This document shows positions 1 through 64,000 of a DNA stretch of 64,000 nt, in pieces; positions within the stretch are counted from its first letter, which is position 1; the number at the start of each line of letters is the position of its first letter. Location of the stretch: the NCBI RefSeq assembly GCF_014200435.1, contig NZ_JACHBR010000001.1, positions 5,584,001 to 5,648,000 of the forward strand. Reading direction: 5' to 3'. The notes beneath the pieces were generated by a model. It saw only the letters and a program-made list of their open reading frames with translations, had not been told where the DNA came from and ran no database searches. This DNA comes from Sphaerisporangium krabiense. GTDB taxonomy: Bacteria > Actinomycetota > Actinomycetes > Streptosporangiales > Streptosporangiaceae. The position numbers and the translations under genes were made by a program.

Positions 1-258
1 GTCCACGTCGACCGCTGGTGGAACCCGGCCGTGGAGGACCAGGCCACCGACCGGGCCTTCCGCATCGGGCAGACCAGGAACGTCCAGGTCAGGAAGTTCA
101 TCTGCGCGGGCACGCTGGAGGAGCGCATCGACGAGATGATCGAGCGCAAGAAGGCGCTGGCGGAGAGCGTCGTCGGCGCCGGCGAGGACTGGATCGCCGA
201 CCTGACGACCGAGCAGTTGCGCGAGCTGTTCCGGCTCGGCCCCGAGGCGGTGAGCTGA
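1..258 (+). CDS. SNF2-family DEAD/DEAH helicase, C-terminal end (5' partial)
   Basis: The frame is open from base 1 and ends at TGA 256-258, giving the last 85 residues of a longer protein whose start lies outside the window. The segment [21 protein letters not shown] is the SNF2/Rad54 helicase motif VI region, with the Q-x-x-D-R-x-x-R-I-G-Q pattern that contacts ATP. It is followed by the usual [20 protein letters not shown] tail. Such proteins are ATP-driven DNA translocases or chromatin-remodelling-type helicases of unknown bacterial role. The SWIM zinc-finger gene 50 bases downstream is a common partner and probably shares the transcript. Confidence 0.9.
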
Positions 259-308
259 GGTGCGGCCGGTGACCACGGGCGCGCCCCGGCCGGGGGAGGA
301 GGACTGAG

Positions 309-1139
309 ATGCCGGTCGGCAAGGACGGATGGTTCGAGGCGGCGGCGCCGATCCGCGTCGAGGGGGGCATCCGGGCGCGCGGCAGGCGCGGGTCCCTCGG
401 CGAGCAGTGGTGGTCGCGCCGGTTCGTCGACATCCTGGAGCGCGTCTGCGACCCCGGCCGTCTCACGCGGGGACGCGCCTACGCCAGGAAGGGCCAGGTC
501 CTGGAGATCCACCTGGAGCCGGGCGTCGCCCGGGCCCGCGTCCAGGGCTCCCGGCCCGACCCGTACGAGCTGTCGATCACGATCGGCGCCTACGGCGAGG
601 CCGAGTGGGAGAGCGTCCAGGAGGCGCTGGCCGGCGAGGCGCTGTACCGGGCCGCGCTGCTCGCCGGCGAGATGCCCCCCGAGATCGTCGAGGTCTTCGA
701 CCGGCTCGGCCTGCCGCTGTTCCCCTCCGAGCTGGACATGGAGTGCTCCTGCCCGGACTGGGGCCTGCCCTGCAAGCACCTGTCGGCCGTGCTGTACCTG
801 CTGGCCGAGTCGTTCGACGAGGATCCCTTCCTCGTGCTCGCCTGGCGCGGCCGGGCCAAGGACGCCCTGCTGGACGCGCTGCGCGGCGCCGGCGACGACG
901 ACGTGCCCGCCGACCCGCTGCACGTGGAGGACGTGCCGTTCGCCCGGCGCGCGGGCGACTTCTACGGCCCCGCGGTCCCGCCGGGCCGGCTGCGCCCGCG
1001 CCCCACGCCCGCCGGCGCGCCGCCCGAACTGCTGCTCCGCGCCCTGGAGCCGCCGCCCGTCAAGGTGCGCCACATCCCGTTGCTGGACATCCTGCGCCCC
1101 GCCTACCGCGAGCTCGGCACCCGCGCCGACGGCCCCTGA
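309..1139 (+). CDS. SWIM zinc-finger protein
   Basis: A 276-residue protein. C146-S-C148 followed by P-C155-K-H157 form the SWIM zinc finger (CxC-x(n)-CxH), a fold thought to bind DNA or protein partners. The N-terminal half resembles the usual actinobacterial SWIM proteins that follow SNF2 helicases, and the C-terminal 80 residues are proline- and arginine-rich and probably disordered. A purine-rich GGAGGA ribosome site lies just ahead of the ATG at 309, supporting this start. Its position 50 bases after the SNF2 gene suggests that both act in the same DNA transaction. No catalytic residues are visible. Confidence 0.85.
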   Translation: MPVGKDGWFEAAAPIRVEGGIRARGRRGSLGEQWWSRRFVDILERVCDPGRLTRGRAYARKGQVLEIHLEPGVARARVQGSRPDPYELSITIGAYGEAEWESVQEALAGEALYRAALLAGEMPPEIVEVFDRLGLPLFPSELDMECSCPDWGLPCKHLSAVLYLLAESFDEDPFLVLAWRGRAKDALLDALRGAGDDDVPADPLHVEDVPFARRAGDFYGPAVPPGRLRPRPTPAGAPPELLLRALEPPPVKVRHIPLLDILRPAYRELGTRADGP

Positions 1140-1176
1140 CCCCGCCCGGGCGCGGGGCCGCCGCACGCGGTCGTGA

Positions 1177-3648
1177 TCAGGAGCGCTTCCAGAAGGACGG
1201 GCGGAAGCCGCGTCCGTGCTCCGGGCCCGCCGACCCGCCGTGCCCGCCGCCGTGTCCTCCGCCGTGCCCGCCGGTCAGTTCGGCGAGAAGGGCGTCCGTC
1301 CGGTGCCATAGCGCGTCCACGTCGGCGTCCGGGGACGTCTCGCACGCCGACAGCTCGGCGGCCAGGGCGGCGAGACGGTCCTCGCCGCCGAGGTAGGACA
1401 CCAGGGCCGCCAGGCGGCTGCCCAGGTCGGCCAGGTAGCGGCGCCGCTCCAGGCCGGGCAGGTCCGCGGCGGCGCGCAGCCGGGTCAGCTCGGCGGTGAG
1501 CTGCGGCATGACGGTGTCGGGCGACAGCCGCACCGGCGGGGGCGGCGCCGGGGCCGCCTTGGGGCTCGGCGCGCGGAAGAAGGACCTGCCCCGCGCGGCC
1601 CCGGGACGCTGGGTCGTCCGCGGCAACGGGTCCAGCAGGTCGGGCACGTCCAACTCCTCCTCGTCCCCGCCGGGCACCCTGAAGATCGCGGGCGCCGCCG
1701 TCGCGAAGGCCATCGGGGCGGCCGCCGCCATGGGCGCGGGCGGGGCCGGCATGTCCCAGCCGCTCGGCATCTCCACCGGCTGGACCACCCGGTGCCGGGG
1801 GCCGCCCTCGGCGACCACGCGGGTGTCGACGGCCACGAACGCCGTGAACCGGCACAGCACCCCGTGCCGCAGCGACGCGGCGACGATCTCGTGCTCCAGC
1901 CCGTGCTCCCCGGTCGCGTAGCGGTCCTCCAGGCGGCGCAGGTGCGCCCTGGCCCAGATCGCCCGCGCGGCCGTGCCCGTGGCCGGCGTCCCGGTGAGGC
2001 GCCGCTCCCACGGCCGCCCCTCGGCGGTCAGCCCGTGGACGGTGATCGCGCCGCTCGCGGGGCCGCGGAACCGTCCCGAGACGGTGAGCGGCACCCCCGA
2101 GTACAGGGAGCCGAGGTGGGTGACGGTGGCGGGCAGCACGTCCAGGCCCTCGGCCTTGAGGGTCAGGCCGGTCACCAGCGGGGAGCCGATCCTGCGGTGG
2201 ATGTGCTCCATGGCCTCGTCCAGCCGGTCCTCGGACTCGACCAGCTCGCACCGGCCGGCGCCGAGCCCGGCGAGCCTGCCGAGGAACCCGGCGTTGACGG
2301 CCCGGTCGATGCCGACGGTGTGGACGCGCACGGCGGCGAGCCTGGCGCCGAGGCGTTCCAGGATCTGGTCCTCGTTGCCGACCTGGCCGTCGGTGACCAG
2401 CACCAGCACGCCCTCACGCGCCGGGTCGGCCAGCAGGCCGAGCCCTTCCTCCATCGGCTGCAGCAGCTCGGTGCCGCCCCGGGCCTCCAGGCGGGCCAGG
2501 TGTTCGACCGCGCGGTACCGGTTGCGGTCGGAGGCGGGGACCAGGCCGGGGTCGAGGCGCTCGGGACGCTCCACCACCGAGTCGAACGACAGTACCGCGA
2601 ACCGGTCCGCGGAGGTGAGCGTGTCGACGATGCGGGCCGCGGCCCGGCGGGCGGCGACCATCTTCCACCCGGCCATGCTGCCAGAACGGTCCAGCAGCAG
2701 CACCACGTCGCGGGGCCGCCGCTCGCCTGCCTCCTCCGGCGGCGGCAGCACGGTCAGGGTGAAGGTGCCGTCCCCGTCCTCCGCGTCACCCTCGCCGGGC
2801 ACGGCCTCGGCATCGTCCCCGGCCGCGCCCTCGTGGCCCGCCTCGTCGGGGACCAGAGCCAGGGCGGCGGAGGCGGCGAACTCCAGGCGCAGCACGAAGT
2901 CCCGGTCCAGGCGCTCGCCCGGCCGCAGCCGTACGGTGTCCCCCTCCTGGTCCACCTCGTGCAGGCTGGAGCGGATCGCCGTCAGCTCCAGCCCCGCCGG
3001 GTCGACGCGGGCGCCGAGCTCCAGCCGCACGGGGTTGGGGAAGCCGGGCAGCAGCACCGGGGGAGTGATGCGCGAGGCGTCGGGCACGGCGTCGGTGTCG
3101 GGCGCGACGCCGTCCCCGGCGGAGCGGTCGGGAAGCGGCGCCCCGGGGATGTACCGGGGGGCCACGACGAGGGGGAAGCGGAACGTCGCGGCGCCGTCCT
3201 CGTAGGGGAGCGGCTGGCTGAGCGTCAGCCGCACGGTCACCCGCTCGCCGGGGAGGACGTTGCCGACCCGGATCGTGAACACGTCCGGGCGGTCCTCCTC
3301 GGCGATGGCGGCCCTGCGGCCCTCGGCCAGCGCGCGGTCGTAGTCCCGCCGGGCCTGGCCGCGCTCCTTCAGCACCCCCTCGACGACGCGGTCGGCGGCC
3401 TCCATGCGGAAGGACGTCACCGCGGCGCGGTCGGGCAGCGGGAAGATGTAGGTCGCCTCCAAGGGCACCTCGTGCGGGTTGCGGAACCCCTGGGCCACCT
3501 CGACGCCCGAGGTCAGGCCGGTGATCAGGGCCTCGACGCCGACGCTCTCCAACGGGAGGTTGCCCTTGCCGGTCCGCAGCGCGCCGAGCCCCGCGTCGGG
3601 CAGCGGCGCGTACTCACCGGGCTTCAGCGGGGTGATCGGAACAGTCAT
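1177..3648 (-). CDS. VIT and von Willebrand factor A domain protein
   Basis: An 823-residue protein with an N-terminal VIT domain (about residues 15-150, containing VPLEATYIFPLPD and the LKERGQARRDYDRA signature) and a vWA domain with the MIDAS motif DRSGSM near residue 320. A long proline/alanine linker and a helical C-terminal region follow. The extreme C-terminus has a repeated GGHGGGHGGG stretch that could bind metal. VIT-vWA proteins resemble inter-alpha-trypsin-inhibitor heavy chains and probably mediate metal-dependent protein binding; no signal peptide is visible. The ATG at 3648 overlaps the stop of the upstream MerR gene as ATGA, so the two are translationally coupled. The exact role is unknown. 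Confidence 0.85.
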   Translation of the reverse strand: MTVPITPLKPGEYAPLPDAGLGALRTGKGNLPLESVGVEALITGLTSGVEVAQGFRNPHEVPLEATYIFPLPDRAAVTSFRMEAADRVVEGVLKERGQARRDYDRALAEGRRAAIAEEDRPDVFTIRVGNVLPGERVTVRLTLSQPLPYEDGAATFRFPLVVAPRYIPGAPLPDRSAGDGVAPDTDAVPDASRITPPVLLPGFPNPVRLELGARVDPAGLELTAIRSSLHEVDQEGDTVRLRPGERLDRDFVLRLEFAASAALALVPDEAGHEGAAGDDAEAVPGEGDAEDGDGTFTLTVLPPPEEAGERRPRDVVLLLDRSGSMAGWKMVAARRAAARIVDTLTSADRFAVLSFDSVVERPERLDPGLVPASDRNRYRAVEHLARLEARGGTELLQPMEEGLGLLADPAREGVLVLVTDGQVGNEDQILERLGARLAAVRVHTVGIDRAVNAGFLGRLAGLGAGRCELVESEDRLDEAMEHIHRRIGSPLVTGLTLKAEGLDVLPATVTHLGSLYSGVPLTVSGRFRGPASGAITVHGLTAEGRPWERRLTGTPATGTAARAIWARAHLRRLEDRYATGEHGLEHEIVAASLRHGVLCRFTAFVAVDTRVVAEGGPRHRVVQPVEMPSGWDMPAPPAPMAAAAPMAFATAAPAIFRVPGGDEEELDVPDLLDPLPRTTQRPGAARGRSFFRAPSPKAAPAPPPPVRLSPDTVMPQLTAELTRLRAAADLPGLERRRYLADLGSRLAALVSYLGGEDRLAALAAELSACETSPDADVDALWHRTDALLAELTGGHGGGHGGGHGGSAGPEHGRGFRPSFWKRS

Positions 3649-4403
3649 GCGTGCATCCCTTCGGACGGGCCGGGCCCGGGACGGACGGGGCCGGGGTGGG
3701 CGGTCTCCGTGCCGGCCTCCGCGCCGGCGGTGATGTCGCCGGGGGCCGGGGCCCGGCGGCGTGCGGCGAGCACCGCCAGGAGGGGACGCGCGGCCTCGCG
3801 CAGCGCGGCGACCTCGGCGGGGTGGGGAGCGGGGCCGTCGAGCAGCAGCGTGACCCCGGGCGCGAGCCGCACCCCGTGCACCAGCCACTCCGCGGCGCCG
3901 TCCGGGACCTCGCCGGCGCCGTCGGCGTGCGGGGCGTGGACGTTCGCGGCGGGCGCGGGCGGCGGGGCGGCCGGGCGCTCGGCCCAGAACCGGGCTCGTG
4001 CCGGGGGCGGCGAAACGGGGACGTGGTCGTCGGGTGCCGGGGGATCCTGGGGACCCTCCGGCGCGGGGTGGGGCACGTCCACGGCCATGGGGGCGGACGG
4101 GCGGGCGATCGCCTCCAACGTCGCGTCGGTCGCGCCGGCCAGCTCGGCCTGGATCTCGGCGATGGACCGGCCCTCGGCCTGGCGGCGTTTGACGGCGAGG
4201 AGCTGGAGCAGGTGCCGCCTGCCGTACAGGGCGACCCGGCCCCGGCGGGTGAGCGGCGGGTCCAGCAGGCCGATGGTCGTGTACCACCGGATCAGCCGCT
4301 CGTTGGGGACGTCGCGGACCCGGCCATTGGGGCGGCGCGCCGCGGGGCCGAGCAGGTCCGCCGCCCGCTCCGCCAGCTCGCCGATGGTCCAGGTGTCGCT
4401 CAT
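3645..4403 (-). CDS. MerR-family transcriptional regulator
   Basis: A 252-residue protein beginning MSDTWTIGELAERAADLLG. The N-terminal winged helix-turn-helix carries the MerR hallmarks NERLIRWYTTIGLLDPP and GRVALYGRRHLLQLLAVKR. A roughly 60-residue proline/alanine-rich linker follows, then a C-terminal domain (about residues 175-240) that I do not recognise and that may bind a ligand or the partner vWA protein. A frame extension to 4424 exists, but ATG 4403 has GAGGG four bases upstream and is preferred. A 25-bp near-perfect palindrome begins 11 bases upstream, so autoregulation is likely. The stop overlaps the start of the VIT/vWA gene. Confidence 0.85.
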   Translation of the reverse strand: MSDTWTIGELAERAADLLGPAARRPNGRVRDVPNERLIRWYTTIGLLDPPLTRRGRVALYGRRHLLQLLAVKRRQAEGRSIAEIQAELAGATDATLEAIARPSAPMAVDVPHPAPEGPQDPPAPDDHVPVSPPPARARFWAERPAAPPPAPAANVHAPHADGAGEVPDGAAEWLVHGVRLAPGVTLLLDGPAPHPAEVAALREAARPLLAVLAARRRAPAPGDITAGAEAGTETAHPGPVRPGPGPSEGMHA

Positions 4404-4413
4404 ACCCTCATAG

Positions 4414-4438
4414 TGACACTGCAATCATTACAGTGTCA
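4414..4438. promoter_or_regulatory. 25-bp palindromic operator between MerR and Dps genes
   Basis: Arms TGACACTG and CAGTGTCA are perfect inverted repeats. The centre cAATcATTa is also symmetric except for one base pair. On the minus strand a TTGACA -35-like hexamer lies in the outer arm, the usual layout for a MerR operator inside the promoter spacer. It sits 11 bases before the MerR start and 77 bases before the Dps start, so it could control both directions. The assignment to the adjacent MerR protein is inferred. Confidence 0.7.
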
Positions 4439-4514
4439 ACGTTTAGGATGCCGCAGACCGGTTAGGGCGAAATACGTAAGAGGCCACAAATGACTCTTGA
4501 GGGGGAGAATCTTC

Positions 4515-4982
4515 ATGGCCCACATCACCAGCCCGCTGCCGGCCGACAAGCAGAAGATCGTCGGTGAGGCGCTGCAGGGCGCGCTCATCGATCTCCTCGA
4601 CCTCTCGCTCGTGGGCAAGCAGGCCCACTGGAACCTCGTCGGGCGGAACTTCCGCTCGCTGCACCTCCAGCTCGACGACATCGTCGCGCTGGCCCGATCC
4701 AGCGCCGACTCCGCGGCGGAGCGGGCGGTGGCCCTCGGCGTCAACCCCGACGGGCGGGCCGCCACGATCGCCCGCGACACGCGGGTGCAGCAGCTCGGCT
4801 ACGGCTACGTCGAGGACGCCAAGGTCATCGAGGTGTTCACCGAGATACTCGGCTCGATGATCGCCCGGATGCGCGAGCGGATCGAGGCGACCGACGACGC
4901 CGACCTCGTCACCCAGGACCTGCTCATCGCGGTGACCGAGGAACTGGAGAAGCACCACTGGATGGTCCAGGCGCAGCGCTGA
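4515..4982 (+). CDS. dps: Dps-family DNA-binding ferritin
   Basis: 155 residues, the usual length for Dps. The inter-subunit ferroxidase ligands are all present with family spacing: H38 (KQAHWNLVG), H50, D54, D65 and E69. The protein should oxidise and store iron with H2O2 and protect DNA in a dodecamer. ATG 4515 is preceded by GGGGGAG; an upstream in-frame TTG at 4497 would add six unsupported residues. Divergent from the MerR/VIT-vWA pair, with a long palindrome between them. No lysine-rich N-terminal DNA-binding tail is obvious, so DNA binding may be weak. Confidence 0.93.
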   Translation: MAHITSPLPADKQKIVGEALQGALIDLLDLSLVGKQAHWNLVGRNFRSLHLQLDDIVALARSSADSAAERAVALGVNPDGRAATIARDTRVQQLGYGYVEDAKVIEVFTEILGSMIARMRERIEATDDADLVTQDLLIAVTEELEKHHWMVQAQR

Positions 4983-4985
4983 CGG

Positions 4986-7900
4986 TCACAGCACGTCGCG
5001 CGCGAGACCGGAGACCGAGGGCGGAGCGGACAGCAGGGCGCGCAGCGCGTCCCAGCGCGCCGTGCCCGCACCGGCGTCTCCGGCCAGCCCCGCCTCGCCG
5101 AGGGCGCGGGCCCACTCCCGGTGCCCCCGGCCGGACGCCGCCCGTTCGAGCCGCTCCAGCACGGTGCGGCCACGTCCGGGCGCCCGCCGGGGCTCCGGCG
5201 AGGGGCGCGGGGGAGGCTCGGAGGCGAGCAGGGTCAGCAGGTGCGGCCAGCGCACCGCCAGCACGGCCAGCTTGGCCACCTCGTCGTCCGTCGCCCGCGG
5301 CCCGCCCGCCAGCGCGCGCCGGTAGGTGACGAACGAGTAGAATCGGAACACGTTGACGTACCGCTTGAGCTCACGCGGGTTGGTCAGCGTGAGCGCGGGC
5401 AGCACCCGCTCGATCGCCGCGCAGGCGTTCTCGTCGCTGTAGATGTCGTCGTAGACCCGGTCGGCCGCCAGCCGCGCCGCCGGGCCCAGCCCGCCGATCG
5501 CGTCGCCGGAGACCGCGGGGAAGGCGGGGGAGGCGGCGGCCCGCGACGGCGGGAGGCGCCCGTTCACCCGCGCGGCGAGGGCATCGCCCGCGGAGGCGAC
5601 CCGCCGCGCGGAGGCGGGGCGTGGCGCGAACACGATCCGGGCGCGGCGCGAGAACAAGCCGGCCCGCGGCGGGGACACCGGACGCCCGCCGATGGTGTCC
5701 TGCACGCGGCGCGCGACGGCGTCCAGGTCCTCCGCGGTGGGACGCAGGGCCCTGATGGCGGCCTCCATGCGGTCGACCAGCTCGGGATCGGCCCGCTCGG
5801 CCGGCGCGGCCGGGCCGTCCCCGGGGCGGGCGAGCGGGGGAACGGCGGGGACGTCGAGCAGGGAACGCAGGTAGGCGGGCACGCGGTCGTCGTCGTCCAT
5901 GAGCGGCACGCTCAGCGGAAGCTGGACGATCTTCTCCAGGAACCGCCAGCCGAGCCCGGACCGCTCCGCGCCGCCCGGGGCGACCGGCGGCAGGCCGCCC
6001 GCCAGATCGCGGTAGGCGGCCTCCACGTGCGCCGCCACCACCTCCGGCTCCATCGCCAGCACGAACACGCAGTTCGGGAACTCCCCGGCGAGGAACAGGT
6101 TGATCGCCTCGATCACCTGCGCCACCGTGCCGGGCGAGCACCGGTCCAGGTCGTCCACGAACACCACCAGGGGACGCTCCTCGGTCGCGACCATGCCGAG
6201 CACCCGCCGCATGTCCGTCTGCACCAGGTGCAGGAACCCCGTCCGCGCCCGGTACCCGGGGTCGGGCGTCAGCTCGCCCGCCTGCTCGCCCGCCAGCAGG
6301 TCGGGCTGGCGCACCAGACCGCGGAAGGCGGTGTCGGCCGACTCGCGGAAGAAGCGCGCCAGCCGCACCGCCGCGGCGGCCAGCACGATCAGCGGCCCCC
6401 CGGCCCCGGCGGCGGCGGCCGTCCCGCGCAGCAGCGAGGCGGCCGAGGGCAGCAGCGCGCCGGCCGCCAGCGAGGCCCCGGTGAGCACCAGCGTCGCCGC
6501 CAGGGCCAGGACCAGCGGCAGCAGCCGCGTCGCGACCAGGCCGTAGGCGCGCCTGCGCACGGCCTCCCTGTCGACGCGCGACAGGTTCAGCGTCAGCCAG
6601 AACCGCTCCCGCTCCCCGCGCGGCAGGCGGCAGGTGACCTGGCTGATGATCTCGTGCGCCAGCCCCGCCCACACCTGCTCGCCGTTCTGGTACATCCACG
6701 GGTTGAACCACACCGTCGGCCGCCAGTCCGCGGGCCGCAGCGGCAGCTCCCCGGGCACGGCCCGCGCGGCCGCGTCCGGCTCTGGCCGCCTCGCCCGGGC
6801 CAGCACCTCGGCGTTGGTCACCCTTCCCCTGACCTCCGGACCCAGGTGGATGCCGGTGGGACGGTCCTCGGCGGCCCCGGGGTCCAGCACGTCCTGGATC
6901 ATCCGCATCAGCGAGGTCTTGCCCGCCCCCCACGGCCCCTTGATGCCGATCGTGAGCGGCGGCCGGGTGTCGGGATGACGGACGAACGCCGCGACCGCCT
7001 CGGCGTGGACGCGGTGGCCGAGCCGGTCGCGCAGCGTCCACCGGTCACCGGTGAGCCGGGTCCTGGGCCGCACCGGCCGCCGCGCCGCCCGCCACCGGCG
7101 CAGGATCGCCGACACGTGCGCGGGCTCCCCCGGCTCCAGCCGTCCCGCCACGGCGTGCCGGACCTCCGGCCCCACCGGCCCGGACTCCGCCCCGAGCAGT
7201 CCCCACCCCAGCAACTCCTCGACGACCTCGCTCGCGCTCCTTCCCGCACGGAGAGGCCCGGCGGCTCCGGCGCCCACCCCGGCGGACGGCTCGTCGTCTC
7301 GGGAGCCGGCGAGGCCAGAGGGGGCGTCTCCGGAACCCGCGACGGTGGGCGGCGGGTGGTCGTCCAGGAGGAGCGTGGCGATCTCGGGGGTGAGGGGCTC
7401 GTCGCCGGGGAGCAGCGCGGAGCGGCGCAGCAGTCGCCGGGCGTCTGCCCCGAGGTGGACGTCGTAGACGCGGTTCACGAGTTCGGCGGCCGAGGCCGGC
7501 GGCACCGTGTCGCCGAGCGCCGCCAGGCGGGCGAGCGCGGGGCCGAACGCCGCGCCGAGGTCGCGGGCCGCCCGCCGTGGGGAGGCCACGCCGACCCGCT
7601 CGCCCTCGCCGTACGTGAGCAGGAACGGCCGTCGGTCGCCGCCCAGCGCGGCGCAGCGCTCCTGGGCGTACCGGAACAGGTCGCCGACGGAGATCGTGCC
7701 GTCGTGGTCGAGGTCGGCCTCGCCGGACAGGACGCCGTCGGCGAGGATCGCGGTAAGCGGCACCGGGCGGCCCGGCCGGCCGCCGGGGTCCATGGTCGCG
7801 CTGGTGGTGAGGGCCGCGGCCGCCGCCACCGGCTCGCCCCGCACCGGCAGCCGGCCGCTGTCCTCGTGCGGCGGGCCGGGACCGGCGGCGACCAGCCAGC

Positions 7901-8234
7901 CGAAGTCGACGACCAGCAGCAGGGCGGCGCCGTCGGACCGCTCGACGCGCCGGGCGAACCCATCGATCAGGACGCCGAACTCGCGCCGTCCCCACCCCGC
8001 CTCGGTGGACCAGCGCACGAGGAGCAGGTCGCCCGGCTCCACGGCGTCGAGGAAGGCCCCCACCCGCTGGTGGTCGGCGGCGTCGCCCTCGGCCGTCTCG
8101 ACCGCGTACCCCTCCGTGGCCAGGGCGTGCGCCAGCCTGCGCGCCGCCCTCGGCTCCTCGCGGTCGAGGAACACCAGGGCCTTGCGCGCCCGGATCGTCG
8201 GGGCGGGCGGCGTCGAAACGATCATCGAGGTCAT
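4986..8234 (-). CDS. KAP-family P-loop NTPase with N-terminal caspase-like domain
   Basis: A 1082-residue protein. Residues about 15-200 look like the caspase (C14) fold of actinobacterial conflict proteins: a GDLLLV strand near 68, LLLVVDF near 106, and the characteristic acidic loop DLDHDGTISVGDLF near 170. However, the catalytic His (usually in GHG) and Cys (usually in DCCxSG) are not there, so this is probably a pseudo-caspase. A spacer leads to Walker A GPWGAGKTS (about 430-440), two hydrophobic segments (about 568-590 and 605-625), Walker B LVVFVDDLDRCSP (about 687) with the KAP-type EAINLFL, and a C-terminal NPRELKRYVNVF motif. It is probably a membrane-anchored signalling NTPase. GGGAG precedes ATG 8234. 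Confidence 0.8.
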   Translation of the reverse strand: MTSMIVSTPPAPTIRARKALVFLDREEPRAARRLAHALATEGYAVETAEGDAADHQRVGAFLDAVEPGDLLLVRWSTEAGWGRREFGVLIDGFARRVERSDGAALLLVVDFGWLVAAGPGPPHEDSGRLPVRGEPVAAAAALTTSATMDPGGRPGRPVPLTAILADGVLSGEADLDHDGTISVGDLFRYAQERCAALGGDRRPFLLTYGEGERVGVASPRRAARDLGAAFGPALARLAALGDTVPPASAAELVNRVYDVHLGADARRLLRRSALLPGDEPLTPEIATLLLDDHPPPTVAGSGDAPSGLAGSRDDEPSAGVGAGAAGPLRAGRSASEVVEELLGWGLLGAESGPVGPEVRHAVAGRLEPGEPAHVSAILRRWRAARRPVRPRTRLTGDRWTLRDRLGHRVHAEAVAAFVRHPDTRPPLTIGIKGPWGAGKTSLMRMIQDVLDPGAAEDRPTGIHLGPEVRGRVTNAEVLARARRPEPDAAARAVPGELPLRPADWRPTVWFNPWMYQNGEQVWAGLAHEIISQVTCRLPRGERERFWLTLNLSRVDREAVRRRAYGLVATRLLPLVLALAATLVLTGASLAAGALLPSAASLLRGTAAAAGAGGPLIVLAAAAVRLARFFRESADTAFRGLVRQPDLLAGEQAGELTPDPGYRARTGFLHLVQTDMRRVLGMVATEERPLVVFVDDLDRCSPGTVAQVIEAINLFLAGEFPNCVFVLAMEPEVVAAHVEAAYRDLAGGLPPVAPGGAERSGLGWRFLEKIVQLPLSVPLMDDDDRVPAYLRSLLDVPAVPPLARPGDGPAAPAERADPELVDRMEAAIRALRPTAEDLDAVARRVQDTIGGRPVSPPRAGLFSRRARIVFAPRPASARRVASAGDALAARVNGRLPPSRAAASPAFPAVSGDAIGGLGPAARLAADRVYDDIYSDENACAAIERVLPALTLTNPRELKRYVNVFRFYSFVTYRRALAGGPRATDDEVAKLAVLAVRWPHLLTLLASEPPPRPSPEPRRAPGRGRTVLERLERAASGRGHREWARALGEAGLAGDAGAGTARWDALRALLSAPPSVSGLARDVL

Positions 8235-8450
8235 CGGCGGCTCCCAGGGCCGGGCGGCGGGGCTCGGCGCCCCTGGACCTCCGGCCGCACGACACGGCGC
8301 TCACCCGACGATCCCAGGCGACCAGGCCGACCTTAGACGCGACGCGAGCACCCCCGCCGAACCCCTGCCCAAGCCTTGCCCGCCCTTGGCGCGGCACGGC
8401 CGAACGCCTCACCGGACGGCACAGAGCCGGGTGCCGGGGTCGCGCGTGGA

Positions 8451-9365
8451 TCAGAGGTCGCGGGACCAGGTCTGGGTGGTGATCTCGTCGCCGTAGGCGT
8501 GCTCGCGGTGCTGTTCTTCCAGTTCGAAGCCTGCTCGCTGGTAGATGCGGCGCGCGGCGGCCAGCACCTCCACGGTCATGAGGACGATCCGCGTGTAGCC
8601 GGCGCGACGGGCGAAGGACAGGCACTCCTCGACCAGACGCGCCCCGATGCCCATGCCCCGGGTGGACGGCTCGACGAGCAGCAGCCGGAGCCGCGCCGTC
8701 CGGTCGTCCTCACGGACGCACAAGATGGACCCGGCGGGCTCGCCGTCGACCTCGGCGATCCAGCACGCCTCGCGTTTGGGGTCGTGGTCGCGGACGTATC
8801 GGGCGACGATGTCCGCGACACTCGCCTCGAAGGTCTCGTCCCAGCCGTACTCCTCGGCGTACAGCACGCCGTGGCGGTGGACGATCCAGCCCAGGTCGCC
8901 GGGGCGCGGCGGCCGGATCACGTACGGCTCGCGGCGCGGGCCGCCGCCGTCGAGGATGCGCCGGATCGCGGCCATGGAGGACGTCAGCCGCCGCCGTTCC
9001 TCCCCGGTGAGGGGGGTCAGCAGGTCCCGCACCTCCACGGCCGAGGCCGTGTCGAGCGCCGCCGCCACCTCCGCGCCGAGCGGGCCGAGGCGGACGACCT
9101 GTTTGCGGGCGTCGGCGGCCGAGCGGGCGCGGGTGACGAGCCCGCCGTCCTCGAAGCGGGCCAGCATCCTGCTCAGGTGGCCGGCGTCCAGGCCGAGCAG
9201 CCGCCGTAGCGTCCCCGTCTCCATCTCGTCGTGGGCGCGCAGCTCGAACAGCACCCTGGCCTCGGTCAGCGAGTAGTGCGTGTCGTGCATGCCGGCGCCG
9301 AGCACGCCGATGACGCGGGTGTAGAAGCGGTTGAACGCCCTGACCTCGGCGACGAGATCGTCCAT
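8451..9365 (-). CDS. MarR-type regulator fused to GNAT acetyltransferase
   Basis: 304 residues in two domains. Residues 1-140 form a MarR-like winged helix (SLTEARVLFEL, RLLGLDAGHLSRMLARFEDGGLV, DARKQVVRLG). Residues about 155-304 are a GNAT domain with the acetyl-CoA loop STRGMGIGARLV and a C-terminal YQRAGFEL. Fusions of this kind are known in actinobacteria; the acetylated substrate is unknown. GGAG lies nine bases before ATG 9365. A 16-bp perfect palindrome lies directly upstream and is the probable operator for self-control. Confidence 0.87.
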   Translation of the reverse strand: MDDLVAEVRAFNRFYTRVIGVLGAGMHDTHYSLTEARVLFELRAHDEMETGTLRRLLGLDAGHLSRMLARFEDGGLVTRARSAADARKQVVRLGPLGAEVAAALDTASAVEVRDLLTPLTGEERRRLTSSMAAIRRILDGGGPRREPYVIRPPRPGDLGWIVHRHGVLYAEEYGWDETFEASVADIVARYVRDHDPKREACWIAEVDGEPAGSILCVREDDRTARLRLLLVEPSTRGMGIGARLVEECLSFARRAGYTRIVLMTVEVLAAARRIYQRAGFELEEQHREHAYGDEITTQTWSRDL

Positions 9366-9377
9366 TCATTGCTCCAA

Positions 9378-9393
9378 TCAACGAATTCGTTGA
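9378..9393. promoter_or_regulatory. 16-bp perfect palindrome, probable MarR operator
   Basis: TCAACGAATTCGTTGA is its own reverse complement and contains the TTG-N8-CAA spacing typical of MarR sites. A second, partly overlapping palindrome (TTGACTTGGTCAA on the minus strand, 9391-9403) follows. Both lie 13-38 bases upstream of the MarR-GNAT start codon, in the promoter zone. Binding by that protein is inferred from position. Confidence 0.65.
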
Positions 9394-9535
9394 CCAAGTC
9401 AAACATAGGGTGATCGCGGCCGCCAGCCCCCCGTGGCCTGACGATCCGCCCGGACGCGGAGGAAATCCGTCAAGAGAGCGACGATCCGGCCGCGAAGGGT
9501 GATCAAGGACGGGCCGGGACGCTATCGTCGGTGCC

Positions 9536-10543
9536 ATGACTTCGGGGATCGCAGACGACGTGCTCTACATCGGCGGCTACACACCCGACACCGGAGGGTC
9601 CGGCACCGGGCTCACGGTCGTCCGGCGCGAGAACGGAGCCCTGACCGCGCTGGCGGAGGTGGCCGCGTCCGGCCCCTCCTTCCTGGCGCTCCACCCTCGC
9701 CTGCCCGTCCTTTACGCGGTGCTGGAGCGCGAGCAGGGCGGGGTCGCCGCCTACTCCGCCGACGCCCGGGGCCCGCGCCCGCTCGCCGACGGCACCAGCG
9801 GCGGGTCCTACCCCTGCCACCTGGCCGTGGACCCGACCGGCTCCTGGCTCGCGGTGGCCAACTACGGCGACGGCACCGTCGCGATCTACCACCTCGGCGA
9901 GAACGGGCTGTTCGACGGCCCGCCCCGGCTGTTCCCGCACCAGGGCCACGGGCCCGACCCCGCCCGGCAGGCCGAGCCGCACGCCCACCAGGCCACGTTC
10001 GGCCCCGGCCGCGTGCTGCACGTCACCGACCTCGGCACCGACGAGGTCCGGCGCGTCATCCTCGGCACGGAGCCCGAGCCGCACCCGGAGGGCCCCGCCC
10101 ACCTGCCGCCCGGCAGCGGCCCCCGGCACATGGTCCACCACGAGGGCCGCTGGTACGTCGTGGGCGAGCTGGACGGCATGATCACCGTCCTGGACGCCGA
10201 CTGGCGCGTGGCCGCCCGGGTGCCCGCCAGCGGCGCCTCCGGCCAGAACCACCCCTCCCACGTCGAGGTGTCCCCCGACGGCCGTCACCTCTACGTCGCC
10301 AACCGCGGCCCCGACACGATCGCGGTGTTCTCGCTCGACGGCGAGGCGCCGTCCCTGGTGGCCGAGTCCGGCGCGGGCGGCCTGTGGCCGCGCCACTTCG
10401 CCGTGGCCGGCGACCGCATGTACGTGGCCAACCAGCGTTCCGACTCCGTGGCCACGCTGGCGCTGCGCGACGGCGTCCCGGAGGTGACGGGCGAGGAGTT
10501 CAAGGTCGGCAGCCCGTCCAGCGTCCTGGTGGCGCGCGCCTGA
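9536..10543 (+). CDS. Lactonase family protein (7-bladed beta-propeller, 6-phosphogluconolactonase-like)
   Basis: 335 residues with the repeated propeller pattern of the YbhE/Pgl lactonase family: LYIGGYT at the N-terminus, LAVDPTGSWLAVANYG, HVEVSPDGRHLYVANRG and WPRHFAV. Family members hydrolyse 6-phosphogluconolactone or related sugar lactones, and several actinobacterial members have no assigned substrate. No signal peptide is seen, so it is probably cytosolic. It stands upstream of a phosphofructokinase, which suggests sugar metabolism, but 229 bases and a regulatory palindrome separate them. ATG 9536 is the first in-frame start and has no strong ribosome site. Confidence 0.8.
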   Translation: MTSGIADDVLYIGGYTPDTGGSGTGLTVVRRENGALTALAEVAASGPSFLALHPRLPVLYAVLEREQGGVAAYSADARGPRPLADGTSGGSYPCHLAVDPTGSWLAVANYGDGTVAIYHLGENGLFDGPPRLFPHQGHGPDPARQAEPHAHQATFGPGRVLHVTDLGTDEVRRVILGTEPEPHPEGPAHLPPGSGPRHMVHHEGRWYVVGELDGMITVLDADWRVAARVPASGASGQNHPSHVEVSPDGRHLYVANRGPDTIAVFSLDGEAPSLVAESGAGGLWPRHFAVAGDRMYVANQRSDSVATLALRDGVPEVTGEEFKVGSPSSVLVARA

Positions 10544-10603
10544 TCCGCCCCTCCCGCGGACCCGGGCGCGGACCGGCGTCCGAGTACGGTACGGTCTAAT
10601 CGC

Positions 10604-10617
10604 TTGGTCTAGACCAA
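10604..10617. promoter_or_regulatory. DasR-like (dre) palindrome upstream of phosphofructokinase
   Basis: TTGGTCTAGACCAA is a perfect 14-bp palindrome. Its core TGGTCTAGACCA equals the centre of the Streptomyces dre consensus bound by the GntR/HutC regulator DasR, which responds to glucosamine-6-phosphate. It lies 155 bases upstream of the phosphofructokinase start. The site is directly visible; binding by a DasR homologue is inferred, because no dasR gene lies in the window. Confidence 0.55.
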
Positions 10618-10772
10618 TGTGCGCGCCTGCGGCACAATGCCTTGCGGTGGCGGCCGCATCGGCGATGCTCGACGTCCCGGTGACCTGGCAGGACTCCGGC
10701 GGCGCCGACCTTTGCCGGTGACCGCGGAGAGCACCGTAGTCTGACTGTGAACCCCATCGGGAGGAACCCGCC

Positions 10773-11798
10773 ATGCGTATCGGAGTACTGACAGGGGGCG
10801 GCGACTGCCCCGGTCTCAACGCGGTCATCCGTGCCGTCGTCCGCAAGGGCGTGGGCGTCTACGGCCACGAGTTCGTCGGCTTCCGCGACGGCTGGCGCGG
10901 CCCGCTCGAGGGCGACACGATGCCCCTGGAGATCCAGAGCGTGCGCGGCATCCTCCCGCGCGGCGGCACGATCCTCGGCTCCTCGCGCACCAACCCCATC
11001 AAGATCGAAGGCGGCGTCGACCGCATCAAGGCCAACCTCGCCTCCGGCGGGGTGGACGCCCTCATCGCCATCGGCGGGGAGGACACGCTCGGCGTCGCCA
11101 AGCAGCTCTACGACCGGGGCGTCAACGTCGTCGGCGTGCCGAAGACGATCGACAACGACCTCAACGCCACCGACTACACCTTCGGCTTCGACACCGCGGT
11201 CAACATCGCCATGGAGGCCATCGACCGCCTGCACACGACGGCCGAGTCCCACCACCGCGCGCTGATCTGCGAGGTCATGGGCCGCCACGCGGGCTGGATC
11301 GCCCTGCACGCGGGCATGGCGGCCGGGGCCAACGTCATCCTCATCCCCGAGAAGCCGTTCGACATCGACAAGGTGTGCGAGTACGTCGAGAGCCGCTTCA
11401 AGATCAGGTACTCGCCGATCATCGTGGTCGCCGAGGGCGCCCACCCGATCGAGGGCCAGCTCGCCCTCCAGGCCGGCGAGCTCGACGCCTTCGGCCACGT
11501 CCGCCTCGGCGGCATCGGCGAGGTCCTCGCCCGCGAGATCGAGAAGCGCACCGGCAAGGAGGCCCGCACCACGGTCCTCGGCCACGTGCAGCGCGGCGGC
11601 ACCCCGAGCGCCTACGACCGCGTGCTCGCCACCCGCTTCGGCCTGCAGGCCATCGACGCCGTCAACGACGGCGACTTCGGCAAGATGGTCGCGCTGCGCG
11701 GCACCGACATCGTCCGCGTCGGGCTGGACGCGGCGACCTCCGAGCTCAAGACCGTCCCGGTGTCCCGGTACGAGGAGGCCGAGGTCTTCTTCGGCTGA
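10773..11798 (+). CDS. pfkA: 6-phosphofructokinase, probably PPi-dependent
   Basis: 341 residues, PfkA family. GGGDCPGLN (8-16) binds the phosphoryl donor, TIDND (125-129) holds the catalytic Asp, and MGRHAGWIA binds fructose-6-phosphate. In E. coli numbering, which matches this protein exactly, residue 104 is Asp (GGEDTLG) and residue 124 is Lys (PKTIDND). Asp104/Lys124 is the combination associated with pyrophosphate-using enzymes such as that of Amycolatopsis methanolica; ATP enzymes have Gly104. It would run reversible glycolytic phosphorylation without allosteric control. GGGAGG lies upstream of ATG 10773. Donor specificity is a prediction. Confidence 0.92.
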   Translation: MRIGVLTGGGDCPGLNAVIRAVVRKGVGVYGHEFVGFRDGWRGPLEGDTMPLEIQSVRGILPRGGTILGSSRTNPIKIEGGVDRIKANLASGGVDALIAIGGEDTLGVAKQLYDRGVNVVGVPKTIDNDLNATDYTFGFDTAVNIAMEAIDRLHTTAESHHRALICEVMGRHAGWIALHAGMAAGANVILIPEKPFDIDKVCEYVESRFKIRYSPIIVVAEGAHPIEGQLALQAGELDAFGHVRLGGIGEVLAREIEKRTGKEARTTVLGHVQRGGTPSAYDRVLATRFGLQAIDAVNDGDFGKMVALRGTDIVRVGLDAATSELKTVPVSRYEEAEVFFG

Positions 11799-11825
11799 CG
11801 GGCCCCGCCACGCGCTCCCGCCGTC

Positions 11826-11855
11826 GCCCCCGGCCGCTTCCCGGCGCCCGGGGGC
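11826..11855 (+). terminator. GC-rich hairpin downstream of phosphofructokinase
   Basis: GCCCCCGG and CCGGGGGC form a perfect 8-bp stem around a 14-base loop, 28 bases after the stop codon. No U-tract follows, as is usual for actinobacterial intrinsic terminators. It separates pfkA from thiI. Confidence 0.4.
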
Positions 11856-12067
11856 CAGGGCCGTCCGGCGGCCGGCGTGAAGCAGGGGAGAGGGCGGGCG
11901 GCGGCGCCCGCGTGGGCGGTCTGTCACCTTCCGGTGAGGCGGCCGGGTGCCGTCCGGCGGTCCGGCAGGTGGCCATCCGGGATAAATTGAGTGGTGCCCG
12001 CAGGCCGGAACGGTCCGCCGTCCCGGCGCGCGTCCGGCCTGACCCTCACGCCCCGAAAGGCAAGTCC

Positions 12068-13288
12068 ATGTCCGTCGTGCCCCCCTCAGCGCTGGGCGAG
12101 CCCTGTGTCCTGCTCAAGCTGGGCGAGGTCGTCCTCAAGGGCAGGAACCGCGAGCTGTTCGAGCGTCGCCTCCAGGCCAACATCAAGTCGGCGCTGAAGG
12201 ACTCCGGGCTCCGCGTGGACCTGCGCCAGCGGCACGGCGTCATCGCGATCCTGCTGCCCGAGGGCACGAGCGTGGACGTCGCCGACGCCGTCGCCGCGCG
12301 CCTCACCGACGTCATCGGCCTGGTGTGGATCCACCGCGCCTGGCGCGTCGCCAAGGACCCCGACGCCGTCACCGCCGCCGCGCTCGAACTCGTCGCCGGC
12401 CGCACCGAGGTGATCGAGCGGCGCGCCACCTTCGCCGTGCGCTCCCGCCGCCGCGACAAGCGCTTCCCCTTGCGTTCCAACGAGCTCGACCGCCTGGTCG
12501 GCGGCGAGATCAACGACAAGTACGGCCTGCCGGTCCGGCTGAAGAACCCCGAGCTGACCGTGCACATCGAGGTCGACAGGGACGAGGTCTTCGTCTTCAC
12601 CGACGGCATGCCCGGCCACGGCGGCCTGCCGGTGGGCATCAGCGGGCGCGGCCTCGTGCTGATGTCCGGCGGCATCGACTCGCCCGTGGCGGCCTATCGC
12701 ATGATGCGGCGCGGCCTCGATCTGGACTTCCTGCACTTCTCCGGCATTCCCTTCACCACCTCCGAGTCGATCTACAAGGCGTACGCGCTGGTGCGGGCGC
12801 TCGGGAAGTTCCACGGGAAGGCGCGGCTGTTCGTGGTGCCGTTCGGCAAGGCCCAGCAGTCCCTGCGCAGCTCCGGCGCCGACCGGCTGCAGGTCGTCGC
12901 CCAGCGCCGCCTGATGCTCAAGACCGCAGAGGAGGTCGCCCACCGGCTGCGGCGCAACGTGCTGGTCACCGGCGACTCGCTCGGCCAGGTCTCCTCCCAG
13001 ACCCTGCAGAACCTCACCGCGCTGGACGACGCGGTGGCGATGCCGATCCTGCGCCCGCTCATCGGCATGGACAAGACCGAGATCATGGCGGAGGCCCGCC
13101 GCATCGGCACCCTGGCCATCTCCGAGCTCCCCGACGAGGACTGCTGCACGCTCCTGGCCCCCCGCCGCGCCGAGACCCGCGCCAAGATCGCCGACCTGCG
13201 CCAGATCGAGAAGCGCCTGGACGCCGAGGAACTCGCCGTCCAGCTCGCCGCCTCCATCCAGGAGTACAAACTCGACGACCCACGCTGA
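12068..13288 (+). CDS. thiI: tRNA 4-thiouridine synthetase ThiI
   Basis: 406 residues. An N-terminal ferredoxin-like/THUMP region (about 1-180, with LKGRNRELFERRL) binds tRNA. The PP-loop SGGIDS (200-205) adenylates U8 for sulfur transfer. The C-terminal DEDCCTLL carries the conserved Cys. The rhodanese domain of E. coli ThiI is absent, as in Gram-positive enzymes, so a separate sulfur donor is needed, and a role in thiazole synthesis is uncertain. A TAAATT -10-like box lies about 80 bases upstream of ATG 12068. Stands alone, between pfkA and a convergent ArsR gene. Confidence 0.93.
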   Translation: MSVVPPSALGEPCVLLKLGEVVLKGRNRELFERRLQANIKSALKDSGLRVDLRQRHGVIAILLPEGTSVDVADAVAARLTDVIGLVWIHRAWRVAKDPDAVTAAALELVAGRTEVIERRATFAVRSRRRDKRFPLRSNELDRLVGGEINDKYGLPVRLKNPELTVHIEVDRDEVFVFTDGMPGHGGLPVGISGRGLVLMSGGIDSPVAAYRMMRRGLDLDFLHFSGIPFTTSESIYKAYALVRALGKFHGKARLFVVPFGKAQQSLRSSGADRLQVVAQRRLMLKTAEEVAHRLRRNVLVTGDSLGQVSSQTLQNLTALDDAVAMPILRPLIGMDKTEIMAEARRIGTLAISELPDEDCCTLLAPRRAETRAKIADLRQIEKRLDAEELAVQLAASIQEYKLDDPR

Positions 13289-13330
13289 CCGCCGGGGTCG
13301 GCGCGGGACCGGTTCGCGCCTAGAGCGTGC

Positions 13331-13648
13331 TCACTCACCACTGCTTTCCGCCACGCGGTCGAGAACGATGTCCAGGAGGCCGGGGAAGCGGGATTCCAGT
13401 TCGGCGCGGCGCAGGGTGAGGTAGAGCTTGCGGCCCGCGCGGCGCTGGTGGATCACGCCGCTCTCGCGCAGGATTCGCCAGTGGCTGGTCATGCTCGACT
13501 TGGGCACGTCGGGCGAGATCTCGCCGCAGAACCTCTCTTCGCCGGAGGCCAGGGCCCGCGCGATGTCCAGCCGGATCGGGTGCCCCAGCGCGGCCAGCAC
13601 ATCGACCAGCTCGATCTTCTCGATGTCGGGATGGTGCAGTTCGGCCAT
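13331..13648 (-). CDS. ArsR/SmtB-family transcriptional regulator
   Basis: 105 residues. It is a winged helix with LAALGHPIRLDIARALASGEE (helices 1-2), the recognition region PKSSMTSHWRILRESGVI and a beta-hairpin RRAGRKLYLTLRR. None of the Cys/His metal-site sets of classical ArsR/SmtB proteins is apparent, so it probably senses a small molecule or works constitutively. ATG 13648 is chosen; a longer frame to 13720 would run through the promoter repeats. It is divergent from an alpha/beta hydrolase, with three inverted repeats between, which suggests that it represses both. Confidence 0.88.
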   Translation of the reverse strand: MAELHHPDIEKIELVDVLAALGHPIRLDIARALASGEERFCGEISPDVPKSSMTSHWRILRESGVIHQRRAGRKLYLTLRRAELESRFPGLLDIVLDRVAESSGE

Positions 13649-13654
13649 GCGTCC

Positions 13655-13752
13655 ACTGTACGGGATTTTCGTACAGTTTCGTCCTTTGGCTTGACATTCC
13701 TCATCTGACAGTACGAACATCTCGTACCGTCAATCGTACGTGATCCACGTAC
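13655..13752. promoter_or_regulatory. Triple GTAC-centred inverted repeats between ArsR and hydrolase genes
   Basis: Three sites share a CGTAC core. Site 1 is ACTGTACG-N7-CGTACAGT (13655-13677). Site 2 is GTACGA-N5-TCGTAC (13711-13727). Site 3 is GTACGTG-N3-CACGTAC (13736-13752). A TTGACA -35 hexamer at 13691-13696 points toward the hydrolase, and site 2 overlaps the expected -10. The layout suits repression of both divergent genes by the ArsR protein. Confidence 0.65.
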
Positions 13753-13773
13753 AGTCAAGCCATAAGGAGCGCC

Positions 13774-14733
13774 ATGGCCATGTCGCCCGACGACGCCCTG
13801 CACGACACCGCGCTCGCGGCGTCGCTGGAAGGGAACTTCTCCAGCCGTCACGCCGAGGTGAACGGAGTGCGCCTGCACTACGTCGAGGGCGGGGCCGGTG
13901 AGCCGCTGCTCCTGCTCGGCGGATGGCCACAGACCTGGTGGCAGTGGAACAAGGTCATGCCCGCACTGGCCCGCCGCCACCGGGTGATCGCCGTGGACCT
14001 GCGCGGCATGGGAGGCTCCGGCAAGCCCGCCGGCGGCTACGACAAGAAGACCATGGCGGCCGACGTCCACGCGCTCGTCCGCCACCTGGGCCTGTCGGCG
14101 GTCAGCATCGCCGGACACGACATCGGCGCCATGGTCGCCTACGCCTTCGCGGCCAACCATCCCGAGGCGACCACGAAGATCGCGCTGTTGGACGTCCCCC
14201 ACCCCGACAGGACGTGGTCCGTGTTCGGCCTGCTGCCCGAGCCCGACCAGCACCTCGACTCGGTCATCGAGGCCGGTGCCCGCTCCTACCTGTGGTGGTT
14301 CGCCTTCAACCAGGTCCGTGGCCTGCCCGAGCGCCTGCTGGAAGGCCGCAGCCGGCTGCTGGTCGACTGGCTGTTCGACCGTCAGGCCAAGGACCCGGCC
14401 TCCATCGACGAGCGATCCCGGCGGGTGTACGCCCACGCCTACTCCACCGCCGACGCCGTACGCGCGGGCAACGGCTGGTACCAGACCTTCACCCGCGACA
14501 TCGACGACGAGCAGACCTACGGGCGGGTGAGCGCACCGGTCCTCGCCCTCGGCGGGGACGAGAGCAACTACGTCCACCTGCGCGAACTCATGCCGTCCAA
14601 GGGTACGGACGTCCAGGTGGCCGAGGTCGCCGACTGCGGCCACTACATCCCCGAGGAACAACCCCAGGCCGTCATCGACGCCCTGACCGCCTTCCTCGGC
14701 CGACCGCGCCATCCCCTTCCCGTGAGCCCTTGA
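13774..14733 (+). CDS. Alpha/beta hydrolase, epoxide hydrolase/haloalkane dehalogenase-like
   Basis: 319 residues with the alpha/beta hydrolase fold. The nucleophile elbow GHDIG places Asp116 as nucleophile, as in epoxide hydrolases and dehalogenases rather than the Ser of esterases. The catalytic His is in DCGHYIPEE near residue 294. The oxyanion motif, normally HGWP, reads GGWPQTWWQW here. AAGGAG lies seven bases before ATG 13774. The gene is controlled by the CGTAC repeats upstream and probably by the divergent ArsR regulator, suggesting induction by a xenobiotic or a reactive small molecule. The substrate is unknown. Confidence 0.87.
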   Translation: MAMSPDDALHDTALAASLEGNFSSRHAEVNGVRLHYVEGGAGEPLLLLGGWPQTWWQWNKVMPALARRHRVIAVDLRGMGGSGKPAGGYDKKTMAADVHALVRHLGLSAVSIAGHDIGAMVAYAFAANHPEATTKIALLDVPHPDRTWSVFGLLPEPDQHLDSVIEAGARSYLWWFAFNQVRGLPERLLEGRSRLLVDWLFDRQAKDPASIDERSRRVYAHAYSTADAVRAGNGWYQTFTRDIDDEQTYGRVSAPVLALGGDESNYVHLRELMPSKGTDVQVAEVADCGHYIPEEQPQAVIDALTAFLGRPRHPLPVSP

Positions 14734-14798
14734 CGCGGTCGCGGTGACTCCGCCAAGGGCCCGCGGGCCGGGCTCGGATCCTTACCCTCCGGCCGCTC

Positions 14799-15839
14799 TC
14801 AGGCGACCGGTGTCAGGTCCGCGGTGGCGGGGAGGCGGTTCATCAGGGGAGCGAAGGTGTCGATCACCGTGGACAGTTCTTCCAGGTCCTCCCGGACCAG
14901 CGCCTGGGGGCCGTCGCAGAGGGCGCGCTCGGGGTGGGGGTGCACGTCGATGATCACGCCGTCGGCGCCGGCGGCGATGGCCGCGCGGCTGAGCGGCATC
15001 ACCAGGTCGCGGCGCCCGCCGGAGTGGGAGGGGTCCACGATGACGGGCAGGTGGGACAGGCGCTGGGCCACGGGGACGGCCGAGACGTCCAGGGTGTTGC
15101 GGGTGGCGGTCTCGAACGTGCGGATGCCGCGCTCGCAGAGCACGATGTCGAGGTTGCCGCGCTGGGCGATGTACTCGGCGGCCATGAGCCACTCCTCGAT
15201 GGTGGCGCTCATGCCCCGCTTGAGCATGACGGGCCTGCCCGCCGCGCCCACCGCCTGCAGCAGCCCGAAGTTCTGGGCGTTGCGGGTGCCGACCTGCAGC
15301 ATGTCGGCGTAGGAGGCGACCAGCTCGACGTCGTGGGCGTCCACGACCTCGGTGACGATCGGCAGCCCGGTCTCGGCGCGCACGTCGGCGAGGATCCGCA
15401 GCCCGGCCTCGCCGAGCCCCTGGAAGGCGTACGGGGAGGTGCGCGGCTTGTAGGCGCCGCCGCGCAGCAGGCCCGCCCCGGCCGCCCGCGCCATCAGGGC
15501 CGCCTCCAGCGTCTGCTCGGGGGTCTCCACCGCGCACGGCCCGGCGATCAGCGTGAGCGTCCCGGGGCCGATCGGGACGCCGCCCACGCGCACGGTCGAG
15601 CGTTCGGGGTGGTTCTCCCTGCTCACGAGCTTGTAGGGCGTGCTGATGCGCACCACGTCGGCGACGCCGGGCATGCTCTTGAGGTTGAGCGTGGCGAAGC
15701 GGGTGACGTCCCCGACCAGCCCGATGATCGTGCGGCTGACGCCGCGGCTGACGAACGCCTCGCCGCCCGCCGCGGCGATCAGCGTGACGATGCCGTCGGC
15801 GTCCTGCCGGGTGGCGCCGGGACTCATGACGATGACCAT
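14799..15839 (-). CDS. aroF: 3-deoxy-7-phosphoheptulonate synthase (DAHP synthase)
   Basis: 346 residues. An N-terminal ferredoxin-like regulatory domain (about 1-70) precedes the type I-beta TIM barrel, with IAGPCAVE, RGGAYKPRTSPYAFQG, QVGTRNAQNF, LKRGMSATIEEW and VDPSHSGGRRD. It condenses PEP and erythrose-4-phosphate, the first step of aromatic amino acid synthesis. This class is usually controlled by an attached or partner regulatory domain; here the short N-terminal domain may serve. The gene lies behind a leader peptide rich in Tyr, Phe and Trp and a strong hairpin, so expression is probably set by aromatic amino acid supply. Confidence 0.95.
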   Translation of the reverse strand: MVIVMSPGATRQDADGIVTLIAAAGGEAFVSRGVSRTIIGLVGDVTRFATLNLKSMPGVADVVRISTPYKLVSRENHPERSTVRVGGVPIGPGTLTLIAGPCAVETPEQTLEAALMARAAGAGLLRGGAYKPRTSPYAFQGLGEAGLRILADVRAETGLPIVTEVVDAHDVELVASYADMLQVGTRNAQNFGLLQAVGAAGRPVMLKRGMSATIEEWLMAAEYIAQRGNLDIVLCERGIRTFETATRNTLDVSAVPVAQRLSHLPVIVDPSHSGGRRDLVMPLSRAAIAAGADGVIIDVHPHPERALCDGPQALVREDLEELSTVIDTFAPLMNRLPATADLTPVA

Positions 15840-15935
15840 GGTGGATGCCCTTTCTGGGTGATCCGCTCTTGTCGTGGACCGTGCTCTGTGCTGATCGCCT
15901 GGACCGCCGTGCCGCCGTTCATGGTCCCGGAAACG

Positions 15936-15970
15936 CGAAGGCCCCGGGTCCGACGGACCCGGGGCCTTCG
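15936..15970 (-). terminator. Attenuator-type hairpin in aroF leader
   Basis: CGAAGGCCCCGGGTC and GACCCGGGGCCTTCG form a perfect 15-bp stem with a five-base loop. Reading toward aroF, it begins 12 bases after the leader-peptide stop and is followed by CGTTT. It ends 96 bases before the aroF start. Position between a short aromatic peptide frame and a biosynthetic gene suits a transcription attenuator. No alternative antiterminator pairing was worked out. Confidence 0.65.
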
Positions 15971-15982
15971 ATCACGTTTGCC

Positions 15983-16057
15983 TCAGCGCAGCGTCTGAGG
16001 GCGAACGGCCACCTCCCAGGGTCCGTCGCCATACCAAAACTCATACACGCTACGCAT
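15983..16057 (-). CDS. aroF leader peptide (24 aa, aromatic-rich)
   Basis: ATG 16057 opens a 24-codon frame ending at TGA 15983-15985. It contains the run VYEFWYGDGPW: two Tyr, one Phe and two Trp in 11 residues, in a genome where these are scarce. A TAGACT -10-like box (16066-16071) ends eight bases before the ATG and no ribosome site is present, so the leader is probably read from a leaderless transcript. The attenuator-type hairpin follows. Ribosome stalling at Tyr, Phe or Trp codons would then report supply to aroF. The role is inferred; the composition is directly visible. Confidence 0.7.
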   Translation of the reverse strand: MRSVYEFWYGDGPWEVAVRPQTLR

Positions 16058-16177
16058 CGCCGGAAAGTCTAACGCATCCGCGCGGACGGATCGGCGGCCC
16101 GGCCCCGCACGGGGGCGGAGTCCGTCAAGTGGGGTGCCGATGACCCGCCGTCACCACCGCGATGGCAGGATTGCTGC

Positions 16178-16810
16178 GTGCCGGATCCAAGCGAGGAAGA
16201 CCGACTGCCCCCCGGGCAGCACGTCCCACGCGGCCGCCCGGTCATCCACTACGGCCGGGTCCCGCAGTTCCGGCCGGAGCGCTGGAGTTTCCTGGTGTTC
16301 GGGGCCACCGCCTCGGGCGAGGAGGCCCGCTTCGGCTGGCCGGAGTTCTCCGCGCTGCCGCGCGTCACGGTCCTGGCCGACTTCCACTGCGTCACCAAGT
16401 TCTCGCTCATGGGGAACGAGTGGCGCGGCGTCTCGGCGGCCACCCTGATGCGCGCCGCGCCGCCCGCCGAGGGCGTACGCCACGTCATGATCTGGGGCGA
16501 GTACGGCTACAGCGCCAACATTCGCATGTCCGATTTCGCGCGCGATTCCACCCTCTTCGCCACGGAGTTGGACGAGAAGCCACTGAGCCCCGAGCGCGGC
16601 CACCCCGTGCGCGTCGTGGTGCCACACCTGTACGCGTGGAAGAGCGTGAAGTGGGTGCGCGCGGTCGAGTACATGATCGACGACCGTCGAGGGTTCTGGG
16701 AGGAGCGCGGATACCACAACGTGGGCGATCCCTGGCGCGAGCAGCGGTACTCCTACCAGGAGGACGCCGACGACGGTCCTTCGTGGTTCGGGCCCGATCA
16801 CGTTACGTGA
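16178..16810 (+). CDS. Sulfite oxidase-like molybdopterin oxidoreductase
   Basis: 210 residues, the size of the short YedY-like/sulfite-oxidase-fold proteins. The predicted molybdenum ligand Cys lies in DFHCVTKFS, followed by GVSAATLM; EYGYSANI and the AWKSVKWVRAVEYM region are typical of the molybdopterin-binding domain. No Tat signal or membrane segment is present, so it should be cytosolic. The substrate is not predictable. GTG 16178 is the start used; the nearby upstream ATG is in another frame. It lies 18 bases before a sensor kinase gene but has no evident functional tie to it. Confidence 0.82.
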   Translation: MPDPSEEDRLPPGQHVPRGRPVIHYGRVPQFRPERWSFLVFGATASGEEARFGWPEFSALPRVTVLADFHCVTKFSLMGNEWRGVSAATLMRAAPPAEGVRHVMIWGEYGYSANIRMSDFARDSTLFATELDEKPLSPERGHPVRVVVPHLYAWKSVKWVRAVEYMIDDRRGFWEERGYHNVGDPWREQRYSYQEDADDGPSWFGPDHVT

Positions 16811-16828
16811 CCCATTACGGTTTCCCGC

Positions 16829-18019
16829 ATGCTCGACACCGGCTGGGCGCTGCTGTGCGCCCTCAGCGGGATGCTCGCCTACGTCCTCGGCCGCCGGGGC
16901 GCCGCCGCCCGCGGCGCCGCCCCGCGGGACGACGCGACCTTCGCGACGCTCCACGAGGCCGCCATGGCCGCCCCCTACCTGCGCGCCGGCCTCGCCCGTG
17001 ACGCGGCGCGCAGGGCCGTGCGGCACCTGCGCGCGCTGGTCGGGTCCTCCGCGCTGGCCGTGACCTCCCTGGACCAGCTCCTGGCCTGGGACGGCGACAC
17101 CGAGCCCCCGGCCGAGGAGCACACCCGCGACCTGCTCGGCCACGTCCACGGCGTCCTGGCGGGGGGCCGGCCCTACCTGCTCTCCGGCGACGAGCTGTTC
17201 TGCGAGACCGAGGACTGCGCCGTCCGCAGCGCCGTCGTCGTCCCCCTGACCGTCGACGGGCGGGTCATCGGCGCGCTCGCCGCCTACGACGCCGAGGTGG
17301 ACGCCGCGCTCGTCCGCGCCGCCACCGAGGTCGGCCAGTGGGCGTCCGGGCAGCTCGAACTGGCCGAGCTCGACGCCACGCGCCGCCGCGCCCTGTCGGC
17401 GGAGACCCGCGCCCTGCGCGCCCAGATCTCGCCGCACTTCGTGTGCAACTCCCTGGCCACGATCGCCTCCTACACCCGCACCGAGCCCGACCACGCCCGC
17501 GAGCTGCTGCTGGACTTCGCCGAGTTCGCCCGCCACGCCCTGCGCCGCGCCGGCGACTTCACCACCCTGTCCGACGAGCTGACCTGCGTCGACCGCTACC
17601 TGTTGCTGGAGCGCGCCCGCTTCGGCGAGAACCTGCGGTTCGCCGTGGACGTCGTGCCGGAGGTCCTGCCCGTCCCCGTGCCGTTCCTGTGCCTCCAGCC
17701 CATCGTCGAGAACGCCATCACCCACGGCATCCGCCGCCGGGGCGGCACCGGCGAGGTCACCGTCGTCGTGCGCGACGCCGGGGGCGAGGTCCACATCACC
17801 GTCGAGGACGACGGCGCCGGCATGGACCCGTGCCGGGTGCGCGAGATGCTGCACGGCGGCCCGCCGAGCGGTGAGGGCGGCGGCATCGGGCTGGCCAACG
17901 TCGACGTGCGGCTGCGCCAGATCTACGGCCAGGACTACGGCCTCACCATCGACACCGCCCCCGGTGAGGGCACCACCGTCCGCATGCGCGTGCCGAAAAT
18001 GCGGCCAAGCCATGACTAA
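16829..18019 (+). CDS. LytS-type sensor histidine kinase
   Basis: 396 residues. One N-terminal hydrophobic segment (about 3-20) may anchor it. A GAF-like sensor region (about 60-185, containing CAVRSAVVVPLTVDGRVIGAL) precedes the His_kinase domain, where LRAQISPHFVCNSL carries the phospho-acceptor His (family form is NPHFLFN). The ATPase domain has the N-box VENAITHG and GIGLANVDVRLRQIYG. It should phosphorylate the LytTR regulator encoded 73 bases downstream. In related actinobacteria this pair often sits next to an acetate or solute symporter; none is here, so the signal is unknown. Confidence 0.9.
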   Translation: MLDTGWALLCALSGMLAYVLGRRGAAARGAAPRDDATFATLHEAAMAAPYLRAGLARDAARRAVRHLRALVGSSALAVTSLDQLLAWDGDTEPPAEEHTRDLLGHVHGVLAGGRPYLLSGDELFCETEDCAVRSAVVVPLTVDGRVIGALAAYDAEVDAALVRAATEVGQWASGQLELAELDATRRRALSAETRALRAQISPHFVCNSLATIASYTRTEPDHARELLLDFAEFARHALRRAGDFTTLSDELTCVDRYLLLERARFGENLRFAVDVVPEVLPVPVPFLCLQPIVENAITHGIRRRGGTGEVTVVVRDAGGEVHITVEDDGAGMDPCRVREMLHGGPPSGEGGGIGLANVDVRLRQIYGQDYGLTIDTAPGEGTTVRMRVPKMRPSHD

Positions 18020-18092
18020 ACACAGCTGAACCGCTACGCCACGTGAAGATGGGTCTTGCCCGTGGACCGGTCGTGGCGGCACCGTGTGTGCC

Positions 18093-18884
18093 ATGCTCCG
18101 TGTCTTGGCGGTCGACGACGAGGTGCACGCGCTCTCCGAGCTCGCCTACCTTCTCCGGCGGGACGATCGCGTCGAGGAGGTCCTGACGGCCTCCGACGGG
18201 GTCGCCGCGCTGCAGGACATGGTCGCGATGATCGGCGCGGGGGAGCGGCTGGACTGCGTCTTCCTCGACATCCGCATGCCCGGCCTCGACGGCCTCGACC
18301 TGGCGCGGCTCATCGGCGCGTTCCCGAGCCCGCCGCGCCTGGTGTTCGTCACCGCGCACGACGACCGCGCGGTGCAGGCCTTCGAGCTGGAGGCCGTGGA
18401 CTACCTGCTCAAGCCGCTGCGCCCCGACCGCGTCGCCGAGGCCGTCCGGCGCGTGGAGTCCGCGACCTACGGCGCGCAGGCCGCCGAGGCGCCCATGGAC
18501 GACGTGATCCCCGTGGAGCTGAGCGGGCGCACCAGCTTCGTCCCCCAGCACGCCGTGGCCTACGCCGAGGCGAGCGGCGACTACGTGCGCCTGCACACCG
18601 CCGAGGGCACGCACCTGGTGCGCATGTCCCTGGCGGCCCTGGAGCGCCGCTGGGCGGCCTCGGGGTTCATCCGGGTGCACCGCAGCACGCTCGTGTCGGC
18701 CCGGCACGTCACCGAGATGCGCTTCGACGACGGCCGGATGGTGCTGCGCGTCGGCGCCACCACCCTGCCGGTGAGCCGGCGGCACGCCCGGCGCGTCCGC
18801 GACCAGCTCGTGCGGCAGTTCCGCCCCGCCCCGCCGTCCCTTCCGCCCGCCGCCGGGCCGGAGGACGGGCCCGGCCGCCCCTGA
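18093..18884 (+). CDS. LytTR-family response regulator
   Basis: 263 residues. The receiver domain (1-120) has DDE near the N-terminus, the phospho-acceptor Asp in FLDIRMPG, TAH (the Thr switch) and the LKPL lysine. The LytTR DNA-binding domain (about 140-245) has AYAEASGDYVRLHT, FIRVHRSTLVS and the ending LPVSRRHARRVRD. ATG 18093 is preferred; an in-frame GTG lies three codons earlier. Partner of the upstream LytS kinase. A proline-rich tail of about 18 residues follows. No LytTR direct repeats were recognised in the window, so its targets are unknown. Confidence 0.92.
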   Translation: MLRVLAVDDEVHALSELAYLLRRDDRVEEVLTASDGVAALQDMVAMIGAGERLDCVFLDIRMPGLDGLDLARLIGAFPSPPRLVFVTAHDDRAVQAFELEAVDYLLKPLRPDRVAEAVRRVESATYGAQAAEAPMDDVIPVELSGRTSFVPQHAVAYAEASGDYVRLHTAEGTHLVRMSLAALERRWAASGFIRVHRSTLVSARHVTEMRFDDGRMVLRVGATTLPVSRRHARRVRDQLVRQFRPAPPSLPPAAGPEDGPGRP

Positions 18885-19413
18885 CGCCTCCGCCGTTGCC
18901 CGGACACGGGCGGCCCGGCTCGGAGCGCGAGGTCCCCGGCGCGCCGTTCGGCGACGTCGGCGCGCCGCTCGTCGCGCCCGGAGGATCCGCACGGCGCGGG
19001 CGGCGCGCCGCTCAGCGAGAGAGCGGCGAAGCGGGCCCCGGGCCGCCGATGACCCAGCGTAATGTCATCCGCGTCACCAGGCCACACTGCGTAACCGGAA
19101 GGCTCGCCCGCGGGGACGGGCGGACCCCGGATACGCGGACCCACGGCGCCCGCCTGTCTTCCGTACCCACGCGCGAATCAGGCGGCCGCCCACCGCCGCC
19201 GGGCCCTCACCGGGGGGTAGGGCCCGGCGGCCGCGGCGTGGCGGGGTGGTCGCCCTTCGGCGTCCAGGTCGACGCGGTGATCCGGCCCAAGGGGGGCGGC
19301 CGGATCGCCCAGGCGAACACCCCGCCACCTGCCGCGGCTCGGGGGCCGTCAGGCCGCAGCGGGGCTCAGGACAGGGACCGCGTCCGGGAGCAAGGCGCCG
19401 GGGAGACAGGGCG
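18885..19413. other. 529-base intergenic region, convergent, no gene seen
   Basis: This lies between the LytTR gene (plus) and endonuclease IV (minus), whose 3' ends face each other. Open frames here have arginine/proline-rich shadow composition and no ribosome site. The only structure noted is the hairpin at 19279-19306. There is no RNA gene and no repeat family. Confidence 0.6.
19279..19306. terminator. Hairpin between convergent genes
   Basis: GATCCGGCC and GGCCGGATC pair perfectly over 9 bp around a ten-base loop. It sits between converging genes and is symmetric, so it could stop transcription from either side. There is no U-tract. Confidence 0.4.
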
Positions 19414-20289
19414 TCAGGCCAGCGCGGCGTCGCGCAGGCTCTTCAGCAGCAGGATGTCGGCGCGATGACCCTCGACCTTGCCGGGGGTCTCGATGCACAG
19501 CGGCACCCCGGCGGAGGCCGGGTGGCGCATCAGCTCGCCGAACGCCGCCGCGCCGATCTGCCCGGCGCCGATGTTCTCGTGCCGGTCGCGCCCGGACCCG
19601 CAGGGGTCCTTGGAGTCGTTGGCGTGCAGCAGCTTCAGCCGTCCCGGGGCGATGGCGTGCAGCGCGTCCATCATGAGCGCCACCCCGCCGGGCGCGGCCA
19701 GGTCGTGCCCGGCGGCGAAGGCGTGACAGGTGTCCAGGCACACGTTGGCGCGCGGGTGGAACTCCAGCGCCTCCAGGTACGGCCCGAGCTCCTGGACGGT
19801 GGCGCACAGCATGTTGGCCTGGCCCGCCATCGGCTCCAGCAGCAGGTCGGGACCGTCGTCGGGGATCTCCTCCAGCACCGGCAGCAGGTGCTCGCGCACC
19901 TGCCGCAGCGCCTCCTCGCGCGACCGGCTGACCGCCGACCCGGTGTGCACGACCACGCCGAGCGCGCCGGTCTCCACCCCGCGCCGCAGCGCGTGCCGGA
20001 TCGACGTGAGCGACTTCTCCAGCACGTCGGCGCTGGGCGACCCCACGTTGACGAGGTAGGGCGTGTGGATGAACACCGGCAGAGGCGACTCGCGCAGCGC
20101 GGCGTCCTCCGCGGGCCTGCCCTCGGCGAGCGCCCAGCCGCGCGGGTTGGTCACGAAGACCTGGACGACCTCGGCCTCGATCTGGGCGGCGTACTTGAGG
20201 CCGCCCGTGGCGAGGCCGCCGGCCACCAGGACGTGGCCGCCGATCAGCGGGGCGGCAGGGGCCGGGGAAGAAGCGGAAGGTGTGGTCAT
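19414..20289 (-). CDS. nfo: Endonuclease IV (deoxyribonuclease IV)
   Basis: 291 residues, AP-endonuclease TIM barrel. It carries IEAEVVQVFVTNPRGW, FIHTPYLVNVGSP, VVHTGSAV, LLEPMAGQ, NVCLDTCHAFAAGHD, LLHANDSKDPCGSGRDRHENIG and the C-terminal IETPGK, which supply the His/Asp/Glu ligands of the trinuclear zinc site. It should incise DNA 5' to abasic sites in base-excision repair. ATG 20289 is preferred; the frame stays open to 20496, but the added 69 residues have shadow composition. It is divergent from the purine-catabolism operon. Confidence 0.92.
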   Translation of the reverse strand: MTTPSASSPAPAAPLIGGHVLVAGGLATGGLKYAAQIEAEVVQVFVTNPRGWALAEGRPAEDAALRESPLPVFIHTPYLVNVGSPSADVLEKSLTSIRHALRRGVETGALGVVVHTGSAVSRSREEALRQVREHLLPVLEEIPDDGPDLLLEPMAGQANMLCATVQELGPYLEALEFHPRANVCLDTCHAFAAGHDLAAPGGVALMMDALHAIAPGRLKLLHANDSKDPCGSGRDRHENIGAGQIGAAAFGELMRHPASAGVPLCIETPGKVEGHRADILLLKSLRDAALA

Positions 20290-20461
20290 GGTGGCCCACA
20301 GCTTAGGGGAGGCCCCCGGGTGATCCGCCCCCGACCAGCGGTTTCCCCCGGTATCGCCGCGCGCTCTTGGAGCATGACACGAAAAGTCCTGGCGGAGCGT
20401 TGGCCCGCTTGGGAGCTCCTGCGGCTGGACCGCGCCCGCCCCCGGCGATCTACTTGCTGCC

Positions 20462-20992
20462 ATGCCCATGGTGACGCCCGGCCTCGCGGGCCTCAACGCG
20501 CTCAGCCCGCCGCGCGCCGAGCGCGAACTGCTGGCCTGCTGCGGCTCCCGCGCGTTCGCCCGCGCCGTCGCCGCCGGCCGGCCCTACGGCGACGAGGCCG
20601 CCCTGACCGCCGCCGCCGAGGCGGCCGTCCGCGCCCTGTCCTGGCCGGACGTCCTGGAGGCGCTGGCCGCGCACCCGCGCGTCGGCGAGCGGCCCGGCGG
20701 GCCGTCCCGGGAGGCGTCCTGGTCGCGTGAGGAGCAGTCGGGCGCCGCGGGGGCCGACCGGCGGGTGCTGGCCGGCCTCGCCGCGGGCAACGCCCGGTAC
20801 GAGGAGCGGTTCGGCCACGTGTACCTGGTCTGCGCCACCGGGCTGACGGCCGCCGCGATGCTGGAACGGCTGGAGGCCCGGCTGGGCAACGACGCGGAGG
20901 CCGAGCGCGCCGTCGTCACCGAGGAGCTGGCCGCCATCACCCGGCTGCGCGTCGCCCGGCTGGCCGCGGGCCCGGCGGGGGAGGCGCGATGA
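20462..20992 (+). CDS. uraD: OHCU decarboxylase
   Basis: 176 residues. The family motifs are present: LAAHPRVGER with the catalytic His, SREEQSGA with the catalytic Glu, and YEERFGHVYLVCATG. It decarboxylates 2-oxo-4-hydroxy-4-carboxy-5-ureidoimidazoline to S-allantoin, the last step of urate oxidation. It is the first gene of an eight-gene co-oriented purine catabolism operon, and its stop overlaps the uraH ATG. Start ATG 20462 is close to a second ATG at 20468; neither has a clear ribosome site. Confidence 0.92.
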   Translation: MPMVTPGLAGLNALSPPRAERELLACCGSRAFARAVAAGRPYGDEAALTAAAEAAVRALSWPDVLEALAAHPRVGERPGGPSREASWSREEQSGAAGADRRVLAGLAAGNARYEERFGHVYLVCATGLTAAAMLERLEARLGNDAEAERAVVTEELAAITRLRVARLAAGPAGEAR

Positions 20993-21312
20993 GCCTGTCC
21001 ACCCACGTGCTGGACGCGGGCACCGGCCGTCCCGCCTCGGGTGTGGTCGTCGGGCTCCACCGGGGCGAGCGCCTGATCGCCGAGGGGGTGACCGGCGAGG
21101 ACGGGCGCCTGAACGACTGGCTGCCGGGCGGCGAGCCCGGCGCGGGCGTCCACCGCCTGGTGTTCCACACCGGCGCCTACTTCGCCGCCCGGGGCGTGCG
21201 CACCTTCTACCCGGAGGTCGTCGTCACCTTCACCGTCGAGGACCCCGGCGAGCACCACCACGTCCCCCTGCTGCTCAGCCCGTTCGCCTACTCCACCTAC
21301 CGCGGGAGCTGA
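20989..21312 (+). CDS. uraH: 5-hydroxyisourate hydrolase
   Basis: 107 residues, transthyretin-related. It begins SLSTHVLDAGTGRPASGV (active-site His) and ends in the signature YRGS, which distinguishes HIU hydrolase from transthyretin. It hydrolyses 5-hydroxyisourate, the uricase product, to OHCU, the uraD substrate. ATG 20989 overlaps the uraD stop by four bases, and uricase follows after two bases, so the three steps are tightly coupled. Confidence 0.95.
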   Translation: MSLSTHVLDAGTGRPASGVVVGLHRGERLIAEGVTGEDGRLNDWLPGGEPGAGVHRLVFHTGAYFAARGVRTFYPEVVVTFTVEDPGEHHHVPLLLSPFAYSTYRGS

Positions 21313-21314
21313 CC

Positions 21315-22199
21315 ATGGCCGTCGTCCTCGGACCCAACCGCTACGGCAAGGCCGAGACCCGCGTCGTGCGCGTCACCCGCGACGGCGAGGAGCACCGGCT
21401 CAAGGACTGCACGGTCGGCGTGTCGCTGTCCGGGGACATGCGCGACGTCCACCTCACCGGCGACAACTCGGCCGTCCTGCCGACCGACACCCAGAAGAAC
21501 ACCGTCTACGCCTTCGCCGGGAAACACGGGATCGGCGAGATCGAGGAGTTCGCCCGCCTGCTCGCCCGGCACTTCACCGGCGCGGGGCCGTCCGTCCACC
21601 ACGCGCGGGTCGCGGTGGAGGAGCACCACTGGGAGCGCCGCGGCCCGCACTCCTTCGCCCGCGCCTCCGCCGAGACCCGCACGTGCGTCGTCCACCACGA
21701 CCGGGACGGCTCCACCACCGTGGTCTCGGGGCTGGAGGGGCTGGTGCTGCTGAACACCACCGGGTCGGAGTTCCACGGCTTCGCCCGCGACGCCTACACC
21801 ACGCTCGCCCCCACCCGCGACCGCGTGCTCGCCACCGCCGTCACCGCGCGCTGGCGGCACACGGCCCCGCCGGACACGCCCGGCTCGCCCGGGGCCTACG
21901 ACTTCGGGGAGTCGCACGCGGCGGTGCGGCGCTGCCTGGCCGAGGCGTTCGCCGGCACCCACAGCCTGTCGCTGCAGCAGACCCTGTACGCCATGGGCTC
22001 CCGGGTGCTGGAGACCCGCCGCGAGATCTGCGAGATCCGCCTGTCCCTGCCCAACAAGCACCACTTCCTCGTGGACCTCACCCCGTTCGGCATGGACAAC
22101 GACAACGAGGTGTACGTCGCCGCCGACCGCCCGTACGGGCTGATCGAGGGCACCGTGATCGACGACGCCGCGCCCGCGCCCGGCCCGGCGTGGGACTAG
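21315..22199 (+). CDS. uaz: Urate oxidase (uricase)
   Basis: 294 residues, the two tunnelling-fold domains of uricase. Landmarks are NRYGKAETRVVRV (catalytic Lys), LTGDNSAVLPTDTQKNTVY (the charge-relay Thr), ARVAVEEHHWERR and the C-terminal LPNKHHFLVDLTPFGMDNDNEVY. It oxidises urate to 5-hydroxyisourate with O2, without cofactor. It is the third gene of the operon, 30 bases ahead of the FAD subunit gene. A C-terminal peroxisomal-type signal is absent, as expected in bacteria. Confidence 0.95.
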   Translation: MAVVLGPNRYGKAETRVVRVTRDGEEHRLKDCTVGVSLSGDMRDVHLTGDNSAVLPTDTQKNTVYAFAGKHGIGEIEEFARLLARHFTGAGPSVHHARVAVEEHHWERRGPHSFARASAETRTCVVHHDRDGSTTVVSGLEGLVLLNTTGSEFHGFARDAYTTLAPTRDRVLATAVTARWRHTAPPDTPGSPGAYDFGESHAAVRRCLAEAFAGTHSLSLQQTLYAMGSRVLETRREICEIRLSLPNKHHFLVDLTPFGMDNDNEVYVAADRPYGLIEGTVIDDAAPAPGPAWD

Positions 22200-22229
22200 C
22201 GGCCCACGGGAACGACAAGGGGGAACGAC

Positions 22230-23105
22230 ATGGACTTCCTGCGGCCCGCCACCTGGGAGGAGGCCCTCGCCGCCAAGGCGGAGCGGCCCGGCGCCGTGCC
22301 CCTGCTGGGCGGCACCGACGTGATGGTGGAGATCAACCTCGACGCGCGCAGGCCCGCCGCGCTGCTCGACCTCACCGCCGTGCCCGGCCTGAACGCCTGG
22401 GAGCACGCGGCGGACGGACGGCTGCGCGTCGGCGCCGGCGTGACCTACGCGCGCCTCATCGCCGAGCTCGGCGACGTCCTGCCCGGCCTGGCGCAGGCGG
22501 CGCGGACGGTCGGCTCGCCGCAGATCCGCAACCGGGGCACCGTCGCCGGCAACCTCGGCGCCGCCTCCCCGGCCGGGGACTCCCACCCGCCGCTGCTGGC
22601 CGGGGACGCCGTCGTGGAGGCCGAGTCCGCGGCGCGCGGCACCCGCATGATCCCGGCCTGCGCGTTCTACCTCGGCGTCAAGCGCAGCGCCCTCGCCCCG
22701 GACGAGCTGATCCGCGCGTTCTGGGCGGCCCCGGCGAGCGGGCCGCAGTACTTCTCCAAGGTCGGCACCCGCAACGCCATGGTCATCGCGGTGTGCTCCT
22801 TCGCCATCGCCCTGCACCCGCGCGAGCGCCGCGTCGGCACCGGCGTCGGCTCGGCCGCCCCCACCCCGCGCCGCGCCCAGGAGGCCGAGCGGTTCCTCGC
22901 CGGCGAGCTGGACTGGACGGGCGGCGCCCCGCTCGACGCCCGCGTGGCGGCCCGGTTCGGCGAGCTGGCGGCGCGGGCCGCCGCGCCGATCGACGACGTG
23001 CGCGGCACCGCGGACTACCGCCGCCACGCGATCGCGGTCATGGCCCGCCGCACGCTCACCTGGGCCTACGACGACTACCGGAAGAAGGCGGCGGAATGCG
23101 CGTGA
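22230..23105 (+). CDS. Xanthine dehydrogenase-type FAD-binding subunit
   Basis: 291 residues of the CoxM/XdhB type. LLGGTDVMVEIN and VGSPQIRNRGTVAGNLGAASPAGDS bind FAD, and a CO_deh_flav_C domain fills the C-terminal third. It should pass electrons from the 2Fe-2S subunit to NAD or another acceptor during hypoxanthine/xanthine or related oxidation. AAGGGGG lies upstream of ATG 22230. Its stop overlaps the next gene. The molybdopterin catalytic subunit that must complete the enzyme is not encoded in this cluster. Confidence 0.9.
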   Translation: MDFLRPATWEEALAAKAERPGAVPLLGGTDVMVEINLDARRPAALLDLTAVPGLNAWEHAADGRLRVGAGVTYARLIAELGDVLPGLAQAARTVGSPQIRNRGTVAGNLGAASPAGDSHPPLLAGDAVVEAESAARGTRMIPACAFYLGVKRSALAPDELIRAFWAAPASGPQYFSKVGTRNAMVIAVCSFAIALHPRERRVGTGVGSAAPTPRRAQEAERFLAGELDWTGGAPLDARVAARFGELAARAAAPIDDVRGTADYRRHAIAVMARRTLTWAYDDYRKKAAECA

Positions 23106-23569
23106 ACCTCACCGTCAACGGCAGGCGCGAGGCGGTGGACGGCGTCTGGGAGGGCGAGAGCCTGCTGTACGTGCTGCGCGAGCGCGTCGGCCTGCCGGGC
23201 GCCAAGAACGCCTGCGAGCAGGGGGAGTGCGGCTCGTGCACCGTCTACCTCGACGGGATGCCCGTGTGCGCCTGCCTGGTCGCCGCCGGGCAGGCCGAGG
23301 GCCGTGAGGTCCGCACGATCGAGGGCCTGGCCGACGGCGACCGCCTGGACCCGGTGCAGCGGGCCTTCCTCGACCGCGGGGCCGTCCAGTGCGGGTTCTG
23401 CACACCCGGGCTGATCGTCCAGGCCCACGACCTGCTGTCCCGCGTCCCCGACCCCACCGACGCCGAGATCCGCGAGGCCCTGGCCGGCAACCTGTGCCGC
23501 TGCACCGGCTACGAGAAGATCATCGAGGCCGTGCGGCTGGCGGTCGCGCGCGGGGCGGGCCCGGCGTGA
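23096..23569 (+). CDS. Xanthine dehydrogenase-type 2Fe-2S subunit
   Basis: 157 residues with two [2Fe-2S] clusters. The plant-ferredoxin-type cluster is [11 protein letters not shown] plus a later Cys (PVCAC); the all-helical cluster is CGFCTPG with NLCRCTGYE. It relays electrons between the molybdenum centre and the FAD subunit. ATG 23096 overlaps the preceding stop by 10 bases, and its own stop overlaps the following GTG start as GTGA. The family normally has a third, molybdopterin, subunit next door, which is missing here. Confidence 0.93.
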
Positions 23570-24999
23570 CGGCCCCGGACCCGCGCCCGGCCACGGCGCG
23601 CTCCCGCGAACCGTCCGGCGCGGGCGAGACCGTCATCGAGAACGTCGCCGTCGCCCCCGTCGCCGGCCCGGACATCCGCCGCGGCCACCTGCGCGTCCGC
23701 GACGGCCGCGTTGTCGCCCTCGGGGAGGGGCCCGCTCCGGCCCTGCCGGGCGCGGCGCGCATCGACGGCGCGGGCTGCCTGGCCACCCCCGGCCTGGTGA
23801 ACACCCACCACCACCTCTACCAGTGGGCCACCCAGGGCACGGCGCAGGACGCCCCGCTGTTCGGCTGGCTCACCGCGCTCTACCGGGTGTGGGCCGCGAT
23901 GGACGCCGAGGTGGTGGGCGGCGCCGCCACCGCCGCGCTCGCCTGGCTCGCGCTGTCCGGCTGCACCACCACCACCGACCACCACTACGTCTTCCCCAAG
24001 GGCCGCGGCGACCTGTTCGCCGCCGAGGTCGAGGCGGCCCGGTCGGTCGGCCTGCGCTTCCACCCCTGCCGCGGCTCGATGGACCGCGGGGCCTCCCAGG
24101 GCGGGCTGCCGCCGGACGAGGTCGTCGAGAGCCTGGACGAGATCCTCGCCGCCACCGCCGACGCCGTGGACGCCTACCACGACCCCGCGCCCGGGTCGAT
24201 GCTGCGGGTCGCCGTCGCGCCCTGCTCGCCGTTCTCGGTCAGCGCCGACCTCATGACCGAGTCCGCCGCGCTGGCCCGGGACAAGGGCGTGCGCCTGCAC
24301 ACCCACCTGTGCGAGACCGCGGAGGAGGAAGAGCACTGCCGCGAGCAGATGGGCTGCACGCCCGTCGACTACATGGAGAAGCTCGGCTGGCTCGGCCCCG
24401 ACGTCTGGGTCGCGCACGCCGTCCACCTGCACGACCGCGACCTCGCCCGCTTCGCCGCCACCGGCACCGGCGTGGCGCACTGCCCGAGCTCCAACGGCAG
24501 GCTCGGCGCCGGGATCGCCCGGGTCGCCGAGATGCTGCGGGCCGGGGTCGCCGTCGGGCTCGGCGTGGACGGCGCGGCCTCCAGCGAGCTCACCCCGCTG
24601 GCCGGCGAGATGCGCCAGGCCCTGCTGTTCCAGCGCGCCCGGTACGGCCCCGCGGCGCTCACCGCGCGCCAGGCCCTGGAGGCGGCCACGCTGGGCGGCG
24701 CCCGCTGCCTGGGACGGGAGGACGAGATCGGCTCCCTGGAGCCGGGCAAGCTCGCCGACGTCGTCCTGTGGCGCGTGGACGGCTTCGCCGCCGCCCTGGA
24801 CGACCCGCTGTGCGCGCTGGTCTTCGGCGGCCGTCCCGAGGTGGCCCTGGCGCTGGTCGGCGGCCGGACCGTGGTCCGGGACGGCGAGCTGCGCACGGTC
24901 CCGCAGGACGCCGCCGCCCGGCTGGGCGCCGACGCCCACCGCCGCCTCATCCGCCTGGCGGGCGGCGTCCTCCCGGCGGACCCGGGGGCGCCCGGATGA
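23566..24999 (+). CDS. 8-oxoguanine deaminase
   Basis: 477 residues, amidohydrolase superfamily (TRZ/ATZ type). Metal ligands are [23 protein letters not shown] and the Asp in [10 protein letters not shown]. The HHxYQW and GRGDLF regions match 8-oxoguanine deaminases (8-oxoguanine to urate plus ammonia), which feed directly into uricase, the gene three places upstream. An alternative is a related guanine or hydroxypurine deaminase. GTG 23566 overlaps the previous stop; the N-terminal 25 residues are poorly conserved in character, so a later start is possible. Confidence 0.85.
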
Positions 25000-26312
25000 C
25001 CGCGCCGGACGCGGGGGAGCGGTACGCGCTGGTCGTGCGGTCGCGGCGGGCGGTGCTGCCCGGCGGGGAGCGGCCCGCGGCGGTGGCGGTGCGCGACGGC
25101 AGGATCGCCGCGGTGCTGCCCTACGACCATCCGGCGGACGGCGCCGCGCGGGTGGACCTCGGCGCGGTGTGCCTGCTGCCCGGCCTGGTGGACACCCACG
25201 TGCACGTCAACGAGCCGGGCCGCACCGCGTGGGAGGGGTTCGCCACCGCGACCCGGGCGGCGGCGGCCGGGGGCGTGACGACGATCGTGGACATGCCGCT
25301 CAACTCGATCCCGCCGACGGTGGACGTCGGCGCGCTCGCCGTCAAGCGGGCCGCGGCGGCCGGGCGGTGCGCCGTGGACGTCGGCTTCTGGGGCGGCGCG
25401 GTCCCCGGCAACACCGCCGCGCTGCGCCCGCTGCACGAGGCGGGGGTGCGCGGGTTCAAGTGCTTCCTGTCGCCGTCCGGCGTGGAGGAGTTCCCGCCGC
25501 TCGGCCCCGCGGGCCTGGCCGAGGCGATGCGCGAGGTGGCGTCCTTCGACGGGCTGCTCGTCGTCCACGCCGAGGACCCCGGGCTGCTCACCGACCCCAC
25601 CGGCCCGACATATCTGGAATTCCTGGCGTCGCGGCCGGGCGAGGCCGAACGCGCCGCCGTCGAACGGGTCATCGCGCTCGCCCGCCGGACCGGCGCGCGC
25701 GCCCACATCCTGCACGTCTCCTCCGCCGCCTGCCTGGCGCCCCTGGAGGCCGCCCGGCGCGACGGCCTGCGCGTCACCGCCGAGACCTGCCCCCACTACC
25801 TCACCCTCACCGCCGACCAGGTGCGCGGCCCGGAGTTCAAGTGCTGCCCGCCCCTCAGGGACCGCGGCAACCGCGACCGGCTCTGGGAGGGCCTCGCCGC
25901 GGGCACGCTGAGCTGCGTCGTCTCCGACCACTCGCCGTCCACCCCCGACCTGAAGGTCCCCGACTTCGCCGCCTCCTGGGGTGGTGTCTCCTCGCTGCAG
26001 GTCGCCCTGCCCGCCGTCTGGACCGAGGCCCGCGCCCGCGGCCACACCCTGGCCGACGTCGCCCGATGGATGTCCGAGGCCCCCGCCCGCCTGGCCGGGC
26101 TGCCGGGCAAGGGCGCCATCGCGCCCGGCCGGGACGCCGACCTGGTCGCCTTCGACGACACCGCCGCCTTCACCGTGGACGCCGCGCGCCTGCACCACCG
26201 CAACCCGATCACCCCCTACCACGGCCGCACGCTCACCGGCGCGGTCCTCACCACCTGGCTGCGCGGCCGGGAACTGACCCCCGCCACCCCACCGACGGGA
26301 ATCCTGCTATGA
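24996..26312 (+). CDS. allB: Allantoinase
   Basis: 438 residues, cyclic amidohydrolase. [11 protein letters not shown] binds the binuclear metal centre, [10 protein letters not shown] holds the carboxylated Lys, and VHAED, HILHVSS and SDHSPST complete the ligands. It opens the allantoin ring to allantoate. PLNSIPPTV is typical of AllB rather than dihydroorotase; the true PyrC lies at 42488-43792. ATG 24996 overlaps the upstream stop as ATGA, and its own stop overlaps the allantoicase start. Confidence 0.95.
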
Positions 26313-27385
26313 CCCCCGCACCCTCACCTTCCGCCGGCTCCCCGGGCCCGGAGAAGGCCTCCGCCGAGCACCGGGCCCCGCACGGCGCGGCGGACTCCAC
26401 CGCCGCCGGGCTGCCCGACCTGGCCTCGCGGTCGTACGGAGGGTCGGTGGTGGCCGCCAGCGACGAGTCCTTCGCCGAGCGGCAGGCCCTCATCCTGCCC
26501 GGACGCCCGGGCTTCCGGCCCGGCACCTTCGGCGCGCGCGGGCAGGTGTACGACGGCTGGGAGACCCGGCGGCGGCGCGACGACGGCCACGACTGGGCCC
26601 TGGTGCGGCTCGGCATGCCCGGCGTCGTCCGCCACGTCGTCATCGACACGGCCTGGTTCACCGGCAACTATCCGCCGTACGCCTCCGTGGGCGCCTGCGC
26701 CGCCGAGGGACACCCCTCCCCGGACGAGCTGCTCGCCGCCGCCTGGACCGAGATCGTGCCGCGGGTCCGCCTGAGCGGCGACGCAGCGCACGGGTTCCCG
26801 GTCGCCGACCCCCGCAGGTACACCCATGTGCGGCTGAACATCTTCCCCGACGGCGGCGTCGCCCGCCTGCGCGTCCACGGCGAGGTGGTCCCCGACCCGG
26901 CCCTGCTCGCGGGCCTGACGATCGACCTCGCCGCCCTGGAGAACGGCGCCCTGGTGACCGGCTGCTCCGACGACTTCTACTCCTCGCCCGTCAACGTGAT
27001 CGCCCCCGGGCTGCCCCGCCACCAGGCCGAAGGCTGGGAGACCGCCCGCCGCCGCGACGGCGGCAACGACTGGCTCACCGTGCGCCTGGCCGTGCCGGGG
27101 GTGATCCAGGTCGCCGAGCTGGACACCACCAACCTGGTCTACAACGCCCCCGCCGCCGCCTCGCTCAAGGGGGCCGACCTGCGGGGCCGGGCCACCGGGC
27201 TCCACGGCTCCGGCGCGCCCGGCGAGGACGAGTGGTTCGAGCTGCTGCCGCTGACGCGCCTCCAGCCCGACACCCGCCACCGGTTCCGCCTCGCCGCCGC
27301 CCGCGCCGCCACCCACGTCCGCCTCGACATCCACCCCGACGGCGGCCTGGCCCGGCTCCGTCTCCACGGCGCCCCGGTCACCTGA
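26309..27385 (+). CDS. alc: Allantoicase
   Basis: 358 residues with the duplicated jelly-roll allantoicase repeat: [23 protein letters not shown] in repeat 1 and [21 protein letters not shown] in repeat 2, each ending THVRL(N/D)I(F/H)PDGG(V/L)ARLR. It hydrolyses allantoate to ureidoglycolate and urea. About 40 N-terminal residues are low-complexity and not part of the fold. It is the last gene of the operon; 22 bases separate its end from the convergent PASTA kinase. Ureidoglycolate lyase and urease genes are not in the window. Confidence 0.95.
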
Positions 27386-27407
27386 CACGGCGCGGGGCAG
27401 GGCCCGG

Positions 27408-29336
27408 TCAGTGCCAGATGGTGATGCGGGTGCCGGCCGGGGCCTGGCCCAAGGGGTTCTCCGCCACCACGGCGCCGGACCCGGCGATCTTCCGGACGTG
27501 CACCTTGAAACCCGCGGTGCGCAGCTCGCGGCTGGCGTCCCCGACGCGCTTGAAGCGGACGTCGGGGATGGGGATGAGGGCCTGGCCCGGCTGGACGTTC
27601 TGCGGGTCCTGCGGGTTCTCCCACGGCCAGTGGAAGCCGGTGTCGGGGCCCTTGGAGCAGGTGAGCTGGACGGCCTGCCCGGCGGTGATCTCGGCGCGGG
27701 CGGCCGGGCTCTGCGCGATGACCGTGCCGGGCTGGGCGTCGTCGGTCTGCTGGACGACCGTGGGGGTGAACCCCTTCCCGCGCAGGAACGCCTCGGCCTG
27801 GTCGCACTGCATCTCGCTGACGTCCGGCATGAGCTGGCCCGCGCTCAGCACGATCTGGACGGTGCCGCCCTCCTTGACCCGCGTGCCGACCTGCGGGCTG
27901 GTGCGCAGCACCAGGCCGCGCTGCACGGTGTCGCTCGGCACCCTGCTCACGGCGCCCGCGGTCAGCCCGGCCTCGGAGATCTTGCTGCGCGCGTCCGCCT
28001 CGGACAGGTTCACGACGTTCGGCACCGCGATCTTGAGGGGCCCCGCCGAGGGGATCAGGGTGATGACCGAGCCCCGGACGACCTCGCGGCCGGACTCGGG
28101 GTCGGTGCGCAGCACCTTGTCCTCGCCGAGCTCCTTGTCGTTCTCGGGCTTGCCGATCTTGACGGCGAAGCCCTGTTTCTCGGCCTCGGCCTTGGCCACG
28201 CTGATGTTGATGCTCAGCAGGTCGGGGACGGTGGTGTAGCGGCCCTCGGAGAACCACCAGCCGGTGCCGGCGATGGCGGCGACCATGACGGTGGCCAGCC
28301 CGACGATGAACCAGATCGGGCGCACGCGCCGGCGGGCGCCGTGGCCCTCGAAGGGCGCGGCGGGCGCGGCCGCCGCCCCGGGCGAGGTGAGCATCTCGGT
28401 GCGGGACTGGACGAGCGTGGGGTTGGCGGGCGGCACCGGGGCGGCCGGGGCGGTGGTGTTCGGGGGGGCCGGCTTCGGGCCGGCGTCGCGCGGCAGCGTG
28501 CGGTGCGTCTCGACGGCCGCCACGAGCAGCGCGGTGGCGTCGGCGGGGCGGCGGGCGGGGTCGCGGTCGGTGGCGGACAGCACGAGCCTGTCGAGCTGGA
28601 CCGGGCCGCCGGGCACCACGGAGGACGGCGCCGGCACGCGGTCGTGCACGTGGCGGTAGGCCACCGACATCGGGGTCTCGCCGTCGTACGGCTGCCGCCC
28701 GGTGATCAGCTCGAACAGCATGACCCCGGCGGCGTAGACGTCGCTGCGCGCGTCGGCGACCCCGGAGGTGACCTGCTCGGGCGACATGTACGCGATCGTC
28801 CCGATCATGACGCCGGTGCGGGTCTGCCGCCCGGCCTCGATGGCGCGGGCGAGCCCGAAGTCCACGACCTTGACCCGGCCGTCATCGCTCAGCAGCACGT
28901 TCTCGGGCTTGACGTCCCGGTGGACCATGCCCGCCTGGTGCGCGGCCCCGAGCGCGGCGAGCACCGGGATCATGATCTCCAGCGCCTCGCGGGCGGGCAG
29001 CCGGCCGCGCTCGCGCAGCACGTCGCGCAGGGTGCGCCCTGGGACGTACTCCATGGAGAGGTAGACGTGGCCGCCGTCGGTGCCCTGGTCGAAGACGTGC
29101 ACGATGTTGGGGTGCGACAGGCTGGCCACGGACTTGGCCTCACCGATGAAACGGCGCACGAAATCGGGGTCCTCGGCCAGCGAGCGGTGCATGACCTTCA
29201 GCGCCACCGTGCGGTCGAGCCGGATGTCCATGGCCAGGTAGACGGCGGCCATACCACCGCGGGCGATGCGCGACTCAACGCGGTAGCGCCCGTCCAGCAG
29301 CCGCCCTACGAGGGGGTCCGCAACCGTCGTGTCCAC
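27408..29336 (-). CDS. pknL: PASTA-domain Ser/Thr kinase (PknL-like)
   Basis: 642 residues. The kinase domain (15-275) has RGGMAAVY, Lys47, HRDVKPEN with catalytic Asp141, and DFG at 159-161. The juxtamembrane linker is proline-rich. One membrane segment (about 341-361) leads to four extracellular PASTA repeats (from about 368) that bind peptidoglycan or lipid II; the third-to-fourth junction carries a HWPWENPQDPQ insertion. The Rv2175c, polyprenyl-synthase and metF genes nearby reproduce the M. tuberculosis pknL neighbourhood, hence the name. GTG 29336 follows a TAAACT box by about eight bases, which suggests a leaderless start; the frame extends 15 codons further. Confidence 0.88.
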   Translation of the reverse strand: MDTTVADPLVGRLLDGRYRVESRIARGGMAAVYLAMDIRLDRTVALKVMHRSLAEDPDFVRRFIGEAKSVASLSHPNIVHVFDQGTDGGHVYLSMEYVPGRTLRDVLRERGRLPAREALEIMIPVLAALGAAHQAGMVHRDVKPENVLLSDDGRVKVVDFGLARAIEAGRQTRTGVMIGTIAYMSPEQVTSGVADARSDVYAAGVMLFELITGRQPYDGETPMSVAYRHVHDRVPAPSSVVPGGPVQLDRLVLSATDRDPARRPADATALLVAAVETHRTLPRDAGPKPAPPNTTAPAAPVPPANPTLVQSRTEMLTSPGAAAAPAAPFEGHGARRRVRPIWFIVGLATVMVAAIAGTGWWFSEGRYTTVPDLLSINISVAKAEAEKQGFAVKIGKPENDKELGEDKVLRTDPESGREVVRGSVITLIPSAGPLKIAVPNVVNLSEADARSKISEAGLTAGAVSRVPSDTVQRGLVLRTSPQVGTRVKEGGTVQIVLSAGQLMPDVSEMQCDQAEAFLRGKGFTPTVVQQTDDAQPGTVIAQSPAARAEITAGQAVQLTCSKGPDTGFHWPWENPQDPQNVQPGQALIPIPDVRFKRVGDASRELRTAGFKVHVRKIAGSGAVVAENPLGQAPAGTRITIWH

Positions 29337-29420
29337 GGGAGTGAGTTTACGGGCGGTTTGCCAGGACGAGGGCAAGCACATCCCAAACCGATGCCGACAT
29401 GTTCTCCCGTCAGGAAGGGG

Positions 29421-30438
<1,018 letters not shown>

Positions 30439-30496
30439 GGTCGTTCACGGGGGCCGGGGGCGCCCCGATCCTCCTTTTCGTCGAAGGTGGGCCGCG

Positions 30497-31654
30497 TCAT
30501 CGATGGTGGGCGGCGAAGGCGGCGCGCGCCGTGCCGCCGCCGAAGCGCAGCGGCGAGCAGACCTCCGCCTCCCGCGCGTAGGGGCCGGGGCCGCCGTCCA
30601 GCTCGGCCATGAGCATCGCGGCGGTCAGCGGGGCCAGCAGGACGCCGCCGCGGTGGTGGCCGGTGGCGAGCAGCAGGCCCTCCATCGCCGCGGGCCCGAG
30701 CACGGGCAGGTTGTCCGGAGTGCCGGGGCGCAGGCCCGCGCACACGTCGGCGACCTCCAGCTCGGTCACGCCGGGGACCAGCTCGCGCGCGTCGCGCAGC
30801 AGCTCCCACAGGCCGCCGGCCGTCACGCGGGTGTCGAAGCCCATCTCCTCCTGGGTGGCGCCGAGCACGATCTCGCCGTCGCCGCGCGGCACCAGGTAGG
30901 CGCTGGACCCGTGGACCACGCCGCGCACGCAGTGCCCCAGGAACCCCGGGGCGCCGTGCAGGCGCATGATCTGCCCCTTCACCGGGCGCACGGGCGGCAG
31001 GACGCCGGGCGGCACCCCGTCGAGCGAGCCCGACCACGCCCCGGCGGCCAGCACCACGCGGTCGGCGGCGATCACCCGTCCCCCGCCGAGGCGCACCCCG
31101 CGCGCGGCGCCCCCCTCGACGGCCAGGCCCGCGACGTGCTCGGCGACCACGGTCGCGCCGCGGCGCGCCAGCGCGGCGAGCAGGGCGGCGGTGACCCGGC
31201 GCGGGTCCACCCACGCGTCGCCGGGGGCCAGCAGGCCGCCGCGCACGGCCGGGGCGAGCATCGGCTCCACCCGGCGGCACTCGCGCCCGGTCAGGCGCTC
31301 CACGCGCAGCCCGAGCCCCCCCATGAACCCGGCCATCTCGTCCAGGGCGGCCAGGTCGTCGGCGCCGAACGCGACGTCCAGGGTGCCCTCGGCGCGGTGG
31401 TCGACGTCCACGCCGGACTCGCGGGCCAGCTCGGCGGCGAAGGACGGCCACAGCTCCAGGGAGGCGAGGCCGAGCCGCAGCAGAGGCTCCTCGGTGTAGG
31501 AGACCTCGCTGACCGGGGCGAGCATGCCCGCGGCGGCGTGCGTGGCGCCCGAGCCGGGGGAGGGGTCGGCGAGGGTGACCGCGTGCCCGGCCTGCGCGGC
31601 GCGCCAGGCCACCGACAGGCCCGCCACGCCGCCGCCGACGACGACCACGTCCAT
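30497..31654 (-). CDS. thiO: Glycine oxidase ThiO
   Basis: 385 residues of the DAO family. [20 protein letters not shown] is the FAD dinucleotide fold, AAAGMLAP follows, and CAGLRPGTPDNLPVLG with ATGHHRGGVLLAP form the C-terminal FAD/substrate region. It oxidises glycine to dehydroglycine for ThiG. The start at 31654 has GGGAGCGAAC in front, which is also the 3' edge of the TPP riboswitch. It is the first gene of the thiO-thiS-thiG operon. Confidence 0.94.
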   Translation of the reverse strand: MDVVVVGGGVAGLSVAWRAAQAGHAVTLADPSPGSGATHAAAGMLAPVSEVSYTEEPLLRLGLASLELWPSFAAELARESGVDVDHRAEGTLDVAFGADDLAALDEMAGFMGGLGLRVERLTGRECRRVEPMLAPAVRGGLLAPGDAWVDPRRVTAALLAALARRGATVVAEHVAGLAVEGGAARGVRLGGGRVIAADRVVLAAGAWSGSLDGVPPGVLPPVRPVKGQIMRLHGAPGFLGHCVRGVVHGSSAYLVPRGDGEIVLGATQEEMGFDTRVTAGGLWELLRDARELVPGVTELEVADVCAGLRPGTPDNLPVLGPAAMEGLLLATGHHRGGVLLAPLTAAMLMAELDGGPGPYAREAEVCSPLRFGGGTARAAFAAHHR

Positions 31655-31659
31655 GTTCG

Positions 31660-31756
31660 CTCCCTTCGCCGGCATGATCCGGATCAGGTCTTTGCGGTCG
31701 AGGGCCGCCAGCCCTCCTCTCAGCCCGGTCTCGCCGGACTCCCGCGCGTCTGACGC
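31660..31756 (-). promoter_or_regulatory. TPP riboswitch (THI element)
   Basis: On the minus strand the conserved cores are all present in order: GGGCTGAGAGG (P2/P3 core), then GACCTGATCCGGATCATGCC (P4/P5 core), then GGCGAAGGGA closing P1. It ends right at the thiO ribosome site, so thiamine pyrophosphate binding probably hides the GGGAG and blocks translation of thiO. Boundaries are approximate by a few bases. Confidence 0.93.
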
Positions 31757-31855
31757 CCCAAGCCTATTCCTGCCGGGGTACGCCGTGCGCACCGGCTTGA
31801 GGGTTCTCATCACTTACCGTGTGGAGTAGTGAGCTGATTCGTTACCAAATCGCCG

Positions 31856-31886
31856 TTGGCGAGTGACCCGGCTGGCCGCTTACTGT
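31856..31886 (+). promoter_or_regulatory. Predicted promoter of ferredoxin reductase-like gene
   Basis: TTGGCG (31856-31861), a 19-base spacer and TACTGT (31881-31886) precede the GTG at 31893 by six bases. This would give a leaderless or nearly leaderless transcript and supports that start codon. Confidence 0.4.
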
Positions 31887-31892
31887 CGGGTT

Positions 31893-33062
31893 GTGAATCA
31901 TGTCGTGGTAGTGGGCGCCGGGCTGGCCGGCGTGCGGAGTGTCGAAGCGCTGCGGGCGCGCGGGTACCACGGGCGCGTCACACTGGTGGGCGACGAGGGT
32001 CACCGCCCCTACGATCGCCCGCCGTTGTCCAAGGCCGTGCTCGCCGGGGGCCTGGACTCGACCGTCGTGGACTCCGATCTCGGGGCCCTGGACATCGACC
32101 TGCGCACCAGCGTGGCCGCCAAGGGCCTGCGCCCCGGCGTCGTGGAGACGACCGAGGGCGAGCTGGAGTTCGACGGGCTGGTCATCGCCACCGGCGCCGC
32201 CCCGATACGGCTGAGGGGGGACGGGCCCCAGCACACCCTGCGCACGATCGACGACGCGCTGGACCTGCGCGCCCGCCTGCTCCCCGGCGCCCGGGTCGTG
32301 GTCGTCGGGGCGGGTTGGATCGGCGCCGAGGTCGCCACCGCCGCGCGCCGCGCCGGCTGCGAGGTGACCGTCGTCGAGGCCGCCGCCTCGCCGCTCGCCG
32401 TGGCCCTCGGCACCGAGGTCGGCGGCCACACCGCGGCCTGGTACGCCGAGGCGGGCATCGCCCTCAGGCTCGGCGTGATGGTGGGCTCGGTGGACCCCGG
32501 CGGGCTCACGCTGGTGGACGGCACGTGGATCCCGGCGGACCTGGTCGTGACCGGCGTCGGCGTGCGCCCGGCCGTCGGGTGGCTGGCCGGGTCGGGCGTC
32601 GCCCTGGACAACGGCGTCGTCGTCGACGAGCACCTGCGCACCTCCCTGGACGGCGTCGTCGCGGCCGGCGACTGCGCCAACTGGTGGTCGCGCCGCTTCG
32701 GCCGCCGCCTGCGGGTCGAGCACTGGGACACCGCGCTGCACTCCCCGGAGACCGCCGTCGCCACCCTGCTCGGCCAGAGCGCCGTCTACGACCCCGTGCC
32801 GTATTTCTGGTCCGAACAATTCGGTCACATGCTCCAGTACGCCGGCCACCACGCCGGGGCCCGGCTGGTCATGCGCGGCGACCCTTCGTCGGCGCCGAAA
32901 TGGGCGGCCCTCTGGCTGACCGAGGACGACCGCCTGTCCGCCATCTTCACCGTCGATCTGCCGCGTGACCTGGTGCAGGGCCGCCGGATCGTCGAGGGGG
33001 GGCAAAGGCTCGATGTGAATCGGGCGAAAGACCCATCGATACCCTTGCGCGACTGCTTGTGA
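31893..33062 (+). CDS. FAD-dependent NAD(P)H oxidoreductase, ferredoxin reductase-like
   Basis: 389 residues. VNHVVVVGAGLAGVRSVEALR is the FAD-binding start, PYDRPPLSK is typical of oxygenase-coupled ferredoxin reductases, VVVVGAGWIGAEVATAAR is the NAD(P) site, and DGVVAAGDCANWWS closes the FAD site. A Reductase_C domain with VPYFWSEQFGHMLQYAG follows. It would pass electrons from NAD(P)H to a ferredoxin or oxygenase not encoded nearby. GTG 31893 aligns with the fold start and follows a TACTGT -10 box. It is divergent from the thiO operon. Confidence 0.87.
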   Translation: MNHVVVVGAGLAGVRSVEALRARGYHGRVTLVGDEGHRPYDRPPLSKAVLAGGLDSTVVDSDLGALDIDLRTSVAAKGLRPGVVETTEGELEFDGLVIATGAAPIRLRGDGPQHTLRTIDDALDLRARLLPGARVVVVGAGWIGAEVATAARRAGCEVTVVEAAASPLAVALGTEVGGHTAAWYAEAGIALRLGVMVGSVDPGGLTLVDGTWIPADLVVTGVGVRPAVGWLAGSGVALDNGVVVDEHLRTSLDGVVAAGDCANWWSRRFGRRLRVEHWDTALHSPETAVATLLGQSAVYDPVPYFWSEQFGHMLQYAGHHAGARLVMRGDPSSAPKWAALWLTEDDRLSAIFTVDLPRDLVQGRRIVEGGQRLDVNRAKDPSIPLRDCL

Positions 33063-33111
33063 CCCCTGTGGGGGTGTTTCAGACCTGCCGTGACGTGGTA
33101 ATTGTGGACTC

Positions 33112-33486
33112 GTGACGCTTTCTGTTGCACAGATCGACCGGGAAACCGACCAGCTCGTAGGGGAATGGCTCCCCCTCTCGGAGGTTGGCGTCCGGCTGGG
33201 GCTCAGCTCCGGGCGCGCCAAGCAGCTCCTGAAGGACAAGAAGCTCATCGGGGTCCGCAGGGGCGGCCCGGAGCCCGAGGTGCCGGCGGTCTTCGTCGCC
33301 GGGGACGACGTGCTGAAGGGTCTCCCCGGCACCCTCACCGTCCTCGCCGACGCGGGCTACGACGACGTCGAGTCCCTGCGCTGGCTCTTCACGCCCGACG
33401 ACTCCCTGCCGGGGGCGCCGGTCGAGGCGATCGTCGCGGGCCGGCACACCGAGGTGAAGCGGCGTGCCCAAGCGCTCGCTTTCTGA
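33112..33486 (+). CDS. Rv2175c-family DNA-binding protein
   Basis: 124 residues. A winged helix-turn-helix (about 18-60, [33 protein letters not shown]) and the Rv2175c C-terminal domain (about 68-120, [31 protein letters not shown]) are both present. In M. tuberculosis the homologue is phosphorylated by PknL and then loses DNA binding; the PknL-like kinase lies 3.8 kb away here. GTG 33112 is used, and the N-terminal Thr/Ser residues could hold the phospho-site. Overlaps thiE by 23 bases. Confidence 0.88.
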
Positions 33487-34102
33487 CGCGCGGCTCTACC
33501 TCTGCACCGACGGCCGCCGGCGCCAGGGCGATCTGGAGGACTTCCTGGACGCCGTGCTCGCCGGCGGGGTGGACATCGTCCAGCTCCGCGAGAAGGGCCT
33601 GGAGGCCCGCGAGGAGATCGCGCTGCTGGAGGTCTTCCGCGACGCCTGCGACCGGCACGGGGCCCTGCTGGCGGTCAACGACCGCGCCGACATCGCCTAC
33701 GCCGCCCGCCCCGACGTGCTCCACCTCGGGCAGGACGACCTGCCCGTGCCCGTGGCGCGCGCCATCCTCGGGCCGGACGTCCTCATCGGGCGGTCCACGC
33801 ACAGCGACGCCGAGGCGTCGGCGGCGGCCGTCGAGCCGGGCGTCGACTACTTCTGCTGCGGGCCGATCTGGCCCACGCCGACCAAGCCCGGGCGTCCCGC
33901 GCCCGGGCCCGGCCTGCTGAAGCACGCGGCCTCGCTGGACACGGCACGGCCCTGGTTCGGCATCGGCGGCATCGGCCTGGACACGCTGGACGAGGTGCTC
34001 TCCTCCGGCGTGTCACGGGTCGTGGTCGTGCGGGCGATCACCGAGGCCGGCGATCCCGGCGCGGCGGCGGCGGAGTTCGCGCGGCGGCTGCGGGCGTCCT
34101 GA
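33464..34102 (+). CDS. thiE: Thiamine-phosphate synthase ThiE
   Basis: 212 residues, TIM barrel. [16 protein letters not shown] binds the pyrimidine, [10 protein letters not shown] and [10 protein letters not shown] bind pyrophosphate/Mg, and [22 protein letters not shown] and GIGGI follow in family order. It joins HMP-PP and thiazole phosphate. GTG 33464 lies inside the end of the Rv2175c gene, so the two are translationally linked. No TPP element precedes it, unlike the thiO operon 2 kb away. Confidence 0.95.
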
Positions 34103-34144
34103 CGCCCGGGGCCCTACGGCTCGGCCCCGGTGCGCGGTCGCGGC

Positions 34145-35209
34145 TCAGCTCCGGCGTGCCGTCGCGGCGACGGCCAGTTCCTCCAGGGCCCGGCGCGCCT
34201 CGGGCGTGATCGGCGCGCGCTCCAGCGAGCTCAGGGCGTCGTCGAGATACCGTTTGATCATCTCCTCCCCGGCCGTGAGCGCGCCGGTGTCCTCGATGAT
34301 CCCGCGCAGCCGCGCGATCCCCTGCGCGTCCAGGGCGGGGTCGCCGAGCAGGCGCCGCACGTCGGCCGCCTGGCCCTCGGAGGCCGCCGACAGGGTGCGC
34401 GCGATCAGCATGGTGCGCTTGCCCTCGCGCAGGTCGTCGCCCGCGGGCTTGCCGGTCTCGGCCGGGTCACCGAAGACGCCGAGGATGTCGTCGCGCAGCT
34501 GGAAGGCGATGCCGACCTTGTGCCCGTACTGCACGCACAGCCGGTCGATCCAGGGCTCCTGCCGGCCGGCGGCGAGCACCAGGCCGAGCCGCAGGGGCTG
34601 CTCGACGGAGTACTTGCCGCTCTTGTGCAGCGCCACGCGCAGGGCGCTGTCGAAGGTGCTCTCGCCGTGCGCCTGTTCGAGGAGGTCCAGGTACTGGCCG
34701 CACATCAGCTCGGTCCGCATGAGGTCGTGTATCGGCTCGGCGGCGGCCAGCGCCTCGGCGGGCAGGCCGCTGGTGCGCCACATCTCGCTCGACCAGACGA
34801 GCAGCAGGCTGCCCAGCAGGACGGCCGCCCCCTCGCCGAACCTGGCAGGGGAGCCGCGCCATCCGGCCTCCTCGTGCATCGCCTGGAACCGCCTGTGCGC
34901 GGAGGGCCTGCCTCTGCGCATGTCGCTCGAATCCATCACGTCGTCATGGATCAAGGCGCTGGCCTGCAACAACTCCAGCGACGCGGCGGCGGCGCAGATC
35001 TCCGGGCCGTCCTCTCCGCCCGCCCCGCGCCACCCCCAGTAACAGAACGCGGGACGCAGCCGCTTGCCGCCGGCCAGGAAGTCCTCCGCCGCGGTCAGCA
35101 GGGGGGCGAGGTCGGGCGCGCCGACCAGGGGCCGCTGCCGCTCCACGAACGCCCGCAGCCTGCGGTCCACCTCGGTGCGAAAGGAGTCCCACTGGAAGGA
35201 AGTGGTCAT
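34145..35209 (-). CDS. Polyprenyl diphosphate synthase (IdsA2-like)
   Basis: 354 residues, trans-prenyltransferase fold. The first Asp-rich motif is IHDDVMDSSD (DDxxxxD form), the second RDDILGVFGD, with GGKRLRP binding IPP and GKRTMLIA following. It makes C15-C20 or longer prenyl diphosphates from IPP for menaquinone, carotenoid or lipid carriers. Its neighbours (metF, Rv2175c, pknL-like) match the idsA2 locus of mycobacteria. A TAATCT -10-like box and CGGAG lie upstream. Product chain length cannot be read from the sequence by eye. Confidence 0.92.
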   Translation of the reverse strand: MTTSFQWDSFRTEVDRRLRAFVERQRPLVGAPDLAPLLTAAEDFLAGGKRLRPAFCYWGWRGAGGEDGPEICAAAASLELLQASALIHDDVMDSSDMRRGRPSAHRRFQAMHEEAGWRGSPARFGEGAAVLLGSLLLVWSSEMWRTSGLPAEALAAAEPIHDLMRTELMCGQYLDLLEQAHGESTFDSALRVALHKSGKYSVEQPLRLGLVLAAGRQEPWIDRLCVQYGHKVGIAFQLRDDILGVFGDPAETGKPAGDDLREGKRTMLIARTLSAASEGQAADVRRLLGDPALDAQGIARLRGIIEDTGALTAGEEMIKRYLDDALSSLERAPITPEARRALEELAVAATARRS

Positions 35210-35323
35210 GCTCCGAGATTAGTGGTCGCTTGCTGACGTACTGATTACCCGCCCCTCGCTTGCGCACCGGAACCGCACGTTCGCACGGGGTCCACGCCGG
35301 AACGGACCTGTAGCCTTGGACCC

Positions 35324-36256
35324 ATGTCTCTGGGTCGTCCTTCCGTCCGCCCTGACCGCGTGCCCACCGTCAGAGATCTGCTCGCCGCCGGTGGCCGGTC
35401 GTTCTCTTTCGAGTTCATGCCCCCCAAGACCGACGAGGGGGAGCGGCAGCTCTGGCGCGCGATCCGCGAGCTGGAGGCCCTGCGCCCGACCTTCGTGTCC
35501 GTCACCTACGGCGCGGGCGGGTCGAGCCGGGACCGCACGGTCGACGCCGTCGAGCGCATCGCGCACGAGACCACGCTCACGCCCGTCGCCCACTTCACCG
35601 CCGTCAACCACTCGGTGCGCGAACTGCGCCACCTGATCGGCAGGTTCGCCGGTGCGGGCGTGCGCAACATCCTCGCCGTCCGCGGCGACCCGCCCGGCAC
35701 CGACCCGCTGGCCGAGTGGACCAAGCACCCCGACGGCGTCGAGTACGCCGAGGACCTGGTGCGCCTGATCCGCCAGGCCGGGGACTTCTGCGTCGGCGTG
35801 GCCGCCTTCCCCTACCGCCACCCGAGGTCGCCGTCGATCGAGGCCGACACCGAGTACTTCGTGCGCAAGTGCCGGGCCGGGGCCGACTACGCGATCACCC
35901 AGATGTTCTTCCGCGCCGAGGACTACCTGCGGCTGCGCGACCGCGTCGCCGCCCGCGGCTGCGACACGCCGATCATCCCGGGCATCATGCCCGTCACCCA
36001 GATGAGCACCATCGCCAGGTCGGAGAAGCTCTCCGGCGCGCCGTTCCCGCCCGAGGTCGCCGCGCGCTTCGAGCGCGTCGCCGACGACCCCGCCGAGGTG
36101 CGCCGGGTCGGCATCGAGCACGCCGCCGAGCTGTGCCAGACCCTGCTCGACGAGGGCGCGCCCGGCATCCACTTCATCACCTTCAACAAGTCCAGCGCGA
36201 CCCGCGAGGTCTTCCAGGCGCTGTCCCCCGAGCCCGCCGTCGCGAAGGCCGGCTAA
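35324..36256 (+). CDS. metF: Methylenetetrahydrofolate reductase
   Basis: 310 residues, FAD-dependent TIM barrel. [14 protein letters not shown] holds the catalytic Glu; [46 protein letters not shown] and GIHFITFN are family signatures. It reduces 5,10-methylene-THF to 5-methyl-THF for methionine synthesis. A TAGCCT -10-like box ends about seven bases before ATG 35324, so the message may be leaderless. Its stop overlaps the stop of the convergent GNAT gene by three bases. Confidence 0.95.
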
Positions 36257-36834
36257 CCCCGGCCGGGGCGCGCGGCGGGCCGGCCCGCCGCGCGCAGCGG
36301 CAGCGTGCTGCCCACGATCGCGTAGTGCTCGTAGCCGCCGGGGAAGACGAACATCTGCATCAGGTCGACGAAGCCGAGCGTCCGGTACAGGTGGCGCGCC
36401 GCCGTCGGCCGGTCGTGGGTGGACAGCACGGCGGTGCGCTCGCGCCGGCCCTCGCACAGGCCGCGCACGAGCCGCCGCCCGACGCCCTTGCCCTGGTAGT
36501 CCGGGTGCACGTGGATCTCCGCGATCTCCAGGGCGTCCTCGAACCACGCGGCCGCGGTGGCGGCGCCCTCGCGGTCCTCAAGGCCCCGGCGCACGACGTC
36601 GTGCCACCACTGCCCGGGCGCGCCGTGGAAGCCGTACCCGAAGCCCACCACCGTGCCCTCGGAGGTCTCGGCGAACAGGCAGGTGAAGTCGGGGAAGGTT
36701 GCGTGGTTGCGCATGATGCCCTGCCGGCCCGCCAGCTGCTCGGGCGGAGGCCGCATCGCCGCCGTGTAGGTCTGGAGCACCGTGTCCAGCTCGGCGGTGA
36801 ACTCCGCGGCACCGGCGCGTCGCAGTTCGATCAC
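36253..36834 (-). CDS. GNAT-family N-acetyltransferase
   Basis: 193 residues with the GNAT fold: [24 protein letters not shown] contains the acetyl-CoA loop (Q-G-K-G-V-G), followed by [22 protein letters not shown]. The substrate is unknown. Several GTG codons could start it (36867, 36843, 36834); 36834 is preferred because TAGTGT at 36842-36847 is a good -10 box for a leaderless message. A Trp-rich [10 protein letters not shown] loop in the middle is unusual. It converges with metF. Confidence 0.83.
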
Positions 36835-36925
36835 TCGTCGCACACTAGCAGCACCATGCCGAGGCACGGCCGAACCCGATCAGAGCGATCTTCACGGCGC
36901 TAACCCGGCGTACCGGACGGGCCGC

Positions 36926-37402
36926 CTACTCGACGTCGGCGGGAGTGCCGCCCGTGATCCGCACGAGCTCCTCGAACGTGGTCGGGAAGACCGTGTGCGC
37001 GTGACCGGCGGCGGCCCACACCACCGGGTGCTTGGCGAGCCAGGTGTCCACCAGCGTGCGGATCGGCGCCGGGTGCCCGACCGGGGCGACGCCGCCGATG
37101 GTCTGCCCGGTCGCCGCCTTCACGAACTCCGGGGTGGCCCTCTTGACCTTGGAGACGCCCACCAGATGGGCGATCAGGCCCGTGTCCACCCGGTGCGCCC
37201 CGCTGGTCAGCACCAGCAGAGGCTCGCCGCCGGCGTCGAAGATCAGGCTGTTGGCGATGGCCCCGACCTCACAGCCGAGCTGGGCGGCGGCGGTCACGGC
37301 GGTGGGCGCGGCGTCCTCCAGCACGACCACCTCGCCGGCCGCGCCGGCCTCCCGCAGGGCGGCGGTCACCTTCTGAACGCTCGGATGCAACTTTTCTGGC
37401 AC
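36926..37402 (-). CDS. YbaK/EbsC-family aminoacyl-tRNA deacylase-like protein
   Basis: 158 residues, the YbaK fold. CEVGAIANSLIFDAGGEPLLVLTSGAHRVD and ATGQTIGGVAPVGHP are the conserved substrate-pocket segments; the Lys of SKVKRATPEFVKAATG is expected in the active site. Relatives hydrolyse mischarged tRNAs (for example Cys-tRNA-Pro), and many actinobacterial members are uncharacterised. GTG 37402 follows a TTAGAG box and lacks a ribosome site. It stands alone, divergent from the L,D-transpeptidase. Confidence 0.87.
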   Translation of the reverse strand: MPEKLHPSVQKVTAALREAGAAGEVVVLEDAAPTAVTAAAQLGCEVGAIANSLIFDAGGEPLLVLTSGAHRVDTGLIAHLVGVSKVKRATPEFVKAATGQTIGGVAPVGHPAPIRTLVDTWLAKHPVVWAAAGHAHTVFPTTFEELVRITGGTPADVE

Positions 37403-37530
37403 CGGACCACTCTAAGCATGTTGACCCGCCTGAGCCATTGATTACATCTCCGTGACTCACGGTGGGGACGCTTGATCCTTGCGCTAATGTCCGTGATCCG
37501 TACATGGCGTTACCGAAGGGGAGTTTTGAC

Positions 37531-38364
37531 ATGGGGGTTGGTAGGCGGCTCGCCGCCGCGGCGGTGCTGACCGCGGGAGCCGTGCTCGTCTCGGGGCTCG
37601 TCTCGGGGCTCGGGACGGGAGTCCACTACGCGGCGCCGGCAGGGGGAGCCGGCGCCCGGGGTACGACGGTCGCGATCCACGCGACGCCGGTCGGCCGCGA
37701 GGTCGCGATCGCGCCGTTCACGGCGCCGAACGTCCGGTTGAGGATCGGCGCCAAGGGCGCCGCCGTCAAGCAGTTGCAGACCCGGCTGCGGGAACTCGGG
37801 TACGCGCCCGGCAAGCTCGACGCGCAGTACGGAGGCGCCACGCAGTCCGCCGTCTGGGCGTTCCAGAAGGTCCAGGGCATCACGCCCACGAGCACGATCA
37901 CCTCGCGCACCTGGCGGGCGCTGGAGGATCCCAAGGCGCCGCGGGTGCTCGTGCCGCGGGGCAAGCCCGACCGGGTCGAGGTCGACCTCACCCGGCAGAT
38001 CGCCGTCCTGTACCGGGCCGGGCAGGTGAGGCTGATCACCCACGTCTCCTCCGGCAGCGGCATCCCCTACTGCGAGACGGCGACCTGGCAGGGCAAGACG
38101 CAGAAGTTCTGCGGGGACGCCAGGACCCCGACCGGCGACTACAAGACCACGTGGCGGCGCTCGGGCTGGCACAAGTCCTACCTCGGGCAGCTCTACAACC
38201 CGATCTTCTTCAACGGCGGCATCGCGCTGCACGGCGCGCTGTCGGTGCCGCTCTATCCCGCCTCCCACGGCTGCGTGCGCCTGCCGATGCACGTCGCGCA
38301 GGCTCTGCCGGCGATGCTCGGCACCGGGGTGCCCGTCCACGTGAGGGGCAAGTTCCGGCGCTGA
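37531..38364 (+). CDS. L,D-transpeptidase with peptidoglycan-binding domain
   Basis: 277 residues. An N-terminal signal/anchor (about 6-27) leads to a PG_binding_1 domain (about 70-130, GAKGAAVKQLQTRLRELGY) and a YkuD catalytic domain (about 145-275) with HGALSVPLYPASHGCVRLP. Cys248 is the nucleophile, with His and Arg of the SHGCVR motif. It cross-links peptidoglycan stems 3-3 or attaches proteins outside the membrane. AAGGGGAG stands seven bases before ATG 37531; an upstream in-frame ATG at 37504 lacks one. Confidence 0.93.
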   Translation: MGVGRRLAAAAVLTAGAVLVSGLVSGLGTGVHYAAPAGGAGARGTTVAIHATPVGREVAIAPFTAPNVRLRIGAKGAAVKQLQTRLRELGYAPGKLDAQYGGATQSAVWAFQKVQGITPTSTITSRTWRALEDPKAPRVLVPRGKPDRVEVDLTRQIAVLYRAGQVRLITHVSSGSGIPYCETATWQGKTQKFCGDARTPTGDYKTTWRRSGWHKSYLGQLYNPIFFNGGIALHGALSVPLYPASHGCVRLPMHVAQALPAMLGTGVPVHVRGKFRR

Positions 38365-38859
38365 TCGAACGGCTCCGTTCGAAGGCCGCGCGCGTCTCGA
38401 CGCCGCGGCCTTCGTCGTGTCCGGCCCCCGAACCGGCCCCCGAACCGGCGCCGCCCGGCCCCCGGTCTCCGGCCGTCACCCGGCGCCACGTGCGGCTTCA
38501 CGTCAGGGACCCGCGCTCGGGCGCAGGTTGACGCCATGATCGAACCTTTGTTCGTGAGATGCTTGACATCGCCCATCATCGAATTTATGTTCGACACAGT
38601 GGGGGCGGGACTCGCGGCCTGCCCTCACCCTCCGGCGGGCCGCCGTCCATGGCGGCGGCCCCGCCGGCGAGACGCGCGACGGCCGGACGGGGAGAGGGGA
38701 AGCTCCTCGTCCGGCCCCAGGCGGCGAGCCGGGTCGAGGAAGCGAGGGACGAGCCTGCCACGTGACCACTACCAGCGGGCCATCGGAATTGTCGGTGGCA
38801 TCTGCGACGGTGTTATCACCGGCGGTCACCGCCGAGGCCATGACCCAAGGAGGGTTGGC
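38365..38859. other. 495-base region holding the SOS promoter and leader of the HEPN gene
   Basis: This lies between the L,D-transpeptidase and the HEPN gene. The first 170 bases contain only GC-rich repeats of CGAACCGG type (38439-38453) with no gene. The SOS-box promoter occupies 38540-38594. An untranslated leader of about 260 bases follows, with a 33-codon frame (38762-38863) at its end. An apparent N-terminal extension of the HEPN frame through this region is arginine-rich and looks non-coding. Confidence 0.6.
38540..38594 (+). promoter_or_regulatory. Promoter with two LexA (SOS) boxes
   Basis: Box 1 is TCGAAC-cttt-GTTCGT (38540-38555). Box 2 is TCGAAT-ttat-GTTCGA (38579-38594). Each matches the actinobacterial LexA consensus TCGAAC-N4-GTTCGA at 11 of 12 positions. 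Between and over them is a strong promoter, TTGACA (38563-38568), a 17-base spacer and TATGTT (38586-38591). Box 2 covers the -10. This is the standard geometry for LexA repression and DNA-damage induction. Confidence 0.85.
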
Positions 38860-38863
38860 ATGA
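38762..38863 (+). CDS. Possible 33-residue leader ORF before the HEPN gene
   Basis: GTG 38762 opens a frame starting MTTTSGPSELSVAS that ends at TGA 38861-38863, overlapping the HEPN ATG by two bases (GCATGA). The HEPN ribosome site AAGGAGGG lies inside it. Composition is Ser/Thr/Ala-rich, not the arginine-rich type of shadow frames. It could be a coupling leader or the displaced N-terminus of the HEPN protein in another frame. No ribosome site was seen for it. Confidence 0.35.
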   Translation: MTTTSGPSELSVASATVLSPAVTAEAMTQGGLA

Positions 38864-39300
38864 CTCGACAGTCCGGAGAAGGTCCCCGGGTCTCCCAGAC
38901 GGTGCGCGCGCATCTCGCCGACGCGCACGCGTGCCTGGCCGACGCCGCGGCGTCCCGCACCCCCGCCGAGCGGTACGTCTCCGCCCACCTCGCGGCGTTG
39001 CGCGCGGCGGCCGCGATCCTCGCGGCCCTCCCGCGGCCCATGGACGGGCGAAGACGCCGGCTGCGCAGCGCGTGGGAGTTGTTACCCGAGGCCGAGCCCA
39101 AGCTGGCGCAGTGGGCGGCCTACTTCGCCGAGACGGCGCGCAAGCGGGCCATGGCCGAGGCCGGCATGGTGCGCGTGGTGACGGCCCCGGAGTCCGACGA
39201 GCTGCTGGCCGAGGCCCACACCTTCGTGGCCGTCGTCGAGGACATCCTCGGCGTCCCCGGCCAGGCCACCATCCCGGTGAACGCCCCGATCGCCGGCTGA
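38860..39300 (+). CDS. SAV_6107-type HEPN-domain protein, SOS-controlled
   Basis: 146 residues, all-alpha. The segment ERYVSAHLAALRAAAAILAALP fits the SAV_6107 HEPN family and contains R38-x4-H43, the R-x4-6-H pattern used by HEPN ribonucleases. The WELLPEAEPKLAQWAAYFAE helix is also typical. AAGGAGGG sits 7 bases before ATG 38860. Two LexA boxes upstream imply induction by DNA damage. Family members often lie beside error-prone polymerase genes; none follows here. RNase activity, toxin role or adaptor role are all possible. Confidence 0.75.
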   Translation: MTRQSGEGPRVSQTVRAHLADAHACLADAAASRTPAERYVSAHLAALRAAAAILAALPRPMDGRRRRLRSAWELLPEAEPKLAQWAAYFAETARKRAMAEAGMVRVVTAPESDELLAEAHTFVAVVEDILGVPGQATIPVNAPIAG

Positions 39301-39870
39301 CCCACCCTCTGAGCCCCCGCCCGGCCACGGCAGCCGGCGCGTCATCGGCTCACACCCGCCCGCCCCCGGGCCGCCGATCCCACCGCTCGCCCGCAGCGGG
39401 CGAACAGCCGCCCGAAACGCGATCCGCCGGCATCTCACCAGGCCGACGCGCGACCTACCGGCGCCTCATCCGGCCGACACGGGACCACCAGCGCTTCGCT
39501 CGGCCGACGCGCGACCCGCCGGCGTCTCATCCGGCCGATACGGGACCTACCAGCGTTCGCTCGGCCGATGCGCGACCTGTCGGCCTCGTCCCAGCCGTCC
39601 CCGAGTTCGCGTCTCACAGTGGTGCGCCGTGGTGGTGGGCGTGCGGGAGTCGTGTGCGGGAGGGATCGCCCCGTGATCCTCGCCGCACACGACCGTGCGC
39701 GTCTTGCGAGGGACGTGACCGGAACGCCCAGGGCGTGTCCGGACGGCCCCGCCCAGGATGGCGACCGGATCGGTCCTGCTCACATCGCCGATCGATCGGT
39801 CCTGGTCATGCCGGTGACCGGACGGCCGCATGCGAGACGACGGCCGGACGGTCGTGGGGAACGACGGTCG
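39301..39870. other. 570-base region between HEPN and bldD genes, with tandem repeats
   Basis: No credible gene was found. The middle holds about 30-bp tandem repeats (separate entry). The right part (39640-39840) has scattered partial repeats such as ACCGGATCGGTCCTG and GATCGATCGGTCCTG. Both flanking genes point into the region (convergent), so it is a transcription end zone. Confidence 0.6.
39417..39591. repeat. About 30-bp imperfect tandem repeat, 5-6 copies
   Basis: Units start at 39440, 39471, 39501, 39532 and 39562, each beginning GGCCGA(C/T)(G/A)CG(C/G)GACC and ending in CATC or GCT; a partial unit precedes at 39417. Units alternate between two types (GCGCGACC...CTCATC and ACGGGACC...TTCGCT), so the basic period is about 61 bp. 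Unlike CRISPR, no unique spacers separate them. Confidence 0.8.
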
Positions 39871-40365
39871 TCAGAACGCGTCGACCGCGCGGCGCGCCTC
39901 CGCGTCCAGCACGCCCCAGGTGATGAGCTCTTCGGTCAGCTCGTTCGGCGACTTGTCGTAGATGACCGCGAGCGAGCGCAGATCTTCCTGACGGATCGAC
40001 AGCACCTTGCCGTTGTAGTCGCCACGCTGGCTCTGGATGGTGGCCGCGTAACGGGCGAGGGCCCCGGCCTTCTCCTTGGGCAGCTGGGCGAGGCGCTCCA
40101 GGTCGATCACCAGCTTGGGCGTAGGGCCAAGAGGGGCCGGAGCGGAGCCTCCGGGCAGCAGCTCGGAGACCGGCACACCGTAGAAGTCGGCGAGCTCGGC
40201 GAGCTTCTGCACGGTCACGGCACGGTCGCCGCGCTCGTAAGAGCCGACGACGACGGCTTTCCACCTGCCGCGCGACTTCTCTTCGACCCCGTGCAGTGAT
40301 AGCCCCTGCTGGGTGCGGATGGCGCGGAGTCGCGCGCCCAGCGACTTGGCGTAGTCAGACGGCAT
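39871..40365 (-). CDS. bldD: Developmental regulator BldD
   Basis: 164 residues. The N-terminal XRE-type helix-turn-helix (about 6-70, LGARLRAIRTQQGLSL) binds DNA. The C-terminal domain has the c-di-GMP signature R114-G-D116-x8-R125-Q-E-D128, with numbering identical to S. coelicolor BldD; the conservative Glu at 127 replaces the usual Asp, and the R-x-D and R-x-x-D residues are intact. It should repress sporulation genes when dimerised by c-di-GMP. The upstream strand holds a half-site AGTGAGAACGTTCA, possibly for autoregulation. As in Streptomyces, it neighbours pyrR. Confidence 0.97.
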   Translation of the reverse strand: MPSDYAKSLGARLRAIRTQQGLSLHGVEEKSRGRWKAVVVGSYERGDRAVTVQKLAELADFYGVPVSELLPGGSAPAPLGPTPKLVIDLERLAQLPKEKAGALARYAATIQSQRGDYNGKVLSIRQEDLRSLAVIYDKSPNELTEELITWGVLDAEARRAVDAF

Positions 40366-40566
40366 TGTTAGGCCCCCGGCTTTCTATGAACGTTCTCACT
40401 TATTGTGCGCCTCGCGACGGTTGTGGCGGCGCTCGGGTCTGGGACCCGGGGCAGGCACCATCGGTGACCGGAGCGTCGCGGTTTACCCGAATACGTCGCG
40501 AGGTGTGGTTACGGACAGTGACGGTAAAGGTGTGGGCGTGATTGGTCAAGCTGATTGGAAAAATGA

Positions 40567-42487
<1,921 letters not shown>

Positions 42488-42491
<4 letters not shown>

Positions 42492-43792
42492 CCTACCTTC
42501 TCAGGGGCGCCCGCGTTCTCGGGGGCGACCCGCGCGACGTGCTGCTCAAGGACGGCCGCATCGCCGAGATCGGCGATCCCGGCCGGCTGGACGCGGCGGG
42601 CGCGACGGTCGTCGACGCCGGCGGGCTGGTCGCGCTGCCCGGCCTGGTCGACCTGCACACCCACCTGCGCGAGCCGGGCCGCGAGGACGCCGAGACCGTC
42701 GAGTCGGGCACCGCGGCCGCCGCGCTCGGCGGGTTCACCGCCGTGCACGCGATGGCCAACACCTCGCCGGTCGCCGACACCGCGGGCGTGGTGGAGCAGG
42801 TCTGGCGGCTCGGCCAGGAGGCCGGCCACTGCGACGTGCGGCCGGTCGGCGCGGTGACCGCGGGCCTGGCGGGCCGCCAGCTCGCCGAGCTCGGCGCGAT
42901 GGCCGACAGCGCGGCCCGCGTGCGGGTCTTCTCCGACGACGGCGTGTGCGTCTCGGACGCGGTGCTCATGCGGCGCGCCCTGGAGTACGTCAAGGCGTTC
43001 GACGGCGTGGTGGCCCAGCACGCGCAGGAGCCCCGCCTGACCGAGGGCGCGCAGATGAACGAGGGCGCGGTGTCGGGCCGTCTCGGCCTGACCGGCTGGC
43101 CCGCCGTCGCCGAGGAGGCGATCATCGCGCGCGACTGCCTGCTGGCCGCGCACGTCGGCTCCCGCCTGCACGTCTGCCACGTCTCCACGGCCGGCTCCGT
43201 CGAGATCATCCGCTGGGCCAAGTCGAAGGGCTGGGACGTCACCGCCGAGGTGACCCCGCACCACCTGCTGCTCACCGACGCGCGCGCCGAGTCCTCGCCG
43301 GCCGGCCCCTACAACCCCATCTACAAGGTGAACCCGCCGCTGCGCACCGACGACGACGTCCGGGCGCTGCGGCTGGCGCTGGCCGACGGCACGATCGACT
43401 GCGTGGCCACCGACCACGCCCCCCACCCGGTCGAGGACAAGGAGACCGAGTGGCCGGCGGCGGCCATGGGCATGATCGGCCTGGAGACCGCGCTGTCCGT
43501 CGTCCAGGAGGCGATGGTCGAGACCGGGCTGCTGGACTGGGCCGGCGTCGCCGACCGCATGTCCGCCCGCCCCGCCCGCATCGGCCGGCTGTCCGGCCAC
43601 GGCGGGCCGCTGGAGGCGGGGGCCACCGCCAACCTCACCTTGGTGGACCCCGCCGCGCGCCGGGACGTCGACCCGGGCGCGTTCGCCTCCAAGAGCCGCA
43701 ACACGCCCTATGTGGGCATGACGCTGCCGGGCGCGGTCGTCGCGACGTTCCTGCGCGGCCGCCCCACCGTCCTCGAAGGGAAACTGACGTGA
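42488..43792 (+). CDS. pyrC: Dihydroorotase
   Basis: 434 residues, class I amidohydrolase. [16 protein letters not shown] binds zinc, VFSDDGVCV and HAQEPRL follow, [12 protein letters not shown] and ATDHAPH complete the ligands. It cyclises carbamoyl aspartate. GTG 42488 overlaps the pyrB stop. The 3' end overlaps a 16-codon micro-ORF that leads into carA; in Streptomyces a membrane-protein gene lies at this place, absent here. Confidence 0.97.
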
Positions 43793-43839
43793 CGACCCCC
43801 GTGACCCGTCCCGTCCACGTCGAAGGGAAGACCAGGTGA
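43789..43839 (+). CDS. 16-codon micro-ORF linking pyrC to carA
   Basis: GTG 43789 overlaps the pyrC stop as GTGA, and its TGA (43837-43839) overlaps the carA GTG 43836 in the same way. The peptide [16 protein letters not shown] is short and has no recognised function. The carA ribosome site GAAGGGAAG lies inside it. It could keep ribosomes coupled from pyrC to carA across a 43-base gap. No ribosome site of its own other than within pyrC. Confidence 0.4.
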
Positions 43840-44979
43840 CGCGCCCCACTCCGGCGGTCCTCGTGCTGGAGGACGGCCGCGCCTTCCACGGCACCTCCTA
43901 CGGCGCCGAGGGGGAGACCTTCGGCGAGATGGTCTTCGCCACGGGCATGACCGGATACCAGGAGACCCTGACCGACCCGTCCTACCACGGCCAGATCGTG
44001 GCGATGACCGCCCCGCACATCGGCAACACCGGCGTCAACGACGAGGACCCGGAGTCCTCGCGGATCTGGGTGGCCGGGTACGTCGTGCGCGAGCCGGCGC
44101 GGGTCGCCTCCAACTGGCGCTCGCGCCGCTCCCTGGACGAGGAGCTGCGCCGCCAGGGCGTGGTCGGCATCGCCATGCCCGGCACCCGCGCGCTCACCCG
44201 CCACCTGCGCGAGCGCGGCGCGATGCGCGCCGGCGTGTTCACCGGGCCCGCGGCCCCGGTCGAGGAGCTGGCCGAGCGCGTGCGCACCAGCCCCGCGATG
44301 GTCGGCGCCGACCTGGCCAAGCAGGTCTCCACGGCCGAGCCGTACGTCGTGCCCGCCCACGGCGTCAAGCGGTTCACGGTCGCGGCGATCGACCTCGGCA
44401 TCAAGGCGATGACGCCGTACCGCATGGCCGAGCGCGGCTGCGAGGTGCACGTGCTGCCCGCCACCGCGACCGCCGCCGACGTGCTGGCCCTCGACCCCGA
44501 CGGGGTGTTCCTGTCCAACGGCCCCGGAGACCCGGCCGCCGCGGACTACGCCGTGGAGACGCTGACCGGGGTGCTGGAGGCCCGCAGGCCGGTGTTCGGC
44601 ATCTGCTTCGGCAACCAGATCCTGGGCCGGGCGCTCGGCCTCGGCACCTACAAGCTCCGCTACGGCCACCGGGGCGTCAACCAGCCCGTCCAGGACCGCC
44701 GGACCGGCAAGGTGGACATCTCCGCCCACAACCACGGCTTCGCGGTCCAGGCGCCGCTGGACGGCCCGTTCGACACCCCGTACGGGCGCGGCGAGGTGAG
44801 CCACGTGAACCTCAACGACGGCTGCGTCGAGGGGCTGCGCCTGCTCGACTACCCGGCGTTCAGCGTGCAGTACCACCCCGAGGCCGCCGCGGGCCCGCAC
44901 GACGCCGCGGGCCTGTTCGACGAGTTCTGCGCCCTGATGGCGGGCGGCGCCACGGGCACGAAGGGGGAGGAGCGGGGCA

Positions 44980-44987
<8 letters not shown>
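43836..44987 (+). CDS. carA: Carbamoyl-phosphate synthase small subunit
   Basis: 383 residues. The N-terminal CPSase_sm domain ([27 protein letters not shown]) precedes the class I glutamine amidotransferase: SNGPGDP, GICFGNQ with the catalytic Cys, and QYHPEA with the His-Glu pair. It supplies ammonia from glutamine to CarB. GTG 43836 has GAAGGGAAG ahead. Its end overlaps carB by eight bases. As the only carA in the window, it probably serves both arginine and pyrimidine routes. Confidence 0.97.
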
Positions 44988-48273
<3,286 letters not shown>

Positions 48274-48287
48274 CCCCGCGGCGGGAG

Positions 48288-49184
48288 GTGAAGGAGACGG
48301 CCGGAACTCCGGTGCAGGTGACGGGCACGGTGCTGACGACGCGCCGCGTCGACGCCTACCACGCCCTGACCGTGGTGGCGCCGGGCATCGCCGAGCGCTT
48401 CCGTCCCGGCCACTTCGTCTCCGTGGCCGTCGGCGGCCCGCACACGTCCATGCCCGCGCGCCGCGCCTTTTCGGTGCACGACGTCAAGCCCGACTACGGC
48501 GGCACGGTGGAGCTGGTCTTCGCCGTGCGCGGCCGGGGGACCGCGTGGCTGGCCGAGCGCAAGGCCAGGGACACCCTGGACCTGGTGGGCCCGCTCGGCC
48601 GCCCGTTCCCCGTGCCCCGCGACCCCTGCACGTGCGTGCTGGTCGGCGGCGAGTACGGCTCGGCGTCGCTGTTCGCGCTCGCCGACACCCTGCAGCAGCG
48701 CGGCTGCCGGGTCGACTTCGTGCTCGGCGCCGCCTCCGCCGACCGCGTCTTCGGCGCGCTGCGGGCCCGCCGCATGGGGGAGACCATCACCCTGACCACC
48801 GAGGACGGCTCGCTCGGCCTGCGCGGCCTCGTCACCGACGCGCTGCCCTCGGTGATCGCCGACGCGCGCGCCGACGTGGTGTACGCCTGCGGGCCGATGT
48901 CCATGCTGCGCGGCGTCACCGCCGTCGCGGTCGAGTTCGACATCCCCGTGCAGGTGTCGGTCGAGGAGGCGATGGCCTGCGGGTACGGCGTCTGCATGAC
49001 GTGCGTGCTGCCCGTCATCGGCGACGACGGCGTCACGCGCATGGCACGCTCGTGCGTGGACGGCCCGGTCTTCCGCGGGGAGCGGGTGCGGTTCGAGGAT
49101 GTCGGGACCATCCCCTTCGACGCCCTGGGCGCGCCCGGGGGACGAGTGCAGGAGGGGGGTGCCCACTCCAGAAATGTCAGTTGA
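48288..49184 (+). CDS. pyrK: Dihydroorotate dehydrogenase electron-transfer subunit PyrK
   Basis: 298 residues. The FAD-binding ferredoxin-reductase fold has RPGHFVSVAVGG and ARRAFSVHDV; the NAD domain begins CVLVGGEYGSASLFALA; and the C-terminal [2Fe-2S] site is MACGYGVCMTCVLP with a later SCVDGPVF. It passes electrons from PyrD to NAD. GTG 48288 has GCGGGAG in front and lies 14 bases after carB; a later GTG near 48312 is possible. Its 3' end overlaps the pyrD start. Confidence 0.93.
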   Translation: MKETAGTPVQVTGTVLTTRRVDAYHALTVVAPGIAERFRPGHFVSVAVGGPHTSMPARRAFSVHDVKPDYGGTVELVFAVRGRGTAWLAERKARDTLDLVGPLGRPFPVPRDPCTCVLVGGEYGSASLFALADTLQQRGCRVDFVLGAASADRVFGALRARRMGETITLTTEDGSLGLRGLVTDALPSVIADARADVVYACGPMSMLRGVTAVAVEFDIPVQVSVEEAMACGYGVCMTCVLPVIGDDGVTRMARSCVDGPVFRGERVRFEDVGTIPFDALGAPGGRVQEGGAHSRNVS

Positions 49185-50148
49185 CATGCGGACGTACCTC
49201 GCGCACGTCGAACTGGCCAACCCGATCACCACGGCCGCCGGGTGCGCCGCCTCCGGTGCCGAGCTCTCCCAGTTCTTCGAGCTTGCCCGTCTCGGCGCGG
49301 TCGTCACCCGCTCGATCACCATGGCCCCCCGCGCCGGGCGCCCCACCCCGCGCATGGCCGAGACCCCCTCGGGCCTGCTCAACGGCGTCGGCCTGCAGGG
49401 GCCGGGCGTGGAGGCGTTCCTGGAGCGCGAGCTGCCGCGCCTGGTCGACCGCGGGGCCCGCGCCGTCGTGTCCATCGCGGGGGGCAGCGTCGCGGAGTAC
49501 ACCGCGCTGGCCCGCAGGCTGTCGGACGCGCCCGGCGTCGCCGCGGTCGAGGTCAACCTCTCCTGCCCGAACGTCGAGGACCTGGGCAGGGTCTTCGCCC
49601 GCGACCCCGCCGCCTCGGCGGAGGTCGTCTCGAGCGTCCGCGCGACCCTGCGCTACGACCTGCCCGTGGTCGCCAAGCTCGCCCCCGACGTCGCCGACAT
49701 CGTCGCGGTCGCCCGGTCGTGCGTGGACGGCGGCGCCGACGCGCTCGCCATGATCAACACACCGCTGGGCATGAGCATCGACGTCGACACCATGCGTCCC
49801 GCGCTGGCCGCCGGCACCGGCGGCCTCTCGGGCCCGGCCATCAGGCCCCTCGCCGTGCGCTGCCTGTGGCAGGTGCACGCCGCGCTGCCCGGCGTGCCGA
49901 TCGTCGGCATGGGCGGCGTGGCGAGCGGCCGCGACGCGCTGGAGATGATCCTGGCGGGCGCCTGCGTGGTCGCCGTGGGCACCGCGCTGTTCCACGACCC
50001 CTACGCCTGCCTGCGCATCCTGCGCGAGCTGGAGGAGCTGCTCAAGGAGCGCGGCTTCGAGCGGCTCGCCGACGCGGTGGGGCTGGCCCACCGTCCGCCC
50101 GGGGCCGGACCCCGGCACCGAACCGACCTTGAGGAGACCTCTCTGTGA
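49174..50148 (+). CDS. pyrD: Dihydroorotate dehydrogenase, class 1B
   Basis: 324 residues, FMN TIM barrel. [60 protein letters not shown] and VGTALFHDP are class 1 motifs; pairing with PyrK makes it the NAD-linked 1B type. It oxidises dihydroorotate to orotate. Start choices are GTG 49159 (close to AGGAGGGG), ATG 49174 and ATG 49186; 49174 is used because it matches the usual SVDMRT start. Its end overlaps the pyrF GTG (GTGA). Orotate phosphoribosyltransferase (pyrE) is not in the window. Confidence 0.95.
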
Positions 50149-50843
50149 CGTCCGCACCCATCGCCGTGGCCCTCGACGCGCCCGACCTGGAGACGGCGGC
50201 CCGCTGGGCCGCGGCCGTCACCCCGCACGTGAGCACCGTGAAGGTCGGCCTCGAACTCTACCTCCGTTACGGTCCCGACGTGATCGCCTCGGTGCGGGGC
50301 GCCACCGGTGTGCAGGTGTTCCTCGACCTGAAGCTGCACGACATCCCCAACACCGTCGCCGGCGCCGCGCGCGCCGTCGCGCGGCTCAGGCCCGCCATCC
50401 TCACCGTGCACGCCGCGGGCGGCCGCGCGATGATCCGGGCCGCGGTCGAGAACGCCCCGCACACCCGCGTCGCCGCCGTCACGGCCCTGACGTCGCTCTC
50501 AGAGGCCGATCTGGAGCGTATCGGAATCAGGGGACCCTCCGGTGACGCCGTGCGCCGTCTGGCCGTCGAGGCCGTCGGCGCGGGCGCCCAGGCCCTGGTC
50601 TGCTCGCCCCGCGAGGTCGCCGCGGTGCGGGCCGAGGTCGGGCCCGATGTCATGCTCATCACGCCTGGGGTGCGGCCCGCCGGTGCCGAAACCCAGGACC
50701 AGGCAAGAGTAGCGACTCCGGAGCAGGCCGTCGCCGACGGGGCCGATCTTCTCGTGATCGGGCGTCCCATCACCGGCGCCGCCGACCCCGGAGCGGCCGC
50801 CGCGCGCATCGCCGCGGCCCTGCGGCGGGTGCTCCAGGCCTGA
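50145..50843 (+). CDS. pyrF: Orotidine 5'-phosphate decarboxylase
   Basis: 232 residues. [13 protein letters not shown] starts the barrel, [12 protein letters not shown] follows, and [13 protein letters not shown] carries the catalytic Asp-Lys-Asp array. [21 protein letters not shown] and [13 protein letters not shown] bind the phosphate. It converts OMP to UMP. GTG 50145 overlaps the pyrD stop, ending the unbroken pyrR-to-pyrF chain. A 269-base gap with a fresh promoter separates it from the integration host factor gene. Confidence 0.97.
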
Positions 50844-51038
50844 CGCGCCGGGCCCCCTTTCGCGGCCCGCGCGGATGGCCGGGAACCGCCTGCGGGGACT
50901 AGCCCGGAGCCGATCGGCCGTCCGGGGATGACTAGCCCGAGAGCGGCCAGTACAGGCGTGTTTTGTCGACGGAATGCGATTCTCCGAACACGAAGAGTGA
51001 TGAAAACAATTTTGTCGGGGGAGAAACTGGGCTTGACG

Positions 51039-51067
51039 TTGCTTGAAGGCCCAAGACCAGCTAGTTT
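51039..51067 (+). promoter_or_regulatory. Predicted promoter of the integration host factor gene
   Basis: TTGCTT (51039-51044), a 17-base spacer and TAGTTT (51062-51067) stand about 45 bases before GTG 51113. The surrounding 150 bases are unusually AT-rich (for example AAAACAATTTTGTC at 51002-51015), as expected for a strong, highly expressed promoter region. Confidence 0.45.
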
Positions 51068-51112
51068 CCCCTCCCGTCCGAGTACATCGACAGAAATTCG
51101 AGGTGACCCGGC

Positions 51113-51436
51113 GTGGCTCTTCCTCCCCTGACCCCCGAGCAGCGCGCCGCAGCCCTGGAGAAGGCTGCCAAAGCCCGCAAAGAGCGTGCCGAGGTCAAGA
51201 ACCGGCTCAAGCACGGCGCGGTTTCTCTGGCTGAGGTGCTGAAGGATGGTCAGACCGACGACGTCATCGGCAAGATGAAGGTGTCGGCACTTTTGGAGTC
51301 GCTCCCCGGCGTGGGCAAGGTCCGCGCCAAGCAGCTGATGGAGAGGCTCGGTATCGCCGAGTCCCGCCGCGTGCGGGGTCTCGGCGCGAACCAGCGGGCC
51401 GCTCTGGAGCGCGAGTTCGGCGGCGCCGAGAGCTGA
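51113..51436 (+). CDS. ihf: Actinobacterial integration host factor (sIHF/mIHF)
   Basis: 107 residues, basic. [31 protein letters not shown] starts the helical arm; [47 protein letters not shown] contains the helix-two-turns-helix DNA-binding part. It is the nucleoid protein needed for phage integration in mycobacteria and for chromosome organisation and development in Streptomyces. GAGGTGA lies six bases before GTG 51113. It is placed between pyrF and gmk as in Streptomyces. Confidence 0.97.
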
Positions 51437-51557
51437 TCTCGGCCGGCTGGAACAGAGATCACGGGGGTGTGGAGTGACCGGTACGTCCTGGCCCGAAGAG
51501 GGCGGCGTCCAACGGGCGCCCGTTTTCGGGGGGTTCGGGACACGTGGCGGTGACTCC

Positions 51558-52151
51558 ATGCCTTCCACCGGCAGTCCGGAGGCGGCGCATGTCTCCTCCG
51601 GACCGGCGGGCAAGCGCCTGACGGTCCTCTCCGGGCCGTCCGGCGTGGGAAAGTCCACGGTCGTCGCCGAGCTTCGGCGGTCCCACCCCGAGGTGTGGCT
51701 GTCGGTCTCGGTGACCACCAGGGCCCCCCGGCCCGGCGAGACGCACGGCGTCGAGTACTACTTCGTCGCCGGCGACGAATTCGACCGCATGGTCGCCGCG
51801 GGCGAGCTCCTCGAATGGGCGGAGTTCGCCGGCAACAGGTACGGAACGCCCCGGGCGCCCGTGGAGCGCAAGCTCGCGGACGGCGTCCCCACGCTCCTGG
51901 AGATCGACCTCCAGGGCGCCCGGCAGGTCCGTGAGTCCATGCCCGAGGCGCTGCTGGTCTTCCTGGCCCCGCCGAGCTGGGAAGAGCTGGAGAGCCGCCT
52001 GCGCGGGCGTGGCACAGAGCCCGAGGACGTCATCACGCGCCGCCTGGCCGCCGGCCGCGTCGAGCTCGCCGCCGAGAAGGAGTTCGACGTCTCGCTGGTC
52101 AACACGGCCGTCGGCGACGTGTGCGCCCGGCTGATAGCCTTGATGACGTGA
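51558..52151 (+). CDS. gmk: Guanylate kinase
   Basis: 197 residues. [16 protein letters not shown] is the P-loop; [22 protein letters not shown] binds [17 protein letters not shown] and [14 protein letters not shown] follow. It phosphorylates GMP to GDP. The frame runs open to GTG 51474, whose 28 extra residues have poor coding character; ATG 51558 gives the usual length, though its ribosome site is weak. GTG 51474 remains possible. It is followed 105 bases later by rpoZ. Confidence 0.95.
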
Positions 52152-52256
52152 CGATCGGCCCGTGCGCGCGTCCGGCGCGCCCGTGAGGCTTGGTATTCTG
52201 CAAGGCCGGGACCGATCCTCCGATCGATCCGACATCCCGACTGAGAGGCCGACGAC

Positions 52257-52520
52257 GTGGCCGGCACCGCCCCGCTTGCCGAAGGCATCACCAACCCGCC
52301 GATCGACCAGCTGCTTGAGGTCGTCGACAGCAAGTACAGCCTGGTCATCATGGGCGCGAAGCGGGCGCGCCAGATCAACGCCTACTACTCCCAGCTCGGC
52401 GAGGGCCTTCTGGAGTACGTCGGGCCGCTCGTGGAGACGCACGCCCAGGAGAAGCCCCTCTCCATCGCGCTGCGCGAGATCTCCGAGGGCCTGCTGACCT
52501 CCGAGGCCATCGAGGGCTGA
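52257..52520 (+). CDS. rpoZ: RNA polymerase omega subunit
   Basis: 87 residues. [40 protein letters not shown] is the family core that clamps the beta-prime C-terminus; the ending [16 protein letters not shown] is typical of actinobacteria. It helps assemble RNA polymerase. GTG 52257 is the only plausible start (GAGAGG upstream). Set between gmk and coaBC, the usual order. Confidence 0.96.
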
Positions 52521-52549
52521 CCTCGACCCGTCCGCCGCGCGCCCCCGTG

Positions 52550-53770
52550 ATGAACACCCAGGCCTCCGCCGGGCCGAGCGTCGTTCTCGGTGTGGGCGCG
52601 GGCATCGCGGCGTACAAGGCCTGCGAGCTGCTGCGGCTGTTCACCGAGTCGGGCCACGACGTCCGCGTCGTCCCCACGCGGGACGCTCTGCGGTTCGTCG
52701 GCGAGCCCACCTGGGCCGCCCTCTCCGGCAACCCCGTGACCAGCGAGGTCTGGGAGTCCGTCCACGAGGTGCCGCACGTCCGCATCGGGCAGGCGGCCGA
52801 CCTGGTGGTGGTCGCGCCCGCCACGGCCGACATCCTCGCCAGGGCCGCGCACGGCCTCGCCGGTGACCTGCTCACCAACACCCTGCTGACCGCCCGCTGC
52901 CCGGTCGTCTTCGCCCCGGCGATGCACACCGAGATGTGGGAGCACCCCGCCACCCGCGCCAACGTCGCCACCCTGCGCGAGCGCGGCTGCCTGGTCATCG
53001 ACCCCGCCGTAGGGCGGCTGACCGGCGCCGACACCGGCCGGGGGCGCCTGCCGGACCCCGCCGCGATCTTCGAGGTCTGCCGCGGTGTCCTGTCCGGCCG
53101 CGGGGCCGACCTGGCGGGCCGCCACGTCGTCGTCTCCGCCGGCGGCACCCGCGAGGCCATCGACCCGGTGCGGTTCATCGGCAACCGGTCCTCGGGCCTG
53201 CAGGGGTACGCGCTGGCGCGCACGGCCGTCGCGCGCGGCGCCTGCGTCACGCTGGTGGCCGCCAACGTGGCGCTGCCCGATCCGGCGGGCGCCACGGTGG
53301 TGCGGGTGGAGTCCGCGCTCGCCCTGCGGGAGGCCGTCCTCGAGGCCGCGGGGAGCGCCGACGCGGTGGTGATGGCGGCGGCGGTCGCCGACTTCCGGCC
53401 CGCCGCGCGCAGCGACTCCAAGATCAAGAAGTCGTCGGCGGATCCCGAACCCATTCATCTCACGAAAAATCCGGACATCCTCGCCGAGTTGTGCGACCTG
53501 CGCCGCGCGGGGCGCCGGCCCTGGCCCGAGGTCATCGCCGGATTCGCCGCCGAGACCGACGACGTCCTCGCCAACGGTCAGGCCAAGCTCGCCCGCAAGG
53601 GCTGCGACCTGCTCGTCGTCAACCAGGTCGGCGAGAACCTCGCCTTCGGCACCCCCGACAACGCCGCCGTGATCCTCGTCGCGGGCGGCGACCCGGTCGA
53701 GGTGCCGCGCGGCCCCAAGGAGGGGCTGGCCGACGTCGTCTGGGACCTCGTGGCCGCCCGCCTCGCCTGA
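52550..53770 (+). CDS. coaBC: Bifunctional phosphopantothenoylcysteine decarboxylase/synthase
   Basis: 406 residues. The CoaC half (1-180) binds FMN, with GVGAGIAAYKACELLRLF, PHVRIGQAADLVVVAPATA and the active-site APAMHTEMW (His where E. coli has Asn, common in actinobacteria). The CoaB half (from about 190) has SAGGTREAIDPVRFIGNRSSG, the KIKK nucleotide loop and AETDD. Together they convert 4'-phosphopantothenate and cysteine to 4'-phosphopantetheine in CoA synthesis. ATG 52550 is used; GTG 52547 directly before it is an alternative. Confidence 0.95.
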   Translation: MNTQASAGPSVVLGVGAGIAAYKACELLRLFTESGHDVRVVPTRDALRFVGEPTWAALSGNPVTSEVWESVHEVPHVRIGQAADLVVVAPATADILARAAHGLAGDLLTNTLLTARCPVVFAPAMHTEMWEHPATRANVATLRERGCLVIDPAVGRLTGADTGRGRLPDPAAIFEVCRGVLSGRGADLAGRHVVVSAGGTREAIDPVRFIGNRSSGLQGYALARTAVARGACVTLVAANVALPDPAGATVVRVESALALREAVLEAAGSADAVVMAAAVADFRPAARSDSKIKKSSADPEPIHLTKNPDILAELCDLRRAGRRPWPEVIAGFAAETDDVLANGQAKLARKGCDLLVVNQVGENLAFGTPDNAAVILVAGGDPVEVPRGPKEGLADVVWDLVAARLA

Positions 53771-53871
53771 GCCGCCCGCCCCCGTTTTGATGAGTCCTGC
53801 TCATGACGGCTTGATGGCGGCCGGTTCCCGGCGGATACTCCGGGAGGATGCCGGAGTGAGAGGGCCACGCG

Positions 53872-54240
53872 ATGCCGGTGACCGCCACGGTGCGACAACG
53901 CTGCCGATCCCTGTTGCCCCAGGGTGAGGAACTGCACTACGTCTTCCCCGCCACCCTCACCGGATCGGGCGGCGCCTCCCACTACCTCGTCGTGGTGACC
54001 GGCCTGTCGGTCACCGTGCTCGCCACCAAGCTGTTCACCCGCGACGAACCCGCCGTCGTCTGGGCGCGCTACCCCCGCCGCACCCGCCTCGGCCCCGTAC
54101 GGCACGACTCGCGGCCCGCGATCCGGCTCGGCGACACCCTGTTCGAGGTCGAGGCCGAGTACGTCCCCGTCATCGCGGCGGCCGACGCCGAGGCGTTCTC
54201 GCCCGCGGACCTGCCCAAGGACCCGCTTCCCGATCTCTAG
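53872..54240 (+). CDS. Hypothetical protein, possibly PH-like beta fold
   Basis: 122 residues, not recognised with certainty. YVFPATLTGSGGASHYLVVVTGLSVTVLATKLFTRDEPAVVWARYPRRTRLGPV is an alternating beta pattern like small actinobacterial proteins with a bacterial pleckstrin-homology-like fold. There is no signal peptide, membrane segment or Cys pair. The C-terminal 25 residues are acidic and proline-containing. It lies alone between coaBC and metK in the same direction and may be co-transcribed with coaBC after 101 bases. Confidence 0.7.
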   Translation: MPVTATVRQRCRSLLPQGEELHYVFPATLTGSGGASHYLVVVTGLSVTVLATKLFTRDEPAVVWARYPRRTRLGPVRHDSRPAIRLGDTLFEVEAEYVPVIAAADAEAFSPADLPKDPLPDL

Positions 54241-54363
54241 GCCCCGCCACGCCGTGAGACGGTTGCGCGGCGCCGCACCTCGTCGGGCTAAACTCGGCGC
54301 AGCGCCTTGGCCGTCCAAGCCAATGCCACGACGTCAGCAGCCGCTGCATGAGGAGCCTGTGAG

Positions 54364-55557
<1,194 letters not shown>

Positions 55558-55598
55558 CCCACGCCTCACAGCGCCGCGAGCTCTGTGAGCGCTCGGCA

Positions 55599-55674
55599 CC
55601 GGTCCCCGGCTCGGGGACCGGGCATGGTCTGCGCGTGTGAGGCATCGGACTCCGGTCGCCGGAGTCCGATGCCT
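55599..55674 (+). terminator. Tandem terminator hairpins after metK
   Basis: Hairpin 1 pairs CCGGTCCCC with GGGGACCGG (55599-55621, loop GGCTC). Hairpin 2 pairs AGGCATCGGACTCCGG with CCGGAGTCCGATGCCT (55640-55674), a perfect 16-bp stem with a three-base loop. Together they should stop metK transcription before priA. Hairpin 2 is one of the strongest in the window. Confidence 0.75.
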
Positions 55675-55740
55675 CCGTCGTCCCGCGGGTCGCGGCGCGG
55701 GCGGCGGTTCCCGCTCTGACCAGGCGATAGTGTGTTCGAT

Positions 55741-58362
55741 ATGCGGCCTCATCAATCCTCGGAGGCGACCACGGGCTCCGGCCGCGACGGTGCGCCGGCG
55801 ACGTCGTCCCGCGACGCCCGCCCGGAGGACGCGGGGGCGCTGCTGCCGCTGGACGCCGTGGGAGGGCGCCGGGGAACCGGTGGCGGCGAGGGGGCCGGGC
55901 ACGCGGCGGCCAAGGGCGCGCCCGTGGCCGCGCGGGAGCTGCCCGTGGCCCGGGTGCTGGTGGACACCTCGCTGGCGCACCTCGACCGTCCCTTCGACTA
56001 TCTCGTCCCCGAGGCGATGGCCGCCGAGGCCGTGCCCGGCTGCCGGGTGAGGGTCCGCTTCGCCGGAAAGCTCACCGACGGCCTCGTCCTGGAACGGGCC
56101 GCCTCCACCGAGCACGAGGGAAGGCTCACGCCCCTGGAGCGCGTGGTCTCCCCGGAGCCGGTGCTGACCCCGCGGATCGCCGCCCTGTGCCGCGCCGTGG
56201 CCGACCGCTACGCGGGCACCATGTCCGACGTCCTGCGCCTGGCCATCCCCCCGAGACACGCCAAGGTCGAATCCGAACCCCAGAACCCTCCCCCCGGAGC
56301 TCCGGCCCCCACGACCCTCCCGCCCTCGTCACCCGCGTCCCCCCAGCCGTCCTCCCCGCTCGCGGCCGTCCGGCTGCCTTCCGGGGCCACCCGCCCGTCT
56401 TCCGTGCCAGAGGGCTCCCGTCCCTCCTCCGGGCTCGGGAGCGTCCGGCCCGTGGACGGCGGAGCACCGCCGCCGGAGCGGGGCGCGGAGGGACGGCAGG
56501 AGTCCCAGGGGGAGCGGATCACCGGGGGCGGGGACGACCCGTTGCCGGGGGTTTGGGGCGAGTACGTCGCGGGGCCGGGGTTCGTGCAGGCGCTCGCCGA
56601 GGGGCGGGGGGTTCGGGCGGTGTGGACGGCGCTGCCGGGGGTCGGTGAGGACGGCGGGCCCACGTGGCCCGAGGGCGTCGCGCTCGCCGTCCTCGCGACC
56701 GTTCGGGCCGGCAAGGGCGCGCTGGTGGTGGTCCCGGACGGCAAGGACGTCGCGCTGGTGGACGCCGCGCTGACCCGCGTGCTCGGCGAGGGCGCGCACG
56801 TCGCCCTGACCGCCGGCCTCGGCCCCGCCGAGCGCTACCGCCGCTGGCTGAAGGTGCTGCGCGGCCAGGTGCGCGTGGTCGCGGGCGCCCGCGCCGCCAC
56901 GTTCGCGCCCGTCCACGATCTCGGCCTGGTGGTGATCTGGGACGACGGCGACGACCTGCACGCCGAGCGGCTGGCCCCCTACCCCCACACCCGCGAGGTG
57001 CTCGCCCTGCGCGCCCACCAGACCGGCGCGGCCATGCTCGTCGGCGGGCACGCCCGCACGGCCGAGGCGACACGGCTGGTCGCCACCGGCTGGGCCCACC
57101 CGATCGGCCCCGCCCGCGAGACCGTCAGGCGGCACGCCCCCCGGGTCCGCCCGGCGGGCGACGACGCCGAGCTGGCCAGGGACGCCGCCGCCCGCGCCGC
57201 CCGCCTGCCCACCCTGGCCTGGTCGGTGCTCAGGACCGGCCTGGAGTCGGGGCCCGTGCTCATCCAGGTGCCGCGCCGCGGGTACCTGCCCGCCCTGGCC
57301 TGCCAGGCGTGCCGCACGCCCGCCCGCTGCGTCCAGACCCCGCCGCTCGCCGGCCTCCCGCCCGAGGCACCGGCGCCGCGCGGGACGCCCGACCCGTCCA
57401 TCCCGCAGCCCGGCCGCAGGCGGGCCCCGGCCGCCGCCGCGCCCGCCCCGCGCCCGTCCCTGGAAGGCTCCGCCTGGGGCCTGGCCGGCGTCCCGGTGGC
57501 CCGCGAGCTGTTCGGGGACATGGCGGACCCGCAGGACGCGGCGGCGGCGGCCGTCATGCGGTTCATGCCGGTGCCGCTGTGCGGGGGGCCGCTGGCGCTG
57601 CGCGGCGGCCACTCCGCCCCCTACTGCCGCTGGTGCGGCCGTATCGCGGGCCTGTGGCGCTGCCAGATCTGCGGCAACAACCGGCTGCGCGCCCTGGTGG
57701 TGGGCGCGCGCCGCACCGCCGAGGAGCTCGGCCGCGCCTTCCCGTCCGTCCCGGTCAGGACCTCGGGCCGCGACTCGGTGCTCGCCACGGTCGGCTCCTC
57801 GCGGGCCCTGGTCGTGGCCACCCCGGGCGCGGAGCCCGTCCCCAAGGGCGGGTACGCCGCCGCCGTGCTGCTGGACGGCTGGGCCATGCTGGGCCGTCCC
57901 GACCTGCGCGCCGCCGAGGAGACGCTGCGGCGGTGGATGAACGCGGCGGCGCTGCTGCGGCCGGGCGCCGAGCTGGTCGTGCTCGCCGACGCATCGCTGC
58001 CGGTCGTGCAGGCCCTGGTCCGCTGGGACCCGGTGACGCACGCCGAGCGCGAGCTGGCCGAGCGGGCGGCGCTGGGCTTCCCGCCCGCCGTGCGCATGGC
58101 CACGCTGACCGGCCCGCCGGCGGCGGTCCGCGACATGGCGGCCGGTCTCGGCCTGCCGGAGGGCGCGCAGGTCCTCGGCCCCGTGCCCGTCGAGGCGCCG
58201 CGGGGCCGCCCGGCCGAGCCGGAGGAGCGCCTGATGGTCCGCGTGCCGCGCGGGGCCGAGGCGGCGCTCGCCAGGGCGCTGAAGGGCGCGGCCGGGGTGA
58301 GGGCCGCGCGCAAGGCCCCTGACCTGGTCCGGGTGTGTATGGACCCCATGGATCTGGTCTGA
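55741..58362 (+). CDS. priA: PriA-type primosomal protein N', helicase-degenerate
   Basis: 873 residues. ELPVARVLVDTSLAHLDRPFDYLVPE is the PriA 3'-DNA-binding domain start. A long Pro/Ser insertion (about 180-265) follows. The helicase core lacks Walker A (VRAGKGALVVVPDG instead of GxxGxGKT), and the DEAH box reads VIWDDGDDLH. Zinc-binding pairs CQAC, CRWCG and CQICGNN remain. Actinobacterial PriA proteins are known to lack helicase motifs and probably act only in primosome loading. TAGTGT at 55727-55732 lies eight bases before ATG 55741, suggesting a leaderless message. Confidence 0.9.
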   Translation: MRPHQSSEATTGSGRDGAPATSSRDARPEDAGALLPLDAVGGRRGTGGGEGAGHAAAKGAPVAARELPVARVLVDTSLAHLDRPFDYLVPEAMAAEAVPGCRVRVRFAGKLTDGLVLERAASTEHEGRLTPLERVVSPEPVLTPRIAALCRAVADRYAGTMSDVLRLAIPPRHAKVESEPQNPPPGAPAPTTLPPSSPASPQPSSPLAAVRLPSGATRPSSVPEGSRPSSGLGSVRPVDGGAPPPERGAEGRQESQGERITGGGDDPLPGVWGEYVAGPGFVQALAEGRGVRAVWTALPGVGEDGGPTWPEGVALAVLATVRAGKGALVVVPDGKDVALVDAALTRVLGEGAHVALTAGLGPAERYRRWLKVLRGQVRVVAGARAATFAPVHDLGLVVIWDDGDDLHAERLAPYPHTREVLALRAHQTGAAMLVGGHARTAEATRLVATGWAHPIGPARETVRRHAPRVRPAGDDAELARDAAARAARLPTLAWSVLRTGLESGPVLIQVPRRGYLPALACQACRTPARCVQTPPLAGLPPEAPAPRGTPDPSIPQPGRRRAPAAAAPAPRPSLEGSAWGLAGVPVARELFGDMADPQDAAAAAVMRFMPVPLCGGPLALRGGHSAPYCRWCGRIAGLWRCQICGNNRLRALVVGARRTAEELGRAFPSVPVRTSGRDSVLATVGSSRALVVATPGAEPVPKGGYAAAVLLDGWAMLGRPDLRAAEETLRRWMNAAALLRPGAELVVLADASLPVVQALVRWDPVTHAERELAERAALGFPPAVRMATLTGPPAAVRDMAAGLGLPEGAQVLGPVPVEAPRGRPAEPEERLMVRVPRGAEAALARALKGAAGVRAARKAPDLVRVCMDPMDLV

Positions 58363-58412
58363 CCGCAGCTCGCCGATTCGCGGGGCTGATAGCGAGCCGT
58401 TAGTTTCTCCCT

Positions 58413-60128
58413 GTGTCGATCGAATGGGTGAACGGGGCCATCGAGGAGATCCGGGCGTGGGGGCGCTCCAACGGGGTGGTGGTGGACGCCGATGAGATCC
58501 GGCTCCTGTGCGACTACGCCAGCGACTATCTGGACGTGAAGGAGCTCGCCGACTTCGCGCCCGTGACCTTCGAGCGGCTCCTGCTCGACATCTATCCCCG
58601 CAAGGTCATCGCGCCCCCCGAGAGCGCGGCCGAGACCGTCGCCGCGTCGCGTACTCTGGTCGACTTCCTGCTGGACAGCGGGGAGATCGGCACCAAGATG
58701 GCCGCCCGCATGCGCGCCAAGATCGACGAGATCGCGCCGGAGATGCCGGCCGCGCTCGCCGACACCACCAAGTTCGGCATGGCCAAGAGCATGTTCGGGG
58801 CGATGGGCGCCGACGCCCTGGAGGCCGGCACGCCGTACGTCGCCACCGACGATCTCGTCGCCGCGCCGCGCCGCCCGAGGTCCGACGACGGCGCCGGGGA
58901 CTGCGACTGCCCGGCGTGCGCCCCTCTGCCCGCCGTGCGCCTGGCGCCGCCGCAGGAGGTCGCACAGGGCGCGCGGGAGGCCGGCCTGCTCCGCGAGGCC
59001 CAGCTGCTGGTGGCCTGGATGCTGGAAGGCGGCCGGGTCCCGACCGTGAAGGGGACGCTGCGGGTGAGGGACGCCGCGCGCGCCGCCCGCGAGCTCGGCC
59101 TGACCGCCCCCGCCCTGGCCTGGGACGCCGCGCTGGCGATCGGCCTGGCGGAGGTCTCCGGCCGGGCGCTGACCGCGCCACGAGGCACCGAGCCGCTGCC
59201 GGACCGCGACGACGAGACGGTCCTGGACCTGTGGGCGGGCGTCGTCGCGTTCCTGACCGGCGGCTCGGAGGCGGACGTCACCGGCTTCGCGCCCGTCGAC
59301 CGCGAACTGTACGGCGTGCACGACATGCTGTACCGGGCGCAGGCGCCGCTGGAGGTGGCCGCGCTGCGCGAGTACCTGGAGGACACCTGGGCCGGGGACG
59401 GCCCTCAGGCGGGCGAGGAGCTGGACGCGGGCCTCGCGGCCGCGCTGGACGTCCTGGCGCGCTGCGGCACGGTCGAGCACGACGGCGAGGCCGTGCGGCT
59501 CACCGCGCACGGCCGGTGGGGGCTGCGCGAGGTGTTCACCCGCATGGGCCTGGCCGCGCCGGTCGCCCCCGACCCGGCCGAGGGCGACGCCGCCGCGCTG
59601 GTCGCCCTGCTGGTGGAGGGCCACCCGGCCTGGCTCGCCGAGCAGGACATCGCCGCCTGGCTCGGCAGGCGGGAGCCGGAGGAGGCGGCGGGCGAGCTGC
59701 TGGCCGCCGTCCAAGGGGGCGAGGCCGCCGCGCGCGGGGTCGCGCTGACGATCGTCGACCGGCTCGGCCCCGAGGCCGCGCCCGCGGTGCGCGACGTCCT
59801 GGACGACCCCTGCCTGCGCCCCCACGCGCTCGTCTGGCTGGCCTCGCACGACATGGAGGCCCCCGCGCCGACGCCGCGGGAGGCGCTGTGGGCGGGCGTG
59901 GACACCCTGGCCTTCGCGCTGGCCCGCGAGGCCGACGATCCGGACGAGATCGCGAGGAGCCTCGCCCAGTCGGCGCCGTCGGCGCAGGTCATCGAGGACA
60001 TGTGGCAGGTGGACCACCCGGACGTCGCCGAGGTGCTCGACCTGCTCGGGCGCCACCTTCCGGACCGGGCTCTGGCCAAGGCGGCGCGCAAGGCCGCGTT
60101 CAAGGCGCGCTCCCGCGGCATCCACTGA
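58413..60128 (+). CDS. Uncharacterised protein with CxC-x2-C motif and basic tail (long paralogue)
   Basis: 571 residues, not recognised. The N-terminal domain (about 1-150, SIEWVNGAIEEIRAWGRSNG) has no counterpart in the neighbour gene. Then come CDCPAC (near 167-172), a helical region with HTH-like LRVRDAARAARELGLTAPALAWDAAL, and a repeat-like alpha region ending LAKAARKAAFKARSRGIH. The basic tail and the CxC-x2-C motif recur in the gene at 60305. TAGTTT about six bases before GTG 58413 suggests its own leaderless transcript. The C-terminal segment resembles HEAT-type repeats, but this is weak. Confidence 0.75.
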   Translation: MSIEWVNGAIEEIRAWGRSNGVVVDADEIRLLCDYASDYLDVKELADFAPVTFERLLLDIYPRKVIAPPESAAETVAASRTLVDFLLDSGEIGTKMAARMRAKIDEIAPEMPAALADTTKFGMAKSMFGAMGADALEAGTPYVATDDLVAAPRRPRSDDGAGDCDCPACAPLPAVRLAPPQEVAQGAREAGLLREAQLLVAWMLEGGRVPTVKGTLRVRDAARAARELGLTAPALAWDAALAIGLAEVSGRALTAPRGTEPLPDRDDETVLDLWAGVVAFLTGGSEADVTGFAPVDRELYGVHDMLYRAQAPLEVAALREYLEDTWAGDGPQAGEELDAGLAAALDVLARCGTVEHDGEAVRLTAHGRWGLREVFTRMGLAAPVAPDPAEGDAAALVALLVEGHPAWLAEQDIAAWLGRREPEEAAGELLAAVQGGEAAARGVALTIVDRLGPEAAPAVRDVLDDPCLRPHALVWLASHDMEAPAPTPREALWAGVDTLAFALAREADDPDEIARSLAQSAPSAQVIEDMWQVDHPDVAEVLDLLGRHLPDRALAKAARKAAFKARSRGIH

Positions 60129-60304
60129 CCCCACGCCGAACCCGGTGAAGGCCGCGCGGAGAGCCCGCGCCGGAGCCGTGCCAGGGCCGCGCCCCGGCGT
60201 GCTTTGAGCGTTCTTCGCCGGACGGACGGGCGCCGGTGTGGTGATCATGCCGAACGTCCGCGGACCCGTCATCGGGTGTGGCTGGTGTGGAGTAAGTTGC
60301 CTGA

Positions 60305-61666
60305 ATGGCCAACAGCGGGAACGGCGGCGTCTTCGATCTCGGAGAGCTGCGCAACCTCATCGACGAGCTGGGCACCGTGTCCGGCGAGGAGCGCGAGGCG
60401 CTGCTCTCCGAGATGGCGGGCGAGAGCGACCCGTGCGACTGCGAGGACTGCGAGAGCGAGGTGCTGAGCTTCCCTCCGGTCGAGCTGGCGCCGGAGGCCG
60501 AGCTGGCCGGCGCGGTCCTCTCGGTGCCGCTGGTCCGCGACGCCCGGCGGCTGGCCGCCTGGACGGGCTCGCGCGAGGTCACCGAGGAAGGCCACCTCAC
60601 GCCGGGCGACGCCCGCGAGGCCTCCGGCGAGCTGGGCCTCACGCTCGACCGGCTGCGCCTGGTGTGGGTCGTCGCCGTGAACGGCGGCCTGGCGCGCGTC
60701 ACCCGCGCGGGCGCCGTGCCCGGCCCCGGCCTGCCGCCCGACCTGATGAACTTCTGGGACGGCGTCGTGATGGACGTGCTGGACCGCACCGAGGAGGGGC
60801 TGACCGGCTCGGAGGTGGCCGACGAGCACCTCACCGAGATGCTCGCCACCATCTACGCCACCAGCGACGGCATCACCTACGCCGGCCTGGTCGAGGGCAT
60901 GCTGCAGGCCCACGAGATCGGCTGCGAGGCCCGCGCCCACGAGATGCGGCGGCTGCGCGAGGTGCTGCCCGGCGAGCTGGACGCCGCCCTCGACCTCCTG
61001 GAGTACTGCGGGCTGTTCGAGCGCACGGCCGACAGCGTGCGCCTCACCCCGCTCGGCGTGTGGGCCGTCCGGCAGGACCTGCTGCGCGAGGGCCATGACG
61101 CGCCGCTGCTGTCGGAGATCGCCGGGTTCGCCGAGCTGAGCGCCGCCGAGCTGGTGGACGCGATGCTGAGCGGCGAGGCGCCCTCCAGCGCCCCGGCGCT
61201 GTGGGCCGAGCGCCGCGTCCCCGAGGACGCCGCCCGTGAGCTGATCAAGGTCGCCGCCTCGGGCACGCCCGGCCAGCGCGGGGTGATCGGCACCGTCCTG
61301 GCCGAGATGGGCCCGGAGGCCGAGCCCGCCCTGCGCGAGGCCCTGGCCGAGCCCGCGATGTGGCGGCACGCCGCGGTGTGGCTCGCCGTCCGGGACCTGG
61401 ACGCCCCCGTCCTGACCGAGGAGGACGGCACCTGGCTCGCCGTGGACACCCTGGCCACGCTCCTGCACATCCCCGACGTCCCCGAGGCCATGGGCGAGTT
61501 CGAGGCCCTGGAGCCGGGGGAGGAGCTGCTGCGCCTGGTCGACGACATCAGCCGCAGCGGCCACCCCGACGCCATCGCCGTCCTGGAGCTCCTCGGCGCC
61601 CACCACCCGGACACCACGGTGGCCAAGGCGGCGCGCAAGGCCGCGATGAAGGCCCGCTCCCGCTGA
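60305..61666 (+). CDS. Uncharacterised protein with CxC-x2-C motif and basic tail (short paralogue)
   Basis: 453 residues, not recognised. It shares with the preceding gene the motif CDCEDCE (about 44-50), the helical HTH-like region (LTPGDAREASGELGLTLDRLRLVWVVAV), the segment ALWAERRVPEDAARELI and the tail HHPDTTVAKAARKAAMKARSR. It lacks the first 150 residues of the longer gene. TAAGTT (about 60292-60297) just before ATG 60305 suggests a separate leaderless promoter. It is probably an ancient duplication. No enzyme motif, membrane segment or signal peptide is seen. Confidence 0.75.
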   Translation: MANSGNGGVFDLGELRNLIDELGTVSGEEREALLSEMAGESDPCDCEDCESEVLSFPPVELAPEAELAGAVLSVPLVRDARRLAAWTGSREVTEEGHLTPGDAREASGELGLTLDRLRLVWVVAVNGGLARVTRAGAVPGPGLPPDLMNFWDGVVMDVLDRTEEGLTGSEVADEHLTEMLATIYATSDGITYAGLVEGMLQAHEIGCEARAHEMRRLREVLPGELDAALDLLEYCGLFERTADSVRLTPLGVWAVRQDLLREGHDAPLLSEIAGFAELSAAELVDAMLSGEAPSSAPALWAERRVPEDAARELIKVAASGTPGQRGVIGTVLAEMGPEAEPALREALAEPAMWRHAAVWLAVRDLDAPVLTEEDGTWLAVDTLATLLHIPDVPEAMGEFEALEPGEELLRLVDDISRSGHPDAIAVLELLGAHHPDTTVAKAARKAAMKARSR

Positions 61667-61756
61667 GCCCGGCGCCGCCCGGCGGTCAGACCGGGCGGCT
61701 CGCGGCGCCCCATAAACTTAGGTGACCTTTCCTTCCTGACGTGATCGGAGTCGTCC

Positions 61757-62305
61757 GTGGCAATTCAGCCGATCCGCCTGTTCGGCGACCCGGTGCTGCG
61801 TACCCCCGCGGAGCCGGTCGTCGACTTCGACAAAGAGCTGCGCAAGCTCGTCAAGGACCTCACCGACACGATGATGGACGCGCCGGGCGCCGGTCTCGCC
61901 GCGCCGCAGATCGGGGTGAGCCTGCGCGTCTTCACCTACTACGTCGACGAGCGGCTCGGCCACCTCATCAACCCCACCCTCGACCTGTCGGACGAGCAGG
62001 ACGAGGAGGGCGAGGAGGGGTGCCTGTCGTTCCCGGGCCTCGCCTTCCCCACGCCGCGGGCGATCCGCGCCGTGGCCAAGGGGTTCGACATGCACGGCGA
62101 GCCGATCACCATCGAGGGCACCGACCTCATGGCCCGCTGCGTCCAGCACGAGACCGACCACCTCGACGGCGTCCTGTTCATCGACCGCATGGACGCCAAG
62201 CAGCGCAAGCTGGCGATGAAGGCCATCCGCGAGGCCGAGTGGAGCGGCCTCGCCGCGCCGGTCGTGAAGGTCTCGCCGCACGCCACTCAAGGGAAGGCCA
62301 TCTAG
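61757..62305 (+). CDS. def: Peptide deformylase
   Basis: 182 residues. GAGLAAPQIG (motif 1), EGCLSFPG with the metal-ligand Cys (motif 2) and QHETDHLDG with HExxH (motif 3) are all present. It removes the formyl group from nascent proteins. An acidic insertion SDEQDEEGEEG precedes motif 2. GGAG lies before GTG 61757. fmt follows after three bases, so both ends of the formyl-methionine cycle are encoded together. Confidence 0.97.
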   Translation: MAIQPIRLFGDPVLRTPAEPVVDFDKELRKLVKDLTDTMMDAPGAGLAAPQIGVSLRVFTYYVDERLGHLINPTLDLSDEQDEEGEEGCLSFPGLAFPTPRAIRAVAKGFDMHGEPITIEGTDLMARCVQHETDHLDGVLFIDRMDAKQRKLAMKAIREAEWSGLAAPVVKVSPHATQGKAI

Positions 62306-62308
62306 CCC

Positions 62309-63259
62309 GTGCGCCTCGTCTTCGCCGGAACCCCGGAAACCGCGCTGCCCTCGCTGCGGGCGCTGCTGGACTCGCCCCGGCACGAGGTCGCGGCGGTGGT
62401 GACCCGCCCGGACGCCCAGTCGGGGCGCGGGCGCCGGGTCCAGCCGAGCCCCGTCGCCGAGCTGGCGGCCTCGGCGGGCGTCGAGGTGCTGCGCCCGGCC
62501 AAGGCGGGCGACCCGGACTTCCTGGCCCGGCTGAAGGCCATCGCGCCCGACTGCTGCCCGGTCGTGGCCTACGGCGCCCTGCTGCCGCAGGCGGCCCTGG
62601 ACGTCCCACGGCTCGGGTGGATCAACCTGCACTTCTCGCTGCTGCCCGCCTGGCGGGGCGCGGCGCCCGTCCAGCACGCGGTGCTGCACGGGGACGAGAT
62701 CACCGGCGCGGCGACCTTCCAGATCGTCAAGGAGCTCGACGCCGGTCCGGTGTACGGCGTGGTGACCGAGGAGGTCCGGCCCGCCGACACCAGCGGCGAG
62801 CTGCTGGCCCGGCTGGCGGAGTCCGGCGCGGGCCTGCTGCTGGCCACGCTGGACGGCGTGGAGGACGGCGAGCTGGTGGCGCGTCCCCAGCCCGCCGACG
62901 GCGTGAGCCACGCCCCCAAGCTGGAGGTCTCGGACGCGCGGGTCGACTGGACGGCTCCGGCGCTGCGCGTGGACCGGCTGGTGCGGGCCTGCACCCCGGC
63001 GCCGGGCGCCTGGACCGAGTTCCGCGGCGAGCGGCTCAAGCTCGGCCCCGTCACGCTCGTGGCCGAGGGCGCCGGGCCGGTGCCGGGCGCGGGGCCCCTC
63101 GGCCCGGGCGAGATCGCCGCGGCCAAGAACACCGTGCTGGTGGGCACCTCCACCCGCCCGGTACTGCTGGGCGAGGTGCAGCCCGAGGGCAAGCGGCGCA
63201 TGACCGCGGGCGAGTGGGCGCGCGGCGTGCGCCTGACCCCGGCCGACCGGCTCGGCTGA
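62309..63259 (+). CDS. fmt: Methionyl-tRNA formyltransferase
   Basis: 316 residues. It starts [37 protein letters not shown] holds the SLLP formyl-THF motif with the catalytic Asn-His pair; [11 protein letters not shown] leads to the C-terminal tRNA-binding domain ([15 protein letters not shown]). It formylates initiator Met-tRNA. GTG 62309 lies three bases after def. It completes a def-fmt-rsmB order common in actinobacteria. Confidence 0.97.
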
Positions 63260-63325
63260 GCGGCCGCGGGGGAGCGTCGACGTCCGGACATGAGGCGACA
63301 TGATGGGCTTGATGGCGGGGGAAGT

Positions 63326-64000
63326 GTGACAGGGGACGACGCCGCGCCGGGCCGCGGGGCCGCGCGGGGAGGACGACGCGGGCAGAGCAGGCCGGCGGGC
63401 AAGAGGCGGCCGGTCCGCGACGAGCCGCGCAACACCGCCTACGACCTGCTGAGGGCCGTCGACGAGCGCGACGCCTACGCCAACCTGCTCATGCCCACCC
63501 TGCTGCGCGAGCGCGGGCTGGCCGGCCGCGACGCCGCCCTGGCCACCGAGCTGGCCTACGGCACCCTGCGCGGCCTCGGCACCTACGACGAGATCATCGC
63601 CGTGTGCAGCGACCGCCCGCCCGAGCGGATCGACCCCCCGCTGCTGGACGCCATCCGCCTCGGCGTCCACCAGCTCCTCAGGACCCGCGTGCCCTCGCAC
63701 GCCGCCGTGAGCGCCACCGTCGACCTCGCGCGCCTGCGCGTCGGCGTCGGCGCCTCCAAGTTCGCCAACGCCGTCCTGCGCAAGGTCGCCACCCGCGACT
63801 ACGACCGCTGGCTCGCCATCGTGGCCCCCGACCCGGCGCAGGACCTCATCGGCCACCTCGCCGTCGCCCACAGCCACCCCCGGTGGATCACCTCGGCGCT
63901 GCGCGACGCGGTCGGCGGCGACCCGGAGGAGACCGCGGCGCTGCTGGCGGCCGACAACGAGCGCCCGGGCGTCACCTTGATCGCCTGGCCGGGCCGCAGC
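63326..64000 (+). CDS. rsmB: 16S rRNA m5C967 methyltransferase RsmB, N-terminal part (3' partial)
   Basis: 225 codons remain open to the window end. A basic Gly/Arg-rich tail (1-35) precedes the NusB-like RNA-binding domain: PRNTAYDLLRAVDERDAYANLLMPTLLRERGL, ATELAYGTLRGLGTYDEII, VPSHAAVSATVDLAR and ASKFANAVLRKVA. The catalytic Rossmann domain lies beyond the window. GTG 63326, after GGCGGGGGAA, is the start; ATG codons just upstream run into stops. Alternative names are sun and fmu. Confidence 0.9.
   Translation, partial: MTGDDAAPGRGAARGGRRGQSRPAGKRRPVRDEPRNTAYDLLRAVDERDAYANLLMPTLLRERGLAGRDAALATELAYGTLRGLGTYDEIIAVCSDRPPERIDPPLLDAIRLGVHQLLRTRVPSHAAVSATVDLARLRVGVGASKFANAVLRKVATRDYDRWLAIVAPDPAQDLIGHLAVAHSHPRWITSALRDAVGGDPEETAALLAADNERPGVTLIAWPGRS

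Follow-up and report, generated by a model that had tools for sequence, protein, structure and literature searches.

The aroF gene of Sphaerisporangium krabiense is preceded on its own strand by a short frame rich in aromatic codons and by a hairpin, which raises the question of whether this DAHP synthase gene is tied to the supply of aromatic amino acids, and by what device. We analyzed the 64,000-nt stretch of DNA that carries the locus, here called the window, together with DNA upstream of aroF in relatives. Along the minus strand, a -10 box, a 24-codon ORF, a perfect hairpin, and aroF follow one another. Within this order we distinguish the following elements, in which the roles given to the RNA strands are predictions:

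16066..16071, minus strand: -10 box TAGACT, 8 nt upstream of the leader ATG, within the relatives' consensus TGCGCTAnnnT
15983..16057, minus strand: leader peptide ORF MRSVYEFWYGDGPWEVAVRPQTLR, 24 codons plus stop, from ATG to TGA
16047..16055, minus strand: 5' strand of helix P1, GCGTAGCGT, starting within the start codon
16031..16045, minus strand: control codons Y5 E6 F7 W8 Y9 (TAT GAG TTT TGG TAT), assigned from the sequence and the relatives
16019..16030, minus strand: segment 1, GGCGACGGACCC, codons G-D-G-P, 5' strand of both helix P2 and the antiterminator
16000..16008, minus strand: segment 2, CCGTTCGCC, 3' strand of P2
15986..15994, minus strand: 3' strand of P1, ACGCTGCGC, immediately 5' of the stop codon
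15936..15970, minus strand: terminator hairpin, 16 bp with loop GTC, a perfect stem whose pairing is kept in relatives
15951..15960, minus strand: 3' strand of the antiterminator, GGGTCCGTCG, complementary to CGACGGACCC of segment 1 and made up of the end of the terminator 5' arm, the loop, and the first base of the 3' arm
14799..15839, minus strand: aroF, DAHP synthase, 346 aa, of the B. subtilis type (TIGR01361; type I-beta)

An earlier note on this DNA had described an aromatic 24-codon minus-strand frame in front of a DAHP synthase gene, and both parts hold: the frame is as listed, and in a profile search the aroF product scored above cutoff for NF006421, TIGR01361 (DAHP_synth_Bsub), and NF009239, as well as for PF00793 and PF18152, with an N-terminal ferredoxin-like domain present. 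The AroF of Corynebacterium glutamicum we take to belong to another subclass (I-alpha). The same note had placed a perfect 15-bp hairpin 12 bases past the stop codon; the spacing and the perfection were correct, but the stem has 16 bp (15970-15936, with a 3-nt loop). The leader stop lies 143 nt from the aroF start. For the 128-nt leader, the computed folding energy is -72.9 kcal/mol (z -5.46), and none of 200 shuffled sequences folded as low. Among 388 ORFs on both strands of the window, the composite of an aromatic-rich ORF (15-34 codons with at least 4 F/W/Y in 7 residues), a stem (at least 10 bp within 75 nt), and a box (TANNNT 6-9 nt 5' of the start) was found once, at the aroF leader, and none of the 5770 ORFs of 15-34 codons in ten first-order Markov copies reached even four F/W/Y in seven. 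A consensus terminator scan matched no site at the leader hairpin, and the T-rich tail that follows it, TTCGCGTTT, is weak; in many relatives, TTT or TTTT occurs no more than about 10 nt from the stem.

A T-box or another known riboswitch was ruled out as the identity of the leader, since scanning the window with Rfam covariance models gave no match at gathering score there and a second comparison returned below-gathering hits alone. The one match in the window scan was a TPP riboswitch elsewhere (31644-31755, minus strand, 59.3 bits).

The start codon stands 6-9 nt past a TANNNT box in every one of the 107 curated leaders (81 of the window's family and 26 others), a set for which a TANNNT 5-9 nt before the start was required, a filter that removed none of the family loci. 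Among 33 GDGP-type leaders, the promoter consensus is TGCGCTAnnnT with no conserved -35 element, and the window promoter (16066-16076, minus strand) reads TGCGTTAGACT. Because so little room is left between the -10 box and the start codon, we infer leaderless initiation at the leader ATG, and the proposal of the earlier note that TAGACT places the transcription start near the ATG fits these distances. Leader transcripts of C. glutamicum aroR are likewise said to be leaderless. The TG of TGCGCTAnnnT sits further upstream than in the usual extended -10, and the motif might be either a binding site for an activator or an uncommon kind of promoter.

A search for AroF gave matches in 337 of 345 genomes of the order; in the class, 129 of 394 sampled genomes contained it. 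DNA upstream of 151 AroF loci was inspected (81 of the window's family and 70 of other families), namely the 30 best-scoring loci of the order search, the window's own included, 24 loci of the class search, and 97 chosen by hand across genera and families. An aromatic leader precedes aroF at all 81 family loci, the window's own included, covering 43 of 43 sampled genera of the family, of which 68 genera occur among the genomes of the order search. In other families of the class the leader is present at 28 of 70 loci and absent at 42; the 28 include two with a misplaced start that were counted by eye (L079 and L098) and lie outside the curated set, and two of the 70 regions are shorter than 150 nt (L068 and L085). 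Reading by eye revealed no leader at the non-family loci L053 and L059.

Since the leaders were picked as aromatic-rich frames, so that an out-of-frame start would count as a miss, the telling fact about translation is that none of the 81 family loci failed this pick, and we read the ORF as probably protein-coding. Fifty of the 81 family leaders contain a GGCGACGG core; in these, start and core are separated by 21, 24, 27, 30, or 36 and core and stop by 34, 37, 40, or 43, the phase of the latter distance being a consequence of how the ORF is defined, while the spacing from stop to terminator takes all values from 16 to 22 and all phases. The frame is thus conserved, with length variation in whole codons, as the earlier note had proposed to check.

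Within the window's genus group, Sphaerisporangium, the leaders of L004, L010, L023, and L030 are identical to those on contigs of S. album, S. fuscum, S. perillae, and S. corydalis. A 20-base core pattern matched 100 stretches in a named collection, 99 of them bearing NCBI Streptosporangiaceae genus names and one from a MAG called Actinobacteria bacterium. As the family used in our counts holds more genera than NCBI Streptosporangiaceae, that name is safe for GDGP-type leaders only. An AroF start lies within 420 nt downstream in 95 of these stretches; among the other five, three are at a locus edge (L186, L203, and L253), one is masked (L199), and one is followed by something else (L219). This last, from Nonomuraea harbinensis, has leader and terminator with no AroF start within 420 nt, possibly a leader severed from its gene.

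At some loci of two other families that lack the leader, other arrangements were seen. In family f11 (L053, L055, and L056), a TACNCT box stands directly 5' of the aroF start codon and there is no attenuator; aroF itself appears leaderless there, and the attenuator would have been lost or never gained. In family f21 (L110, L112, L116-L121, and L123), a recurring variable block resembling GTGACCnnnnnTGTGACCAAnnGTCTT was noticed by eye about 70-110 nt before aroF, perhaps an operator that replaces attenuation.

Across the leaders, three helices coevolve: P1, which joins the start and stop regions; P2, which joins segments 1 and 2; and the antiterminator, which joins segment 1 to the terminator 5' arm. 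P2 and the antiterminator both use segment 1, just past the aromatic codons, and exclude each other as in trp-type attenuation; the antiterminator strand within the leader is a feature that the earlier note lacked. We paired each leader's strand with its own partner or with that of another leader (99 distinct leaders, 500 permutations), and own partners were better for P1 (z -8.0), P2 (z -8.4), and the antiterminator (z -8.6), with none of 500 permutations reaching any of these values, significances that ignore shared ancestry and are too strong. In the same test, segment 2 paired with the arm gave z -4.5 and segment 2 with a stretch past the stop z -9.4, and two unrelated pairings gave -0.8 and 0.5. 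For the 26 leaders from outside the family, statistics are noisy, as the hairpin finder picked the wrong hairpin at some of these loci (e.g., L072, L078, and L101); P2 (z -4.1) and the pairing of segment 2 with the post-stop stretch (z -4.4) were recovered, the antiterminator was weaker (z -2.6, reached by 2 of 500), and no covariation was seen for P1 (z 0.2) or for segment 2 with the arm (z -0.2).

A count of pair changes on 25 close sequences found no pair changed on both sides, the sample being too uniform, and the alignment was hence widened to 57 family sequences. There, 91.0% of antiterminator cells are paired, with a covariation of 0.273 that none of 500 shuffles reached (0.137 +/- 0.013), and pairs change from G-C to C-G in 17 sequences and from A-U to G-C in 22. 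Changes on both sides occur at 3 of 7 pairs; 42 of 500 shuffles attained this count, and 309 of 500 attained the number of pair types; here, too, significances disregard shared ancestry and come out too strong. A shift by one column lowers antiterminator pairing to about 55%. P1 and P2 together are 75.3% paired and the terminator 98.1%, each above all shuffles in pairing and covariation. Examples of matched antiterminator strands are GACGGACCC with GGGTCCGTC in the window, ACCGGCCCGGG with CCCGGGCCGGT in L146, and CGGTCCGGG with CCCGGACCG in L127.

Hairpin, conserved leader, and coevolving helices together support the attenuator-type reading of the earlier note, and we consider it very probable that a trp-type, ribosome-mediated transcription attenuator controls aroF through the charging of tRNA-Phe, tRNA-Trp, and tRNA-Tyr, so that aroF would respond to all three aromatic amino acids. 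Transcription would start at or next to the leader ATG, as the position of the -10 box suggests, and a ribosome would load on the leaderless mRNA. With all three tRNAs charged, it would pass the aromatic codons onto the next segments, and P2 and P1, or the ribosome itself, would bar segment 1 from the terminator 5' arm, letting the hairpin form and stop transcription before aroF. When one tRNA is short, the ribosome would stall at codons 5-9, breaking P1 and P2 on their 5' sides; segment 1 would then pair with the terminator 5' arm, a pairing to which the covariation points, and transcription would presumably read through into aroF. A ribosome at the early aromatic codons would leave segment 1 largely open, and one further on would cover it.

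The control region also stands out in its codons. The 81 family leaders use TTT 95 times and TTC 57 times for Phe, and TAT 81 times and TAC 23 times for Tyr. In six CDSs of the window, including aroF, TTT accounts for 0 of 45 Phe codons and TAT for 0 of 38 Tyr codons, and the aroF genes of the 30 best-scoring loci of the order search have TTT at 0 of 175 and TAT at 1 of 150. These rare codons probably slow the passage through the control region or prevent that region from pairing.

Sequestration of the terminator arm was computed by equilibrium folding with the ribosome masked, as a mean over 72 family leaders (L126, with a short arm, was excluded). It was 0.83, 0.81, and 0.48 for a stall at the first, middle, and last aromatic codon, respectively, 0.36 with the ribosome on segment 1, 0.74 with no ribosome, and 0.85 with the ribosome at the stop; the corresponding values for the window leader are 0.77, 0.77, and 0.64, then 0.27, 0.77, and 1.0. 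Equilibrium folding thus fails to separate a stalled ribosome from none, both in the 72 leaders and in the window leader (0.77 in either state), and we rejected it as proof of the switch. Because sequestration is high with no ribosome and with the ribosome at the stop, thermodynamics alone does not explain the OFF state, for which the order of folding or the ribosomes that follow would have to account; here the attenuator model is at its weakest. Folding order is a likely reason, as most of P1 and P2 has formed (0.75 and 0.71) before the terminator arm is made.

The lower sequestration at the last aromatic codon speaks for attenuation governed chiefly by a single one of the amino acids, with the other aromatic codons as passengers. 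This we regard as unlikely, although the nearest precedent, the F-Y-F leader peptide aroR that governs aroF of C. glutamicum by transcriptional attenuation, is described in the accessible part of PMC11802643, reporting Neshat et al. 2014, as a case in which Phe limitation matters and Tyr availability does not. Against a single effector stands the composition of the leaders: all three residues, F, W, and Y, are present in 77 of the 81 family leaders (and in 16 of 26 curated leaders elsewhere), and TTT TGG TAT directly precedes GDGP in 45 of 49 GDGP leaders.

A response to all three aromatic tRNAs also has to be weighed against nascent-peptide arrest, in which FWYGDGP would stall the ribosome for a small molecule and not for an uncharged tRNA at the aromatic codons. 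The peptide VYEFWYGDGPW of the earlier note is present, but Y5 and W14 are not conserved and the core shared by GDGP-type relatives is FWYGDGP; in that group this core and the C-terminal LR are strongly conserved, which speaks for arrest. We nevertheless find arrest improbable: the residues after the aromatic run differ by clade (GDGP, GYRP, DRPG, or GAP) with pairing to the terminator arm retained, the first aromatic positions vary among relatives, and in one leader, L152, a frame change replaces LR by TCCAG and leaves P1 intact, a case in which, as far as sequence can tell, RNA is kept over peptide. Scarcely credible is an ordinary intergenic terminator beside a fortuitous or independently functional small protein, with aroF unregulated. 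A strong hairpin and a short ORF may coincide and the T-tract is weak, but the upstream neighbor (16178-16810, plus strand) runs divergently, no other gene was seen whose 3' end the hairpin would be, leader segment and hairpin arm coevolve, and the composite is unique in 64 kb.

The attenuator thus favored is confined to one of the three DAHP synthases of this genome. A covariance model of the leader found one strong site in the whole genome (113.6 bits; next 32.6), and aromatic leaders were lacking up to 500 nt from the matches of the other two synthases. One of these is a class II enzyme whose start is immediately preceded by a -10-like box; the other is a further PF00793 enzyme, apparently behind an upstream gene. 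With these two enzymes present as well, the pathway would stay open if only aroF were attenuated. Three distant paralogue controls (L161-L163) showed no leader (0 of 3) in about 200 nt of true upstream DNA, their matches starting at residue 55 or later. A trpE-like gene (a 795-aa open frame on contig C3; 277 bits, under the TIGR00564 cutoff) is preceded, at about 901-1000 of L270, by the leader MRNSSSVQWWRPA, with two Trp codons, then a hairpin, and with TAGCAT 7 nt 5' of its ATG, likely a Trp attenuator. It was found by eye, as the 3-of-7 aromatic filter missed it, and that same filter showed no leader at pheA. With a Trp-Trp leader at the trpE-like gene and an F/W/Y leader at aroF, leader codon content follows the pathway, Trp for the Trp branch and all three aromatics for the common step.

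In E. coli trpL and pheL, control codons are combined with a protector hairpin, an antiterminator, and a terminator that are mutually exclusive, and the aroF leader has the same set of parts. The E. coli leaders start from a Shine-Dalgarno sequence and carry one amino acid each, whereas the aroF leader would start leaderless and carries three; unlike in E. coli, its antiterminator strand begins right past the control codons, inside the ORF. C. glutamicum likewise has an aromatic leader before a DAHP synthase gene, predicted earlier according to the accessible part of PMC4046766; by published description, that leader reads F-Y-F, whereas ours holds F, W, and Y and a GDGP, GYRP, or DRPG segment that would form the antiterminator. 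The Corynebacterium ilvB-II motif, in the accessible part of PMC10272879, has a uORF over most of P1, then a terminator with an alternative antiterminator, and I, L, and V codons in one leader, and is reported in Corynebacterium species; it resembles the aroF leader in uORF, P1, and antiterminator and differs in serving the branched-chain pathway. A survey of Actinobacteria (PMC1262725) reports, in its accessible part, trp, cys, ilv, and leu elements and no conserved RNA structure upstream of phenylalanine or tyrosine operons; its trp attenuators follow classical attenuation on Trp only, whereas the aroF leader has F, W, and Y. No aroF element is named in the accessible parts of PMC2965389 and PMC4833913, and in the open-access literature, which leaves most subscription papers outside, we found no paper on such an aroF leader in the window's family. 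Attenuators of this kind are already known; what is new here, judged from sequence, is three aromatics in one leader, family-wide conservation, and a resolved antiterminator.

More tentatively, we suggest that these leaders may represent an ancient attenuator family of the class Actinomycetes. A single leaderless ORF at the entry step of the pathway would combine the charging states of all three aromatic tRNAs, and slow decoding of TTT and TAT would amplify small drops in charging. The coding sequence might then double as a switching RNA that couples start region, control codons, and stop region, and peptide conservation past the aromatic run would be mostly a by-product of RNA pairing.

In the literature searched, C. 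glutamicum was the only member of the Actinobacteria for which the common aromatic step was known to be attenuated, and a putative attenuator now stands at every examined aroF of the window's family and at some in further families. The family includes Nonomuraea, Streptosporangium, and Microbispora, which are known antibiotic producers. The aroF leader may serve as a small natural sensor for the three aromatic tRNAs together, as a system in which attenuation on leaderless mRNA can be tested, and as a means of influencing the supply of aromatic precursors.
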